Shown here: in pieces, positions 1 to 64,000 of the stretch
Layout: every line of letters starts with the position of its first letter
Numbering within the stretch: the first letter of the stretch is position 1
NCBI GenBank assembly: GCA_938010045.1
Contig: CALLFZ010000008.1
Span: 1-64,000 of the forward strand
DNA: 64,000 nucleotides
From: an uncultured bacterium
GTDB lineage: Bacteria; Verrucomicrobiota; Kiritimatiellia; PWTM01
Direction of reading: 5' to 3'
The notes under the pieces: generated by a model
Told to the model about the DNA's origin: nothing
The model's input: only the letters and a program-made list of their open reading frames with translations
Databases searched by the model: none
Made by a program: the position numbers and the translations under genes

Positions 1-215
1 GGTTCGGAAATGAGCGGCCGCTACCGGCGACGGCAAAGGGAGGGAAATATCGCTGACCCCAACGACCGCACACCATTCGCCGGCGCCTTCCTCGGGACAG
101 GCACCCGGATAGACGTTGGGACGGGACATTGGGGACAGGCATGGATTATTGGCCGGGCACTTCGCGACCGTCGCCTCGCGCCCGCCACCATGGAGCCGCC
201 ATGGAGACCGCCCGA
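1..215 (-). repeat. Dispersed intergenic repeat, copy A (opposite orientation to copies C/D)
   Basis: Shares ccggcga..gg.a.ggg..g.aatatcgctgaccccaacgacc...ccattcgccgg and ..ccattggggacaggca...ccgggcacttcgcgaccgtcgcctcgcg..gccaccatggagcc with 9800-10020; its left part is the reverse complement of 52980-53070. Confidence 0.7.
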
Positions 216-1010
216 AGTGCACTCCTACCCCGCACCCAATCCCCTCGCCTCACCCCTCAAAACAATTCACAGCACCTTCGGCTCAATCTGACCAAGTACG
301 CCTTGAACGTCACGGAGTTCAGCGACACGTTCGGAACGGAAGCCTCGGCGGTGAAGGCGCAGACAATAGCGCAAGTGCCATCGTGCAGCATGGCCATGAC
401 GTAGGAACTAGCGGCAGGCTCCGTATCGGCATGTCCGCCAGGGGCGTTCGCACGAGTCCAAGCTGAGCCCACGACGAGGCGTGATCCTTATTGAATGTGA
501 CACGCTCCTAGGATTGTTGTTTTGCCGCGGACGACGGCGAAGACATGATGGGGGCTCGCCCGGGCGGGAAACCTCAACGAAGCGAGCGCTACTAGCCAAG
601 AGGGAACGACTAGAAAGAAGAGTTGACCGACGCACGTTCGCATCGGTTTGGACGCGCTAGCCCGGCTCCACGCCAACACTTCGACGCCGCTGCTCGAGCG
701 GCCGCACTTCGGGGGCTGCAGGGCGCGAGCCCACGCTCGTTCTCGCTGACGTCGCTCCAAGACCACGGGCGGTGGGCCGCTCCTTTTACGAAGAGATGGC
801 CGGAGCTTCGGCAATTCCGCAGGGGCTGCGTGGGGTGCGCTGCGATCAGGAGACCGTCGTCGCCCCCCGCCAACGCTGCGGCGGAGGCACGATGCCCGCC
901 TGCCGCATTCGAACGTTCATACTCGGCTTGTGGGCATTCGTATCCAGGTCGGCCGGCATGGTGGCCGGCCGTAGACCACACGGAGGCTCGTCAGTCTGAT
1001 CCTGCTCACT

Positions 1011-4000
1011 TTACTGCTTGGTAAGCGTCAGACACCGCACGGGGCGGATCACCACCGGCCCGATGAGGCCGAACGGTTGAAGGGGAGTGTCGGCCCTCAG
1101 TTGACCCGGTGGCGGCGGCACGGCCACCCACGGTTTTTCCTCGCGGCCTTCGGCGCCGGGCAGGCCCTCGGGATGCCGGAGATGCCCGATCCACCGATTG
1201 CGCCGCGTCCCGGCCACACGCACCACGATCTCGTTTGTACCGGCCCGTAGCCGCCCGGTGACATTGATCGAGTACGGCGCGATCCAGAGCACGCCCAGTC
1301 GCTCGCCATTGAGCCAGACCTCTGCGACGGACTCCACCTGCCCGAGGTCGAGCCACCACTCGTCCGCGGCGGGCTCGCCGGGCGGCGCCCATTCGAATGT
1401 CGTGCGCCACGCCGCGTCGCCTGCGCAGTACCGCAGCACCGGGTTCGTGTGCTCGTTGAGGGGCATTAAACGCTCCAGAGCGAACGGCCCCTGAATGCCC
1501 ATCTCAGGGGGCAATTGCACCGACCAGCCGTGCACGACCTCCAGCGGCGGCGGCAGCGTTACTTCGGCAGAGTTCTCCGAACCATCGGCCCAGCGCGCGC
1601 TGTACCGACCTGCACGAAGGGCGCGCACGACGACACCGCGGCGCCCGGCCTCCGCCAGCGGTACAAGATCATCTCCGGGATCTAGGGGCAGCGGACGCGC
1701 TGCGACCAGCGCGGCAATCTCGTTCGAGGACAGCGGCCGCGACCACGGCATCCATAACCGACATTCGCCGCGATACGATGCCGGCGGCGGCATGGGCCGA
1801 ACCACTGAAGGCACCGGCATCTTCGCGCCGGTGACGCCAGTCCGCACACGTTCGCCGTTCAGCCACAGTTCGGGGCGGCGGTCGCGATAGACGACCGCCA
1901 CGTGCACTAGACCGGTCAACGGCACGGGATGCACCAGCACGGGCGCGTAGTACTGCGCGCCGTGTTCCCACACCACGACCCCGTTGGTGCCGATCGAAAC
2001 GCCGACGCCGGCATACTGTCCGGACTGTGAGCCGGCGATCCGGTTGTCACCATGCACAGCGGTCATGGCCTCGTTTCGCGGCGTCTGCAGGTAAACGCCA
2101 TTGCCGCTTTCATTCGGCAAACCGGTCTCCGCCGCTGGCCGCGTCCATGCAGTCAGCGAGAAGCTGCCGGCTACCGCCGCAAGGTCCAGCTCGCCCGCGG
2201 GCGCCGGCTCCGTTGGCACTCGCGACGACAAGATTGCGACCCCGCCGCGCGTCAGCTCTGCCGGCGCCGCGTCGTGGCGGCCGGCCGCGCGGCGGAACAC
2301 CACCAGACGGGACCCGCGCGGCTCTATCCGGAGCCCCACGCGGACCCCCTCGCGTTCAACGCACCAGACGGCCGCCGTGGTTATTCGGCCGTGCAGGGGG
2401 TCCCAGATTTCCGGCAGCCGAGCGCCGACCCGGAACCAAGGTGAGACCAGAAGCGGACTACTGCCGTGGTGAGATAAGAAGAAGACCTCACCGTCCGGCG
2501 TCGTGCGATGGGTCCAGAGCAATCCGCCCGCATCGGAGATCGCGGGCATGATTCCGCATAGTTCGATGGCCTGCGCGAGCGTGCCGCCTTCGATCACGCG
2601 GCCGCGTCCGACCGCCCGTGCGCGCGGCCCCTCGCCGGCGGCGGGCGGCGGCTCCGTGCCCCACAGCTCGGTGGCCAGGCGGCGGACCTCGGCGTCGGCG
2701 CCGGGCCATCCCGCCATGCTCGGCGAGCGCACCGGCCGGGGGCCCCACAGCGTGCCGCCTTCCCGCACCCGATCGCGGATCTGCGCGAGGGTCTCCGGCC
2801 GCATCGCGTCCCAGGGCGGGAGTGCGAGCAGCGCATATGAGGCGCCCGAGCGCAGCGTCCAGCGGCCCTCGCGAATGCGCGCGCCGCCCAGCACATCGGA
2901 ATTCACGAAGTCATAGTCGAACCCTGCCGGCACTTCCCGCGCGCGGGGGCCGGTCATGACGGGCGTGTCCTCGCCGATGAACAGCGCGATCTCCGCCGCA
3001 CGTCGTCCGACCTGCAGCACGCCGTGGATCCGCCGCCAGTATTCGATCCACGGCCCGAGATGCTCGAACCATGGCGTATGGCGGTTGAACTCGGTGCTGA
3101 ACCACGCGGTCATGCCGGGCCGTCGGTCGTCCCAGGGCTGATGATTGTAGACATGCAGAACCCAGTGGTTGACGCCGTGCGTGACGGCCCAGTCGCCTCG
3201 CGTCTTGAGCGAGGCCGGCGTGCTCTCGAACTGCAGCACGCTCGTGAACGCTTCGGCCGAGACGCGCCGCCGGCCGTAGATCGCGCCCGCGGACGAAGCC
3301 GCGCGCAGCTCGGTCTCGCCCGTGCCACCCGGCTGCGCCCAAAACTCGCCGCCGATGCCGTGCGAATCGCGGCCATACAGCAGAAACTCCGAGGGGAATC
3401 CCCAGTGCCCGTAGTTCTCGAGCCAGAGCCGCAGGCCGTGCCGCTCGCACTCCTCGCGCAGGCCGCCCACGTATTCCGTGGCGATTCGGTCGGCGATCAG
3501 TCGGCGCAGGTCCCACAAGAAGCGATCGGAACGGTCCGGCGACTCCACAACCTGACCGATCAGCGCCGGCAGCCAGGGCAGCGGATCGTAGCCATAGCGC
3601 GCACGGAACTGCTCGCGCAAGCCGTCCGTCCAATTCTGCGCGCCGGTCTCGTAACTGTCGGCGACGACCCACTTGAACGCGCGCCGCTCGCGCGCGGGCA
3701 TACGGTCGAGCAGGCGGCCCACATAGGAGCGAAAGTGGTGCCGAACGTGCTCACGGTTCATCTTGTCCACTTCGAGGCCCCGCCCCTCCGGCGCGGCAGG
3801 ATGGTTGCTGACCATCGTCGGGGCCATGCCGAACCGCACGACGCGCCACTCGCCTGGCGGCGGCGTCCAGCGCAGCCAGCCGTCCGGCCCCAGCCGGTTG
3901 CTGATGTTCGTGACGCGGCCGGCCTGGACGGAGCCGACGGCTTCCGCCGCTCCTACCTGCGGAGTCCAGCGGTAATGGCTCCACGGCGGCACGGGATTCG

Positions 4001-4982
4001 GACACATTTTCGCGAGCTGTTTTTCCACGAAGCGTTCGAGCACCGAACCGGCACGGAGTTCGATCTCCGTGACGCCGGCCGTAGCGGTCAGTCCCGAGAC
4101 CACCACTCGGAACGCCGTGGAGGTCGCTGGTTCCAGGGCGATCGCCACCGGACCGGTGGTCCAGTACCCCACGATCGGTCTCAGGTTGTGTCGCTCGACC
4201 TTCGCACGTGCGAGGCAGGCCCACCCGGTCGCCGCGCTCCACGCGAACACATCGAGATCCGCCCGCATGGGCACAGGCGCCGGATGAAGCACCAGTGACC
4301 GTGCCGCGAACGGAGCCGCCGCGGTCGCGATGAACTCGGCGGAGCCGCCGGGCGCGACGGTCGCCGCGGTCTCGAGGCGCCCGTCGAACGCGAGCGGCGC
4401 ATCGGCGACGTTCGGCGAGCCGGTGACCCGAAGCGTCGTCTCGGTCAGTGTGCGTTCCAGCTCCGGATCGACCGGCCAGGCGAGCACCGCGATGTCTTGG
4501 AAGTTCTCCTCCGGCGGCGGCAGCGGACGGGCCACCGGATCCGGCCCCGAAACGCGAAGCTCGGTCCATGCCAGCCGCCGCATCGCCTGCGTCGGCGCGA
4601 TCCAGGGCCCGCCCGACTGGCTCCAGCCGGGACAATTGAACAAGCCAAGTTCAACGCCCACCCGACCCGCTTCGCGCACCGCGTGTTCCAGCGCGCACCA
4701 CCACTCCTCCGAGAGCATACGAACGTCGCCCCGGACGGTGTCTTCTAGGAAGATGTGGCCCATCATCGCCCCGCGGATGCCCACGCGCGCCATGGCCTCG
4801 AGGTCGCGCGTCAAGCCGTTCGTACTGATGTTGTCGCTGATCCAGTACCAGTAGCACCACGGCGCGGTGTCGGGCGGCGGCGAGCGAAACGCCCGTTCGA
4901 GTTCATCCAAGCCACGGCTGCCCGCCGCGAAGAACATGCAGAGCGCGGCGATCGCCACGAGCGACCAATTTTGCGGTCTCAT
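1011..4982 (-). CDS. GH106-like alpha-L-rhamnosidase-type glycoside hydrolase with signal peptide, internal LamG-like domain and C-terminal GH2-like sugar-binding sandwich
   Basis: PPPDTAPWCYWYWISDNISTNGLTRDLEAMARVGIRGAMMGHIFLED is GH106-like; C-terminal WWLDLGQVESVAEVWLNGERLGVLWIAPY; start chosen at MRPQNWSLVAIAALCMFFAAG. Confidence 0.85.
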   Translation of the reverse strand: MRPQNWSLVAIAALCMFFAAGSRGLDELERAFRSPPPDTAPWCYWYWISDNISTNGLTRDLEAMARVGIRGAMMGHIFLEDTVRGDVRMLSEEWWCALEHAVREAGRVGVELGLFNCPGWSQSGGPWIAPTQAMRRLAWTELRVSGPDPVARPLPPPEENFQDIAVLAWPVDPELERTLTETTLRVTGSPNVADAPLAFDGRLETAATVAPGGSAEFIATAAAPFAARSLVLHPAPVPMRADLDVFAWSAATGWACLARAKVERHNLRPIVGYWTTGPVAIALEPATSTAFRVVVSGLTATAGVTEIELRAGSVLERFVEKQLAKMCPNPVPPWSHYRWTPQVGAAEAVGSVQAGRVTNISNRLGPDGWLRWTPPPGEWRVVRFGMAPTMVSNHPAAPEGRGLEVDKMNREHVRHHFRSYVGRLLDRMPARERRAFKWVVADSYETGAQNWTDGLREQFRARYGYDPLPWLPALIGQVVESPDRSDRFLWDLRRLIADRIATEYVGGLREECERHGLRLWLENYGHWGFPSEFLLYGRDSHGIGGEFWAQPGGTGETELRAASSAGAIYGRRRVSAEAFTSVLQFESTPASLKTRGDWAVTHGVNHWVLHVYNHQPWDDRRPGMTAWFSTEFNRHTPWFEHLGPWIEYWRRIHGVLQVGRRAAEIALFIGEDTPVMTGPRAREVPAGFDYDFVNSDVLGGARIREGRWTLRSGASYALLALPPWDAMRPETLAQIRDRVREGGTLWGPRPVRSPSMAGWPGADAEVRRLATELWGTEPPPAAGEGPRARAVGRGRVIEGGTLAQAIELCGIMPAISDAGGLLWTHRTTPDGEVFFLSHHGSSPLLVSPWFRVGARLPEIWDPLHGRITTAAVWCVEREGVRVGLRIEPRGSRLVVFRRAAGRHDAAPAELTRGGVAILSSRVPTEPAPAGELDLAAVAGSFSLTAWTRPAAETGLPNESGNGVYLQTPRNEAMTAVHGDNRIAGSQSGQYAGVGVSIGTNGVVVWEHGAQYYAPVLVHPVPLTGLVHVAVVYRDRRPELWLNGERVRTGVTGAKMPVPSVVRPMPPPASYRGECRLWMPWSRPLSSNEIAALVAARPLPLDPGDDLVPLAEAGRRGVVVRALRAGRYSARWADGSENSAEVTLPPPLEVVHGWSVQLPPEMGIQGPFALERLMPLNEHTNPVLRYCAGDAAWRTTFEWAPPGEPAADEWWLDLGQVESVAEVWLNGERLGVLWIAPYSINVTGRLRAGTNEIVVRVAGTRRNRWIGHLRHPEGLPGAEGREEKPWVAVPPPPGQLRADTPLQPFGLIGPVVIRPVRCLTLTKQ

Positions 4983-5038
4983 CCCAGCTACCACGCTGCA
5001 CCTCCGTGTTCGCGCGAGCGGTCTCACTACCACCCAAT

Positions 5039-5404
5039 TCACGGTCGTGGTTCCGAACGGAGGGGACCGGCAAACCACAATCGGGATTTCACACTGGGAC
5101 GCTGCTCCGACACCAGCTCCCAGAGCGTCCATTCCGCCGGATCGCGCCCCGAGCCTTCACGAACTGTTCGAAACTCTACTCGAACGCCGGCCGGTGGTCC
5201 ATTCGACCCCGCGGCCGCCGCACCCCATCCGCGGGCGGCAGACCACGACCGGGTGGCCCGTTCGAGGTCCTCGGCAAGCCGGGCGTACTGGTCGAGCCGG
5301 GCAACGAGCATCAGCGCGCCCGCGGCGGCCGCCGCGAGCACCGCCGCCACGGCCGTCGCGACCACCACCTCCACCAGCGCAAATCCACGCGTCCGGTTCA
5401 TCAT
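5039..5404 (-). CDS. Prepilin-type N-terminal methylation domain protein (pseudopilin-like)
   Basis: MMNRTRGFALVEVVVATAVAAVLAAAAAGALML matches a type IV prepilin/T2SS pseudopilin N-terminus (GF-x-LVE plus hydrophobic helix). Confidence 0.7.
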   Translation of the reverse strand: MMNRTRGFALVEVVVATAVAAVLAAAAAGALMLVARLDQYARLAEDLERATRSWSAARGWGAAAAGSNGPPAGVRVEFRTVREGSGRDPAEWTLWELVSEQRPSVKSRLWFAGPLRSEPRP

Positions 5405-5525
5405 CCGCGGCCACCACCACGGCCTGCGTTCAGCATGGTACCGGATTCCGGGTCCAGCCCAAGCCACCCCACTGCGCCGGCTGTTTCCAACGCCGTGAGG
5501 CTCGCCGCTCCGCTTGGCAGGGCGA

Positions 5526-7370
5526 CTACGGTTGAATCGGGGCCGCGGAGGGGTGGTAGAGGCGAAGCTCGTAGAGCGAGTAGCCGCCCCAGTCGGTCGC
5601 ACGACGTCGGCAGAGAAGCCGCACGTGGCGCGCCTCGACCGGGTCAAAGCTCACCACGTCCGTGTTGCCGAGGAACTCGCGTTTGTTCGTCACCTCGTGC
5701 ACCGTCCGCCACGTCACGCCGTCCGCCGACACCTCAATTGCCCAGTCGCGCGCATAGGCCTTCCACCATGACACCGCCGCCGTACCGATGCGCTCCGCCC
5801 GGCCGAGGTCCACCGCCAACCACTGGTCGTCTTGTTTCGCGCCTTCCCACGAAGTGAACAGGTCGTCATCGCCCGCTCGTGCCGCGGTCGCTTCACCCGA
5901 CGAGGCCGTCCAGCTCTTTCCGCGCGCGAGGTTCTCCAGCCCCACCGTCACTCTCGCACCATTCGAGAACGTCCGCCGGCCCGCCCGATCCACCGCACGC
6001 GCCACCACCGTGTAGAAGCCCTCGCGCGGAGGCGTCCATCGCACCGACCACGGCGCTGAGGTCACCACCCCAACGCACTCGGCCGCCGCGAACACGTTCG
6101 TCAGATCACGGTCAGTCATCATCCAGAGGTTCTTCCACGCACCCGGCATCGCGAGGACCTCGACGCGCTCGAGCGGCGCGCCGCGCGCCAGCGCATGGAC
6201 CGAAATCTCGATTCTGCCCGACGGGAGTTCGGCGCCATCCGACGGCGCCACCAATCGCGCGATCGGCGCCGCCTCGGGGTTCAACACCGGCAGCCGGTCG
6301 AGCGTGACGAAGAACGGATGGTGTATGGCGCGACGCGTCCACTCGGGCGGATCGGTGAACCACGGCAATACATAGAGCCAGCGGGGGCCATCGCGCTCGA
6401 GCCGCTCAGGGTCGAGCAGCCCGTGGCATTCGCACAGCGCGATCAGCTTCCGCGGCGCAAGATTCGTGACCAGCGCCCACGCCGTGGGGTAGGTGTCTTC
6501 GCGGGGCGGACCGTAGCCGGTGGTCTCGTGGGCGTAGATGTGGCGCGCCTCGATCGGATAGACGTCGATGCCGGCGATGTCCACGTACGCGTCGCCGGGC
6601 CAATAGCGGCGGCGGAACGCGATCTCCTCCTCGCGGGAGCCCGTCCGCTTCTCTCGACGCAGCCGGTCCGCGTAGCCACCCGCCCGCAGACCCGCGCTCC
6701 AAACCCAGATGAGGTTGTGAAGTTTCCGCTCGCGTACAAGATACTCAAACATCAGCCGCCAGGCGGCCGCGGTGTGCTCGGGCGTGTCGGGGTCGGTCCA
6801 CCAGAACCAACCGCCATCAATCTCGTGAAACGGACGCCAGAGCACCGGCACGCGCGCCGCGGCGAGCCGCTCGAGGTAGTCCGCGTGGCGCGCCAGATCC
6901 CGCAGGAAGGCCTCGTGGGCGGGCGTCCCCGTGACAGTGACGGAAGCCATGTCGTATCGACCGCTGCCCGGCCGGCCGCCGCGCGCGCCGACCCACGCGC
7001 TGCCGTCCGGTTTCTGCGGATGTTTCCAGTGGAACTGCATCGAGACGATTCCACCGCGCGCCCACCACTCGAGCGCCTCCGCGACCGCGCGCTCGACGAC
7101 CGGTGTATAGGTAGGGCCCCACGTCGGACTGTTCCACCCACAGAGATCCAGCGCGAGGATCGCGGGCTGATGGCCCGTGGTCTCGCGCACCCAGCCGGCG
7201 TTATCGGTGCCCGAGATCCCCAGCACCGTCCGCTGCCCGAACACGCCCGCCAGATACTCCAGCACCGCCCGTGCCTCCGGGATCAGCTCCGGATCGGCCG
7301 ATTCCACCGCGGCCGCCCGCACTCCGCCGATCGCCGCCGACATCACCGCCACTGCGAGGATTCGATTCAT
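5526..7370 (-). CDS. GH26 endo-beta-mannanase-like glycosidase with C-terminal F5/8 type C (discoidin) domain
   Basis: GISGTDNAGWVRETTGHQPAILALDLCGWN, SMQFHWKHPQ, RPFHEIDGGWFWW; C-terminal NLARGKSWTASSGE...WLAVDLGRAERIG. Confidence 0.85.
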   Translation of the reverse strand: MNRILAVAVMSAAIGGVRAAAVESADPELIPEARAVLEYLAGVFGQRTVLGISGTDNAGWVRETTGHQPAILALDLCGWNSPTWGPTYTPVVERAVAEALEWWARGGIVSMQFHWKHPQKPDGSAWVGARGGRPGSGRYDMASVTVTGTPAHEAFLRDLARHADYLERLAAARVPVLWRPFHEIDGGWFWWTDPDTPEHTAAAWRLMFEYLVRERKLHNLIWVWSAGLRAGGYADRLRREKRTGSREEEIAFRRRYWPGDAYVDIAGIDVYPIEARHIYAHETTGYGPPREDTYPTAWALVTNLAPRKLIALCECHGLLDPERLERDGPRWLYVLPWFTDPPEWTRRAIHHPFFVTLDRLPVLNPEAAPIARLVAPSDGAELPSGRIEISVHALARGAPLERVEVLAMPGAWKNLWMMTDRDLTNVFAAAECVGVVTSAPWSVRWTPPREGFYTVVARAVDRAGRRTFSNGARVTVGLENLARGKSWTASSGEATAARAGDDDLFTSWEGAKQDDQWLAVDLGRAERIGTAAVSWWKAYARDWAIEVSADGVTWRTVHEVTNKREFLGNTDVVSFDPVEARHVRLLCRRRATDWGGYSLYELRLYHPSAAPIQP

Positions 7371-7438
7371 CGCTGACGAACTCCCATCCACTGCGCGGAC
7401 GAACCTGTCTGCGCCCTCGTCGTCCGCCGCGGCACAGT

Positions 7439-8482
7439 CTACTCGAGTGCGCGACGCCCCGCAACGAACGCGGGCTTCAGCGGGCCCGCCTCGTGGAGCG
7501 TCGGGTCAAGCGACCGCTCGTCTGCGGCGCGCGGCCCACCGGCCGCCAACAAGTAGAACTCGAGATCGCGGTACGTATCGACATCGGGGTAGCCATCGGT
7601 GGTCGGCGGGACCGAGAACCGCGCCTCGCCGGTGGGGAAGAGCGCCTCGCGCAGCAGTGTCGCCGATTCGGCTGGCGGCTCGGGCCCCGGACGCATCGAG
7701 GGCGGTCGCGTGCCGTTGCCCTCGCGGCGGATCGCCCAGCCGCCCGGATACGGATCGGCGGGATCGTCAAGGCGCGGCGGCGCAGGATCGCCAGCGCGGT
7801 TGTGGTTCGCCAGCGTGAAGCCGCGTGCCTTGCCCGGCTCCTCAAACCCCACGAGGAACGCGTAGCGGCGGCCGGCGCGGCATTCGAGCCGGTCGTCGCC
7901 GTCGAGCCGCCACATCATGTACGCGAGCCGGCCCTCGCCGGCGGCCGCAAGGTTCGGCAGCACGCCGCCCCGCACGAGGCGCAGCGGACGGTACCGGACA
8001 CCGAGGATCACGTCATCGCAACGGTGATTCTTCGAGAACCCGTGCGTTGCGTCGGTGCCCGGCGGCGTGCCATGATCGTCAAGCTTGGGCTCGCCCTCGA
8101 CCTCGAACAACTGGATGAACACGCGCGCGCCGGCGCTGCCGGGAAGGAACGCGATGTCGCCGGGACCCGTGCGGAGCACAACAGATTCGAGCCAGAAATC
8201 GCACGGCGCGGTGAACACCTGCCCGAGATCGCGGTTGCGCTGAACGTAGCCGCTGGCCTTCCACTCTGGCGGGGCGCTGTTGCGGACCGAGGTATTCCCC
8301 CCGCGGTCGAACCGCGTCTGGGCGACGACCGTGCGTCCCGCGGGCGGCGTCCAGTTCGTTCCCAATGGCACCACCTCAAGTGCGCCGCGCGCCGCCGGTG
8401 CCAGGATCAGCGTGGCGACCGCCGTCCGAAGGCACCACCGGACCCACGCGGTCGGACGGCGTTGGGTCATGATCGCCCTCAT
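7439..8482 (-). CDS. Secreted protein of unknown function, translationally coupled to upstream gene
   Basis: 347-aa ORF with signal peptide (TAVATLILAPAARGA); ATGA overlap with 8479..9669. Confidence 0.65.
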   Translation of the reverse strand: MRAIMTQRRPTAWVRWCLRTAVATLILAPAARGALEVVPLGTNWTPPAGRTVVAQTRFDRGGNTSVRNSAPPEWKASGYVQRNRDLGQVFTAPCDFWLESVVLRTGPGDIAFLPGSAGARVFIQLFEVEGEPKLDDHGTPPGTDATHGFSKNHRCDDVILGVRYRPLRLVRGGVLPNLAAAGEGRLAYMMWRLDGDDRLECRAGRRYAFLVGFEEPGKARGFTLANHNRAGDPAPPRLDDPADPYPGGWAIRREGNGTRPPSMRPGPEPPAESATLLREALFPTGEARFSVPPTTDGYPDVDTYRDLEFYLLAAGGPRAADERSLDPTLHEAGPLKPAFVAGRRALE

Positions 8483-9669
8483 GAGCCCCTCACAAGCCCA
8501 CGGCCGGTCCAGCGGGTGTACGGATGTGTGGCCAGTACCTCGCGGATCGCGGCATGCACCGCCGCCGCGCTCTCTTCGGTGATGGGCAGCAGTTCCCCGC
8601 CGTCATGATAAGGGTCGGCGCCGTACTTCGCCCGGTCGTTGTAGAGCCGCCAATCAAGGCGGTCGGGCGGAGCGTCGAACAACATGTAGAAGAACAGGGC
8701 CGCGACGGTGTAGCGCGGCAGGCCAAAGCGAATGTGCTGCACATCCGTATAGAAATCACGGATGTCGCGGCACCCCGGCACCCGTGCCGTACGCATCCGT
8801 TGGTCAAGCTCGAGAAACAGGTCGCCGGCAGGAATCATGCGCAGCCGTCCCTCGCGAGCGAGCGCCGGGAATTTCTGCTCCAACCCCCGGAAGACCCGAA
8901 CCGAGAAGTCGCGCGTTCGATGAACATGCCCGGTCCAGTGTGTTTGGGTCAGCGCATAGGGCTGCTGCCATCGCGCCGCGTAGTCGAACGCGTCGCGGTC
9001 CGGAAATTCCGCGGCGCGAAGGTTCGGCATCGTCTTCGCCCACTCGGGCCGTTCGTCCGGCGGAGGACTACGTCCGGCGTCCATTGGCGGCCACACCTGA
9101 TCAACATACACGCGTCCACCCTCAGCGCGTTCGAGACAACGCTCCACAAGGTCGGCGGCGGCGGCGAGGTCGCCCACACCGCGGTTGCCGCCGAGATCTC
9201 GCCCCCACAGCCGGTTCGTGACGAGACTGACGTGTGAGGCGAACAATTGCAGCACGCGCGCATCCCAGGGCTCCTGCAGAAACCGGCGCACATGATGTGC
9301 GACGGGCTTGAGGAGGTCCTCCTCGATCGTGAGATCACCCTGAGAACCGGCGCCGAATGTGTCGCGTCCGGCCAACAGCGCGTCGCGATGCGGCCAGAGC
9401 TGCCAACCGGCGCCGAGCCACGCGGCGCACGCCCAGCGACAGCCCGCGCTGGCGCCCAGCTCCTCGTGCCAAGCGGGCATCGTCGCCCCGGTCAGGCTGT
9501 TGCCGAAGTCGAAGGCGCGAACTGACGGCGCTTCGCCGGCCGCGATCGGTGCGGCCCCTGCGAACAGCCAAACGACCGCCCCGATCAAACCCGCCAAACC
9601 CGCGCGTCCGGCTCCACCCGTTCGGCCTGCTCGAACATGTCGTTTCAATACATCGGAATGCAATTTCAA
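8479..9669 (-). CDS. Secreted SGNH-hydrolase-like protein
   Basis: 396-aa ORF, N-terminal hydrophobic segment, FDFGNSLTGATMPAW block-I-like GNS motif and late D..HIRFGLPRY block. Confidence 0.5.
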   Translation of the reverse strand: MKLHSDVLKRHVRAGRTGGAGRAGLAGLIGAVVWLFAGAAPIAAGEAPSVRAFDFGNSLTGATMPAWHEELGASAGCRWACAAWLGAGWQLWPHRDALLAGRDTFGAGSQGDLTIEEDLLKPVAHHVRRFLQEPWDARVLQLFASHVSLVTNRLWGRDLGGNRGVGDLAAAADLVERCLERAEGGRVYVDQVWPPMDAGRSPPPDERPEWAKTMPNLRAAEFPDRDAFDYAARWQQPYALTQTHWTGHVHRTRDFSVRVFRGLEQKFPALAREGRLRMIPAGDLFLELDQRMRTARVPGCRDIRDFYTDVQHIRFGLPRYTVAALFFYMLFDAPPDRLDWRLYNDRAKYGADPYHDGGELLPITEESAAAVHAAIREVLATHPYTRWTGRGLVRGS

Positions 9670-9789
9670 ACGATCCCTGGTCTTGATCCATACGAGCCGG
9701 ACCGATGGTCGAACCCGCCCTCGTACAATCTATGAACCACTCCGTCGGTGCACAAGCTGGCCACCGCACGACCCAATTCCGCTGGTGAG

Positions 9790-10425
9790 ACATCAGCTGG
9801 AGATAGAGGCCTCGGCGAACGAAGGGGAACATCGCTTACCTCAACAACCCTGTGCCATTCGTCGGTGTCTCCTTCGGAGACAGGCACGGGGGACAAGGCA
9901 CGAACGGCGGCACCTAGGACGGCCATTGGGGACAGGCACGCCGGATCGGTCGGGCACTTGGCGAGCGTCGCCTCGCGCTAGCCACCCTGGAGCCACCATG
10001 GCAACAGGCACCTCTTGGGGCGGCACTTCTGGGGCCGCAGTGACTGGGGAAATCGAAGAGGGGTGCGAGGGGCGCGGGGGGCCTGTCCCCGGGGGGCCTG
10101 TCCCCGTCCCGCTACCCCGTCCGCGATTGGGGACAGGCATATGCGCATACATCGCAACTATATCGTTTTCCGTATATTGTGACTTCTTGTCCGGTGCCTG
10201 TCCCCATTGGGCTCCGGGCTCGAAAACCCCGCAAGGAAACCTTCCACTCCTGCCGCCTCCCATTCTTGCGGTCGTTTTCGCTTCGCGAACCACGACGCCC
10301 CACAAGCGTCGAGCCGGACCTGGCGGTGGGAGGCTCCTTTTGGGCCAGTGGCAGTCCATGGTCTTCGATGGGGGACAGGCACAAGTGCAATCCAATCCAT
10401 AGCGCAATCGGCTCCACGCAGCGCG
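9790..10425. repeat. Dispersed intergenic repeat, copy B, with GGGGACAGGCAC/GTGCCTGTCCCC motifs
   Basis: Aligns with copy A along ~220 bp; GGGGACAGGCAC at 9928-9939 and 10371-10382, GTGCCTGTCCCC at 10194-10205, GGGGACAGGCAT at 10129-10140; ends in agcgcaatcggct, shared with 43999-44011. Confidence 0.7.
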
Positions 10426-10509
10426 ATCCGAGCGCGCACCTTCGACCGCCGGCGCGCGCCGGTGGTTCGACGCCTTGACAGACGCCGGGGCGCGTCGGAA
10501 GCTGGTTTC

Positions 10510-12318
10510 ATGAAGCGTCTCTCGGAGCCAAGGACCGGGAGAACCTCGGGATGTCTCGCCCGCATGAGGTCATGTTCGGCGTGGCCGGCCGGTCCTTCCC
10601 GCCTGTTCCTCGCCGTGCTGCTGTGCGGCGGAATGGCGGTGGCCGATACACCCACGTCGCGGCCCTCGATTCACCCGCTGTTCGAATCCGCGGAGCCGGC
10701 GCGGCCGCACAACCGTGTCGACGACTTTGTTTTCGCGAAGTTTTCTGCGCTCAACATCCGGCCCGTGCTTTGTTCGGACGAGGTGTTCGTGCGTCGGGCG
10801 TTCCTCGACATTCTCGGCGTTCTGCCGACCGCGGAGGAGGCGCGCGCGTTTCTGCAGGACCCCGACCGCACCACGAAGCGGCAGCGCCTGGTGGAGCAGC
10901 TCTTGGAACGGCCAGAATTCGCCGAGTATTGGGCGATGCGCTGGAGCGACATTCTCAGAATCAAGGCGGAGTTTCCGGTCAACCTGTGGCCCAACGCGGC
11001 GCAGGCGTACCACCGTTGGGTGTTGGAGTCGCTGGCGGCGAACAAACCGTACGACCGGTTCGCGCGCGAGCTGCTGACGTCGAGCGGAAGCAACTTTCGC
11101 GTCGCGCCCGTGAACTTCTACCGCGCGATCCAGAACCGCACACCCGACGGCATCGCCGCGGCGGTCGCGCTAACGTTCATGGGCACGCGCACGGATACGT
11201 GGCCCTCGAACCAACTGGCGGGTTTCTCGGCCTTCTTCGCGCAGGTCGGCTACAAGCCCACGAGCGAATGGAAGGAGGAAATCGTGTTCTGGGATCCGCT
11301 TGGCGCTTCGCGGATGCCCGCAAACGTTGCGCCGGGCCGAGACAACATTGTGACCACGAACCGACCAGTCGGCCGCGGTGTGCCGACCAATTTGCCGCCC
11401 CGGATGGCGGTGTTTCCCGACGGCCGCCGCATCGCGTTGCCACCCGACCGCGACCCGCGCGAGGTGTTGGCGGACTGGCTGATCTCACCGAACAACCCGT
11501 GGTTCGGCCGCGTGGTGGTCAACCGCATTTGGTACTGGCTCATGGGGCGCGGCATCGTTCACGAACCCGACGACTTCCGACCCGACAACCCGCCGAGCCA
11601 TCCCGAGCTGCTCGACTATCTCTCCCGCCAGCTCGCCGGCGCGAACTACGACCTGAAGCACGTGTATCGGCTCATTCTGACCTCCGCCACCTATCAGTTG
11701 TCCTCCGTACCCCGGGACACCCGTCCCGAGGCCTCAGCGGCGTTCGCGGCCTACCCGATCCGGCGGCTCGACGCCGAAGTGCTGATCGATGCGATCAACC
11801 AGGTCACCGGCACCAGCGACCTGTACACGAGTCCGATCCCCGAACCGTTCACCTACATTCCGGCCGACCTGCGCGCGGTGGCCATCGGCGACGGCAGCAT
11901 CACCAGCCCCTTTCTCGCCCTCTTCGGCCGCACTGCGCGCGCCACGGGCATGGAGAGCGAGCGCGACAACCGTCCGATGCCGGCCCAGTGGCGGCATCTG
12001 CTCAACTCGAGCCACATTCAGCGCAAACTCGAGACCGGGCCGAAGCTGCGCACGATCTGGGAGGGTGGACGGTCCACACGCGAGGTCATCGAGAATCTCT
12101 ACCTGGCGATCCTCTCGCGATACCCCACCGCGGACGAAGTGAAGACCGTCGAGGCGCACCTCGAGTCGGCGGGGGCTGCGCCCGTCGCATCCGACTCACG
12201 GCGCGACGGCCGGGGCGGAGGGCGGACGCGTTCGGATGCAGCCCAGAGGCGGCGCGACGCATGGGTGGACGTCGTCTGGGCGCTGCTCAACAGCAACGAA
12301 TTTCTCTTCCGGCACTGA
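10510..12318 (+). CDS. DUF1549/DUF1553 domain secreted protein (planctomycete-type)
   Basis: RVDDFVFAKFSALNIRPVLCSDEVFVRRAFLDILGVLPTAEEARAFLQD and NPWFGRVVVNRIWYWLMGRGIVHEPDDFRPDNPPSHPELLDYL. Confidence 0.9.
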   Translation: MKRLSEPRTGRTSGCLARMRSCSAWPAGPSRLFLAVLLCGGMAVADTPTSRPSIHPLFESAEPARPHNRVDDFVFAKFSALNIRPVLCSDEVFVRRAFLDILGVLPTAEEARAFLQDPDRTTKRQRLVEQLLERPEFAEYWAMRWSDILRIKAEFPVNLWPNAAQAYHRWVLESLAANKPYDRFARELLTSSGSNFRVAPVNFYRAIQNRTPDGIAAAVALTFMGTRTDTWPSNQLAGFSAFFAQVGYKPTSEWKEEIVFWDPLGASRMPANVAPGRDNIVTTNRPVGRGVPTNLPPRMAVFPDGRRIALPPDRDPREVLADWLISPNNPWFGRVVVNRIWYWLMGRGIVHEPDDFRPDNPPSHPELLDYLSRQLAGANYDLKHVYRLILTSATYQLSSVPRDTRPEASAAFAAYPIRRLDAEVLIDAINQVTGTSDLYTSPIPEPFTYIPADLRAVAIGDGSITSPFLALFGRTARATGMESERDNRPMPAQWRHLLNSSHIQRKLETGPKLRTIWEGGRSTREVIENLYLAILSRYPTADEVKTVEAHLESAGAAPVASDSRRDGRGGGRTRSDAAQRRRDAWVDVVWALLNSNEFLFRH

Positions 12319-12349
12319 GGAACTCGGCCCGACCCACGGAGGCACGACC

Positions 12350-13690
12350 ATGAAGCACAGCCACTCGAAACCCTCGATCACACGGCGCGAGGCGATCTGC
12401 CGTGTCGCGGCCGGCGCCGCCGGCTGCGCACTGGCCGGCCGGCCCGGCGAAGCCAGCGCCACCCCCCCCACCCCGCCGCCGTCGGCCAAGGCCAAATCGG
12501 TGATCCAGATCTTTCTATGGGGCGGCATGTCGCACATTGACACCTGGGACCCGAAGCCGAAGGCCGGTTCCGAGTATATGGGCGAGCTGTCGAAAACGGT
12601 GGACACGAACATCCCCGGCCTTCAACTCGGCGAGCTGTTTCCGAATCTCGCGAAGCAGGCGGACAAGTTTTCGCTGATCCGCAGCATGACGCACCGCAAC
12701 AACGGCCATGAAACCGCCGCCTATTTGATGCAGACCGGCCACACGCCGGGCGAGCGGATCAGCTATCCGAGCATCGGCGCGGTGTTCGCGTACTTCAAGG
12801 AGCGCGAGTACAAGGGCCTACTGCCGCCGTACATCGTGCTCACCCAGCCGCAAGGGCGGTTCTCCGAGGAGGGGTTTCTTGGCCCCAAGTACAAGCCCTT
12901 CGCGACCGGCGGCGACCCCAATAACCCCCGGTTCGAGGTGGAGGGCATTGTCGCGCGCGGCATTTCCGATGAGCGCCAGCGCGCCCGCCGCGAGCTGCTG
13001 GGGCGGATGGACCCGCTCACCCGTACGGCGGCCGCCAGCCCGGCCATCGCGGCCGCGGAAGAGGCGAAGCGCGCCGCCTATGAGCTGATTTTGGGACCGG
13101 GCAAGGACGTGTTTGATCTCTCGAAGGAAAAGGACGAACTGCGCGACCGGTACGGCCGGCACACGTTCGGTCAGGAGTGCCTCGTCGCACGGCGGCTCGT
13201 CGAGAATGGCGTGCCCTATGTGGTGATCAACTACCCCGGCGGCTGGGACACGCACAGCAACCACTTCCCCACCATGCGCCGGCAGTGTCCACAACTGGAT
13301 CAGGGCCTCGCCACGCTTCTGGCCGACCTCCACGACCGCGGACTCTTGGACTCCACGATCGTTTGGTGCACCGGCGAGTTTGGACGGGGGCCGAAGGTGG
13401 ACTGGCAGCCGCCCTGGAACGGCGGCCGAAACCACTACGGCGCGGTATTCACGGTACTCGTCGCCGGCGGAGGATTCAAGGGCGGACGCGTCGTGGGCGA
13501 ATCCGACGATAAGGCGATGGAGGTGCGCGATCGCCCCGTGTACCCGGTGGACCTGCTCGGCAGCATCTACCAGCTTGCCGGGATTGACCCGAACGCGCCG
13601 CTGCCGCACCCCATGGGCCTGGACGCCCATGTCCTGCCGCTCAACGAGCCGGGGGTCAAGTCGGCCGGGCGGCTGACGGAATTGATGTGA
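12350..13690 (+). CDS. DUF1501 domain protein (sulfatase-like fold, Tat-type N-terminus)
   Basis: ITRREAICRVAAGAAGCALAG; IQIFLWGGMSHIDTWDPKP; CTGEFGRGPKVDWQPPWNGGRNHYGAVFTVLVAGGGFKGGRVVGESD. Confidence 0.92.
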   Translation: MKHSHSKPSITRREAICRVAAGAAGCALAGRPGEASATPPTPPPSAKAKSVIQIFLWGGMSHIDTWDPKPKAGSEYMGELSKTVDTNIPGLQLGELFPNLAKQADKFSLIRSMTHRNNGHETAAYLMQTGHTPGERISYPSIGAVFAYFKEREYKGLLPPYIVLTQPQGRFSEEGFLGPKYKPFATGGDPNNPRFEVEGIVARGISDERQRARRELLGRMDPLTRTAAASPAIAAAEEAKRAAYELILGPGKDVFDLSKEKDELRDRYGRHTFGQECLVARRLVENGVPYVVINYPGGWDTHSNHFPTMRRQCPQLDQGLATLLADLHDRGLLDSTIVWCTGEFGRGPKVDWQPPWNGGRNHYGAVFTVLVAGGGFKGGRVVGESDDKAMEVRDRPVYPVDLLGSIYQLAGIDPNAPLPHPMGLDAHVLPLNEPGVKSAGRLTELM

Positions 13691-13694
13691 GACG

Positions 13695-15797
13695 ATGAAG
13701 CGGCTCGGTTGGATGGGGCGCGGAGTGGTCGCCGGGGCGCTGTGCGCGGGCGTGGTCGCGCCGGCGCAACGGCCGTACGTTGGGTTCGTGTATCCCGCGG
13801 GCGGACGCCAAGGCACGACCGTACGGATCCAGATCGGCGGCCAGAACATTGACGGCCCGTACGGACTCTACGTCACGGGCGGCGGGGTGACGAGCCGCGT
13901 GCTCGAGTTCCACTGGAACCTGAACCCGCAAGAGGTGCGCCTGCTGCAGGAGCAGCGCGACGAGCTTCGCCGCCAAGCGACCCTATCCTCCACCCACCTC
14001 TCGAACCTGATACGACGGCTTCAATACCGGCTCGACCACTACGTGCAGCAGCCGGCCTGCCGCTCGATCGCCGACATTGTCATCGCCGAGGTGACGATCG
14101 CGCCCGACGCGCGGCCGGGAGAGCGCGAGCTGCGCCTCCTCACCGCCCGCGGCCCATCGAATCCGCTGGTGTTCGATATCGGCCAGTTCCCGGAGACCGT
14201 GCGGCCGCCGATGAACACCATGCCGAAGCAGGTGCTCGGCAAGGAGGCGCTCGCGCTGCGGCAGCGCCCGCCCGAGGAAGAGACGGTGCGCATCGAGCCG
14301 CCCTGCACGATGAACGGACAGATCGCCTCGCGCGAAATCAACCGCTACCGCTTCGCCGCCCGCCGCGGGCAGCGTCTCGTGATCGCGGTGCGCGCCCGCC
14401 AGCTCATCCCCTATATCGCCGACGCGGTGCCCGGCTGGTTCCAGCCTGTGATCGCGGTTCACGACGCGCGCGGCCGCGAGGTCGCCTACGCGGACGACTT
14501 CCGGTTCCGGCCCGACCCCGTGATCCTGTTCGAGCCGCGCGAGGACGGCGAATACGTGCTCTCGATTCGGGACAGCATCTTCCGCGGCCGCGAGGACTTC
14601 GTCTATCGCGCGACCATCGGCGAGATTCCGTTGGTGACGTCGATCTTTCCGCTCGGGTGCCGCGTCGGCGCATCGCCGACCGTCTCCGTCGAAGGTTGGA
14701 ATGTCGAGGGCGCACGGGTCGAAGCGCCGCCGACGGACGTGGAGGGCCGCGCGTCGGTCGTCGTCGTTTGTCAGGGGATTTACGCCAACCCGATGCCCTT
14801 CGCGGTGGACGCGTTGCCAGAACTCCTCGAGAACGAAACCGCGTCGCCCGGCGCGCTCCGCATCACGCCGCCCGTGATCATCAACGGACGCATTGACCGG
14901 CCAGACGACTGGGACGTCTACGAGTTCGTCGGCCGGTCCAATGAGACGATCGTCGCCGAGGTCACGGCGCGGCGGCTTGATTCGCCGCTCGACTCGGTGC
15001 TTCGGCTCACCGACGCCGCCGGCCACCTCATCGCGTTCAACGACGACTGGGAGGACCTTGCCTCGGGCTGGAACACGCACCATGCCGATTCGTACCTGGC
15101 CGTGCGCCTACCCGCCGACGGCCTCTACCGGGTGCACATCGGCGATACGACCCGACACGGCGGCCCCGAGCACGCCTACCGTCTCCGAATCAGTCCGCCG
15201 CGGCCCGATTTTGAGCTGCGGGTAGTTCCCTCGTCGGCGTTGGCGCGTGGGAAAGATACCTTCAGCGTCAGCGTGTATGGCATTCGCAAAGACGGCTTCA
15301 GCGGTTCGATCGAGCTGGGTTTGGCGGACCCTCCGCGGGGTGTCGTTGCGCGTCCTGCCACGCTCGTCCTGAACGCAACCCAGGCGGTCGCGCGGCTATC
15401 GGTGAACGTGTCGGGCGACGGTTTCCACGACGTGAAGCTTCTGAAGTTTGAAGGCCGCGCGAAGGTGGGAACCCATGTGATTGTGCGGCCGGCCGTCCCG
15501 GCCGAGGACCGCATGCAAGCGTTCCTGTGGCGGCACCTGCTGCCCGCGCGCGAGTTTCCGCTCACGCATTCGAGCGGGGCGACCGCGCTTCAGCTCCCGA
15601 AACCGAAGCCGCCCGAGCCACCCCCGCCCGACACCCATCGCCCGCCGGTCACGGCCTCGGGTGCCGCCCGCACAAACCGGTTCACGAAGGCACAGGTTGA
15701 AGGGCGGCTGCGGCAGCTCCGACGGCTGTACGAGGCCGGCTTGCTCACCGATGACTTCTATCTCGCCCGCGTCGCGGAGTGCCAACAGGCTCAGTAA
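13695..15797 (+). CDS. PPC (bacterial pre-peptidase C-terminal) domain protein with C-terminal SHOCT-like helix pair
   Basis: Repeated ...GRIDRPDDWDVYEFVGRSNETIVAEVTARRLDSPLDSVLRLTDAAGHLIAFNDDWED; C-terminus RLRQLRRLYEAGLLTDDFYLARV. Confidence 0.8.
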   Translation: MKRLGWMGRGVVAGALCAGVVAPAQRPYVGFVYPAGGRQGTTVRIQIGGQNIDGPYGLYVTGGGVTSRVLEFHWNLNPQEVRLLQEQRDELRRQATLSSTHLSNLIRRLQYRLDHYVQQPACRSIADIVIAEVTIAPDARPGERELRLLTARGPSNPLVFDIGQFPETVRPPMNTMPKQVLGKEALALRQRPPEEETVRIEPPCTMNGQIASREINRYRFAARRGQRLVIAVRARQLIPYIADAVPGWFQPVIAVHDARGREVAYADDFRFRPDPVILFEPREDGEYVLSIRDSIFRGREDFVYRATIGEIPLVTSIFPLGCRVGASPTVSVEGWNVEGARVEAPPTDVEGRASVVVVCQGIYANPMPFAVDALPELLENETASPGALRITPPVIINGRIDRPDDWDVYEFVGRSNETIVAEVTARRLDSPLDSVLRLTDAAGHLIAFNDDWEDLASGWNTHHADSYLAVRLPADGLYRVHIGDTTRHGGPEHAYRLRISPPRPDFELRVVPSSALARGKDTFSVSVYGIRKDGFSGSIELGLADPPRGVVARPATLVLNATQAVARLSVNVSGDGFHDVKLLKFEGRAKVGTHVIVRPAVPAEDRMQAFLWRHLLPAREFPLTHSSGATALQLPKPKPPEPPPPDTHRPPVTASGAARTNRFTKAQVEGRLRQLRRLYEAGLLTDDFYLARVAECQQAQ

Positions 15798-15848
15798 ATT
15801 GCCCTCGAACGCGGCGCCCGCGGAGGGACCGCCCAAGGAGTGCGACAT

Positions 15849-17093
15849 ATGCGCATGACGTGTTCCTTCGCTTGGGTCCCCACGTCGGTGGTGGGGCTGA
15901 TCGGAGCTCTGCTCATCGCTGCGGCGGCGGCCGGAGACGCCGAACCGCCGCCGTTCATCGAAACGGCGATAGAGAACGGCTCGCCGCTGTGGTGGGATCG
16001 GGTCGGCGAGCGCGCGCTGCGGCTGCACCTGCTCTACGACCACGAGCGCGGCTCGTCGAACCGCGCAGCCGGACACATACACATCCGCCTGTACGCGCCG
16101 ACGGGGACAACCTGGACGCTGGAGTTCACCCATCTCATAAACGTCTGGAACGGCCGGCCGGGCTCGGTGGCGTCGGAGTTGAAGATCGTTGTGGTGTCCG
16201 CCGACGGACGCGCATGGGCCGCCGTCCCCGTGGAGATGGTCCACTCGAACCTCGTGCGTGCCGCCATCGCGGTCACCTCCTCGCCGGTCTGGGTAGCGCG
16301 CATCGAACCATACCGTCTCTCGGATCTTGATCGGCTGATTGAAGAATTGCGCGGACGCCCCGGCGTGCGGATCGAGCCGATCGGCCGCACGGTCGAGGGC
16401 CGGTCGCTGGAGATGGTCTCGGTGGGGCCAGAACGGGCGCGGTACTCGTTCGTGGTGCGCGCCCGCGCACACCCGTGGGAGGCCGGCGGCAACTGGGTCG
16501 TGCAGGGGCTGTTGCGGCGCCTGGTCCGCGAGGGCGATGATGGGGCGCGGCGGTTGCTCACTCGCGCCTCGGTGCACGTGATGCCGATGGCGAACAAGGA
16601 CGGGGTCGCGCGCGGCATGACGCGCTTCAACGTGCGTGGCGCGGATCTGAACCGCCGATGGGACCGCCCCGCCGACCCTGAGCTCGCGCCGGAGAACCGC
16701 GCGTTGGAAGAGTGGATCGAGCGGCGGATCCGCGAGGTCGGGTCGCCAACGCTCGCGCTGGATCTGCACAACGATGGCCATGGACGATTGCACATCGCTC
16801 GTCCAGCCGGCGTGGCGCTGGAAGCTTACCTCGAACGCATGGCCCTGTTCGAACGATGTCTGCGCGCCCGCACCTGGTTTACGGAAGGCTGCAGCGCGGC
16901 CACATTCTCGAACCCCGGCTCATTCGGGGAAGGTTGGCTCGAGCGCTATGGTATCACCGCCGCGGTGCTGGAGCTGAACGCCAACTACGTCGCGGGCCGC
17001 AACGCCCCACCCTCCGGCGCGCTCTGGGAGGAGTTCGGCGAGGGGCTCGTGGAGGCATTCAACGACTACTGCGACGCGCTCGACGGCCGCTGA
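15849..17093 (+). CDS. M14-family zinc carboxypeptidase-like protein
   Basis: IGRTVEGRSLEMVSVG, RAHPWEAGGNWVVQGLLRRL, MPMANKDGVARGMTRFNVRGADLNRRWD, LDLHNDGHG; AAGGAG 8 nt upstream of ATG 15849. Confidence 0.88.
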   Translation: MRMTCSFAWVPTSVVGLIGALLIAAAAAGDAEPPPFIETAIENGSPLWWDRVGERALRLHLLYDHERGSSNRAAGHIHIRLYAPTGTTWTLEFTHLINVWNGRPGSVASELKIVVVSADGRAWAAVPVEMVHSNLVRAAIAVTSSPVWVARIEPYRLSDLDRLIEELRGRPGVRIEPIGRTVEGRSLEMVSVGPERARYSFVVRARAHPWEAGGNWVVQGLLRRLVREGDDGARRLLTRASVHVMPMANKDGVARGMTRFNVRGADLNRRWDRPADPELAPENRALEEWIERRIREVGSPTLALDLHNDGHGRLHIARPAGVALEAYLERMALFERCLRARTWFTEGCSAATFSNPGSFGEGWLERYGITAAVLELNANYVAGRNAPPSGALWEEFGEGLVEAFNDYCDALDGR

Positions 17094-17821
17094 TCCGCCT
17101 CGTCCCTTCCCGGTGCGCCAGCGCGGGCGATGCCGGCCGACGGACGCGCGGCCGCCTCACCGCCGCGGCTCGGCGGCAGCACCGGCGGCGAGCGCACGCT
17201 CCGTAGACCGCGGTGGACATATTGCGCGGCCGAGATCAGCGCGCCCACCGCCGAGACCGCGGCCAGGGCCGAGACCATCGCGGGGCGGAGGGCGCCGAGC
17301 GCGGCGACCACGCTCGCCATCTGAAGTGCGGTCGCCGCCTTGCCGATCAGTGTCGGACGGATTTCGAACGCGCCGGTATGATGGCGCAGCGCGAACGCGC
17401 CGACGCCCAGCAACGCGTCGCGGCTGAACGCAATCAGCGCAAACCACACCGGAAGCTGAGGCCGCAGGGCCGGCTGGCCCGGTGCGGTGAGCATCACGAT
17501 CGCGGACCACAACAGCAGTTTGTCCGCCAACGGATCGAGGATCGCGCCCAGCCGCGTAATCTCGCCGCGCGACCGGGCCAGGAATCCGTCCAACGCGTCA
17601 GTGAGCGCCACGAGCAGAAACACCAGCAGCGCCGCCGAGCGATATCCTTCCTGCGGCGCGCCGTCCGCCAGCGAAAGACGGTAGTACACCATCATCGCGA
17701 CAAACACCGGGATTCCCAGAAACCGCAGCAGCGTCACCCGCGTGGCGATCGTGAGGCGCAGCGCCGGCGGGACACCGCCCGGCCGCGGCGCGGAGGGTGC
17801 GACCGGCGCCTCAGCCGTCAT
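17066..17821 (-). CDS. pgsA: CDP-alcohol phosphatidyltransferase (CDP-diacylglycerol-glycerol-3-phosphate 3-phosphatidyltransferase-like)
   Basis: TLLRFLGIPVFVAMM, DALDGFLARSRGEITRLGAILDPLADKLL (DG..AR..G..LD..AD motif). Confidence 0.9.
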   Translation of the reverse strand: MTAEAPVAPSAPRPGGVPPALRLTIATRVTLLRFLGIPVFVAMMVYYRLSLADGAPQEGYRSAALLVFLLVALTDALDGFLARSRGEITRLGAILDPLADKLLLWSAIVMLTAPGQPALRPQLPVWFALIAFSRDALLGVGAFALRHHTGAFEIRPTLIGKAATALQMASVVAALGALRPAMVSALAAVSAVGALISAAQYVHRGLRSVRSPPVLPPSRGGEAAARPSAGIARAGAPGRDEADQRPSSASQ

Positions 17822-19142
17822 GCGAAGCGCTCACGGCCGAGGCGCGCTCGATCGCCCGGCCCAGACGGCGGAGGACGCGGTCGCGGCCGAGCACCTCGAG
17901 CATCGCGAAGAGCCCCGGACCGGCCGGCGTACCGGACACCGCGAGGCGGACCGCGTGAATCAGATCGGCGGCAGGACGCTGCAGTTCGGCCGCGGTCGCT
18001 TTCAACATGGCCTCCAGCGACGCAGCCGACCACTCTCCCGCCTCGGCCCACCGCCGCCGCAGCTCGTCCAGCGCCGGCAGCACGCCCGGCCGCGCGACGC
18101 GTTTTCGCCAGGCCGCCGCATCCACGGGATATTCGTCACTGAAGAAATAGCGCGTTTGCGCGGCAGTGTCGCTGAAGACCTTGATGCGGTCCTGCATCAC
18201 CTCGAGCACGCGCAAGAGCTCGGCCGGGTCGGGGTCGAGGCCATGCGCCCGCAGATCACGGAGATGTCCGTCGAGTCGCTCCATCGGCGGCAGTCGGCGC
18301 ATGTACTCGCCGTTCATCCACAGCAGTTTCGTCATATCGAACCGAGCGGGCGAGGCCTGGACGCCGTCCAATGAAAATGCCTCGATCATCTCGGTGCGGG
18401 TCATGAGTTCGCGCCCGTCGCCGGGCGACCAGCCCAGCAACGCGAGGTAGTTGAAAAGCGCGTCGGCAAGGATGCCGCGGTCACGGAACTCGCCGACATA
18501 CGCGTCGCCATCGCGCTTCGAATAGGGTTTCCCCTGCGCGTTCACGATCATCGGCAGGTGGGCGTAGCGCGGCACCGGCGCCCCGAGGGCGCGGAACAGT
18601 GCGATGTGGCGGAACGTGTTCTCGACGTGGTCGTCGCCGCGGATCACGTGCGTGACACCCATCTCGATGTCGTCGAGCACATTCGCGAGATGGAACACCG
18701 GATGGCCATCGGACCGCACGATCACGAAATCCTTGAGATCGGCGGCGGCTTTGCGGAGGCGCCCTTTCACGAGGTCGTCGAACTCGATGTCGCATCCAGG
18801 CATACGGAACACGATGCACTCCCCGCGGCCGGTGCCCCCCTTGTCCTCGCGCACGGCGTGGCCGCTGGCGAGCAGCCGCTCCGCGGCCGCCAGGTGCGCT
18901 TCGCGCCGGGCCGACTGGTAGAGCGGCGGCTCATCCCAATTCAGGCCAAGCCACTCCATGGCTTCGATCAGCGTCCGACAGGCCGCCGGAGTCGAGCGCT
19001 GTTGGTCGGTGTCCTCGATCCGCAGCAAAAACCGCCCGCCCGTGTGCCGCGCGAACAGCCAGTTGAAGATCGCGACACGGATGTTGCCGATGTGCACGTG
19101 GCCGGTCGGACTGGGGGCAAATCGGGTACGAATCTCGCTCAT
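17811..19142 (-). CDS. gltX: Glutamyl-tRNA synthetase
   Basis: MSEIRTRFAPSPTGHVHIGNIRVAIFNWLFARHTGGRFLLRIEDTD; YSKRDGDAYV (KRS-like motif). Confidence 0.96.
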   Translation of the reverse strand: MSEIRTRFAPSPTGHVHIGNIRVAIFNWLFARHTGGRFLLRIEDTDQQRSTPAACRTLIEAMEWLGLNWDEPPLYQSARREAHLAAAERLLASGHAVREDKGGTGRGECIVFRMPGCDIEFDDLVKGRLRKAAADLKDFVIVRSDGHPVFHLANVLDDIEMGVTHVIRGDDHVENTFRHIALFRALGAPVPRYAHLPMIVNAQGKPYSKRDGDAYVGEFRDRGILADALFNYLALLGWSPGDGRELMTRTEMIEAFSLDGVQASPARFDMTKLLWMNGEYMRRLPPMERLDGHLRDLRAHGLDPDPAELLRVLEVMQDRIKVFSDTAAQTRYFFSDEYPVDAAAWRKRVARPGVLPALDELRRRWAEAGEWSAASLEAMLKATAAELQRPAADLIHAVRLAVSGTPAGPGLFAMLEVLGRDRVLRRLGRAIERASAVSASHDG

Positions 19143-19215
19143 GCTGTTCTCCGGGTGCGCAGAGGTCCGCGCGGCGCACGAATGTACCACACCGCAGCGG
19201 GCGTCGCGCTCGGCT

Positions 19216-20100
19216 TCATGAGGGCGCGGGCGGTTCCCAAGCTGAGGCTGTGCCGATCCGGCCGCCGAGCGCCGCCTCGGCGACGCTCCGGCCGTCGGCC
19301 AGCACCGGCGACCGCCGCGGAATCCACAAACGCCGACGCGCACGGGCAATCAAGCGGTAGCCGGGGCTCAGAAACAGCGCCGCGTCCAACATCGTCACCG
19401 CCCAGTTCAGCCACGCCCACTGTCGCCATGCCACTGCCTGCGCGCGGCACAGCGTGATCGGATCTGGCCGCCCGCCGGCCTCCGCGCCGGCCAGCCGCTG
19501 CGCAATCCGGCAGGTCATCCGGTCCGCCAGTTCGATCATGAGCCGCCCGTATCGCCGGCAGTCCTGCAAGTCGAACCCATCCTTCAGCACCTCGTACAGG
19601 CGGGCGACGGTGAACCCCCACCGCGTCCCCGGAGCGGCACCGATCCAGCGTAATGGCGCGACGTGGGCCGCGAAGGGCACGTTCAGCACGAGCCGCCCAG
19701 CTGGCTTCAGTACGCGGTGACACTCGCGGATCGCGGACGAGGGTTCGCCGAGCTGTTCGAAGCCACCGACCCACACGACGACGTCAAACGATTGCTCCTC
19801 GAACGGCATCGGCTGCCCAGGGGTCCATGAGGCCACCGCGCGATCTTCACAAAGGAACCGCAGCGTCTCCAGCGCCGCACCCGGCGGCTCGACGCTCGTC
19901 CAGTCGCCACCGCGTTCGCGCAGCAGCGCACTGACCCACCCGCCGCCGCCGATATCGAGGCAGCGGAGCCGCGCCACATCGCCCAGCAGAATCTCGATCT
20001 GGCGCAACAACAGGGCCATCATCGGCGACGCGCGCGCAGCGGCCCGCAAGCCGGCGGGCGCGTACGGCGTACCGTCAGGGATGGCCGGTCGCGCATGCAT
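19216..20100 (-). CDS. SAM-dependent class I methyltransferase
   Basis: RLRCLDIGGGGWVSALLRERGGDWTSVEP; PFEEQSFDVVVWVGGFEQLGEPSSAIRECHRVLKPAGRLVLNVPF. Confidence 0.82.
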   Translation of the reverse strand: MHARPAIPDGTPYAPAGLRAAARASPMMALLLRQIEILLGDVARLRCLDIGGGGWVSALLRERGGDWTSVEPPGAALETLRFLCEDRAVASWTPGQPMPFEEQSFDVVVWVGGFEQLGEPSSAIRECHRVLKPAGRLVLNVPFAAHVAPLRWIGAAPGTRWGFTVARLYEVLKDGFDLQDCRRYGRLMIELADRMTCRIAQRLAGAEAGGRPDPITLCRAQAVAWRQWAWLNWAVTMLDAALFLSPGYRLIARARRRLWIPRRSPVLADGRSVAEAALGGRIGTASAWEPPAPS

Positions 20101-20221
20101 CGGCGGGTTCTCATACACCGGCCCATCAGCCACACGCAACCGTTCCAGCCACCGTCCGACCACGGCGCAGAGGCATGCCGACGGCGTTGAAATTCCGCGT
20201 TCGCGTACGCATTCTCGTGGC

Positions 20222-20926
20222 ATGTTCGGGCGCCGCCCGTACCGTGATCTCGAGCGCGCCCTCGGGTACCGCTTCCGTCGTGTCGAGCTGCTCGAGGCCG
20301 CGCTGACGCATCCCTCCTACCGCCACGAGACGCCGGGAGTGGCCTCGGACAATCAACGCCTCGAGTTTCTCGGCGACGCGGTGCTCTCCCTGCTGACCTC
20401 GGCATGGCTCTACGCACGCCATCCGGAGATGTCGGAGGGCGATCTGACGCGTCGTCGCGCTCAGCTAACCCGTTCGGCGGCCTTGGAGGCGCTGGGTCGC
20501 CACCTCGGGCTCGGCGCGCTGCTGCGGCTCGGGCGCGGCGAGCTCAACTCCGGCGGCCGCGAGCGCAGTAAAATTCTCGAGGATGCCGCAGAAGCCCTGA
20601 TCGGTGCGGTATTTGTGGATGGCGGCATGAAGGGCGCCCAGATGGTCTTCCAAAAGTGTGTACTGCCCTGTCTCACCGCGGCGCCGGATCCGGCACGGTG
20701 GGACAATCCCAAGGGCGCGCTGCTGGAGTGGTCGCAGGCACATGGGTTTTCGCCGCCGGTGTACCGCGTCGTCGAGGAACGCGGTCCGATGCACTCACGT
20801 GAGTTCACGGTGGAGGTCGCTGTGAACGGAGAGCCGATGGGACGGGGCATCGGACGCAGCAAGAAAACAGCCGAACGCGAGGCCGCGCTCAATGCGCTCA
20901 GCCGGATCTCCGCCGGCGCACCGTGA
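20222..20926 (+). CDS. rnc: Ribonuclease III
   Basis: LEAALTHPSYRHE, NQRLEFLGDAVLSLL, KILEDAAEALIGAVFVDGG, dsRBD-like C-terminus GRGIGRSKKTAEREAALNAL. Confidence 0.96.
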   Translation: MFGRRPYRDLERALGYRFRRVELLEAALTHPSYRHETPGVASDNQRLEFLGDAVLSLLTSAWLYARHPEMSEGDLTRRRAQLTRSAALEALGRHLGLGALLRLGRGELNSGGRERSKILEDAAEALIGAVFVDGGMKGAQMVFQKCVLPCLTAAPDPARWDNPKGALLEWSQAHGFSPPVYRVVEERGPMHSREFTVEVAVNGEPMGRGIGRSKKTAEREAALNALSRISAGAP

Positions 20927-21057
20927 CGCGAGCCCACCCGACGCGTGGCTCGGACCTTCCGCACGGGCGGTGTCGGCGGCGGGATTGTTCGCCCAACTGC
21001 GAACGGAGAATGATCGCGGCCCCGGCGTCCGATGGATCATCTCAACGCCACCGGCCG

Positions 21058-21102
21058 TCCCAACCTTGGACCGGTCACGACGTGGCGTGTCCCTACCTTG
21101 GA
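21058..21102. repeat. Paired 13-bp TCC(A/C)(A/T)NNNTTGGA motifs (32-bp period)
   Basis: TCCCAACCTTGGA 21058-21070 and TCCCTACCTTGGA 21090-21102; same 32-bp spacing as 36817/36849. Confidence 0.6.
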
Positions 21103-21280
21103 CAAAACCTTCGAAAGGGCCGGGCATCGCGCGGCTGTAGGTCCGGGAGTCCACGGCCGATCAGAACGGTCAACGCCCCCCGGTGGGGCAAACGCGACGT
21201 CCCGCGGAGGCGGGTGCACGAGCAGCCGCCGGCGGGCGCGGCGGTGGCGGTGGGGAAGCGCGCAGCGGACCGCGAACCGC

Positions 21281-21670
21281 TCAGGCCGACTGCAGGATCA
21301 TGTTCGCGTACTGGACGGTGTCCGCCGTGCGAATCAGACCGACCGCGAACGGCACGCGCCGCTTGAACTCGACGTGCGGCTCGTACTCGACCGGCAAGCC
21401 CGCCAGCGCCTCCTCGAACCGGGCCCGCACGGAGTCCGTATTTTCTCGCAAGAACTCCTCGGCCATCCAGACGCGTCCGATCACAACCACCGGCCGGATT
21501 GCCCGCAGAACATCCAGCACGGTCGGGATGTTGTCCACCAGCGAAAGATCCACGGTTTCGATTTGAGGCCAGAACGGGAAGCCGCGGTCGGCGATCACGA
21601 GAGTGTTGGTGTGGCGCACGCGCGCCAACAGCGAGAGCACCGCCGGGTTCAAAATACCGGTGCGCAGCAT
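21281..21670 (-). CDS. RbsD/FucU family sugar mutarotase/pyranase
   Basis: MLRTGILNPAVLSLLARVRHTNTLVIADRGFPFWPQIETVDLSLVDNIPTVLDVL. Confidence 0.85.
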   Translation of the reverse strand: MLRTGILNPAVLSLLARVRHTNTLVIADRGFPFWPQIETVDLSLVDNIPTVLDVLRAIRPVVVIGRVWMAEEFLRENTDSVRARFEEALAGLPVEYEPHVEFKRRVPFAVGLIRTADTVQYANMILQSA

Positions 21671-21700
21671 GGGCGCCTCTCCATCAACGGATGAGCAGCA

Positions 21701-22087
21701 TCACTCCGCGGTGTCCGGCCCGCCGCCCGGAACGGGGGTGGAATTCGGGTCCGCCGGCGCTGGCGGATCGTCCACCGGCGCAGGAGGTTCGATCGGCCGG
21801 CGAGCGTCTGCTTGGGCGTGATGGTGATGCCGGTGATGGCGGCGGCGCTTGTTGCCGCCCTGACCCGGATGCCGGAATTCGTTTCCGTAGCGCGAGTTGC
21901 CCCCGTAGCCGCCGGACGGATATCCGGGGGCGTAGTTGCCGCCATAGCCCCCACCGTACCCAGTGGCTCGGTTGTAGATCGAGTTACCCCGCGCCCCGCC
22001 GTTGCCTCGCGATTGCAGTTCGTTGGCGATATCGCGCAGCAAGCGGGCCAGCTCGTGCAGCGGCATTTGCCGTAGGTCCACTCTCAT
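21701..22087 (-). CDS. Small Gly/Tyr/His-rich low-complexity protein
   Basis: MRVDLRQMPLHELARLLRDIANELQSRGNGGARGNSIYNRATGYGGGYGGNYAPGYPSGGYGGNSRYGNEF...KRRRHHRHHHHAQADARR. Confidence 0.6.
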   Translation of the reverse strand: MRVDLRQMPLHELARLLRDIANELQSRGNGGARGNSIYNRATGYGGGYGGNYAPGYPSGGYGGNSRYGNEFRHPGQGGNKRRRHHRHHHHAQADARRPIEPPAPVDDPPAPADPNSTPVPGGGPDTAE

Positions 22088-22237
22088 GGCGGTCTCCCGT
22101 GTCGCCCCGCCGGCCCAGGTCGGTCCGTCGGGCCGCTGTTCACTGTTCCATCGCACCTTCGGGCGACGGTCCCTCGCCTCTTCCCTCTCCATTGCGGCCG
22201 GCGCCAGCTCCCCAAAGGGCTCGCCGCCGGCGCTTCG

Positions 22238-23482
22238 TTACACGGCCGTGAAACAAAGTGTCGCGTTGTGTCCGCCGAATCCGAGTGAGTTCTTGAGGCA
22301 GGCGCGCACGCGAAGCTCGCGGGCCTGATTCGGCACATAGTCGAGGTCGCAGTCGGGATCGGGTGTCGTGTAGTTGATCGTTGGCGGAACGACGCCGCGA
22401 TGAATCGCGAGCGCGCAGACGATCGACTCAACCCCGCCCGCGGCCCCCAGCAAGTGTCCGATCATGGACTTGGTGGAGCTGACCGCGACGCGGCGCGCGG
22501 CGGTGTCGCCCAGGGCGGCCTTGATGGCCATGGTCTCGCAGCGGTCGTTCAATTCGGTGCTGGTGCCGTGGGCGTTGATGTAATCCACCTGATCTGCCGG
22601 CACGCCGGCGTCGGCGAGGGCCAGCCGCATGGCCTGGGCGGCGCCCTCGCCGCGCTCGTCGGGCGCGGTGATGTGGAAGGCATCGCAGGTGGCGCCGTAG
22701 CCGGCCAGTTCGCAGTAGATTCGCGCGCCGCGGCGCCGCGCGTGTTCATATTCCTCGAGCACGAGCGCGCCCGCTCCTTCGCCGATCACAAACCCATCTC
22801 GGTCGCGATCGAACGGACGGCTGGCGCGGGGTGGGTCGTCGTTGCGGGTGCTGAGCGCGCGCATCGCGCAGAATCCGCCCACACCCAACTCCATGATCGC
22901 CGCCTCGCTGCCGCCGGCGATCATCACGTCGGCCCGGCCTTCGCGGATCATGCGCATGGCCTCGCCCAGCGAGTGCGTGCCGGTCGCGCACGCGGAGACG
23001 ACTGCAAAGTTCGGCCCCCGCAGACCGAACTCAATTGCGATCAATCCCGGCAGGATGTTCGTGATCATCTGCGGGATCATGAACGGAGAGAATCGAGACG
23101 GGCCGCGGTCGTAAAACACCTTGGTCTGCTGAAAAAGGATGTGAAGCCCGCCGATACCGCTGCTCATCAGCGCACCGGCGCGCGTCAGGTCCTCCCGGCT
23201 CCAGTCGATTCCGGCATTCGCCACCGCCATTTTGGCCGCCGCCAGGCCGTAGTGGCAGAACGGATCCATGCGCCGCTGATCCTTTTTCGGGATGAAGCGG
23301 TCGGCATCGAAGTCACGAACCTCCCCGGCGATGCGCGAGTCAAACGCGGACGCGTCGAACTTCGTGATCGGCCCCACACCGGACTCGCCGCGCAACATGC
23401 GCGACCACGCCCCTTCCAGATCGCACCCCAACGGAGTGATCCAGCCGAGACCTGTGACGACAACTCTGCGACGATCCGACAC
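22238..23482 (-). CDS. fabF: Beta-ketoacyl-ACP synthase II
   Basis: [70 protein letters not shown]. Confidence 0.96.
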
Positions 23483-23534
23483 GTTCGCCTCGAAACGAGC
23501 CGCCGCGGTGGACGGCGGCGGCGGCCGGATTCGA

Positions 23535-23771
23535 TCAGTTGAACCCTCGTTCCTTCAGGTAGTTCAACACCGCGCCGACCGTAGTCAGCTTTTCGGCGTC
23601 CTCATCGGGGATTTCCACCCCAAACGCCTCTTCGAAGGCCATCACAAGTTCGACGGTGTCGAGGGAGTCGGCGCCGAGATCCTCAATGAAGGATGCCTCG
23701 GGCGTGACCTGTTCCTTGTTGACGCCGAGCTGGTCGGCGATGAGATCCCGGACCTTGTCTTCGAGTGACAT
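23535..23771 (-). CDS. acpP: Acyl carrier protein
   Basis: [62 protein letters not shown]. Confidence 0.98.
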
Positions 23772-23806
23772 GTTGGCTTCTCCTTCTTCTTCCGGCTCGT
23801 GGCGGG

Positions 23807-24553
23807 TCAGGCCATCACCATTCCCCCGCACACGGAAATCACCTGGCCTGTCACGTAGGCCGAATCGTCGCTGGCCAGAAACAGCACCACGCGCGCCACG
23901 TCGTCGGGCTCGCCGAACCGCCCCAGGGGGATCGAGCTCAGCATACGGTTCCGCAGCTCGTCGGGAAGTTTATCCGTCATGGCCGTCCGGATAAAGCCCG
24001 GCGCAACCGCGTTGGCCCGCACGTTCCGCGAGGCCAGCTCTCGGGCAACCGCACGGGTCAACGCGATCAGGCCGCCCTTCGACGCCGCATAGTTGGCCTG
24101 GCCGGCGTTGCCGATGATGCCGATGACCGAGGCGATGTTCACGATCGAGCCCGAGCGCTGCTTCAACATCCAGCGGCTGGCAGCCTTCGTGAACAGAAAT
24201 GCTCCCTTCAGATTCACGTTGAGCACCGCGTCCCAATCGGCCTCGGACATGCGGGCGAGGAACGTGTCGCGCGTGATGCCTGCGTTGTTCACAAGGACGT
24301 CGAGCCGGCCCCACGCCTTGGCCACCGCGTTGACGCCGGCCTCGACCTGGTCGGCCCGGCTCACATCACAGGCGAACGTTTCGACGCGACGCCCGGCCGC
24401 CCGGATCGCGGCGGCGGTCTCCTCGAGCCACGACGCGTCCAGATCACACACAGCGACGTCCGCGCCCGCCTGAGCCAGACGAACGGCGATCGCCCGCCCG
24501 ATTCCACGAGCCGCGCCCGTCACCAGCGCTGTCTTCCCACTGAGATCCGCCAT
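23807..24553 (-). CDS. fabG: 3-oxoacyl-ACP reductase
   Basis: [79 protein letters not shown]. Confidence 0.96.
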
Positions 24554-24586
24554 CGGCGGCACCCCTTCTGCCAACCCCACGCCCGC

Positions 24587-25528
24587 TCAGCGGGTGCCGG
24601 ACAGCGTCCGGACGACCGCGTCCAACGTCGGGGAATCGCATACGTTAAGGATTTCGGCGTCCTTGTCAATGCGACGGATGAGCCCCGACAGTACGCGACC
24701 CGGTCCGGCCTCGACGAACCGGCTGATCCCCATCCTGCGCAGCGTCTGCACGCACTCGACCCAGCGTACGGGCGATGTGACCTGCTCCACCATGCGCGCG
24801 CGGATTTCGTCGGGCGAGCCGTGCGGGCGCGCCGTCACGTTTGAGATGACCGGAACGCGGGGGGGATGGATCGGCACGTCGGCCAGCACCTCGGCGAGCC
24901 GGCGGGCGGCCGACGCCATCCGCGAGGAATGGAACGCGCCAGCCACCGCCAGGGGGATCACTCGGCGGGCGCCCCGTTCGGTCGCGAGTCGGGCGGCGGC
25001 CTCAACGGCGTCCTTCCGTCCGGACAGCACGGTCTGTTCCGGGGAGTTCAGGTTCGCGATTTCGGCGCCGCTGGCGGCGGCCACCTCGCGCAGCGCCTCG
25101 GGCGAAAGACCGATCACGCTCACCATGCCCCCGGGCGCCGCCTCGCAAGCCTCCTGCATAAACCGGCCGCGCGCCGCCAGTACGCGGACCGTGTCCACAA
25201 AGGACAACGCCCCCGCCAGCCACAGCGCCGCCCACTCGCCGGAGCTTAGCCCCGCGGCGGCGGACCAAACCAGGCCCGGCACTGATTCCGCCAGCGCCTC
25301 CGCGCAAATGACGCTCACCACGAAGATCGCGGGCTGCGCCCGGTCGGAACGGGTCAGCTCCTCGGCCGGCCCCTCGGCGCACAGGCGGCGAAGGTCGTAA
25401 CCCAATATCTCCGAGGCCTCGGCCCATCGCGCGGCGGCCGCCGGCCGCTGCGCGGCGAGGTCGATCCCCATGCCGAGGCTCTGCGCCCCCTGCCCCGGGA
25501 ACACAGCGCCCATCATCGTTGAATTCAT
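24587..25528 (-). CDS. fabD: Malonyl-CoA:ACP transacylase
   Basis: AVFPGQGAQSLGMG; AAGLSSGEWAALWLAGALSF (GxSxG-type); VAGAFHSSRM. Confidence 0.95.
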   Translation of the reverse strand: MNSTMMGAVFPGQGAQSLGMGIDLAAQRPAAAARWAEASEILGYDLRRLCAEGPAEELTRSDRAQPAIFVVSVICAEALAESVPGLVWSAAAGLSSGEWAALWLAGALSFVDTVRVLAARGRFMQEACEAAPGGMVSVIGLSPEALREVAAASGAEIANLNSPEQTVLSGRKDAVEAAARLATERGARRVIPLAVAGAFHSSRMASAARRLAEVLADVPIHPPRVPVISNVTARPHGSPDEIRARMVEQVTSPVRWVECVQTLRRMGISRFVEAGPGRVLSGLIRRIDKDAEILNVCDSPTLDAVVRTLSGTR

Positions 25529-26562
25529 GCGCGGCCCGTCCATTCCATTACGGTGGCTCCCCACGTAAAACCCGCACCGAAGGCGACCATCAACACGAGG
25601 TCGCCCTCACGGATCCGGCCGTCCCGCACGGCCTCGTCCAGCGCTAAGCCGATCGAGGCGGCGGATGTGTTGCCATACTTCTCCACGTTCACAATGAAGC
25701 GACTGGCCGGGCAATGAAGCCGCTCGCCGATCGCCGCAATGATTCGGAGGTTGGCCTGGTGAGGGATGACCCAGCGAATGTCCGAGATGGAAAGCCCCGC
25801 CTTGTGCAGCGCAGCGAGGCCCGCCTCGGCCATATGCGTGACCGCATAGCGAAACACCTCCCGCCCTCGCATCCGCAGACAATGCTCGCGCGCGGCGACC
25901 GTTTCGGCGGTGGCGGGACGACGAGACCCGCCAGCCGGGATCATGAGCAGATCCGAGAGCGACCCGTCCGAGCCGAACACGGACGAGATGATCCCGCGCC
26001 GCCCCGCCGGCACGGGTCGCAGCACTGCCGCCCCCGCGCCGTCGCCGAACAGCACGCACGTCGAGCGATCAGTCCAATCAAGGACGGCGCTCATTTTCTC
26101 GGCCCCGATCACGAGCGCGGTCTGCGCAGCACCCGCGGCAATATAGCACCGCGCGGTCTCCATGCCGTACAGAAAACCCGAACAAGCGGCCTCCAACCCC
26201 ATGCAAAAGGCGCGGTCGGCGCCCAATTGGCGCTGCACGAGACAGGCGGTGTTCGGAAAGGGGTAGTCGGGCGTGATCGTCGCAACGACGATCATGTCGA
26301 GATCTGCAGGCTTGACGCCCGCCGCCTCCAGGGCCCGGCGGCCGGCCACGACGGCCAAATCCGAGGTGGCCTCGTGCTCGGCGGCGATCCGGCGTTCGCG
26401 CATGCCCGTCCGGCTGACGATCCACTCGTTCGTCGTCGCCACGATCCGCTCGAGGTCGTGGTTGGTGAGCACCCGCGAAGGCACATGCGATCCGACGCCC
26501 GTCATCCCCACCGCGCGCACGATGCCGGACGGCACGGACGAGTCTGCGCCGGCCGCCGTCAC
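25525..26562 (-). CDS. fabH: Beta-ketoacyl-ACP synthase III (start codon uncertain; ORF reaches 26589)
   Basis: VGSHVPSRVLTNHDLERIVATTNEWIVSRTGMRERRIA; GLEAACSGFLYGMETA; GTGA overlap with the plsX stop supports a GTG start at 26562; ATGA-type overlap with fabD. Confidence 0.93.
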   Translation of the reverse strand: MTAAGADSSVPSGIVRAVGMTGVGSHVPSRVLTNHDLERIVATTNEWIVSRTGMRERRIAAEHEATSDLAVVAGRRALEAAGVKPADLDMIVVATITPDYPFPNTACLVQRQLGADRAFCMGLEAACSGFLYGMETARCYIAAGAAQTALVIGAEKMSAVLDWTDRSTCVLFGDGAGAAVLRPVPAGRRGIISSVFGSDGSLSDLLMIPAGGSRRPATAETVAAREHCLRMRGREVFRYAVTHMAEAGLAALHKAGLSISDIRWVIPHQANLRIIAAIGERLHCPASRFIVNVEKYGNTSAASIGLALDEAVRDGRIREGDLVLMVAFGAGFTWGATVMEWTGRA

Positions 26563-27566
26563 TGCCGTCCCCACTCCGCAATACCGCATTCGATCTTGTC
26601 CGGTACGCGTCGGCGGACCGCCTCGATCGCGACCCGGATCCCGTTGGCCGCCGCCGTCGCGTTCGAGGCACCGTGCGCGATGATCACGACTCCTCGCACG
26701 CCAAGGAGGGGAGCGCCGCCGTACGATGAGGCGTCCGCCCGCCGCCGCAGCTGAGCCAAACCGTTGCGGATCAGCAGCGCGCCGAGCCGCCGCGCCCAGC
26801 TGTCCATCAGCGTGTCCTTCAGGGCCCGGCCGAAGAAGTGCGCGACGCTCTCACAGGTTTTCAGCACGACATTGCCGACGAAACCATCGCACACCACTAC
26901 GTCCACGCGGCCGCTGAAGAGGTCGTTGCCTTCGATGTTGCCTTCGAACCGCAACAGCGAGGCGCGGAGCTTCGCGAGAGCCTCGCGGGTGATTTCGTTG
27001 CCCTTCGTCTCCTCACCGCCAATGCTGAGTAGACCGACGCGCGGCGCTGGAATGCCGACGATCTCCCGAGCGTACACCGCGCCCATCACCGCGAATTGAA
27101 CGAGCAGGTCGGCCGAGCAGTCCGGCGTGGCGCCCGCATCGATCAGCACCCACGGCAAGGAGCCTGGACCGGGCATCGAGGTGGCGATCGCCGGCCGCAG
27201 CACGCCGGGGAGCGTCCGCAGCTTCAGCGTGGCCGACGCCACCACGGCGCCGGTGTTCCCGGCCGAAAACATGGCATCGGCCTCGCCGTTTTTCACCAGA
27301 TCCATCGCGCGGTTGATCGAGGAGTCGCGCTTGCGGCGAACCGCGGCGGCCGCCGGTTCGCCCATCTCCACCACTTCGGTCGCCGGCAGAATTCTCACAC
27401 GGGGCGGCAGCCGGCCACCTGACACCGCGCCAAGAATCTCCGGCTCCCGCCCGACGAGGATCAACTCCTCCACATCCTCCGGGAGATGGTCGGCCGCCTG
27501 CAGCGCGCCCGCCACGATTTCGCGAGGGGCAAAATCGCCCCCCATCGCGTCAATCGCGATCCGCAT
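26559..27566 (-). CDS. plsX: Phosphate acyltransferase PlsX
   Basis: MRIAIDAMGGDFAPREIVAGALQAA; FSAGNTGAVVASATLKLRTLPGVLRPAIAT; GFVGNVVLKTCESVA. Confidence 0.96.
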   Translation of the reverse strand: MRIAIDAMGGDFAPREIVAGALQAADHLPEDVEELILVGREPEILGAVSGGRLPPRVRILPATEVVEMGEPAAAAVRRKRDSSINRAMDLVKNGEADAMFSAGNTGAVVASATLKLRTLPGVLRPAIATSMPGPGSLPWVLIDAGATPDCSADLLVQFAVMGAVYAREIVGIPAPRVGLLSIGGEETKGNEITREALAKLRASLLRFEGNIEGNDLFSGRVDVVVCDGFVGNVVLKTCESVAHFFGRALKDTLMDSWARRLGALLIRNGLAQLRRRADASSYGGAPLLGVRGVVIIAHGASNATAAANGIRVAIEAVRRRVPDKIECGIAEWGRQ

Positions 27567-27581
27567 CGTCGCGCAACAGCA

Positions 27582-27764
27582 TCACTCAGTGGACATCGTC
27601 ACGACCTGCCGGTCGCCGTAGTACCCGCAGCTTGCGCACACGCGGTGGGGCTGCGCCCACGCACCGCACTTTGGGCAACGGCTCAGCGGCGGCTTCGGCC
27701 GCCGGTGGGACCGAACTCGCATCTGCTTCCGACTCTTTGACTTGCGTCTCTTCGGAACACCCAT
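27582..27764 (-). CDS. rpmF: 50S ribosomal protein L32 (zinc-ribbon form)
   Basis: MGVPKRRKSKSRKQMRVRSHRRPKPPLSRCPKCGAWAQPHRVCASCGYYGDRQV. Confidence 0.96.
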   Translation of the reverse strand: MGVPKRRKSKSRKQMRVRSHRRPKPPLSRCPKCGAWAQPHRVCASCGYYGDRQVVTMSTE

Positions 27765-27768
27765 GTGC

Positions 27769-28272
27769 TCATCTCCTTGCCGACGGCGGCGGATCAAACG
27801 GCTCGTGCGGGGACCAGTTGTCCAAAGCCGCCCACTCTCGCCCCGCCGGCGCGTCGCCTGGCCCACACGTGCATGGCCCTTCGTTCAGGTTGCGGCCGCA
27901 CTTGGGGCACAGGCCCGCACAGCCCGGCGCGCACAGCGGGTGCGGCTCCAACCGAAGCAGCAACGCCTCCCGCAGATCGGGAGTGATATCCACATCCCGC
28001 TGGCCCTCACGCGTCTCGTATTGGTACAGAAAACATGATTCTCGCGAAAAAGTCGAGAACGAGCAACCGCACCGGCGGCAGGTCGCCCCCAGCCGCACCT
28101 CGACCGTGCCGCGAACCACCAGCCGCCGGCCCACCATACGGGCCTCCAGGTGGTACCGAATGGGCCCCTCCGGCGCGTACAAATCCGCCGCCGTCAAATC
28201 GAGAAGCGCGGCGTCCTCCTCGCCCTCGAACACGGACCCATCCGCGGAGACCTTCGAAATCTCGATGATCAT
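27769..28272 (-). CDS. YceD/DUF177 family protein
   Basis: RGTVEVRLGATCRRCGCSF...REALLLRLEPHPLCAPGCAGLCPKCGRNLNEGPCTC; position immediately upstream of rpmF. Confidence 0.88.
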   Translation of the reverse strand: MIIEISKVSADGSVFEGEEDAALLDLTAADLYAPEGPIRYHLEARMVGRRLVVRGTVEVRLGATCRRCGCSFSTFSRESCFLYQYETREGQRDVDITPDLREALLLRLEPHPLCAPGCAGLCPKCGRNLNEGPCTCGPGDAPAGREWAALDNWSPHEPFDPPPSARR

Positions 28273-28778
28273 GCGGGACCGTCCTTCACGCCAAGGCCCT
28301 GCGAAAACCGTTCCTGCAGCGCCGCCCAGGCACAGGGCGGAACGAACCGGCGCACATCCCCACCGAGCTCCGCGATTTGCCGGACTGTGCTGGAACTAAC
28401 GTAGCTGTACTCCTCGCTCGGCATCAGAAACAGCGTTTCGATGTCCGGGGCCAGCTTCCGGTTCGTCAACGCCATTTGGAACTCGAACTCGAAGTCGGAA
28501 AACGCCCGCAGTCCGCGCACGAGCACCCGCACTCCCTTCGACCGGGCAAACTCGACCAGCAGCCCGTCGAACAGCTTGACCTCAACGTTCCGTAGCTCTC
28601 GCACCGCCTCGGCCGCGATCGCGGCGCGCTGTTCTGGTGAGAACATGGTCCGCTTGGGGGGCTGGCGCGCCACCGCAAGGATCAGCCGCGGAAAAATGGC
28701 CGCCGCGCGTCCGATCAGATCGAGGTGCCCGAGCGTGATGGGATCAAAGGTGCCCGCGTAAATGGCTGCTCGATTCAT
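28269..28778 (-). CDS. coaD: Phosphopantetheine adenylyltransferase
   Basis: AIYAGTFDPITLGHLDLIGRAAAIFPRLILAVA; VLVRGLRAFSDFEFEFQMALTNRKLAPDIETLFLMPSEEYSYVSSSTVRQIAELGGDV. Confidence 0.97.
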   Translation of the reverse strand: MNRAAIYAGTFDPITLGHLDLIGRAAAIFPRLILAVARQPPKRTMFSPEQRAAIAAEAVRELRNVEVKLFDGLLVEFARSKGVRVLVRGLRAFSDFEFEFQMALTNRKLAPDIETLFLMPSEEYSYVSSSTVRQIAELGGDVRRFVPPCAWAALQERFSQGLGVKDGPA

Positions 28779-28814
28779 GGATTGCCTCGGCTTCCCCCTC
28801 TCGAAAGCATCAGC

Positions 28815-29909
28815 TCAGCGCGACCTCCGCCGCCCAGACCGCGAGCGCGCCCGGCGGCGACGCGCGGGTCCACCCCCCGCCGCCCGCGGCGCGGGCGAGC
28901 TCACTCTCGCTCGGCGCGCCCGGCGGATGGCGGCGCACCGCCGAGATCGCCCGCGGGCGCCCGCGCGCAGGCGGGTCCGCGCCTCCTCACTTTCCGGCCG
29001 GGCGGCATCGGACGCCGTGACCTCCGGCCCCGAGGGCTGCCCCGACGGCTCTTCAAAGTGGAATGGCGAATCGGGCGGCGGATACTTCGGGTGCGGCACT
29101 TTCTCCTCCAATAAGTCCCTGAGTTTCGCCAATGCGGAGTTTTGAAGCTGCCGCACCCGCTCGCGCGTGATGCGGAAACGCCGCCCCACGTCCTCAAGGG
29201 TTTCGATCGACGCCCCGCCAAGGCCGAAGCGGTATTTCAGAATTTCTCGCTCGCGATAGGGTAGATAGCGGATCAGTTTTTCGGCCTGCGTCCGGAGCTG
29301 CTCGTCGGCCAGTTCCTCGGCAGGCGTCCGTGCGCGCTCGTCACCGACGATCTCGCCGAACGTGCTCCCGTTCTCGTCGCCGATCGGCGCGTCCAGCGAG
29401 GTTGGGCGGATTGCCACCGTCTGCCAGTGCGTGATCGTGGCCTCGTCGAGGCCCATTTCCGACGCGATCTCGGCGTCGGTCGGATCCCGGCCCAGCTCTT
29501 CGGCCAGCTTCCGTTCGGCCTTGCGCATCCGCGAAATCTTGTCCACGAGGTGCGCGGGCAGCCGGATCGTCTTACTCTGGTTGGCCAGCGCGCGTTTGAT
29601 CGCCTGCTTGATCCACCAGGCGGCGTACGTGCTGAGCTTGCCGCCCTTCCGCGGATCAAACCGTTCGACCGCCTTCACGAGGCCGATGTTGCCCTCAGAG
29701 ATGAGGTCCAGCAACGGAAGTCCATAGCGGGCATAATCCTGGGCGATCTTGACCACCAGCCGAAGGTTCGCCGCGATCATCCTCTGCCGGGCCTCCATGT
29801 CGCCCTTGCGGATGCGGGCGGCCAACTCGATTTCCTCTTCAGGCGTCAGCAGGTCCACCTCGCCAATTTCCTGAAGATAGATTCGAATTGTCTTGTCGCC
29901 ATCACTCAT
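28815..29909 (-). CDS. rpoD: RpoD/SigA-type RNA polymerase sigma factor with long Arg-rich C-terminal extension
   Basis: RLVVKIAQDYARYGLPLLDLISEGNIGLVKAVERFDPRKGGKLSTYAAWWIKQAIKRALANQSKTIRLP; region 4 REREILKYRFGLGG...ITRERVRQLQNSALAKLRDLL. Confidence 0.92.
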   Translation of the reverse strand: MSDGDKTIRIYLQEIGEVDLLTPEEEIELAARIRKGDMEARQRMIAANLRLVVKIAQDYARYGLPLLDLISEGNIGLVKAVERFDPRKGGKLSTYAAWWIKQAIKRALANQSKTIRLPAHLVDKISRMRKAERKLAEELGRDPTDAEIASEMGLDEATITHWQTVAIRPTSLDAPIGDENGSTFGEIVGDERARTPAEELADEQLRTQAEKLIRYLPYREREILKYRFGLGGASIETLEDVGRRFRITRERVRQLQNSALAKLRDLLEEKVPHPKYPPPDSPFHFEEPSGQPSGPEVTASDAARPESEEARTRLRAGARGRSRRCAAIRRARRARVSSPAPRAAGGGPARRRRARSRSGRRRSR

Positions 29910-30011
29910 AGTCCGTCCCGCCGCCGTCCGTCCGAGCCGGACCGGCAACCTCGCTGCTGCGCATTGTCCCACATGCCCACCGGGAACGAAAGCCGTGCCC
30001 GGCCGCCGCCC

Positions 30012-30641
30012 TCATCTCAGCTCGACAGACTCGATTCGCACCGGCTGCAGCGGCATGGCCTCGGATGGCCCGATGGCACCGGTCGGCACCGCCGCGATGC
30101 GATCCACGGTCTCCATCCCGCGGACCACGCGGCCGAAGACGCAATAACCGTAACCCTCCGGCGTCGGCGCGCGGTGATCCAGCGCAAGGTTGTCCGCCAG
30201 ATTGATGAAAAACTGGGCGGTCGCGCTGTGCGGGTCTGGCGTGCGGGCCATCGCCACCGTGCCCCGCCGGTTGGAGACGCGGTTCGAGGCCTCGTTGCGG
30301 ATGGGCGGCCGCGTCGGTTTCTCGCGGAGGTCCGGCGTGAACCCGCCCCCTTGGATCACAAAGCCGGGAATGACTCGATGGAACAGTGTTCCGTTGTAGT
30401 GGCCCTCCTTCGCGTACTCCGCGAAGTTTCTCACCGTCAGCGGCGCGCGGTCGCCGAACAGCTCGATCTCGATCTCGCCGAGGCTGGTCCGGATCACCGC
30501 GCCCGTCGGCAGCGCCGGCGCTCTCGGTGCCTCCGTCGGCACCGACGCGGCCGCATCCTTCGCCTCGGTCGCGCGATCCGGGACACGCCCGCACCCGGCA
30601 ACCAGCCACACCACGAACGCGATTCGCATTCCACGTTTCAT
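30012..30641 (-). CDS. Peptidylprolyl isomerase (cyclophilin type), predicted lipoprotein
   Basis: LVAGCGR lipobox; [54 protein letters not shown]. Confidence 0.92.
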
Positions 30642-30917
30642 TCCGTGCTCTCCAGCGGGCCCGTCCACCCGACGATCCAGCATGGCCATCGCCGGACGCC
30701 CGCACAAGACCGGCGGTGACGAGACGTCTCGGCAGCGTCGGGCCCCGTCGGTCCTTCGGCGAGTCCCTCCCCCGCTGCGGTATTCCCGGCACCCGCACCC
30801 GACGGGCACTCCTGGCCGCTGGCGCGGCCGCTAACGCTCCCCGCCGCCGGCGGCGTGCTGCAGCCGATGCCGCGGTGGGGTATAGTGGATCGGCCGCGCT
30901 GCGGCCCGGAAACTTGG

Positions 30918-33900
30918 ATGGCTGACTTCGTTCATCTCCACGTCCACTCGTTCTATTCCCTGCTGGACGGCGGCAATCGCATCTCGGCGCTCGTCGGGAA
31001 GGCCGCCGAGCTGGGCATGAAGGCCATCGCGCTGACCGACCACGGCAATTTATTCGGCGCAATCGAATTCTACGCCGCCGCGCAGAAGGTCGGCGTGCGG
31101 CCGATCATCGGAATGGAGGCGTACATCGCGCCCCGCGGTCGCCATTCGCGCGACGGCAGTGCGCGCGAGGCAGCCGCGCACCTGGTGCTGCTGGCGATGA
31201 ACGAACGCGGCTGGGCGAACCTGCGGCGGCTCAGCACCCAGGCGTTTCTCGACGGCTTCTACTACAAGCCCCGCATCGACCGCGAGCTGCTCGCGCGCCA
31301 TCACGACGGCCTGATCTGCACCTCGGCCTGCCTTAGCGGCGAGATTCCGCGCGCGCTCCTCGCCGGCCGCGAGGACGAGGCCCGCCGCATCGCGGGCGAA
31401 TACCTCGACATCTTCGGCCGCGACCGCTTCTTCATCGAGATCCAAAACCAGGGCGTGGACGACCAGACCCGCATCAACCCCGATCTGGTCCGCCTGTCGC
31501 GCGAGCTCGGTGTTGGGCTGGTCGGCACCAATGACGTTCACTTTCTCCGCCGCTGCGATAAGCAGGCCCACCACACGCTCACCTGCATTTCGACCAAGCG
31601 CACCGCCGACGATCCCGACGCGCTCGACCATCCCGAGGAGCTCTACCTGAAAAGCCCCGACGAAATGGCCGCCGCGCTCGCCGAATGGCCCGAGGCGATC
31701 ACCAATACACTGCGCATCGCCGAGATGTGCGATCTTCGCCTCGACTTTTCGCAGAAGCACCTCCCCCGTTTCCCCACCCCCGATGGAAGCTCGCCCGACG
31801 AGTACCTGCGGCGGCTCGCCCACGAAGGGCTTCGAGCACGGTTTGGAGGCGCCGAACCTCCACCCCAGTACCGCGAGCGGCTCGATCGGGAGCTCGCCGT
31901 GATCGCAGGCAAGGGCTACAGCTCATATTTTCTGATCGTCAACGACTTTGTTCAGTTCGCACGCCGCAACAGCATTCCGGCCGCCCCCCGGGGCAGCGGC
32001 GTCGCCACGCTGCTCGGTTGGGCGCTGGGCATCGCCCACGTGGACCCGATCCGCTACGGCCTACTGTTCGAGCGGTTCACCGACCCGCAGCGGAAGGAAG
32101 ACCCTGACGTGGACATTGACATCTGCCAGGTCGGACGAGCGCGCGTCCTGCAGTACGTGCGGCAGAAATATGGCCACGTTGCCCAGATCATCACCTACGG
32201 CACCTTGAAACCGCGCGCCGCCGTTCGCGACGTGGCGCGGGTTCACAAGTGGCCGCTCGACCGCGTTGACCGCATCGCGAAACTGATCCCTGAGGGTGTT
32301 CGCGCATCGCTTTCAACGCTGCTGGGATTGTCCGACGACGATGAGGACGACGGCGACGACGAGGACACCCTCGCCCCGCCCGTGGCGCCCGAGCTGCGCG
32401 CGGAGTATGACCGCGATCCCGACGTCCGGCGGCTGATCGATCTGGCGCGCGAAATCGAGGGCGCGCAGCGGCACGCCGGCGTTCATGCCGCGGGCGTTGT
32501 GGTGTGCGACCGGCCGCTCGAGGACATCGTGCCGCTGTGCCGTCCCAGCGACCGCCCCGACACGATCACCCAGTGGGATGGGCCGACCTGTGAAAAGGTC
32601 GGCCTCATGAAGATGGACCTGCTGGGCCTCAAGACGCTCAGCGCGCTCCAACGCGCGCGCGAGCTGGTGCGCCAGCGCACGAACGTCGACATTGACCCCA
32701 ACCAGCTCCCGCTCGACGACGACGCGGTCTACGCGCTGTTCCGCGCCGGCGACACGGACGCCGTCTTCCAGTTTGAATCGCCGGGCATGAAGCGCGTCTT
32801 GGTCGAAATGCAGCCGACGCGCATCGAGGACCTCATCGCGGCCAACGCGATGTTCCGGCCCGGACCGATGGAGCTGATTCCGACGTACTGCCGCCGAAAG
32901 GCAGGCCTGGAGCCGGTCGAACGCATTCATCCGCTGGTTGACGACATTCTCGCCGAGACCTACGGCGTGATGATCTACCAAGAGCAGGTGATGCAGGTCC
33001 TCAACCGCCTCGGCGGCCTGCCCCTCGGGCGCGCGCTAACGCTGATCAAGGCAATTTCAAAGAAAAAACGCGAGGTCATCGAAAGCGAGCGCGCCGCGTT
33101 CGTTGAGGGTGCGCGCCGCAACGGCATCAGCGCCAGCGAAGCCGAGCGGTTGTTCGAGTTGATCAGCCGCTTCGCGGGCTATGGCTTCAACAAAGCCCAC
33201 TCCACCGGCTACGCGATCCTCGCCTACCAAACCGCTTGGTTTAAACGCCATCACCCGGCCGAGTTCTGGGCCGCAACGCTGACCTTCGAGTGCGACAAGA
33301 TCGAGAAGCTGGGACAGTACATCGCGATCGCCCGCAAATCCGGCATTCCCGTGCTGCCGCCCGACATCAATCTGAGCGACGTCGAGTTCTCGGTGGATGG
33401 CGACGCCGTGCGGTTCGGCCTGGCGGCCGTCAAGGGCGTGGGCGAGGCCGCGGTGCGAGCGATCCTCGAGGCGCGGCGGCAGGTCGGGCGGTTCAACGAT
33501 CTCGACCACTTCTGCCGCACGGTGGACCGGCGCGCCGTGAACCGCTCCGCGATCGAGGCCTTGATCCGGTGCGGCGCGTTCGACCGATGCGGCTCCTCCC
33601 ATCGCGCGCAGATGTTGGCCGCGCTCGACCTCGTGCTGGCCTCCGCCGCCGATGCCGCCCACGACCGAGCGTCAGGCCAACTGTCGCTGTTCGGCACCGA
33701 AGAGCTCACCCGCACCATCCGTTGGCCCGAGGTGCCGCGGTGGACCCTCTCCGAGATGCTCACGGCCGAACGCGAAACCCTTGGTCTGAGCCTCACGGGG
33801 CACCCGACCGACGACCACCGCTGGGCCCTAACGGACCTGCGGTGGCCCCGCTCGCTCTCGCTCGCGCATCCGCCCGCGCCCGACGCCGCGGCCACCGTCC

Positions 33901-34478
33901 GCATCGGCGGCGCGATTTCGCGGCTCTCCCACCAAACCGTCAAACGCGGCCGCACGGCCGGCCGCCGCATGGCGGTGTTCACAATCGAGGACGGCCAGAC
34001 CGGTGAGATTGAGGCGGTGCTGTTCCCCACTGCATTGGAGCGCTGCCCCGCCGACGTGCTCCGCGAAGGCGCGGTGGTCGTCGCCGAAGGTATCCTGCAA
34101 ACCAATCGGCAGGGCCGGGGGTCCGTGTCGGTCGAACGGATCATGACGGTGGACGAGGCACTGAACGGATGTCTCGACGGAATGACGATCCGGCTCGCCT
34201 CCGAGCTGCTGGACGATCCCGACGTGTTGTCCGGGCTCGAAGATGCGCTGCGCGCTCATCCGGGACACCAGACCGTGGAGTTCTGGATCGAGTGGGAGAC
34301 TCCGCCGCGCCGGATGCGCATCCGCGCCGGCGGGTCGTGGGGCGTTTCGATCTCGCGGGCGCTCTACGATCGTCTCGCGGCTCTCGTCGGCGCGGAGGCA
34401 ATTTCGTTGCGGGCCCGTCCGCCCGAGACGCCGCCGCCACGGTTTGGCCGGCCGCCGCGCGGGGAGCCGCACGCATGA
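30918..34478 (+). CDS. dnaE: DNA polymerase III alpha subunit
   Basis: MADFVHLHVHSFYSLLDGGNRISALVGKAAELGMKAIALTDHGNLFGAIEFY; PDVDIDICQVGRARVLQYVRQKYG; FNKAHSTGYAILAYQTAWFK. Confidence 0.97.
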   Translation: MADFVHLHVHSFYSLLDGGNRISALVGKAAELGMKAIALTDHGNLFGAIEFYAAAQKVGVRPIIGMEAYIAPRGRHSRDGSAREAAAHLVLLAMNERGWANLRRLSTQAFLDGFYYKPRIDRELLARHHDGLICTSACLSGEIPRALLAGREDEARRIAGEYLDIFGRDRFFIEIQNQGVDDQTRINPDLVRLSRELGVGLVGTNDVHFLRRCDKQAHHTLTCISTKRTADDPDALDHPEELYLKSPDEMAAALAEWPEAITNTLRIAEMCDLRLDFSQKHLPRFPTPDGSSPDEYLRRLAHEGLRARFGGAEPPPQYRERLDRELAVIAGKGYSSYFLIVNDFVQFARRNSIPAAPRGSGVATLLGWALGIAHVDPIRYGLLFERFTDPQRKEDPDVDIDICQVGRARVLQYVRQKYGHVAQIITYGTLKPRAAVRDVARVHKWPLDRVDRIAKLIPEGVRASLSTLLGLSDDDEDDGDDEDTLAPPVAPELRAEYDRDPDVRRLIDLAREIEGAQRHAGVHAAGVVVCDRPLEDIVPLCRPSDRPDTITQWDGPTCEKVGLMKMDLLGLKTLSALQRARELVRQRTNVDIDPNQLPLDDDAVYALFRAGDTDAVFQFESPGMKRVLVEMQPTRIEDLIAANAMFRPGPMELIPTYCRRKAGLEPVERIHPLVDDILAETYGVMIYQEQVMQVLNRLGGLPLGRALTLIKAISKKKREVIESERAAFVEGARRNGISASEAERLFELISRFAGYGFNKAHSTGYAILAYQTAWFKRHHPAEFWAATLTFECDKIEKLGQYIAIARKSGIPVLPPDINLSDVEFSVDGDAVRFGLAAVKGVGEAAVRAILEARRQVGRFNDLDHFCRTVDRRAVNRSAIEALIRCGAFDRCGSSHRAQMLAALDLVLASAADAAHDRASGQLSLFGTEELTRTIRWPEVPRWTLSEMLTAERETLGLSLTGHPTDDHRWALTDLRWPRSLSLAHPPAPDAAATVRIGGAISRLSHQTVKRGRTAGRRMAVFTIEDGQTGEIEAVLFPTALERCPADVLREGAVVVAEGILQTNRQGRGSVSVERIMTVDEALNGCLDGMTIRLASELLDDPDVLSGLEDALRAHPGHQTVEFWIEWETPPRRMRIRAGGSWGVSISRALYDRLAALVGAEAISLRARPPETPPPRFGRPPRGEPHA

Positions 34479-35575
34479 GGTGCCCCCCCCCACCCAGTCG
34501 CGCCGAGGTGCTCGAGTGGCTGCGCGCACGCGGTGAAGACCGCCAGGCCGTGTGGCTCGAAGCCGACCGCGTGCGGCGCGAATGGATGGGCGACGAGGTC
34601 TGGCTCCGCGGCATCGTCGAGTTCTCTAACGTCTGCGCGAACAACTGCGCCTACTGCGGTCTGCGCCGCTCCAACACCGCGGTGGTTCGCTACCAGATGG
34701 AGCCCGACGAGATCCTCGCGTGCGCTCGCGCCATGGTGTCGCACGGCGTAACGACGATCGTGCTTCAGGCCGGGGAAGCGCCATCCATTGCGGGCGATCG
34801 CCAGCTCGCCGAGGTGGTCCGCCGGATGAAGGTCGAGACGCCGCTGGCCGTCACGCTCTCCGTCGGCAACCGCACGCGCGATGTCTATGCGCGTTGGCGC
34901 GACGCCGGCATGGACCGGTATCTGCTTCGATTCGAGACCTCCGACCCCCAGGCCTTCGAACGCCTGCATCCGGGCAGCACGCTCGCCGACCGGCTCCGCT
35001 GCCTCGACGACCTTCGCGAGCTCGGCGTCCAGGTCGGCAGTGGGTTCATGATTGGACTGCCCGGCGAGACACTCGAACGCCTCGCGGACAACCTACTGCT
35101 ATGCCGCGCGTTGGATCTCGACATGGCCGGCATCGGCCCCTTTCTGCCCCATCCCCACACGCCGCTGTCCGGCCAGCCCAACGCCTGGGCGCACGATCCG
35201 GACATTTGGTTTCTGGCCCTCGCCGCGCTGCGGCGGGTTCAGCCGCGCGCCCACATCCCCGCCACCACCGCGTTCGACGCCGCGGTGCCCGGCGGCCGCG
35301 ACCGCGCGCTGCAATGCGGCGCCAACGTCTTCATGCCGAACATAACCCCGCAGCCCTACCGCCGCCACTATCTCCTCTACCCCAACAAGCCCTGTGTGGA
35401 CGAGGAACCCAGCGACTGCTCCGCATGTGTCGCGTTGCGGCTGGCCGCGATCGGCCGCCGAATTGGAGCCGGCCCCGGCCACGCTGTCCGCCCGCCCAAC
35501 GAGACGGCCGTGGGTCGCTTCGAACGAAAGGAACACGATGAGAATTCTTCGGCTCACCGCCCTGCGCCGGCTTGA
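34475..35575 (+). CDS. Radical SAM protein of the HydE ([FeFe] hydrogenase maturase)/PylB-like family
   Basis: GIVEFSNVCANNCAYCGLRRSNTAVVRYQMEPDEILACA (CX3CX2C); LQAGEAP; SGFMIGLPGET; ITPQPYRRHYLLYPNKPC; ATGA overlap with dnaE. Confidence 0.82.
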   Translation: MRCPPPPSRAEVLEWLRARGEDRQAVWLEADRVRREWMGDEVWLRGIVEFSNVCANNCAYCGLRRSNTAVVRYQMEPDEILACARAMVSHGVTTIVLQAGEAPSIAGDRQLAEVVRRMKVETPLAVTLSVGNRTRDVYARWRDAGMDRYLLRFETSDPQAFERLHPGSTLADRLRCLDDLRELGVQVGSGFMIGLPGETLERLADNLLLCRALDLDMAGIGPFLPHPHTPLSGQPNAWAHDPDIWFLALAALRRVQPRAHIPATTAFDAAVPGGRDRALQCGANVFMPNITPQPYRRHYLLYPNKPCVDEEPSDCSACVALRLAAIGRRIGAGPGHAVRPPNETAVGRFERKEHDENSSAHRPAPA

Positions 35576-36584
35576 ACTGCAGAACGCCCCGACGCCCGAA
35601 CTGCGATCCCCTCACGATGTGCGGATCCGCGTCACCCGCGTCGGCGTCTGCGGGTCCGACGTCCACTACTACGCCGAAGGCCGGATCGGCAGCCAGGTGG
35701 TGCGCTATCCGTTCGCCGTCGGCCACGAGTGCGCCGGCGTGGTCGAGACCGTCGGTCCCGCCGTGCGCCGTGTGCGGCCCGGCGACCATGTGGCGGTGGA
35801 ACCGGCGATCTCATGCGGAACCTGCGACCAGTGCCGCATGGGCCGTCCGAACACCTGTCGCTCGCTCAAGTTCCTCGGCTGCCCCGGCCAGCTGGAGGGC
35901 AGCCTCGCGGACGTCATCGTGATGCCCGAGACCAATTGTCTGCCGTTGCCCGCAGGCGCCGACGACGATCTCGGCGCGCTCTCGGAACCCGTCGCCATCG
36001 CGCTCTACGCGGTTCGCCAAAGCGGCCCCGTGGCCGGCCGTCACATCGCCGTGCTCGGCGCAGGGCCAATCGGCTTGTCGGTCATCCTCGCCGCACGTGC
36101 CGAAGGCGCCACCGCGGTCTACGCGACTGAGCCGGTCCCCGAGCGCCGCGCGGCGGCCCTGCGCGCCGGCGCGGCGTGGGCGGCCCATCCGGAGGATGAT
36201 GATCCCGTCGCGGAGCTCGCGCGCCGAGCGCCGGCGGGTCTCGACGTCGTGTTCGAATGCTGCGGCCGACAGTCCGCGGTGGACCAGGCCATCGCCATGC
36301 TCAGGCCCGGCGGCACGCTCTCGATGGTCGGCATCCCCTCGGTGGACCGCATCTCGATGCCGATTGATCTCGCCCGCCGCAAGGAGGTGCGCATTCAGAA
36401 TGTGCGTCGGCAGGCCCATTGCGCCGAACCCGCGCTGGAACGGCTCGCGAACGGCCAGATCGACGCCCGCTGGATGATCACCCACCGCTTCTCCCTCGAG
36501 CACGCGCCCGAGGCCTTCGAGCTCGTCGAGCACCTTCACGACGGCGTGCTGAAAGCCATGATCCACCTCGACGGCACGCCCTAA
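35538..36584 (+). CDS. Zinc-dependent medium-chain alcohol/polyol dehydrogenase (L-iditol dehydrogenase-like)
   Basis: RVGVCGSDVHYYAEGRIG, VGHECAGVVETVG, CGTCDQCRMGRPNTC structural Zn, VLGAGPIGLSVILAARAEGA. Confidence 0.92.
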   Translation: MRILRLTALRRLELQNAPTPELRSPHDVRIRVTRVGVCGSDVHYYAEGRIGSQVVRYPFAVGHECAGVVETVGPAVRRVRPGDHVAVEPAISCGTCDQCRMGRPNTCRSLKFLGCPGQLEGSLADVIVMPETNCLPLPAGADDDLGALSEPVAIALYAVRQSGPVAGRHIAVLGAGPIGLSVILAARAEGATAVYATEPVPERRAAALRAGAAWAAHPEDDDPVAELARRAPAGLDVVFECCGRQSAVDQAIAMLRPGGTLSMVGIPSVDRISMPIDLARRKEVRIQNVRRQAHCAEPALERLANGQIDARWMITHRFSLEHAPEAFELVEHLHDGVLKAMIHLDGTP

Positions 36585-36816
36585 CCACCCAGCACATCGA
36601 CCGAGCGCGCCCCAGGTACCGGCCCGCCCGATCGAGCGTCGCGGCTGGTCCAGTACTCGACGGGCCAGAGTGCCCGGCCCCATGCGTCCTCGTTGGATCG
36701 CGTCTTCGCGAACTCGCCCGTGACCCGTCTGCCCCTTCCGCAGCGAGACGCCAAACGCCCCAGCCCACGACGCGGCCACCGGCCGCCGCACGCGGCCGGG
36801 CCCCGGCGCACATGTG

Positions 36817-36861
36817 TCCAACGATTGGACCTGCCCCGTGGGCGGCCGTCCAATCCTTGGA
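36817..36861. repeat. Paired 13-bp TCCAANNNTTGGA palindromes (32-bp period)
   Basis: TCCAACGATTGGA 36817-36829 and TCCAATCCTTGGA 36849-36861; the second sits in GGCCGTCCAATCCTTGGACCG, 19/21 identical to GGCCGTCCCAACCTTGGACCG at the 21058 site. Confidence 0.65.
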
Positions 36862-36966
36862 CCGCACCGGGCGCCGCGGACGCCCCTCCCCTGGGCCCAT
36901 GCACCCCCATGCGCGCCGTGACCCGCGGCGTCCGTCACCGCCCGCGTCGCCGCGGGGTTGACGGCG

Positions 36967-36983
36967 GTAATACTTTGTAATAC
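36967..36983 (+). promoter_or_regulatory. Direct repeat GTAATAC-TTT-GTAATAC (10-bp period), candidate RHH operator
   Basis: GTAATAC at 36967-36973 and 36977-36983, 9 bp before the RHH regulator start codon. Confidence 0.45.
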
Positions 36984-36992
36984 AGTCCCAAT

Positions 36993-37292
36993 ATGGCGCG
37001 TTCCCGTCCATCGGCCGAAGTGATCACTTTCAAGGCAGAACCGAAGCTGGCCCAGGCGCTGCGCGCGATTCCCAACCGTTCGAGCTTCATCCGCGGCGCG
37101 CTGCTGCACGCTTTGGATCACGTGTGCCCGCTCTGCGGCGGCAGCGGCGTCTTTACGCCGGCCCAGCGCGCGCACTGGCGCGAACTCGAGGCCTCACACT
37201 CGCTCGAGGAATGCCGCGACTGCCACGCGGTGCACCTCGTGTGCCGCGCCTCCGCAGGTGGCGCACGCCGCCGACGAAAGGTGCACCCATGA
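36993..37292 (+). CDS. Ribbon-helix-helix regulator with Cys/His-rich C-terminal metal-binding segment
   Basis: EVITFKAEPKLAQALRAIPNRSSFIRGALLHALDHVCPLCGGSGVFTPAQRAHWRELEASHSLEECRDCHAVHLVC; ATGA overlap with the metal SBP gene. Confidence 0.7.
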   Translation: MARSRPSAEVITFKAEPKLAQALRAIPNRSSFIRGALLHALDHVCPLCGGSGVFTPAQRAHWRELEASHSLEECRDCHAVHLVCRASAGGARRRRKVHP

Positions 37293-38158
37293 ACCGCGCC
37301 GGATGGCTTTCGCTCCTGCTCGGCGCGGCCGCGCTGGCCGACCCCGCGCCGCAGCCGCGCGTGGTCGCGACGATCTTTCCGCTCTACGACTGGACGCGGG
37401 AAGTGGCCGGTCCCGACGCGACCGTCCGCCAGCTGATGCCCCCGGGGGTCGAGATTCATTCGTGGGCGCCGGCGCCGACGGACGTCGCGACGCTCCAGCG
37501 AGCGGATCTCTTCGTGTACGCCGGGGCAGACTTGGAACCATGGGCGGTGCGCCTCATCGAGGCCGCCGAGCGACGGCCCGCCGTGTTCGAAGCCGCGCGC
37601 CACCTGCCTCCTGAGGTCGCGGCCGAGGGCGATCCGCACTTCTGGACCGATCCCGTCGCCGCGATGGCGGTCGTGAGGGCGCTCGCCGAAACGCTGTCCT
37701 CGCTCGATGCCGAGCGCGCCGACGCATATCGCAAGCGCGCCGACGCCTACGCGGCGCGGGTCGCCGAACTACACCGCGACATGGAACACCTTGTGCGTCA
37801 CGCGCGCCGACGGACAATCGTGTTCGCGGGCCACCGCGCGTTCGAGCCGATGGCGCGTCGGTATGGCCTCCACGTTCGGACGCCCATCGAGGCCGTTTCA
37901 CCCGACGTTCCACCTTCCCCCCGCGCGATCGCCGAGCTGGTGCAGACCGTGCGAGCAACGGGCGCCCGATTCGTCTTTCATGAGGAAATCCTCGAACCGC
38001 GGATCGCCCGCGTGATCGCCGAGGAAAGCGGCGCTCAGCTCCGCTTGCTGCACGGACTTCACAACCGCACGCCCGACGAGGCCCGACGCGGCGAGACGTG
38101 GCTTTCGCTCTATCGCCGTAATCTCGAGGCTCTGAAGAGCGAGTTGGACCGGCCATGA
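37289..38158 (+). CDS. znuA: Metal ABC transporter substrate-binding protein (ZnuA/TroA family)
   Basis: VVATIFPLYDWTREVAGPDATVRQLMPPGVEIHSWAPAPTDVATLQRADLFVYAGADLEPW; GDPHFWTDPVAAM. Confidence 0.88.
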   Translation: MNRAGWLSLLLGAAALADPAPQPRVVATIFPLYDWTREVAGPDATVRQLMPPGVEIHSWAPAPTDVATLQRADLFVYAGADLEPWAVRLIEAAERRPAVFEAARHLPPEVAAEGDPHFWTDPVAAMAVVRALAETLSSLDAERADAYRKRADAYAARVAELHRDMEHLVRHARRRTIVFAGHRAFEPMARRYGLHVRTPIEAVSPDVPPSPRAIAELVQTVRATGARFVFHEEILEPRIARVIAEESGAQLRLLHGLHNRTPDEARRGETWLSLYRRNLEALKSELDRP

Positions 38159-38928
38159 CCTCACCCGATAGCGCGGCCGTCGTGTTGCGCGTCCGCGACC
38201 TCACGGTGCGGCTCGGGCAGGTGGCCGTGCTCGACCACGTGAGTTTCGAGGTGAGGCGCCGCGACTACGTCGGCATTGTCGGTCCGAACGGCGCGGGCAA
38301 GACCACCCTCCTGCGGGCGGTACTTGGCCTGGTGCCGATCGAATGTGGTTCGATCGAGTTGGGTGCGGACCCATCGTCCGGCCGCCGGCTGCGCATCGGT
38401 TATTTGCCGCAGAGTTTTGCGTTGCCGCTGGCGCGATTTCCGGCCAGCGTCCGAGAGATCGTGGAGACCGCCCAGCCCGAGGCGGACGCCTCTTCGTCGG
38501 CGGTCCAAGCGGCCATCGAAACGGTCGGGCTGGCCGCCCTTGAGCACCGGCCGGTCGGGATGCTGTCCGGTGGTGAGCGCCAGCGGCTTCTGCTGGCGCG
38601 CGCACTGGCCGCGGAGCCGGAGCTCCTTGTGATGGACGAGCCGACGACTGCGCTCGACCCGGCATTCCGCGAGCAGTTCTACCATTTGTTGGATGAGTGG
38701 AACACGCAGCGGGGCACGACGATGTTGCTCGTGACCCACGATACGGCGACGATCGGAGCGCACGCGCGGCGGCTGTTGTACCTGGACCGAACGGTCGTGT
38801 TCTATGGAACGTTCGAGGAGTTCTGCGCATCGGAGGCCATGCGGACGCAGTTCGGCGCTCCTCATCAGCATCTAATCTGTCATCAACACGGCGTCGGCGC
38901 GGGATTCGAGGCAGGAGCCGGCCCGTGA
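38155..38928 (+). CDS. znuC: Metal ABC transporter ATP-binding protein
   Basis: GIVGPNGAGKTTLLRAVLGL; LSGGERQRLLLARALAAEPELLVMDEPTTALD. Confidence 0.92.
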   Translation: MTSPDSAAVVLRVRDLTVRLGQVAVLDHVSFEVRRRDYVGIVGPNGAGKTTLLRAVLGLVPIECGSIELGADPSSGRRLRIGYLPQSFALPLARFPASVREIVETAQPEADASSSAVQAAIETVGLAALEHRPVGMLSGGERQRLLLARALAAEPELLVMDEPTTALDPAFREQFYHLLDEWNTQRGTTMLLVTHDTATIGAHARRLLYLDRTVVFYGTFEEFCASEAMRTQFGAPHQHLICHQHGVGAGFEAGAGP

Positions 38929-39749
38929 TGGAGATGCTCCAGCACGCGTTCGTTCAGCGCGCGGCCGCGGCGGGGCTGCTCGTGGGTCTGGCATGCGGCC
39001 TGCTCGGGGTGGTGTTGCTGCTGCGCCGCTCGGCGCTGGTGGGCGAAGGTTTGGCCCACTTCACCTTGGGGTGCGTTGGACTGGCGCTGTGGCTTGGCTG
39101 GGCGCCGCTGTCGCTGGCGCTGCCCCTGGCGGTCGGGGCGGCGCTGCTCATGGCGCGGCTGCCGGAGCGCGGTACGATGTACGGCGACACCGCCATCGGC
39201 ATGGTGGCGGCCGTGGGCCTAGCGGTGGGTACCGCTCTCGCCGCGCGCGGTGGCGGTTTCCGGGCAGATCTGTTCGCCTATCTCTTCGGGGACGTGCTGG
39301 CCGTCTCCCGGCGGGATGTCGCGGTCGCCGCGGTGCTTGCACTCATCGTAGCGGTCGTTGTCGTGCTCCGCCGCCGTCGCTGGCTATCCGTGGCCTTCGA
39401 TCCCGATCACGCGCGGGTCAGCGGGCTGAACGTGTGTCGGTACGAACACGGGTTGGCGGTCCTCACCGCCTGCGCGGTCGTGATCGGACTGCGCATCGTG
39501 GGCAGTCTGCTGATGACCAGTCTGTTGGTATTTCCAGCCGCAACGGCGCTGTTGGGGGCGAGGAGTTTCGCGGGCGCGCTCGCGGTCTCGACCGCCTTGG
39601 GCGCGCTCGGCGTTCTGGCCGGCCTGGCGCTGGCGCTGTTTCTCAATCTGCCGGCCGGCCCCTCCATCGTGCTGGTCCAGGCGGCGGCGTTCGCGATCGC
39701 ATGGCTGGTGTGTTCGCCCGATCGAGGACGATCGCGCGCCTCTGTTTGA
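38928..39749 (+). CDS. znuB: Metal ABC transporter permease
   Basis: MEMLQHAFVQRAAAAGLLVGLACGLLGVVLLLRRSALVGEGLAHFTLGCVGLAL; LRIVGSLLMTSLLVFPAATALL; overlaps the znuC stop. Confidence 0.92.
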   Translation: MEMLQHAFVQRAAAAGLLVGLACGLLGVVLLLRRSALVGEGLAHFTLGCVGLALWLGWAPLSLALPLAVGAALLMARLPERGTMYGDTAIGMVAAVGLAVGTALAARGGGFRADLFAYLFGDVLAVSRRDVAVAAVLALIVAVVVVLRRRRWLSVAFDPDHARVSGLNVCRYEHGLAVLTACAVVIGLRIVGSLLMTSLLVFPAATALLGARSFAGALAVSTALGALGVLAGLALALFLNLPAGPSIVLVQAAAFAIAWLVCSPDRGRSRASV

Positions 39750-39840
39750 CCACCCCGGGGACGTCTGATAGCGTGCGAACGCCGGTCCGGACCACCGGCG
39801 CGCGGCGCGGCGAGCCTGCATCCTGCCATGTGGAAGCCGC

Positions 39841-39931
<91 letters not shown>

Positions 39932-40280
39932 TCGTCCGACCGCGTCCGAGCGGCTTGTTCGGCAGCGTTGATGCACTCCCGGGCGAAGGCTCCGGCCGTG
40001 GCCGTGGCGGTCGTCGTCGCGATCTGGTTCCCGGACCCATGGGCGAACGTGTTGCCGTCGTCGCCGCAGATGGCCGTATGCGCCGACAGCGCGCCGGCTC
40101 GAATAACTCACGTCCAGCAACCTCGTCCTCTCGATGAGCCCCCCGCCCTCCAGCGCCGACCTCATCCACGCGGTTCACCTCACGCACATCAGCTTCATCG
40201 TGGGACGACTAACGCCGATCGGTCTCGGCGGCGAGAGCCGTACGGCGTGGGTGCGCAACCGAGCGTTTCGTGGGGCGCAC

Positions 40281-41135
40281 CTAGCGCGTGGCGGCGGGAG
40301 TCGAGGTCGGCGGCCGATCGTTTCCTGTTGACGCCGCCAGCACACCATGGCGCTCGAACCATGCGCGAATCGCGTTGAACACATCGGCCTCGCGCGCGCG
40401 GTCCACATCATGCCCCACCCCGGGCCAGACGATCCTCTCATTCGGGACGCCGGCCTCGTCGAGCAAACGTTTCAGCGCGTCCGACTGCGCCGGCCGAACC
40501 ACGGGGTCGTCGGCGCCATGGAGCATGAGCATGGGGGTGCGCACGTTTCGGACGATCTCCGGTCCCGGCGCGGGAAATCCCTCGCGCGGCGCCATCCCGC
40601 TGCCGCTGATCGCGGCGGCCGCCAACGGTTCCTCGGCCGCCAACGCGATCGTCACAAAGCCGCCCATGCTGTGGCCATACGCCGCGAGGCGCCGCCGGTC
40701 CACGTCCGGCCGCGCGCGCAGCCATGCGACGCAAAACCGCGCTCGCCGCACATTCTCCGCGCTGGCGCCGAACGTTGAGCGATCGGAGGACGAACCGCCC
40801 GGTCCGGTCTCGGCCTGGGCGTGGGTGTAGTCCGGCGCAATTACGATCATACCCCAACGCGCAAACTCGCGTGCTTTGGTGAGACCGAAGGTCGCGGCGC
40901 GACCTCCGAGGCCGTGGCTGACCACGACGGCCGGGAACGGACCGTCGCCCGCAGGTCGCACCAGGATGCCCCGCACCGAGTGGCGGACACTGCTCCAGCG
41001 AACGCTTCCGTCGTCCAGACGTTGGGTCGTGATCTCGTCCGCGGGATCGGCAGCGATTCCGTTCACGGCCATGAACGCGATGGCAAGGGCGATGCGCAAC
41101 CAGAGCAAGGGAATCGAGATGATCATAGTCATCAA
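40281..41135 (-). CDS. Alpha/beta hydrolase (dienelactone hydrolase-like), signal peptide
   Basis: FPAVVVSHGLGGRAATFGLTKAREFARWGMIVIAPDYTH; LAAYGHSMGGFVTIAL; MLMLHGADDPVV; IVWPGVGHD. Confidence 0.9.
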   Translation of the reverse strand: MMTMIISIPLLWLRIALAIAFMAVNGIAADPADEITTQRLDDGSVRWSSVRHSVRGILVRPAGDGPFPAVVVSHGLGGRAATFGLTKAREFARWGMIVIAPDYTHAQAETGPGGSSSDRSTFGASAENVRRARFCVAWLRARPDVDRRRLAAYGHSMGGFVTIALAAEEPLAAAAISGSGMAPREGFPAPGPEIVRNVRTPMLMLHGADDPVVRPAQSDALKRLLDEAGVPNERIVWPGVGHDVDRAREADVFNAIRAWFERHGVLAASTGNDRPPTSTPAATR

Positions 41136-41210
41136 ACGCGTTCGGACCCGCGGTCATTGTCAGGTGCGCCGAAGAGCGTGGTCCTGGCCGGAAGGTGAAA
41201 CCGCCGCGGG

Positions 41211-43469
41211 TCAGCGGCCACGTTCACGCGGCGGTTCTCGAGACGGCTCCACCCCCTGAGGGGACAGCGCTCGTGCGACCTCGGCCAGCAGATCTGAGGT
41301 CGGATAAGGTTTCTGGATGAACGGCCAGCCGCGCTCGCGAACCATCTCCCAACGCGAGTAATCATCCGGGTAGCCGCTAACCAGGATCACCGCGATGTTG
41401 GGGCGTTGCCGGCGCAGCTCGTCGGCGAGGTCGACCCCATTGCCGTCGGGGAGAACCACATCGGAAAAGATCAGGTCGACCGACGGACCGATCTCCGCAA
41501 ACAGCGCGCGCGCGGCGGCGGCGCTATGGGCAACGCTGACACGGTAGCCCGCGGCTTCAAGAACGCGTTTGGCCAACCGGGCGATGCTGACTTCGTCCTC
41601 GACCACCAGGACGTGCCGCTCCCGGGCCACCGGTGGCGGCGGCGCGCCGGGAGTCGCTGATGGGCCGGCCGTCGGCAGGTAGATTCGAAAGCAAGTGCCT
41701 TGCCCGGGCTCGCTGTACACGTGAATCCATCCGCCATGCTGCTGGACGATGCCATAGACGGTCGCAAGACCGAGCCCGGTGCCGCGGCCCCATCCCTTCG
41801 CGGTGAAAAAGGGCTCGAACAAGTGTCGGCGCACGTCCTCCGGAATCCCCGGCCCGGTGTCGCGAATCGAGAGACACGCGAACGTGCCCGGCCGAGCGTC
41901 GGCGAAAATGGCCACGTCATCGGGCTGAAACGTGACCACGCGTGTCGTGATGGTCAGACGGCCTCCTTGGGGCATGGCCTCACCCGCGTTGGCCACAAGG
42001 TTCATGACGACCGTTTCGACCTGGCCCGGGTCGGCCATCACCGGAGCGAGAGTCTCGTCGAGCTCCAAAACCACTTCGATCTGCTCGCCGATCACGCGCC
42101 GGATCAGATCCGCGAGGCCGCGCAACAGATCGTTCAGGTTGATCGAACGCGGGTCAATGATTTGCCGGCGGCTGAACGCCAGCAGCCGACGCGTGACATC
42201 CGTCGCCTGGCGCGCGGCGGCGCGGATCGTCTCCACATCGGCCCGCCCCGGATCACCGTCGGGAAAGCGGGCGGCGACGAACTCAAGGTAACCGAGGATG
42301 GTTTGCAACAGGTTGTTGAAATCGTGCGCGATGCCGCCGGCCAGCCGGCTCACGCTCTCCATACGCGCCGCTTGTGCCAACTGTTCCCGCAGCGCTTCCG
42401 CCTCGGTGACGTCCTCCTTGATGGCAATGAAACGCTCGATGGAGCCATCGGGCCGCCGCAGCGGCGTGATGGTCATGCGCTCGGTGTAGAGCGAGCCGTC
42501 CTTGCGGCGATTGACGAGCGTTCCGCGCCACACTTCGCCCCGGAGGATGGTGGCCCACATCTGCTCGTAGAACGCGGCCTCGTGGCGGCCGGATTTCAGC
42601 AGGCGCGGAAACTGTCCGATCGCCTCCTCGCGGCTGTAGCCCGTCATGAGCGAAAACGCCGTATTCACCCACTGGATGCGGCCGTCGGCGTCGGTGATCA
42701 CAATGCCGTTCGCAACAGCCTCGACGGCGGCCTCGAGCTGGCGGACGCGCTCATCCGCCGCGATGGCCGAGCTGATGTCGCGCCCGACCATGATGACCGG
42801 CGGGGTGCCCGGCGCCGCGATGGCGCTCCAGGAGAACGTGCGCCATGAGCCGTCTCGATGCCGACAGCGGGCCAGGAAATGGACAATCCCCTCGCCCTGT
42901 TCGATTCGGCGCCAGGCGCCGATCGCCCGGTCGCGATCTTCGGGGTGCAAGCAGTCGGCCAGGCTGGCCGTCTCCGGCTCGCCGAGCAGCCGGCGCAGGG
43001 CAAGGTTGACGGCGGCGATCTGGCCATCCGGCGAAAGCCGTGCGAGCGCCACCGGCAGATGATCGCACAAAAACGGCGGCAGCACCGAGACAGAGCAAGC
43101 CGCCCAAAGCATCCAGCTTTGGAGAATGTGCAGACCGCCGGGCGGCGCGAAGACCCTCGGCGGAAGCGGGAGCACGCGAGCGTCGGCGGCCCCATCCGTT
43201 GCCGGAGCCGCAGCGATCCGAATGATCGGGATCGAGATCATCGAGCGGTCCGCAAGGGCCAGCGCCTCATCGAGGTCGTGCGGATCTCTGGACTCGATGA
43301 CCAACAGCGCACCGGGCGGAACGGACGAGCGCGCCACCGCGACAGACGCCACCGGATGAACGTCCAACCCCGCTGGCTGGGCTCGGTCGCGCAAGCGGGC
43401 CCACACGCGACCGGGACCGATCCAGAAAATCGGACGCGCCCTCCAGTCGTTCGAGTACGAAAACCCCAT
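41211..43469 (-). CDS. PAS-domain hybrid sensor histidine kinase with C-terminal receiver domain
   Basis: GIVITDADGRIQWVNTAFSLMTGYSREEAIG; ARMESVSRLAGGIAHDFNNLLQTILGYLEF; DTGPGIPEDVRRHLFEPFFTAKGWGRGTGLGLATVYGIV; receiver VLVVEDEVSIARLAKRVLEAAG..DLIFSDVVLPDGNG. Confidence 0.95.
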   Translation of the reverse strand: MGFSYSNDWRARPIFWIGPGRVWARLRDRAQPAGLDVHPVASVAVARSSVPPGALLVIESRDPHDLDEALALADRSMISIPIIRIAAAPATDGAADARVLPLPPRVFAPPGGLHILQSWMLWAACSVSVLPPFLCDHLPVALARLSPDGQIAAVNLALRRLLGEPETASLADCLHPEDRDRAIGAWRRIEQGEGIVHFLARCRHRDGSWRTFSWSAIAAPGTPPVIMVGRDISSAIAADERVRQLEAAVEAVANGIVITDADGRIQWVNTAFSLMTGYSREEAIGQFPRLLKSGRHEAAFYEQMWATILRGEVWRGTLVNRRKDGSLYTERMTITPLRRPDGSIERFIAIKEDVTEAEALREQLAQAARMESVSRLAGGIAHDFNNLLQTILGYLEFVAARFPDGDPGRADVETIRAAARQATDVTRRLLAFSRRQIIDPRSINLNDLLRGLADLIRRVIGEQIEVVLELDETLAPVMADPGQVETVVMNLVANAGEAMPQGGRLTITTRVVTFQPDDVAIFADARPGTFACLSIRDTGPGIPEDVRRHLFEPFFTAKGWGRGTGLGLATVYGIVQQHGGWIHVYSEPGQGTCFRIYLPTAGPSATPGAPPPPVARERHVLVVEDEVSIARLAKRVLEAAGYRVSVAHSAAAARALFAEIGPSVDLIFSDVVLPDGNGVDLADELRRQRPNIAVILVSGYPDDYSRWEMVRERGWPFIQKPYPTSDLLAEVARALSPQGVEPSREPPRERGR

Positions 43470-43724
43470 GTCTTCCTTCTATCACGTGCACAGACGGAAA
43501 GCGATTCGCAAGAGACGGACGTCGAACCACGGCCGGGCTCGCCGAAGCCTGTGGCGAAGGCGTCTTGGCCGCTGGAACGCTGTAGTTCCGCCGGTCCCTC
43601 GGCGGAAGATCTGGGGCAAGAAAGCTCCGGCGGCAGAGCGCCGCAGCTACAGCAGAGCGCCGGAGCTTGGCGCTATAGTTCCGCGAGGCGGGACACAGAG
43701 GATGGGGACAATGCGGGCTGGATT

Positions 43725-44013
43725 CGGACGCCGTGGAAGGCGTCCGTCCAGGCATCGAGGCCCTCAATCAGAGGAAAAGGCAGGTGCCGCTCCCCCATCG
43801 ACCAGGCGACCAGGTTCCTGGCCCCATTTGCCCGCGATGGAATTGGAAGGACGGCTCCCACGCCCTCCGCGATGGTTGAAGGGTCGAAACATTTTTGTTT
43901 TGGGAACTCGGCGAGAACAAACGGTGGTGCGGGGTCGTTGGGGTCAACGATGTTCGCCTCCCTTCGCCGAGACTTTGATGTATCGCTCACCCCCCACAGC
44001 GCAATCGGCTCAC
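43725..44013 (+). repeat. Dispersed intergenic repeat, copy C
   Basis: ggattcggacgccgtggaaggc...gcgatggaattggaaggacggctcccacgccctccgcgatggttgaagggtcgaaacattt...cggggtcgttggggtcaacgatgttcgcctcccttcgccg aligns with copy D 52815-53085. Confidence 0.85.
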
Positions 44014-44091
44014 GGGTGGGCGCCGCAGCTAGACGGTGGCCCACGAAACCGCTATACTAATGTGCCATTGTGGCCGCGGGGCCGCCCTCCC

Positions 44092-45288
44092 ATGCGTCGC
44101 AAACGCACATATGACCCACCCGAGAGCCCGACCTCGGTCGGTTGGACGGAAGCCCGAACCCTCCGGCTCGCCGACGCGCGCCGGCCGTTCCGGCTCGAAC
44201 AGGGCGGCGTGCTGCGGGAGGTTGACGTCGAGTACGAAACCTACGGCGAGCTGAGCCGGAACCGCGACAACGTTGTGCTGGTGCTGCATGCCCTCTCGGG
44301 CGACGCGCACGCGGCGGGCTGGGACCGAAAAGCGGAAGCGACCGGCCGCACCTGGCGCCTGCGGCGCCCCGGCTGGTGGGATGGCATGATCGGACCGGGC
44401 AAGGCGATCGACACGCGGCGCTGGCACGTCATCTGTTCCAACGTTCTGGGCAGTTGTTATGGCACCACCGGCCCCGCCTCACTGGACCCCGCGACGGCAC
44501 GCCCGTACGGGCTGCGGTTCCCAACCGTGACCGTGGGAGACTGGGTGCGTCTGCAGGCCATGCTGCTGGACCGGCTCGGCCTCCGGCGCGTCTACGCGGT
44601 GATCGGCGGATCGCTCGGCGGCCAGCAGGCGCTGGAGTGGGCCCTGCGCTATCCCGACCGCGTGGAGTCCTGCTTGGTGCTGTGCGCCTCGGCGCGACTC
44701 TCGGCGCAGGGACTGGCGTTCAATGCGGTGGGCCGGCACGCCATCCTCACCGACCCCCACTTCCGCCACGGCGACTACTACGACGGCGGTCCGAAACCGA
44801 ACACCGGCCTGGCGGTGGCGCGGATGATGGCGCACATCACGTATCTCTCCGAGCGCGGCATGCATCTGAAGTTCGGACGGCGGCGCCGCGACGATCCGGA
44901 CGAGGCGGTGGGCTTCGGCATCGCGTTCGAGGTCGAAAGCTACCTCTCCCATCAGGGCCGCGCCTTCGTTGAGCGGTTCGATGCGAACAGCTACCTCTAC
45001 ATCACGCGCGCCATGGATCTCTACGATGCGGCCAACGCGTGGGGGGGCGGCGACCTTGTCCGCGCCTGCCGGCGGATCCGGGCGCGGACGATGCTGATGT
45101 CGTTCTCATCGGACTGGCTGTATTCGCCCCGGCAGAGCGCGGAGCTTGCGCTGGCCATGTGCCGCGCCGGCCAAACCGTCACGTTTGTCGAGGTGCCCTC
45201 CGATCTCGGCCACGACGCGTTCCTCGTCGAGCTGGACAAAGTGGGGCGACTCGTGCGGGCATTTCTCGAATCCGGGAGGCGATCGTGA
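44092..45288 (+). CDS. metX: Homoserine O-acetyltransferase
   Basis: VVLVLHALSGDAHAAGWD; WWDGMIGPGKAIDTRRWHVICSNVLGSCYGTTGPASLDP; VIGGSLGGQQALEWALRYPDRV; GHDAFLVE. Confidence 0.95.
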   Translation: MRRKRTYDPPESPTSVGWTEARTLRLADARRPFRLEQGGVLREVDVEYETYGELSRNRDNVVLVLHALSGDAHAAGWDRKAEATGRTWRLRRPGWWDGMIGPGKAIDTRRWHVICSNVLGSCYGTTGPASLDPATARPYGLRFPTVTVGDWVRLQAMLLDRLGLRRVYAVIGGSLGGQQALEWALRYPDRVESCLVLCASARLSAQGLAFNAVGRHAILTDPHFRHGDYYDGGPKPNTGLAVARMMAHITYLSERGMHLKFGRRRRDDPDEAVGFGIAFEVESYLSHQGRAFVERFDANSYLYITRAMDLYDAANAWGGGDLVRACRRIRARTMLMSFSSDWLYSPRQSAELALAMCRAGQTVTFVEVPSDLGHDAFLVELDKVGRLVRAFLESGRRS

Positions 45289-46109
45289 GCGGGCGTGCCG
45301 GTCGGAAACGGTGCTCACGGGGGCCGCTTCGGCAGTGCCCGCGCTGCGAGCGGCTGGCTCGGGTGTTGTGCTGGCTCGACCCGGCGCTGCGACGCACATC
45401 GGCCCAAGGTGATCTCCTGAAGAGATACCAGCAGTATGCGGCGCGTCCGCCGCGCGCCTCCGTGGAACGATGGCAGGACCCGATCATTGTGCGAGCGATT
45501 CCGCGCGGCGCCTCGGTGCTCGATCTCGGGTGCGGCTCGGGCGAGCTGCTCTCCGCGTTGATGAAGCGCCGCGCCGTCCGGGCGCAGGGCATCGAACTGG
45601 ACGCGCACGAAGTCATGCGCTGCATCGAGCGCGGCGTACCCGTGTTCCAGTGCGACCTTGACCAGGGGCTGGCGGGCTTCGCCGACGGGGCGTTCGACTA
45701 CGTGGTGCTCGAAGAGACGCTTCAGACATTGCGGCGCCCGCTCGCCGTCCTGCGCGAAATGCTGCGCGTCGGCCGGCACGGCATCGTCTCGTTCCCGAAC
45801 TTCGCGTGGTGGCGCGTGAGACTTTCGCTGATGCTCGAAGGTCGGATGCCGGAGACGGAACGGCTACCGTATCGGTGGTACGATACCCCCAACATCCATC
45901 TGTTCACGCTTCGCGATTTTCTCGAATGGGCGCAGCGGGAGGGCGTGGAGATTCTGAGCGGTTACTCTTGCACCAACGGAACCGTCCGGCTGATGCGGGA
46001 GGATGACAACCTCGAGGCAGAAGAGGCGCTACTGTTCCTTCGCCGCGCCCCTCGCCGCCGCCCGCGGCCCGCTGGCCGCTCGGCGCCTCCCCAGCCGCGG
46101 GCCTCCTGA
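45285..46109 (+). CDS. metW: MetW-like methyltransferase domain protein
   Basis: WQDPIIVRAIPRGASVLDLGCGSGELLSALMKRRAVRAQGIELDAHEVMRCIERGVPVFQCDLDQGL; SFPNFAWWRVRLSLMLEGRMPETERLPYRWYDTPNIHLFTLRDF; GTGA overlap with metX. Confidence 0.92.
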   Translation: MSGRAGRKRCSRGPLRQCPRCERLARVLCWLDPALRRTSAQGDLLKRYQQYAARPPRASVERWQDPIIVRAIPRGASVLDLGCGSGELLSALMKRRAVRAQGIELDAHEVMRCIERGVPVFQCDLDQGLAGFADGAFDYVVLEETLQTLRRPLAVLREMLRVGRHGIVSFPNFAWWRVRLSLMLEGRMPETERLPYRWYDTPNIHLFTLRDFLEWAQREGVEILSGYSCTNGTVRLMREDDNLEAEEALLFLRRAPRRRPRPAGRSAPPQPRAS

Positions 46110-46231
46110 CCGCCGACCTCGAGGCCTCCCGGCCTCACGTTCGCCTCGGAGGGCGATACGGCTCTGGGTCATGGGGCATCGCTCTCCGCTGAACAATGTG
46201 GCATAGTAGTCTCCGAAGGAGAGCATGTGTC

Positions 46232-47218
46232 ATGGCGCGTCATCCGAACCGTCGAGGGTTTCTAAAAGCCTCCGTCGCCAGCGCGTTCGCCACGCCGCTG
46301 GTCATCAGCCCAGAGGAACGCCATCTGCTGGCCGCCGCTCCGGCGACGCCACCGGCTTCCCCGGCGACGGCACCCCAGTGTCCGAGCGGCCAACTGGGCG
46401 GAGCAACGGTCAGCCGTCTGATCTGCGGCGGCAACTTGATCAGCGGCTACGCGCACAGCCGCGATCTCATCTACGTCTCGCGGCTGCTCAAGGCGTACTT
46501 CACCGACGAAAAAGTGATGGAGACGTGGGCCATCTGTGAGCGACACGGAGTGAACACGATGATTCTGAATCCCTCCGACCGCCGCGCGATCGAGCTGTAT
46601 CGCACCTACCGTCGGCAGGGCGGAACGATCCAGTACATCGCGCAGCTCGACGGCAAACCGAACGGCATGGACCGCGGCATCGAAGAGGCGGTCGAAACGG
46701 AGGCGGTCGCGATCTTGCTCGTCGGCAACCTCGGCGACCAATGGTCTCGCGAGGGCGAAGCGGGCGTCGCGAAGATCCGCGACTTCGTCGCGAAGGTCCA
46801 GGCTCATGGCGTGCCCGCCGGGGTCGCCGGCCACGAGATCCGCACCGCGAAAGTCTGCGAGGCGGCCGGCATTGCGCCCGATTTTTACATGAAGACCCTC
46901 CACAGTGATCGTTACTTCTCCGCCCGACGGCCGGATCAAACCAACGACGTCATCGACAACTACGCCGTGGACAACTACTGGTGCAAGGACGCCGAAGAGA
47001 CCATCCAATTCATGGCCACGGTTCGGCGTCCGTGGCTCGCCTACAAGGTGCTGGCGGCCGGCGCGATCCGGCCGCGCGATGGATTCCGGTACGCGTTCGA
47101 ATGCGGCGCCGACTTCTGCGTCGTCGGCATGTTCGACTTTCAAATCACCGAGGACGTCGCTGCCGCGAACGAAGTGCTCGCGAAACTCTCCGGTCGCACG
47201 CGGCCCTGGATCGCATGA
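46232..47218 (+). CDS. Tat-exported aldo/keto-reductase-like TIM-barrel protein
   Basis: NRRGFLKASVASAFATPLVIS Tat-like signal; VSRLICGGNLISGYAHSRDLIYVSRLLKAYFTDEKVMETW.. Confidence 0.7.
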   Translation: MARHPNRRGFLKASVASAFATPLVISPEERHLLAAAPATPPASPATAPQCPSGQLGGATVSRLICGGNLISGYAHSRDLIYVSRLLKAYFTDEKVMETWAICERHGVNTMILNPSDRRAIELYRTYRRQGGTIQYIAQLDGKPNGMDRGIEEAVETEAVAILLVGNLGDQWSREGEAGVAKIRDFVAKVQAHGVPAGVAGHEIRTAKVCEAAGIAPDFYMKTLHSDRYFSARRPDQTNDVIDNYAVDNYWCKDAEETIQFMATVRRPWLAYKVLAAGAIRPRDGFRYAFECGADFCVVGMFDFQITEDVAAANEVLAKLSGRTRPWIA

Positions 47219-48177
47219 GGCCACGTGCCGCCCTCCTGCAGCGCCATCGCTGGCGCCGCACGGGGCTCCGGGTCTGGGTCCTTGCGCTCGCGGCAGCGGC
47301 CGCCGGCGCTCGGTCCGCTGAGCCGCCCGCCCCCCGCGCATTTGCCTGGGCCGCACGCAAGGGCGACGCCATCGTGCATCTGGTCGGCACCGTGCATGCC
47401 GGCACGGCGGACCAGGCGAAGCATTGGCCCGTCGAACTTGAGACCTGTTGGCCTCGGACCGACGCCCTGCTGGTGGAAGCCGACACAAGCGACGCCGCCG
47501 CGATCGCGGCGCTGGTTCAACGCCACGGGATTGCCGCATCGGCCGCCGAGGCATGGGGGGATCGGTGCACGGAGACTCTCCGGGAACGCCTGCGCCGCTC
47601 GCTCGGCGAGCTGCCGCCGGGGGCCGACCGCATGCGCCCATGGCTGCTGATGCAGGCCGTCGTGGCCGCCCATCTCGCGCAGCACGGCCTTCATTCGCAC
47701 TACGGTCTCGACGCCCGGCTCGTGGCGCGCGCGCGCGCGGAGCGCCGGCGGATCGTCGAAATCGAGGGCGCCGAGTACCAGTTTCGCATCTTCGCGCAAG
47801 CGCCGCTCGAGATCCAAGTCGCGATGCTCACGGATGCGCTCGACGACATCGAGTCCGGCGAGGCCGCGCGCGAAGTGCGGCGCATCATGGAGCTCTGCGA
47901 GACGGCGGACGTCGACGCGCTCGAGCGGTGGTACTCCGAGTTGGCCGGCCGAACCCGTCCGGCCGACCGCTACCTGTTCCGCCGCTTGTTCGATGAACGC
48001 CATCCGGCGATGGTCCGCGCCATCGAGCAGAGCGCGGCGCATGGAGCGCGGCCGCTGGTGGCAGTCGGTGCGCTGCACTTCGTCGGCCCGAAAGGACTGA
48101 TTGCTCAGCTCAGGCGCCGTGGCTGGACGGTGGAGCGCATCCAGGCGTCGTCCGTGGAACCCGCCGAAGCGCGTTAA
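47215..48177 (+). CDS. TraB/GumN family protein
   Basis: GDAIVHLVGTVHAGTADQAKHWPVELETCWPRTDALLVEADTSD; RPLVAVGALHFVGPKGLIAQLRRRGWTVERI; ATGA overlap with upstream gene. Confidence 0.85.
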   Translation: MRPRAALLQRHRWRRTGLRVWVLALAAAAAGARSAEPPAPRAFAWAARKGDAIVHLVGTVHAGTADQAKHWPVELETCWPRTDALLVEADTSDAAAIAALVQRHGIAASAAEAWGDRCTETLRERLRRSLGELPPGADRMRPWLLMQAVVAAHLAQHGLHSHYGLDARLVARARAERRRIVEIEGAEYQFRIFAQAPLEIQVAMLTDALDDIESGEAAREVRRIMELCETADVDALERWYSELAGRTRPADRYLFRRLFDERHPAMVRAIEQSAAHGARPLVAVGALHFVGPKGLIAQLRRRGWTVERIQASSVEPAEAR

Positions 48178-48271
48178 GTCCATTTCGAAGTTGGGGCCCG
48201 GCGCCGATCACCCCCGTTGTATCCCAGCCGCGCGGCCCGTACGATCGGCCAATGTGCAGCCGAGCCCGACC

Positions 48272-50101
48272 ATGGTACTCATCACACCGCCGTTCGTGGC
48301 GCCGAACGCGCCCTACCCGGCCACACCGCAACTGGCAGGTTTTCTGCGCCGTTCCGGGTGCGACGTGCGTCAAGTGGACCTCTCGATCGAACTGCTGAAC
48401 TGGGTGTTTTCGAAGCGTGGGCTGGAGGAGCTCGCCGCCGAGACGCGGGATCGGCCGGCCACGTCGCCGGCAGCTCGCCGCTGGCGGCGTCGTTGGCGCA
48501 AATACGCCAACGTCATGGATGCAGCCGTCGAATTTCTGCGCGGCCGGTCGTCCCGCCTGCCCGAACTGCCGCGGGGTCCGAGGTTCCGGGTGCTCGATGA
48601 GCTGCGCCGCGCGCGCTCCCCGATGGCCGCTGACGCCGCACGGGACGAGCGACTGCGCGCCAGTCTGTTTCTGGATGACCTGTTCGATCTAGTGCGCGAA
48701 GCGGTGGATACCCACTTCGGCTTCTCGCGCTACGCCGAACGCCTGGCCGCGGCGGCAACGTCGTTTGAGCCGCTCCGCCGAGCGCTCGAGGAACCACCGG
48801 GTCCACTGGAGGGGAGGCTCGACGATCTCGCGACCGAGTGGGTCCGGCGCGAACGTCCCGGCCTGGTCGGCATCACGGTGCCGTTTCCGGGCACGTTGTA
48901 TGGCGCGCTGCGCGTGGCGCGCGCGATTCGCAAGGCCGCGCCGCGCGCCTTCATCGCGCTCGGCGGCGGCTACGTCAACACCGAACTGCGCGAGCTGCGC
49001 GATCTCCGTTTGTTCGATCGCGTGGACGCGCTCGTGTTCGACGACGGCGAACTGCCGTTGCTTGGCCTTACGCAATGGTTGGGGGCCGGCCGCGCGGGGC
49101 CACCGCCGCCCCGCGTCGCGACGCGCGAGCGGCCACCCGCGGTCGCGCTCGCCGACCCGGCGGCCCGCACCGCGCAGATCCGCCATCGCGACCGGCCCGC
49201 GCCGGACTACCGCGGGCTGCCGCTCGATCTCTACTTCGGGCTTGCCGAGACTCCGAATCCGATGCTGCGGCTCTGGAGCGAACGGTTCTGGAATAAGCTC
49301 GCGCTCGCGCATGGCTGCTACTGGCGACGCTGCGCGTTCTGCGATACCTCGCTCGACTACATCGCGCGATTCGACCCCGCCGATGCGGCGACGGTCGAGC
49401 GGTGGATGGACGAGGTCGCGGCACAGACCGGCCGCGAGGGCTTCCATTTCACCGACGAGGCCGCGCCGCCCGCGCTGCTGTTGGCACTCGCTCGGCGGCT
49501 GGCCTCGCGCGGCGCACCGTACCGCTGGTGGGTGAACATTCGGCTCGAGCCCGCATTCGATGGCGATGCCGCGCGCCTGCTGGCCGACGGCGGCTGCATT
49601 GCCGTGACCGCCGGCCTTGAGTGCGCGCAGGACCGTCTGCTGGCCAAGATGCACAAAGGCATATCCTGTGCCGGGGCGGCCGCCGCCTGCGCGGCCTTGG
49701 CGGAGGCGGGCATTCGCGTGCACCTGTACCTGATGTACGGCTACCCGGGCCAGACAGTCGAAGACATCGTTGAAGCGCTCGAGTTCCTGCGCGCACTGTT
49801 TGCGCGGGGACATGTGCACTCCGCGTACTGGCATCGGTTCGCTCTGACCTGCCACAGCCCGCTGTATCGTCGGGCGCGCTCGCTGGGCCTGCGCGGCCAG
49901 CCACTGCGCGGCGGCTTCGCACACAACGAAGTGCCGTTCGAGGAACCGAGTGCGCCGGACTGGGTGGCCATCGGCGATGCGCTACGGCGTGCGACGTACA
50001 ACTGGATGCTCGGCGTCGCGCTCGATGTGCCCGCGCCGCGCTGGTTTGGGCATACCGCCGCGCGTCGCCGGCCCCGCTCGACCGGTCAGGGGGCCGCGTA
50101 G
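48272..50101 (+). CDS. B12-binding-domain radical SAM protein with CX4CX2C cluster motif
   Basis: MVLITPPFVAPNAPYPATPQLAGFLRRSGCDVRQVDLSIE; FIALGGGYVNTELRELRD; LAHGCYWRRCAFCDTSLDYI; LECAQDRLLAKMHKGIS; YLMYGYPGQT. Confidence 0.85.
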   Translation: MVLITPPFVAPNAPYPATPQLAGFLRRSGCDVRQVDLSIELLNWVFSKRGLEELAAETRDRPATSPAARRWRRRWRKYANVMDAAVEFLRGRSSRLPELPRGPRFRVLDELRRARSPMAADAARDERLRASLFLDDLFDLVREAVDTHFGFSRYAERLAAAATSFEPLRRALEEPPGPLEGRLDDLATEWVRRERPGLVGITVPFPGTLYGALRVARAIRKAAPRAFIALGGGYVNTELRELRDLRLFDRVDALVFDDGELPLLGLTQWLGAGRAGPPPPRVATRERPPAVALADPAARTAQIRHRDRPAPDYRGLPLDLYFGLAETPNPMLRLWSERFWNKLALAHGCYWRRCAFCDTSLDYIARFDPADAATVERWMDEVAAQTGREGFHFTDEAAPPALLLALARRLASRGAPYRWWVNIRLEPAFDGDAARLLADGGCIAVTAGLECAQDRLLAKMHKGISCAGAAAACAALAEAGIRVHLYLMYGYPGQTVEDIVEALEFLRALFARGHVHSAYWHRFALTCHSPLYRRARSLGLRGQPLRGGFAHNEVPFEEPSAPDWVAIGDALRRATYNWMLGVALDVPAPRWFGHTAARRRPRSTGQGAA

Positions 50102-50699
50102 AGACGCCCGCGATCCGCGCAGGTCACCCGTGCGCCACCCACCCGCCGCACGATCACCGGCGCGCACGTGTCTCGGTCCCACGCGAGGACTCGCTCCCCC
50201 ATCCCCAAACCCGTGCCGGCCGCCGCGAAGGCCGTACCATCGCCCACAGCCGAGTCCCCCAGACCCTAGGCGAGCAGGAGCAAGCTGAAGACACGCCAGG
50301 CCCCGCTGCCTGTAGCGCTGCCATCTGCCGATTGCCTCTTTGTTTGGGACCACCCCTAGGGTCAACCGACGGCAGCCCCAACCGCCATAGTGCCGAGACG
50401 GACTACGCCACCTTGCCGATCCTCGCCAGTTGCAGGGCGGGCGCCCGCCGTTTTTACGATTTCCCTGCCGGTCAAGTAGCGCCGAATTTCCTACGGCGAT
50501 GGATGCATCTTGCCCAGCTCTTCACGTCACCCACCCACCGCGAGGGCCGGCGTCATCATGACCTCGAATCACATGAGACCGGCCAGGCTCTCACGCGGTT
50601 CGATGCGCGCCTCGATGCCGAGCCCGTGCACACCCTCCTTCTCCTTCGCGACCCACCGGCGGCGTTTCGAACCGCCGGTGCTCGCCATCCGAGTCATGA

Positions 50700-51482
50700 T
50701 CACGATGTCGTCTCTTGCGGACGAATCTTGGCCCACACCGCCGGCAGACGCTGCCGGTAAGCGGAAAGGATCAGCTGTTCGTCGTCCTTGAGCGGCCGCA
50801 CGGGGATTGTGTCCATCACCTCCTCCGAGCGCCGATCTCCCTCGAACATGAGCTCCGCGGCGCCCCGGATCATCGCGACCAGAGCACGGTCGGCGTCGGC
50901 GGGGCCGAGTCCGAACTCATGCGCCAGCTCGCGCAATACCTGCCATTGGAACCAGAAATACGTTGGCCCCATCGCCGAGATCATCGCGTATGCTTCTAGG
51001 TCGCGTTCCGGCACCTCCGGCGACTCGCCCCACGGCGCGACCAGACGGCGGAACTCCTCGCGCCGTCCCGTTTCAATCGCGTCGGCGAAGGCCACCGGGT
51101 TGTAGCCGCGCCCGATCGCAGACGGCGCATTGGGGATCATCCGGATCCATCGGGCGACTCCGCTGAACGCGGCCAGCTCGCGCAGCGTCCATTTCGGAGC
51201 CAGCGAAAGCAGCCACGCATCCGGAGGCAGGTGAGGCCGGATCTGCTCCAGCGCGGCCTTCATGACCGGTGGGTGGACCGCCATCACCACCAGCTCCGAG
51301 GCGGCGGCCCTCTCGGGTGGCACTGTACGGACATCCGGATGCGCACTGCGCAGTCGCTCCAGTGCCCCCGCATCCGGATCCGCCACCCGGACCTCCGGCG
51401 GCATCGCGCCCGCGCGCATCCAGCCATCGAGCAAAAACCGCGTCACGCGGCCGCCCCCGATGAACCCCACCGTTCGAGTCAT
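50700..51482 (-). CDS. Pyrroline-5-carboxylate reductase-like NAD(P)-binding protein
   Basis: MTRTVGFIGGGRVTRFLLDGWMRAGAMPPEVRVADPDAGALERLRS; VMAVHPPVMKAALEQIRPHL; MIPNAPSAIGRGYNPV. Confidence 0.8.
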   Translation of the reverse strand: MTRTVGFIGGGRVTRFLLDGWMRAGAMPPEVRVADPDAGALERLRSAHPDVRTVPPERAAASELVVMAVHPPVMKAALEQIRPHLPPDAWLLSLAPKWTLRELAAFSGVARWIRMIPNAPSAIGRGYNPVAFADAIETGRREEFRRLVAPWGESPEVPERDLEAYAMISAMGPTYFWFQWQVLRELAHEFGLGPADADRALVAMIRGAAELMFEGDRRSEEVMDTIPVRPLKDDEQLILSAYRQRLPAVWAKIRPQETTS

Positions 51483-51496
51483 GGTCGTGTCCTCCG

Positions 51497-52140
51497 TCAA
51501 GTTACGAGCGCGCCGAACACCAGGCCGCCCGTCATCGCGATCACCACCCATATTCCCACAAACTTCAACCTTTTGCAGTCACCCAAAATCGAGCGGATCA
51601 CCACCACAGTCGGCAAACACAACGCTGGTCCGGCCAGCAACAGCGCCCACACAGGCCCCTGGCCCATACCACTGTCGAACAGTCCGGTAGGACCGACCCT
51701 TCCGTAAGCGTCGTGAAGTAGTTCAAAGCCCCGGCGACGGCTGCAAACAGATTCGTCCAGAGGGGACATGCTCGTTTCGATCCAGCGCAGCGGGCCTGCG
51801 CGACCAATCGGAGATGGACGCCGCGTTCGACCGCTCCTCGCCTCGTACGATCGTGTGCCTCCGCAGGCCAATGGGCGCAAGAACATGACGCCGCCCCCGC
51901 GCGCGCCACCGAGCGGCGCGCCGAGCACACACGCCGTTCGTACCATCGCCCCCACATTGATCGCCCGGGCGGAATACCACACGGTGATCACCGGTCCAAG
52001 ACCGGTCCCCCGCATGGGCATGCCGCCGATGAGCGGCAGCACCATCGCCGAGCAGAGAGCAAGGATCGCGCCGGACCGCGACGCGATCGGCCAGCCACGT
52101 CGGCGCGGTCGCCCCCCCCTATCTCGTCACCGCCAGCCGG
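51497..52140 (-). pseudogene. Degraded permease of the ArsP/YraQ (DUF318) type
   Basis: LPLIGGMPMRGTGLGPVITVWYSARAINVGAMVRTACVLGAPLGGARGGGVMF ... MGQGPVWALLLAGPALCLPTVVVIRSILGDCKRLKFVGIWVVIAMTGGLVFGALVT, separated by Arg-rich non-membrane sequence; no intact N-terminal half in the same frame. Confidence 0.6.
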
Positions 52141-52508
52141 CAGACGAAGCCGCCGATGGCTCTGTTGATGAACAATGCCGGGACGCGACAGTGCCGCAGT
52201 GATTCGATCACCGCCTCCTGTAGCCGGAAGGAGTCGGAGGATCGCCCGTACAACAGCGCGGACACGCCGATCTCCGGCAGAAGACATCGCACCTCCGCGC
52301 GATTCATTGCGAGGCATCCTCCAAGGCGGCGTGCGGCAACGAATGCGCGGTTACGCGATCTTTGCATCGGATCACATCGGGCGCGCACGGCAACGCCCCC
52401 CGTTTCATCACATCACACGCGTGTCCCGACGCACCGCTCGGCCAGCAGACCGGCATCTCGCAGTTGCGCACGACGGCGGGAGCCGACCGACGCATCTCCT
52501 CCCCGCTC

Positions 52509-52562
52509 TCGCATAGCCGATTGCGCTGTGGGTTGTTCTTAAAGGGGTGAGACGAGGGGGCT
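52509..52562 (-). repeat. Fragment of the dispersed repeat (agccgattgcgctgtggg ... aaggggtgagacgaggggg)
   Basis: AGCCGATTGCGCTGTGGG is the reverse complement of 43995-44012; ttgttcttaaaggggtgagacgaggggg resembles the reverse complement of 240-268. Confidence 0.5.
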
Positions 52563-52770
52563 GGAGGCGGGAAGGCGTGAACATTTTCATCATAAGTGAA
52601 CAACCTCGGGTTTCTCTAGTTCTGCCTCCAGAGTGCTGCTTCGAGATCGCCCCTCTCTCTCCTCGACCGTTTTCGGTCTGCGCCTTAGCGGCTGAGAGCT
52701 CGCGTGGCCTGCGACTGTCGAGCCGTAGGAGCGGGGGGGAACCCGACCCTCCAAGGTCTGCTCCGAGGCC

Positions 52771-53085
52771 GGGGACAGGCACACGCCAGCCCGACCGATC
52801 CGCTGCCACGCGGCCCGGATTCGGACGCCGTGGGAGGCATCCCCCAAGGGATCGAGTCAATCGGAGGAAACGGCAGGTGCCTGTCCCCACCAACCGAGGA
52901 GGTGCCTGTCCCCATTTCACCAGCGATGAAATTGGAGGCACGGCTTCCACGCCGTCCGCGATGGTTGAACGGTCGAAACATTCGTCGTTTTTGCGGGAGC
53001 GGCGAAAAAACGGCGAAAGGCGCGGGATCGTTGGGGTCAACAACATTCGCCTCCCTTCGCCGGCACTAGGATGTATCGCGTATTC
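52771..53085 (+). repeat. Dispersed intergenic repeat, copy D, with three GTGCCTGTCCCC-type dodecamers
   Basis: GGGGACAGGCAC 52771-52782, GTGCCTGTCCCC 52877-52888 and 52902-52913; remainder aligns with copy C. Confidence 0.85.
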
Positions 53086-53120
53086 CTCGTCGCGCATCGG
53101 CTCGGCGCCCCGGCCGGCCC

Positions 53121-53182
53121 CTTGACAATCCATGGCGAGTGTGATAGTCAAGTACTTGACAATCCACGGACAGTGTGATAGG
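53121..53182 (+). promoter_or_regulatory. Tandemly duplicated promoter-like unit (34-bp period) with perfect palindromic junction GTCAAGTACTTGAC
   Basis: CTTGACAATCCATGGCGAGTGTGATAG (53121-53147) and CTTGACAATCCACGGACAGTGTGATAG (53155-53181); TTGACA boxes at 53122 and 53156; palindrome 53147-53160. Confidence 0.6.
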
Positions 53183-53214
53183 TGATGAGAAAAATACTAG
53201 GGAAAGGGAAAGTG

Positions 53215-55935
53215 ATGAGTACGGCTCATCGGTCTCAGTGGGCGGCCTCGTTGGCCGTTGTATTTGCCTTGTCCGCCTTCGGGCAGGATGGCGCGTGGAC
53301 AGCCACGACGTCGGGCGATTGGAATGATCCCTTCAATTGGGACGGCGGGACGATCCCATCCGGTGCCGCGAACAACGCCTACTTCACGAACACAATCCCG
53401 GGCAACGTCACGGTCACACTTCCCGCTGCTCCGGTCGAAATCGGCGGGCTCGTCTTCTGGACGAATGCGCCGCCGAACGTCACGCCTCGTATATGGACGT
53501 TTACGGGCGGCGTGTTCACCAATCTGTCGCGGATTACGATGCCGCGTCCGGTCAGCAACAACAACACGCTTGTGATGGGATCGCGAATCGAGAGCGTCGA
53601 TCCCAGTTATTCGCTGACGATCCTTGGGTCCACCTCCAACACCGTGGGCGAGATCTGGCTCACCGCCAGCAACGCGTACAGTGGGCCTACCTACATTGGC
53701 AACATTGCGCGGGTGGTGGCCACCACGCCGTATGCGTTCGGCGACGCCACCTATCCGACGATTATTTCGAACGGCGCCTCGGTGAAGCTGACCAACAACC
53801 TGGAGATCGCAGAGCCGTTTGAGATCATGGGCAACGGCAATTCGCAATGGACCGGCGCGATTGACAGCCTCGCGAACTCCACCAACACATTGCTGGGTGT
53901 GGTAGGGTTAGGCAGCGGCGGTTCCCGCCTCGGTGCTTCGTCGCCCAGCGCCGGCCTTGTGGTGCGCGGAGGCGTCACAGGTAATGTGGGGCTCGCGCTG
54001 CAGGCTACCGGCCTCATCATCATCACCAACAATCCGATCACGATCGGCATCAACCAGCTCTCGATCCATAGCGCAGGCCAAACGGTCTTCGCCGTGGGAA
54101 GCAACTCGGCAGCTACGGTGGAAATCGCATACGGCAATACAGTGGTTCTCGGTGTGGATCACGCGTTCACGAATGTGCCCACGTTGCGGCTGGGGGCCAT
54201 CGGAGTTGGGTTCAAGGGAACCTTGAACATGAACGGGAAGACTTTGGTGGTCGGTCAATTGACTCACGCCGCGGGCATCACGAATGCTTCGGTGTGCGCG
54301 ATCACCAGCGCAGCGCCGGCCTTGCTGGTGGTGAATCAGTCGGCCAATACCACGGTGACGAACCTCTTCCGTGGGCCGATCTATCTGGTGAAGGGGATGG
54401 GAGGACAGCTGTGGCTAGCGGGCACCAACGCCCTGAGCGTCGGAATCCTCGTCACGGGTGGTGTGCTGCGCGTGGGTCACCCGGAACTGGTGGATGCGGC
54501 CCGAGTGCCGCTGACCATCCCGGTGACGAATCAGGCATGGTACGAAATCCGATCGCCGGGGTTGTTGGTCTCGTCGAACACATTCGTGGGGGGCGGCACA
54601 AACCGCGCTTGGGGAACGGAGGGCGTGTTGCGGTTGGCTGTGGACAGTCCGGACTTTACCGGTGCTTGGGAGGTGCGTACGGGCGCGCTCTGGGCGTCCT
54701 CGAGCTATGCGCTGGGCGCTCATAACACAGGCGCCGTGTACGCGAACTTTCAGGGTGGGCCGACGGGCTCCCGCGCAATCTGGCTGTCGGGTGACGTCGG
54801 CATCACGGGCAAACTGGCCGTGGTCAGCGGCGGCGGTTTTACCAACATCACCACCACGATTCCCAACGCGGGCAACTTTACCAACACGGTTCCCCTCGGG
54901 CCGGGTGTGATCCGCAGTCTCAGCGGAACGAATGTCTGGGCCGGGAACGTCGAGATGACCGCCGGTGCCGGCAACTCCAGCTTTTCGGCCGATAGCGGTG
55001 CGGGCCTGATCATCGATGGGGTGGTGTTCGCTTCGGCGACGTTCCGTGAACTGTACCTCGAAGGCGACGGGATTGGCGTGATGCGTGGCGTGATCTCCAA
55101 CGGCGCCACCGCGAATCTTCCCATTCTCATGCGCGGCAGCGGCATGTGGACCATCGCGGCCGCGAACGAGGCGGGTGGCAACACGACGATCTCGTCCGGC
55201 ACACTCCGGATCGGCGAAGGCGGAACGGTGGGCAACCTTGCTGCAGGCTCCGTGTTGAACAACGGCACATTGGTCTTTGATCGCAGCGACACGTACGTCG
55301 TGACCAACACGATCTCCGGCTCGGGCGCCCTGATCCAGGCCGGACCGGGCACCACCGTGCTCACCGCGAACAACTCCTACACGGGTCCGACGACGGTCTC
55401 GAACGGCACGCTGCGGGTGGACGGCAACTACACCGGCGGCGGTCTGATCACCGTGGACGGCGGAACGCTGGCCGGCACCGGCAGCGTCGGGCCGGTGACG
55501 GTCAACAGCGGTGGCACGCTCGCACCGGGCGCCAGCCCCGGTATTCTCACGGTCAACGGCACCGTCACGCTCAACAACGGCGCGATCTTCAACGTAGAAT
55601 TGAACGGGCTGGCCCCGGGCACGCAGTACGATCAGCTCGACATGAACGCGAATACGCTCTGGCTTAACAGTCCGACCCTCGCCGCGTCGGTGGGGTTCGT
55701 GCCCTCGCTGGGCGACTACTTTGACATCGTGACGGATCTGTCGGGGTTCAACCCCGCGACCCACGGCACCTTCGCCGGCCTGCCAGACGGCGCGACGTTC
55801 GCCTCCGGCACAACGCTTCTGCAGATCAATTACCAGAGCGATCGCATCCGGCTCACGGTGGTTCCGGAACCCTCCACGCTGGGCATGATCGGTCTGGCGT
55901 TGGGCGCAGTTCTGTTGCGTCGCCGCCTGCGCTGA
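53215..55935 (+). CDS. Secreted autotransporter-associated beta-strand repeat protein with PEP-CTERM sorting signal
   Basis: WTATTSGDWNDPFNWDGGTIPSGAANNAYFT; TVLTANNSYTGPTTVSNGTLRVDGNYTGGG; C-terminal VVPEPSTLGMIGLALGAVLLRRRLR. Confidence 0.9.
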   Translation: MSTAHRSQWAASLAVVFALSAFGQDGAWTATTSGDWNDPFNWDGGTIPSGAANNAYFTNTIPGNVTVTLPAAPVEIGGLVFWTNAPPNVTPRIWTFTGGVFTNLSRITMPRPVSNNNTLVMGSRIESVDPSYSLTILGSTSNTVGEIWLTASNAYSGPTYIGNIARVVATTPYAFGDATYPTIISNGASVKLTNNLEIAEPFEIMGNGNSQWTGAIDSLANSTNTLLGVVGLGSGGSRLGASSPSAGLVVRGGVTGNVGLALQATGLIIITNNPITIGINQLSIHSAGQTVFAVGSNSAATVEIAYGNTVVLGVDHAFTNVPTLRLGAIGVGFKGTLNMNGKTLVVGQLTHAAGITNASVCAITSAAPALLVVNQSANTTVTNLFRGPIYLVKGMGGQLWLAGTNALSVGILVTGGVLRVGHPELVDAARVPLTIPVTNQAWYEIRSPGLLVSSNTFVGGGTNRAWGTEGVLRLAVDSPDFTGAWEVRTGALWASSSYALGAHNTGAVYANFQGGPTGSRAIWLSGDVGITGKLAVVSGGGFTNITTTIPNAGNFTNTVPLGPGVIRSLSGTNVWAGNVEMTAGAGNSSFSADSGAGLIIDGVVFASATFRELYLEGDGIGVMRGVISNGATANLPILMRGSGMWTIAAANEAGGNTTISSGTLRIGEGGTVGNLAAGSVLNNGTLVFDRSDTYVVTNTISGSGALIQAGPGTTVLTANNSYTGPTTVSNGTLRVDGNYTGGGLITVDGGTLAGTGSVGPVTVNSGGTLAPGASPGILTVNGTVTLNNGAIFNVELNGLAPGTQYDQLDMNANTLWLNSPTLAASVGFVPSLGDYFDIVTDLSGFNPATHGTFAGLPDGATFASGTTLLQINYQSDRIRLTVVPEPSTLGMIGLALGAVLLRRRLR

Positions 55936-56518
55936 AGCGGCGGACGCCTCGCTGCTTCGAACCAGTCGGATCGGTCCGAAGGATCGCACTGACTGAACCG
56001 CGGGAACAATCCCACGCCCTGCGTGCGCGATCGCTGCCCAATGAAGCGGTCCAGTGGCCCGCGAGCCGGCCACCGCGCCAGGCAAGACGAACGCGATGGT
56101 CGGGCTCCATAACCGCGGAGTGTCGCGGTTCCAGCGGCGATCGGTTGAACACCCCAGCTGGGTGCCGAAGGTCGCGCAAACCACCCGGCATTGCGCGTAG
56201 GGGATTCGCCCAACGAGCTCGCGATGTGTCCCCAAGACGCGCAGACGCACGGAACTGCGAGGTGCGCCAGCCGCCGTTTCGAGAACCAACATCCGCACCG
56301 AGGTGGCGACCATCACTCAGCGGATCATCCGCGTTGGACAATCCGTTTGGCGGAAGCTGTGTCGGACACGGTGAGGGCGATTCATCGATCGCACACTTCG
56401 CTTATGGGGGACACCTCGTATTTCACCGCCTCGCTCGGTTTGCTGCGTTGTCATCTCGGCCCCGTCCAATTAAGCTGGGGCGGTTCGATCGGCGGACAAC
56501 CGCCACTGGAGGTGTCGG

Positions 56519-59500
56519 ATGACGATTCCGGCCTGTTTCCGCGCCCGATGTTCGCGCTCGCTGACGGCCTTGTTGCTCGCAGTCGCGGCGGCGGCGGCGG
56601 CTTCGGAGGGCACCGTGAACGCGACGGCGTTGCATTGCGAGCATCTCGTCAATCCCGCCGGCATTGGCGTGGCGCAGCCGAGGCTGGGATGGGTGGCCGT
56701 CTCGGGCCGGCGAAACGATGCGCAAACTGCCTACCAGATTCTCGTGGCCAGCTCGTCAGAGCGGCTGGCGCAGGACGTGGGCGACCTCTGGGACAGCGGC
56801 CGACGGGAGGGAGATCGTGCCCGTGACCACCGCTACGCCGGCACGGCCTTGCGGTCGAACCAGCTGTGCTGGTGGAAGGTACGCCTTTGGGACCGCGATG
56901 GGCGCCCCGGCCCGTGGAGCGATCCAGCGACATTTTCCACCGGTCTGCTGCCGCCGGACGAATGGGTGGCGAAATGGATCGGGTGGAACGCCAGCCGGCC
57001 CGAGCCGCGTGAGGAAGACTTCGGCGCGGCGCGCTGGATTGCCCATGCCGCCGACCCAGACCCAGCGCCGGCCGAACAACGGCATGTCGCCCGAGAGTTC
57101 GTTCTTCCCGCGCCGGCCACCTCGGCCGTCCTGCTGGTCACGGTGGATGATCGTGGTTCCGTGTGGCTGAACGGCGAGCGTGTAGTGAATACGCCCAATG
57201 CGCCGGACGCGTGGAGACAGGCGCGGCGCGCCGAGGTCGCCCGCCATCTTCGCGTCGGCACGAATGTGATTGCGGTGACCATCCAGAACGCGACGCCCGG
57301 CCCGTGCGGCGCGCTGCTGCGGCTGGTCGTGGAGATGGCCGATGGCCGCCGGTTCGAACTGGTCTCCGACGGCGAGTGGGTCTCCACCGCGCGCGCCCCG
57401 GGCACATGGAGCAAACCGCCGGACTTTTCGAAGTGGCCGAGGGTCCGCGTGCTGGGGCCGCACGGTGCCGCGCCGTGGGGGCGAATCATGGCCGCCGACA
57501 CTCTGCTGCCGCCGGCGCGGTATCTCCGAGGCGAATTCCACGTGGATCGGCCGCTCCGCCGCGCGACGCTCTACACGACGGCGCTCGGCATCCACGATGT
57601 CTGGCTCAACGGCGCGCGCGTGAGCGACGACTGGTTCAACCCCGGCTGGACCGACTACGGCCGCCGCGTCTATTGGCGCGCCTATGATGTCACCGCCCGC
57701 CTGCGGCCCGGCACCAACGCGATCGGCGCGATTCTGGCGGACGGTTGGTACAGCGGCTACGTGGGCTATGGCCGCCAGCGCGACCATTACGGACGTCATC
57801 CGCGCTGGGCGGCCCAGCTTCATATCGAATACGCCGACGGCTCCACCGCGATCGTGACGACCGGCCCGGAGTTCCGCGCCTCAACGGGCGCCCTCCGCGA
57901 GGCCGACTTCTTGATGGGTGAGCTGTGCGACGCGCGACTCGAGCCTCGCGGCTGGTCCGAGCCGGGATTCGATGCCTCAGGATGGGCGGCCGTGGATGTG
58001 GGTGCGGAGCGTTCACCGCGTGTCGAGTGGCATCCGGGACCGCCAGTGCGCGTCGTCGGCGAGTTCCGGCCGCGTGCGTGGACCGAGCCCGCACCAGGAG
58101 TGTGGGTCGCGGATCTCGGCCAGAACTTCGCAGGCGTCGCGAGGCTGCGCGTGAGAGGCCGGCCGGGCCAGCGGATCCAACTGCGCTTCGCCGAGCGCCT
58201 GAATCCCGATGGTACGATCTACACCGAGAACCTCCGCTCCGCGCGCGCGACGGACGTCTATATCTGCCGGGGCGAAGGCGTCGAGGAATGGACGCCACGG
58301 TTCACATTCCACGGCTTCCAGTACGTCGAAGTCACCGGCCTCGACGGCCGGCCGCCGGAGGACCTTATCGTTGGCCTCGCCCTCAGCAGCGACACGCCGC
58401 GCGTCGGGGAGTTCGAGTGTAGCGACCCGGCCTTGAACCGGCTCTGGCTCAATACGCTCTGGACGCAGTTCGCGAACTTTATTGACATCCCAACCGACTG
58501 CCCGCAGCGCGACGAGCGCCTCGGCTGGACCGGCGACGCCCAGGCCTACATCCGCGCCGCGTGCATGAACACCGATGTTCAGGCGTTTTTCACAAAATGG
58601 TTGACCGATCTCGCGGACGCGCAGCGCGCCGACGGCCAGTTCCCGATGGTCGCCCCCCTCCGGGTCGCCGGCGACGACGGCGGTCCGGCATGGGCCGATG
58701 CGGGTGTGATCTGCCCCTGGACAATCTGGGAGGTCTATGGCGACCGCGACCTGCTCGAGCGCCACTACGACAACATGAAGCGCTTCGTTGAGTTTTGCGT
58801 GGCCCGCTCGACGCCCGATCTTCGTCCGCCGGAGAAGTTCCACTGTTTCGGCGACTGGCTCCACATCAACGCCGAGACGCCAAAGCCGGTGATCTATTCG
58901 GCCTACCTCGCGATCAGCGCAGACCTCACTGCGCGCGCCGCCGCGGTGCTCGGGCGCGCCGACGACGAGCGGCGGTACCGCGAGATCTTCGAACGCGCGG
59001 CCGCCGCGTTCCGCGCTGCCTACGTCAAGCCCGATGGTCGCATCGAGGGCGACACGCAGACCTGCTACATCCTCGCGCTCGCCGCGAACGTCCTCGAGCC
59101 CGCGCAGCGCGAGCTCGCCGCCCGCCATCTGGCCGATCGGATCGCCGAACGCAACTACCACCTTTCGACGGGGTTCGTCGGCACGCGCGACATCATGCTC
59201 GTGCTCTCGACGATCGGCCGGCACGACCTGGCCTACCGCCTCCTCCACAACGACACGTTCCCTTCTTGGCTCTTCACGGTGCGGCACGGCGCGACGACGA
59301 TCTGGGAGCGGTGGGATGGCTGGACGCCGGAGAAGGGCTTTCAGACGCCGGCGATGAACTCCTTCGCCCACTATGCGTTCGGCGCCGTCTATCAGTGGAT
59401 GGTCGAGAACATCGGCGGCATCCAGGCCGAGGCGCCTGGCTATCGCGCCATTCGCATCGCGCCGGTGCTCGACCCCTGGTTGGAGTGGGCACGCGTCCGC

Positions 59501-59788
59501 TACGACAGCGCCGCCGGCCGCATCGTGAGTGCGTGGCGTAGGACGCCCGAGGGCGGCGCCCGTTTCGAACTCGAAGTGCCCTGCGGAGTGCGAGCACGCG
59601 TCGTGCTGCCCGCCATCGGCGGCACCGCAACGGTGATGGAATCGGGCCGGCCATTGCGCGAAAGCGCCGACGTTCGAGTCGTGGCCGAGCAGGAGCGCGG
59701 GGTGGAACTCGAGGTCGGCGGTGGCCGCTACGAGTTCGTGGCGATGCGCGTCACCTCGCCGCCGAGCATCGAACGCACTGCCCGCTGA
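56519..59788 (+). CDS. GH78 alpha-L-rhamnosidase-like protein with signal peptide
   Basis: LGWVAVSGRRNDAQTAYQILVASS; RRATLYTTALGIHDVWLNGARVSDDWFNPGWTDYGRRVYWRAYDVTARLRPGTNAIGAILADGWYSGYVG; DCPQRDERLGWTGDAQAYIRAACMNTDVQAFFTKWLTDLADAQ. Confidence 0.95.
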   Translation: MTIPACFRARCSRSLTALLLAVAAAAAASEGTVNATALHCEHLVNPAGIGVAQPRLGWVAVSGRRNDAQTAYQILVASSSERLAQDVGDLWDSGRREGDRARDHRYAGTALRSNQLCWWKVRLWDRDGRPGPWSDPATFSTGLLPPDEWVAKWIGWNASRPEPREEDFGAARWIAHAADPDPAPAEQRHVAREFVLPAPATSAVLLVTVDDRGSVWLNGERVVNTPNAPDAWRQARRAEVARHLRVGTNVIAVTIQNATPGPCGALLRLVVEMADGRRFELVSDGEWVSTARAPGTWSKPPDFSKWPRVRVLGPHGAAPWGRIMAADTLLPPARYLRGEFHVDRPLRRATLYTTALGIHDVWLNGARVSDDWFNPGWTDYGRRVYWRAYDVTARLRPGTNAIGAILADGWYSGYVGYGRQRDHYGRHPRWAAQLHIEYADGSTAIVTTGPEFRASTGALREADFLMGELCDARLEPRGWSEPGFDASGWAAVDVGAERSPRVEWHPGPPVRVVGEFRPRAWTEPAPGVWVADLGQNFAGVARLRVRGRPGQRIQLRFAERLNPDGTIYTENLRSARATDVYICRGEGVEEWTPRFTFHGFQYVEVTGLDGRPPEDLIVGLALSSDTPRVGEFECSDPALNRLWLNTLWTQFANFIDIPTDCPQRDERLGWTGDAQAYIRAACMNTDVQAFFTKWLTDLADAQRADGQFPMVAPLRVAGDDGGPAWADAGVICPWTIWEVYGDRDLLERHYDNMKRFVEFCVARSTPDLRPPEKFHCFGDWLHINAETPKPVIYSAYLAISADLTARAAAVLGRADDERRYREIFERAAAAFRAAYVKPDGRIEGDTQTCYILALAANVLEPAQRELAARHLADRIAERNYHLSTGFVGTRDIMLVLSTIGRHDLAYRLLHNDTFPSWLFTVRHGATTIWERWDGWTPEKGFQTPAMNSFAHYAFGAVYQWMVENIGGIQAEAPGYRAIRIAPVLDPWLEWARVRYDSAAGRIVSAWRRTPEGGARFELEVPCGVRARVVLPAIGGTATVMESGRPLRESADVRVVAEQERGVELEVGGGRYEFVAMRVTSPPSIERTAR

Positions 59789-59803
59789 GCGGGCGCGCAC
59801 CCC

Positions 59804-60247
59804 TCATGGCGCGCAACGCTCACACAGATCTGAGCGCGCCGCCGATGAGCCGCTCCGCCCGCGCCACCGGAGCCACGCGGCGCCCCACGTGAGCCGGTTC
59901 CTCGCGAACGCAGCGTAGAGCCGGTCGAACACCGGCCGCAGCCCGGGCCACCCCGTCGGTGCGACCAGCCAGCCCAGCCCGACAGCGCGGTACGCCGCGC
60001 GCACCGCCTCCATGGCGCACACCACGCGCCCATCGGGAGTTCTCACATGCAACACGCGGCGCACCTCCGACGGATCAAGACCCCATTGAGCGGCGTCAAA
60101 CCCCGCCGCCGAGATGTCCACTGCGCTCAGCCGCCCCCGTCGGTCGCGTCTCCGTAGCCACTCGATGTCCGCGCGACAAAAGGGGCAGGCACCATCGTAG
60201 TACACCCGCCAAGGCCTCGGACTGCCGGTCGGATTCTTGGTCGCCAT
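59804..60247 (-). CDS. DUF393/DCC-family thiol-disulfide oxidoreductase-like protein
   Basis: WRVYYDGACPFCRADIEWLRRRDRRGRLSAVDIS (DGxCPxC); VVCAMEAVRAAYRAVGLGWLV. Confidence 0.88.
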   Translation of the reverse strand: MATKNPTGSPRPWRVYYDGACPFCRADIEWLRRRDRRGRLSAVDISAAGFDAAQWGLDPSEVRRVLHVRTPDGRVVCAMEAVRAAYRAVGLGWLVAPTGWPGLRPVFDRLYAAFARNRLTWGAAWLRWRGRSGSSAARSDLCERCAP

Positions 60248-60318
60248 GCGATACCATCGCCCGCCTCGCGCTCTTTTCAACTCCCCCCCCGCGCCGACGC
60301 CCGCCGGCGGTGGGCGGG

Positions 60319-60362
60319 TCCGAATATTGGACGTCCTAGCCCAGGCCCTTCCACGGAGTGGG
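60319..60362. repeat. TCCGAATATTGGA plus degenerate TCCACGGAGTGGG (31-bp period)
   Basis: 60319-60331 and 60350-60362; resembles the 32-bp-period pairs at 21058 and 36817. Confidence 0.35.
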
Positions 60363-60446
60363 CTCGCCGTTGGCCGCGCCTCCCCGCAAAAAACTTTGGT
60401 CCCGAGACTTGAGTTGGCGCCTCCAGCTATGGATAGTGTCCAACCC

Positions 60447-61331
60447 ATGCGAATCATCGTCACAGGCGCCACTGGTTTCCTCGGCCGCGACGTCGTGCGC
60501 CGCCTCGCGTCGGAGCATGAGGTCGTTGCCGTTGGCGGCCGGCATCCGCCGCCCGGCGGCGTGGCGCTCGACCTGCGCCGCCCCGGCGTTTGGCGGCCGC
60601 TGCTCGATAACTGGCGGCCCGACTGGGTCGTTCACCTGGCGGCCTACCGCGAGCCCGACTTCTGTGAAGAACATCCCGACGAGACCCGCGCCCTGAACAC
60701 CGCACCGGTGGTCGAGTTGATGCGCGAGTTGCCGTCGTCGTCGCGCGCGCTCTTCGTCAGCACCGACTACGTCTTCGACGGTGAGCATCCGCCCTACCAC
60801 GAAGACAGCCCCCGCCACGCGGTGAACGTCTACGGCCAGAGCAAAATCGAGGCCGAGGACGCGGTGCTCGCACGGCCGGACTCGATCGTGCTGCGCATCC
60901 CGCTGCTGGTCGGGTCGGGGCCGACCTTCGAGTCGTCGGGGTTCCTGTATCAGATCGTTGGCGCGTTGCGCTCACCCGCGCCGCAAACGGCCGATGCGGT
61001 GCTGCGACGTTTTCCAACCTGGATTCGCGACGTCGCGGAAGCAATTTCGTTTTTAATCGCCCGCGGGTTCGCAGGCATCATCCACTACAGCGGCGCCGAA
61101 GCCATGACGAGGTACGACATGATCCGTTCGGCCGCCGCGGTGCTGGGGCTCGACGCCCGTCACATCCGCCCCTCCACCGACGTCGTGCCGCGCCGCGCTG
61201 CCCGTCCACGCGATTCGCAACTGGCCACCGACCGCATCCGCTCGCTCGGCTTCGCGCGGTTCACGCCCTTCGCCGAGGTGGTGCGCTCGTTCGCAGACGA
61301 TTTCCCGGAAGCGATGGCCGGTTCGCGCTGA
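60447..61331 (+). CDS. NAD-dependent epimerase / RmlD-like dTDP-4-dehydrorhamnose reductase family
   Basis: MRIIVTGATGFLGRDVVRRLASEHEVVAVGGRH; DWVVHLAAYREPDFCEEHPDETRALNT; FVSTDYVFDGEHPPYHEDSPRHAVNVYGQSKIEAEDAV. Confidence 0.92.
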   Translation: MRIIVTGATGFLGRDVVRRLASEHEVVAVGGRHPPPGGVALDLRRPGVWRPLLDNWRPDWVVHLAAYREPDFCEEHPDETRALNTAPVVELMRELPSSSRALFVSTDYVFDGEHPPYHEDSPRHAVNVYGQSKIEAEDAVLARPDSIVLRIPLLVGSGPTFESSGFLYQIVGALRSPAPQTADAVLRRFPTWIRDVAEAISFLIARGFAGIIHYSGAEAMTRYDMIRSAAAVLGLDARHIRPSTDVVPRRAARPRDSQLATDRIRSLGFARFTPFAEVVRSFADDFPEAMAGSR

Positions 61332-61497
61332 GTCGGCCCCGATCGGATCCCACCCAGACGCTCTTCTCTCAGAACGTGGAGCGGCGCATCCAGCGCGGAA
61401 TGGCCAACCAGCCCCTCATCGAAACCCCCAAGCTGCATGAGGGCGAGGGCACACTGGACCGTTTGACCGTGCCGCGGAATTCGTAATCCTAAGCCAT

Positions 61498-61926
61498 ATG
61501 AACGACCAACCTCGCCGCTTTCATCTGCGCACGTCCGATGCACCGACGGTGTATGGACCCGTGACGCTGGAAACGCTGCGGCAGTGGGCGCGCGAGGGGC
61601 GTATCGGTCCCGGTTGCGAGGTGTCGCCCGACGGACACCAGTGGATCGCCGCAGACCAGATTCCCGAACTCGGCCTGCACTGGTGGATGAAACTGCCCGA
61701 CGGCCGCTGGTACGGGCCGGTGCACCTGACGGCCGCCGCAGCGCTCGCGGCCGAACATGGGCTGTCCCACGACCTTGCGGTCCGGCGGGGATCGAACGGC
61801 ATCGAAATGACGTTGGCCGCTGCGCTCGCGCAGAGCCAGGTGTCGGTGGCCTCGACGCCGATCTTCGACGAGGAACGCGTTCTGGAGGATCTTCGCCGAG
61901 CACTCGGCATCCGAGGCCGGCTCTAA
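61498..61926 (+). CDS. GYF_2-like (DUF4339-type) domain protein
   Basis: RRFHLRTSDAPTVYGPVTLETLRQWAREGRIGPGCEVSPDGHQWIAADQIPELGLHWWMKLPDGRWYGPV. Confidence 0.7.
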   Translation: MNDQPRRFHLRTSDAPTVYGPVTLETLRQWAREGRIGPGCEVSPDGHQWIAADQIPELGLHWWMKLPDGRWYGPVHLTAAAALAAEHGLSHDLAVRRGSNGIEMTLAAALAQSQVSVASTPIFDEERVLEDLRRALGIRGRL

Positions 61927-62170
61927 CACAGATTCGGCGGTGTTCGGCCTTTTCGACGCACTGGCGGAGTCTTTGCCGTCGGACCGCGGACTCCTCTGCC
62001 GCATCATCTCCGCGCGTGATCGCACGATCTTCATGAAGCATGCCCCCCGGCGCCAGCGTGGTCGTCCCCCGGCCGGAGAGCTCGAACCGGCGCGCTTCAT
62101 CGCTCCTACCCCAGTCGCGCCAATTTCCGCGATGTGATAGGTTGGAGGTGTTGGATAAGGAGTCGTAGCC

Positions 62171-63085
62171 ATGAAGATCCGAGGGACCATCGTCACACTG
62201 CTGACGGGTGTCTGGGCGGCGATCGGAGCGGACTCTTGGCGGGTCGCTGTGCTCGACTTTGAGGACCAGACGGCCATGCGCAGCGAACCTGCGCTCGGCG
62301 GCGTGGCGGATCCGGCCGCGATCGCTGCAAAAGGGGTGTCGGCGCTCGGACGCCTCTGGGCGAATCGGCCCGGCTTTGTGCTCGTGGACCGGCGCGACGT
62401 ACTGGCCCAGATGACCAATGCCGCTACGGGCCAGCCCCGCCCCTCGCCGATCCGTGTCGCTCAGGCGGTGAATGCGGACGTGCTTCTGCGCGGCTCCCTA
62501 CAGGCGCTCTCGGTCGGCAAGACCGCGGTCCGCCAAGGCGGCCACCAAGTGGACTTCTCCACAGTCACCCTTCGGGTGGGGTTGGAGGCGATGGACGCGA
62601 CGGACGGTTCAATCATTGCCTCTTCGGTCGGCAGTGCCACACGGCAGCTGCGGCAGACTGAGAGCCTCCAGACCGTGCTCGGCGAGGCGGACCTTCTGAG
62701 CATGCTCGACGAAGCGCTCGCCGCGGCCGCGCCGGACATCGAGAAGATCCTCCTCCAACGCCGCGCCGAGATCGCGGAGCGTCCGACCGTCCGCATCACG
62801 GTTCGTACCACCGCCGATCCGGCGCTCGTTGAGATCGACGGCATGCTCGTCGGCACGACACCGCTGGAAAACTTCCGGGTCGGGAAGGGCGATCACGTGC
62901 TCACGATCGGCCGCGCCGGCTACCGCGACCTTCGCAAGCGGATCCTGATTGATCGCGACATGACGATCGAGGTTCCCATGATCCGCACCGAGCTGACGGC
63001 CGAGGAGCTGAAGGACGTGCTGGACAAGGCCCGGGTGCACGCGGTGATCGGCGAGCCGGGCCTCACGATTCTGCCGCTGCAGTGA
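62171..63085 (+). CDS. CsgG-like N-terminal domain plus PEGA domain secreted protein
   Basis: WRVAVLDFEDQTA...RPGFVLVDRRDVLAQM..AQAVNADVLLRGSLQ; PEGA: RTTADPALVEIDGMLVGTTPLENFRVGKGDHVLTIGRAGYRDLRK; AAGGAG upstream. Confidence 0.78.
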   Translation: MKIRGTIVTLLTGVWAAIGADSWRVAVLDFEDQTAMRSEPALGGVADPAAIAAKGVSALGRLWANRPGFVLVDRRDVLAQMTNAATGQPRPSPIRVAQAVNADVLLRGSLQALSVGKTAVRQGGHQVDFSTVTLRVGLEAMDATDGSIIASSVGSATRQLRQTESLQTVLGEADLLSMLDEALAAAAPDIEKILLQRRAEIAERPTVRITVRTTADPALVEIDGMLVGTTPLENFRVGKGDHVLTIGRAGYRDLRKRILIDRDMTIEVPMIRTELTAEELKDVLDKARVHAVIGEPGLTILPLQ

Positions 63086-63891
63086 GCGACGTCGGACAGC
63101 CGCCGAACCGGACGGACCACGGGGCGGAGTCGGCGCAGGCCGGACCGGGACGGCGCGGCGCGCACGACTGGCTGCGCGACCCTTCGCGGAGCGCATGGCG
63201 GAAGTACCGCGATGCGGTCGTCGGGGATGTCAGCGGCGGCGCGTTCCTGTGGTACGAGCTCTGCACGAGCCTCTGGGGTGACTGGCCGGGAGCACTCGGC
63301 TATTGGCTACGTTCGAAATTCTACCCGTCCCTCTTCCGGCGATGCGGCCGCGGCGTGATTTTCGGGCGCGGCCTCACGCTGCGGCAGCCCCGACGCATCA
63401 CCATCGGCGACCGCGTCACCTTGAGTGACGGCGTTGTGCTTGATGCGAAGGGAAAAGCGGGCGACGGCATTCTGATTGCCGACGAGGTGTTCGTCGGCCT
63501 GCACAGCATCATCACGACGACGGACGGCACGATCGAACTCGGGCGCGGCTGCAACATCGGCGCCTGGTGCCGGATCGGCTCCTACGGCCGCACGCGAATC
63601 GGCGAAAAAGCGTTGTTGGCCGCGTGGGTCTACGTGGTTGGCGCTGGCCATGAGACCTCGCGCACTGACATTCCGATTCTCGACCAGCCGTACATCACGC
63701 GCGGCGGGGCAGAGGTTGGCGACGGCGCCTGGATCGGCGCAAAGGTCACGGTGATGGACGGCACGAAGGTGGGCGCCCACGCCATCGTCGGCGCACATGC
63801 ACTGGTGACCTCCGACGTGCCGCCGTGGGCGATAGCGGTGGGCATCCCCGCGCGCGTCACCGGCCTGCGCCCCGGCGCCCCCCCCACCTAA
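63082..63891 (+). CDS. Left-handed beta-helix (hexapeptide) acyltransferase
   Basis: ITIGDRVTLSDGVVLDAKGKAGDGILIADEVFVGLHSIITTTDGTIELGRGCNIGAWCRIGSYGRTRIGEKALLAAWVYVVGAGHE; VGAHAIVGAHALVTSDVPPWAIAVGIPARV; GTGA overlap with upstream gene. Confidence 0.9.
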   Translation: MSDVGQPPNRTDHGAESAQAGPGRRGAHDWLRDPSRSAWRKYRDAVVGDVSGGAFLWYELCTSLWGDWPGALGYWLRSKFYPSLFRRCGRGVIFGRGLTLRQPRRITIGDRVTLSDGVVLDAKGKAGDGILIADEVFVGLHSIITTTDGTIELGRGCNIGAWCRIGSYGRTRIGEKALLAAWVYVVGAGHETSRTDIPILDQPYITRGGAEVGDGAWIGAKVTVMDGTKVGAHAIVGAHALVTSDVPPWAIAVGIPARVTGLRPGAPPT

Positions 63892-64000
63892 CCGCCCCCT
63901 CCCGCAGACCCACCGCGCAGATCGCAGCGGGCCGGGGCGCATCAACATTTTTGAGTTTTCGAGCGAGGCAAGCCCCAGGATCCGATGCCGGCATGAGCCG

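Follow-up and report, generated by a model that had tools for sequence, protein, structure and literature searches.

A family of miniature transposons in a Kiritimatiellia bacterium appears to insert at a fixed distance upstream of predicted promoters

Results

Our analysis of a 64,000-nucleotide stretch of the genome of an uncultured Kiritimatiellia bacterium (contig CALLFZ010000008.1, C8:1-64000 in our numbering; hereafter the window) indicates that a dispersed repeat found upstream of metX and of a PEP-CTERM gene is a family of non-autonomous transposons (MITEs) of ~0.2-1.2 kb. As judged from sequence comparison, this family inserts in one orientation, with its right end 18 bp upstream of a predicted sigma70-type -35 box. 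Very probably, these MITEs stem from an IS5/IS1182-like DDE insertion sequence and came to lie 18 bp from promoters through an asymmetric use of their two ends.

The initial annotation had noticed long near-identical blocks shared by two intervals of the window, copies C and D. Pairwise alignment confirms that this likeness is not due to chance, a self-BLAST of the window aligning 43713-44011 with 52810-53103 over 308 columns, 77% of them identical (E = 4e-56). The same search matched 31-204 to 9813-10001 (71%) and, on the opposite strand, 45 bp at 31-75 to 43969-43925. Further copies are abundant in the genome to which the window belongs (G000; 3.2 Mb, 49 contigs, 98% complete), with 41 places detected by BLASTN and ~97 at E <= 0.01 by a sequence profile built from 29 copies. 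The best-conserved core is the last ~135 bp, that is, the right end of the element, closing with ..GCGCAATCGGCTC. The ~280-bp unit proposed at first was too short: its left part differs from copy to copy and holds unrelated short repeats, and the true element extends further, as the limits of copies C and D illustrate (Table 1). As presumed from the two original intervals, the repeat is intergenic, since none of 90 copies falls inside a called gene. Its position 40-130 bp before a plus-strand gene also proves to be general: a same-strand gene comes next downstream in 67 of 89 copies, at a distance of mostly 34-200 bp, and the upstream neighbours lie several hundred bp off (these counts rest on a simple codon-usage gene caller). 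The places with retained copies include tRNA genes, metX and many others.

At least two more short repeat families, likewise abundant, are nested in the MITEs (loci L079-L158; in the window, for example, at 52840-52920 and 43540-43720). The repeat AGGTGCCTGTCCCC occurs in 58 of 90 flanks and in both orientations, and the palindromes CTGTAGTTCCGCCGGTCCCCCGGCGGAAGATT and CTCCGGCGGCAGAGCGCCGGAGCTACAG are found within MITEs as well. These short repeats seem to use the MITE interiors as a landing ground.

Table 1. Coordinates of the elements and of the adjacent predicted promoters in the window.
Feature	Position	Strand	Description
Copy A	1-284	-	MITE truncated on the right where the contig stops (base 1); left end at 284
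Copy B	9770-10414	-	MITE running from a left end at 10414 to a right end near 9770; profile match 9766-9879 (E = 3e-14)
Copy C	43538-44011	+	Decayed MITE upstream of metX, left end putative; profile match 43870-44015 (E = 7e-30)
Copy C, right terminal inverted repeat ACAGCGCAATCGGCTC	43996-44011	+	Exact reverse complement of the left-end motif GAGCCGATTGCGCTGT
Copy C, right target-site duplication ACGGGTGGG	44012-44020	.	By direct comparison; 9-bp duplication established over 41 copies
metX promoter (predicted)	44030-44058	+	-35 TAGACG 44030-44035, 17-bp spacer, -10 TATACT 44053-44058
Copy D	52514-53103	+	MITE upstream of the PEP-CTERM gene, 590 bp from inverted repeat to inverted repeat; profile match 52959-53107 (E = 5e-27)
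Promoter beside copy D (predicted)	53122-53150	+	-35 TTGACA 53122-53127; -10-like TAGTCA ~17 bp on (GATAGT at 15)

The suspicion that the repeat was an old mobile element is borne out by terminal inverted repeats, target-site duplications, recent copies in a relative and an empty site in a congener. Inspection of the k-mers to the left of the cores recovered GAGCCGATTGCGCTGTG, the reverse complement of the right end, at 322-1111 bp upstream of it. This is the left end of the element, with the extended consensus GAGCCGATTGCGCTGTGGATTGTTTTGAGGGGTGAGACGAGGGGTCTGG, and it is paired with the right inverted repeat CACAGCGCAATCGGCTC. Both ends are present in 41 copies, 213-1172 bp long. In these copies, the 9-mers flanking the two ends are 58% identical, compared with 28% in controls that pair the left flank of one copy with the right flank of another (z = 12.6), and lengths of 5-8 and 10-13 bp give no such signal (z < 2). 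The flanking 9-mers agree at six or more of nine positions in 21 of the 41 copies, where 0.9 would be expected, and four pairs are perfect; the family leaves a 9-bp target-site duplication that has partly decayed. An earlier test that sought exact matches anywhere in the 2.5 kb leftward had found none, since it preceded the location of the left end and most of the duplications have decayed.

In the window, positions 236-284 of copy A agree with the left-end consensus at all but 7 of 49 (profile match 6-116, E = 5e-15), and copy D runs from the inverted repeat TAGCCGATTGCGCTGTGG at 52514 to ..GCGCATCGGCTC at 53103. The right end of copy C is certain; its left end is placed at 43538 on account of a degenerate inverted repeat beside a candidate duplication, ACGGCCGGG at 43529-43537, which matches the right-hand duplication in 7 of 9 positions and is followed by CTCGCCGAAGCCTGTGG.

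The position of the copies before genes was correctly seen at the outset; it is not incidental, however, the right end standing at a fixed distance from predicted promoters. In the pooled right flanks, TTG emerges at +19 to +21 (0.51 for T, 0.44 for T and 0.55 for G) and a -10 signal spans +42 to +47, and the 18 bp between the element and the -35 box are unconserved. When we scanned the 140 bp next to each element with generic sigma70 weights, the best predicted promoter lay exactly 18 bp away in 21 of 86 copies of G000. The same held for 15 of 40 copies in G005, a genome from another genus of the same family that was not used in forming the 18-bp hypothesis and served as an independent test set. 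Together, 45 of 126 right flanks from the two genomes have their best promoter at 17-19 bp, against a mean of 2.95 and a maximum of 7 in mononucleotide-shuffled flanks. The same scan gave no promoter signal outside the left ends.

The -35 boxes beside copies C and D both start 18 bp past the end of the element, and the best promoter-like pair of copy B, TTGTGC-17-TAGATT, lies ~14 bp past its right end. The promoter beside copy D is doubled in tandem (53122-53178, TTGACAATCCATGGCGAGTGTGATAGTCAAGTAC then TTGACAATCCACGGACAGTGTGATAGG). At 18 bp, a promoter is not recognisable in over half of the copies; some of these are old, and others may lie next to promoters that use other sigma factors or have been assigned a wrong end. 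Among diverged relatives, the offset of 18 ranks first in both right ends of G149 (another family), second in three of G014, and first in G062 and in one copy of G002, and the rule is absent from the left-type ends of these relatives.

Copies are patchily distributed, being numerous in G000 and G005, represented by five strong matches in G008 and absent from G001, a congener of G000. Of 338 genomes of the class, 18 contain the end motif with <= 1 mismatch, and an exact-pattern scan of named genomes did not retrieve the core pattern. A G005 subfamily of 12 copies has a median identity of 93%, sharp right ends and unrelated flanks, and has therefore moved recently; in 7 of these 12, the offset of 18 is already the best of 140 positions. 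Selection alone would not account for this spacing, because the copies are too young. The congener G001 provides the empty site: metX and the gene to its left are adjacent there, ~500 bp closer and with no element in between, and the predicted metX promoter TGGACG-17-TAATCT aligns with TAGACG-17-TATACT of the window. Since this promoter exists without the element, the promoter at metX is older than the insertion. In G149, a complete element of 453 bp is bounded by CAGCGGAGA and AAGCGGAGA. Left ends from G084 (L210-L213) and G008 (L217-L219), which belong to different families of the class, are near-identical over ~140 bp; this suggests recent horizontal spread, binning errors being a less likely explanation.

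Transposase remnants lie at a fixed place within the elements. An open frame in G005 begins ~180 bp inward of the right end and runs toward the left end, and remnants of its N-terminus are present at this place and on this strand (about -180, opposite strand) in 19 copies of G000 and 8 of G005. C-terminal remnants are found in 9 and 2 copies, respectively, and one 907-bp element (L170) retains both. In G062, a promoter-like TTGACG-18-TATAAG stands just ahead of the transposase start codon. Another genome of the phylum, G590, contains a full-length homologue (444-residue reading) with 47% identity across the first 77 residues. It is carried by an element of 1784 bp whose 18-bp ends, AAGCCGGTTGCGCTGTGG and CCACAGCGCAACCGGCTT, are perfect. 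TTGCCG-17-TATGTT lies 19 bp outside the corresponding end of this element, and a 9-bp duplication was not recognisable around it. The homologue matches the Pfam domains DDE_Tnp_1 (5.5e-14) and DUF772 (8.9e-7). Its nearest NCBIfam models are IS1182 (82 bits, cut-off 270) and IS5_4 (71 bits, cut-off 140), both far from the score needed for assignment to either curated family.

With inverted repeats at both ends, a target-site duplication of fixed length (9 bp), ~97 copies in G000 that contain transposase fragments only, and ends in common with an autonomous element, the repeat has the hallmarks of MITEs, the last of these by way of the G590 element, a diverged homologue and not the identical parent. 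The remnants at their fixed place, together with the G590 homologue, make internal-deletion remnants of such an insertion sequence the best reading of these MITEs. We infer that a DDE_Tnp_1/DUF772 transposase moved them, the identity of the driver being deduced from remnants and one diverged homologue because neither G000 nor G005 yielded an intact transposase. Contigs break inside the ends of copies in G005, G008 and G084, which suggests that an intact parent was lost in assembly, and a plasmid search with the transposase N-terminus returned a single weak, insignificant match. Transposase genes resembling those of IS66 and IS1380 stand beside some G005 copies; read by eye, they belong to other insertion sequences at or in the elements and are not the drivers.

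Discussion

The process that produced these MITEs can be outlined as follows. A parent insertion sequence with 16-18-bp inverted repeats would have encoded a DDE transposase (DDE_Tnp_1 plus DUF772, IS5/IS1182-like) transcribed from ~180 bp inside the right end toward the left, and internal deletions would have turned it into MITEs. The transposase would handle two unequal ends differently, so that the right end enters the synapse facing a promoter, and make a cut in the target that is staggered by 9 bp, its centre falling some 13-14 bp before the -35 box. The observed 18 bp would then comprise the duplicated target (9 bp) and a further 9 bp before the -35 hexamer. The promoter itself would pick the site, most likely through bound RNA polymerase holoenzyme. 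We prefer this reading to direct recognition of promoter DNA because the insertion point, near -54, coincides approximately with the edge of the polymerase footprint, which ends at about this place, and because both hexamers are needed for the signal. On the host side, the core promoter would be left intact and the sequence upstream of ~-55 replaced.

Other explanations have to be weighed against this one. A fixed promoter spacing and the preservation of copies beside tRNA genes, metX and many other genes might also be expected of a regulatory DNA element, such as an activator or UP-type site, that inserted at random and whose spacing is held by selection, its mobile origin being incidental. 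However, the recent near-identical copies of G005 already occupy that spacing, the congener G001 has no copies, subfamilies with different inner right-end sequences share the same distance, and the distance is measured from the end of the transposon plus the 9-bp duplication, so that we consider this account very unlikely. Even less can be said for a conserved structured RNA or leader, to which we give practically no credence: the consensus folds at -59.7 kcal/mol, but a test for covariation yielded -2.98 kcal/mol with RNAalifold and compensatory changes in 0 of 10 pairs, so the alignment lacks a covarying secondary structure. Most single copies, moreover, fold no more stably than shuffled sequence (z near 0), no Rfam family matches at the copy places, and the element lies upstream of the promoter, hence outside the transcript of the downstream gene. 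The G+C-rich right end of the consensus, its long hairpin fold and the short REP-like repeats nested in the elements could recall palindromes of the REP/BIME type, which a RAYT (Y1) transposase disperses, as in the initial description of the repeat as REP-like. Long inverted terminal repeats and 9-bp target-site duplications are a DDE signature, and REP elements, to our knowledge, leave no duplication of this kind; the family does not fit a short palindromic unit that a Y1 transposase moves with no target duplication, and a REP origin is highly improbable. The preferred identification as MITEs of a DDE insertion sequence replaces it.

The closest precedent is found in Mutator-superfamily transposons. 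TnGBS/ISLre2 (p-MULT 3) and part of the ISKra4 group (p-MULT 4) insert at a fixed 15-17 bp (~16) upstream of sigmaA -35 boxes, the right inverted repeat facing the promoter and the unequal ends setting the orientation (Guerillot et al. 2014, PMC3942029). The elements described here behave similarly, with a fixed distance (18 bp) and a single orientation, at the right end only. This matching orientation rule, the nearly equal distance (PMC3942029) and a degenerate ISKra4/ISLre2-like gene in the same genome (G000:C38:65550-66256; L199, L200 and L203), a pseudogene with a stop, raise the possibility that our MITEs belong to a Mutator-type transposon. The pseudogene, however, has no matching inverted repeats nearby, and family searches found no full-length ISKra4, ISLre2 or Transposase_mut protein in G000, G005 or G008. 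Both the remnants within the elements and the intact homologue, whose ends match, are of DDE_Tnp_1/DUF772 type and give no Transposase_mut, ISLre2 or ISKra4 match. A Mutator-type driver is therefore largely refuted, and we regard this origin as very unlikely. As a separate observation, G149 contains two insertions of a different insertion sequence (L204 on C500 and L208 on C354), with an ISKra4-type transposase fragment and ends GTGCACCC just upstream of promoter-like sequence; these are consistent with the published ISKra4 rule.

The DDE-type family described here thus differs from TnGBS, ISLre2 and ISKra4 in its transposase, in its distance of 18 bp and in consisting almost entirely of MITEs. 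Its transposase is akin to those of the IS1182 and IS5 families, the best NCBIfam matches of the G590 homologue, although the scores of the latter fall far under both family cut-offs. We found nothing equivalent to promoter-targeted, orientation-fixed insertion by IS5- or IS1182-type elements in the open-access literature. Like other bacterial MITEs, such as the Correia, ERIC, Coxiella and Porphyromonas elements, these are short, non-coding sequences with inverted ends that derive from insertion sequences and occur in tens to hundreds of intergenic copies, but we know of no single exact distance and orientation to a promoter for any of those four. Several known MITEs also carry promoters of their own, whereas here the promoter is that of the host. 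In eukaryotes, the yeast retrotransposons Ty1 and Ty3 dock on the transcription machinery of Pol III genes and in this way insert upstream of them, at a set distance from the transcription start. The resemblance is a functional analogy only, as these elements use retrotransposon integrases and eukaryotic machinery, and docking in our case is what we infer.

Promoter-seeking insertion is known for one transposase superfamily, the Mutator type, and would appear here in an unrelated DDE_Tnp_1 lineage. If true, a second unrelated transposase with a like rule (one orientation, 18 bp from the -35 box, 9-bp duplication) would be a case of convergent evolution, and comparing the two lineages would make it possible to test whether promoter DNA or bound polymerase is recognised. 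More tentatively, and with somewhat less than even confidence, we suggest that the IS5/IS1182-like lineage acquired polymerase-docking insertion independently of Mutator-type transposons, its right end landing at the upstream edge of the footprint. Should docking be real, RNA polymerase would be a recurrent guide for bacterial transposons. For the host, insertions that spare the core promoter and replace what lies upstream of ~-55 would offer a route by which a genome sheds or exchanges the upstream control of many genes; the 3.2 Mb of G000 contain ~97 copies, beside tRNA genes, metX and many others. The right ends of these elements may also serve as natural markers that point to promoters in unculturable bacteria.
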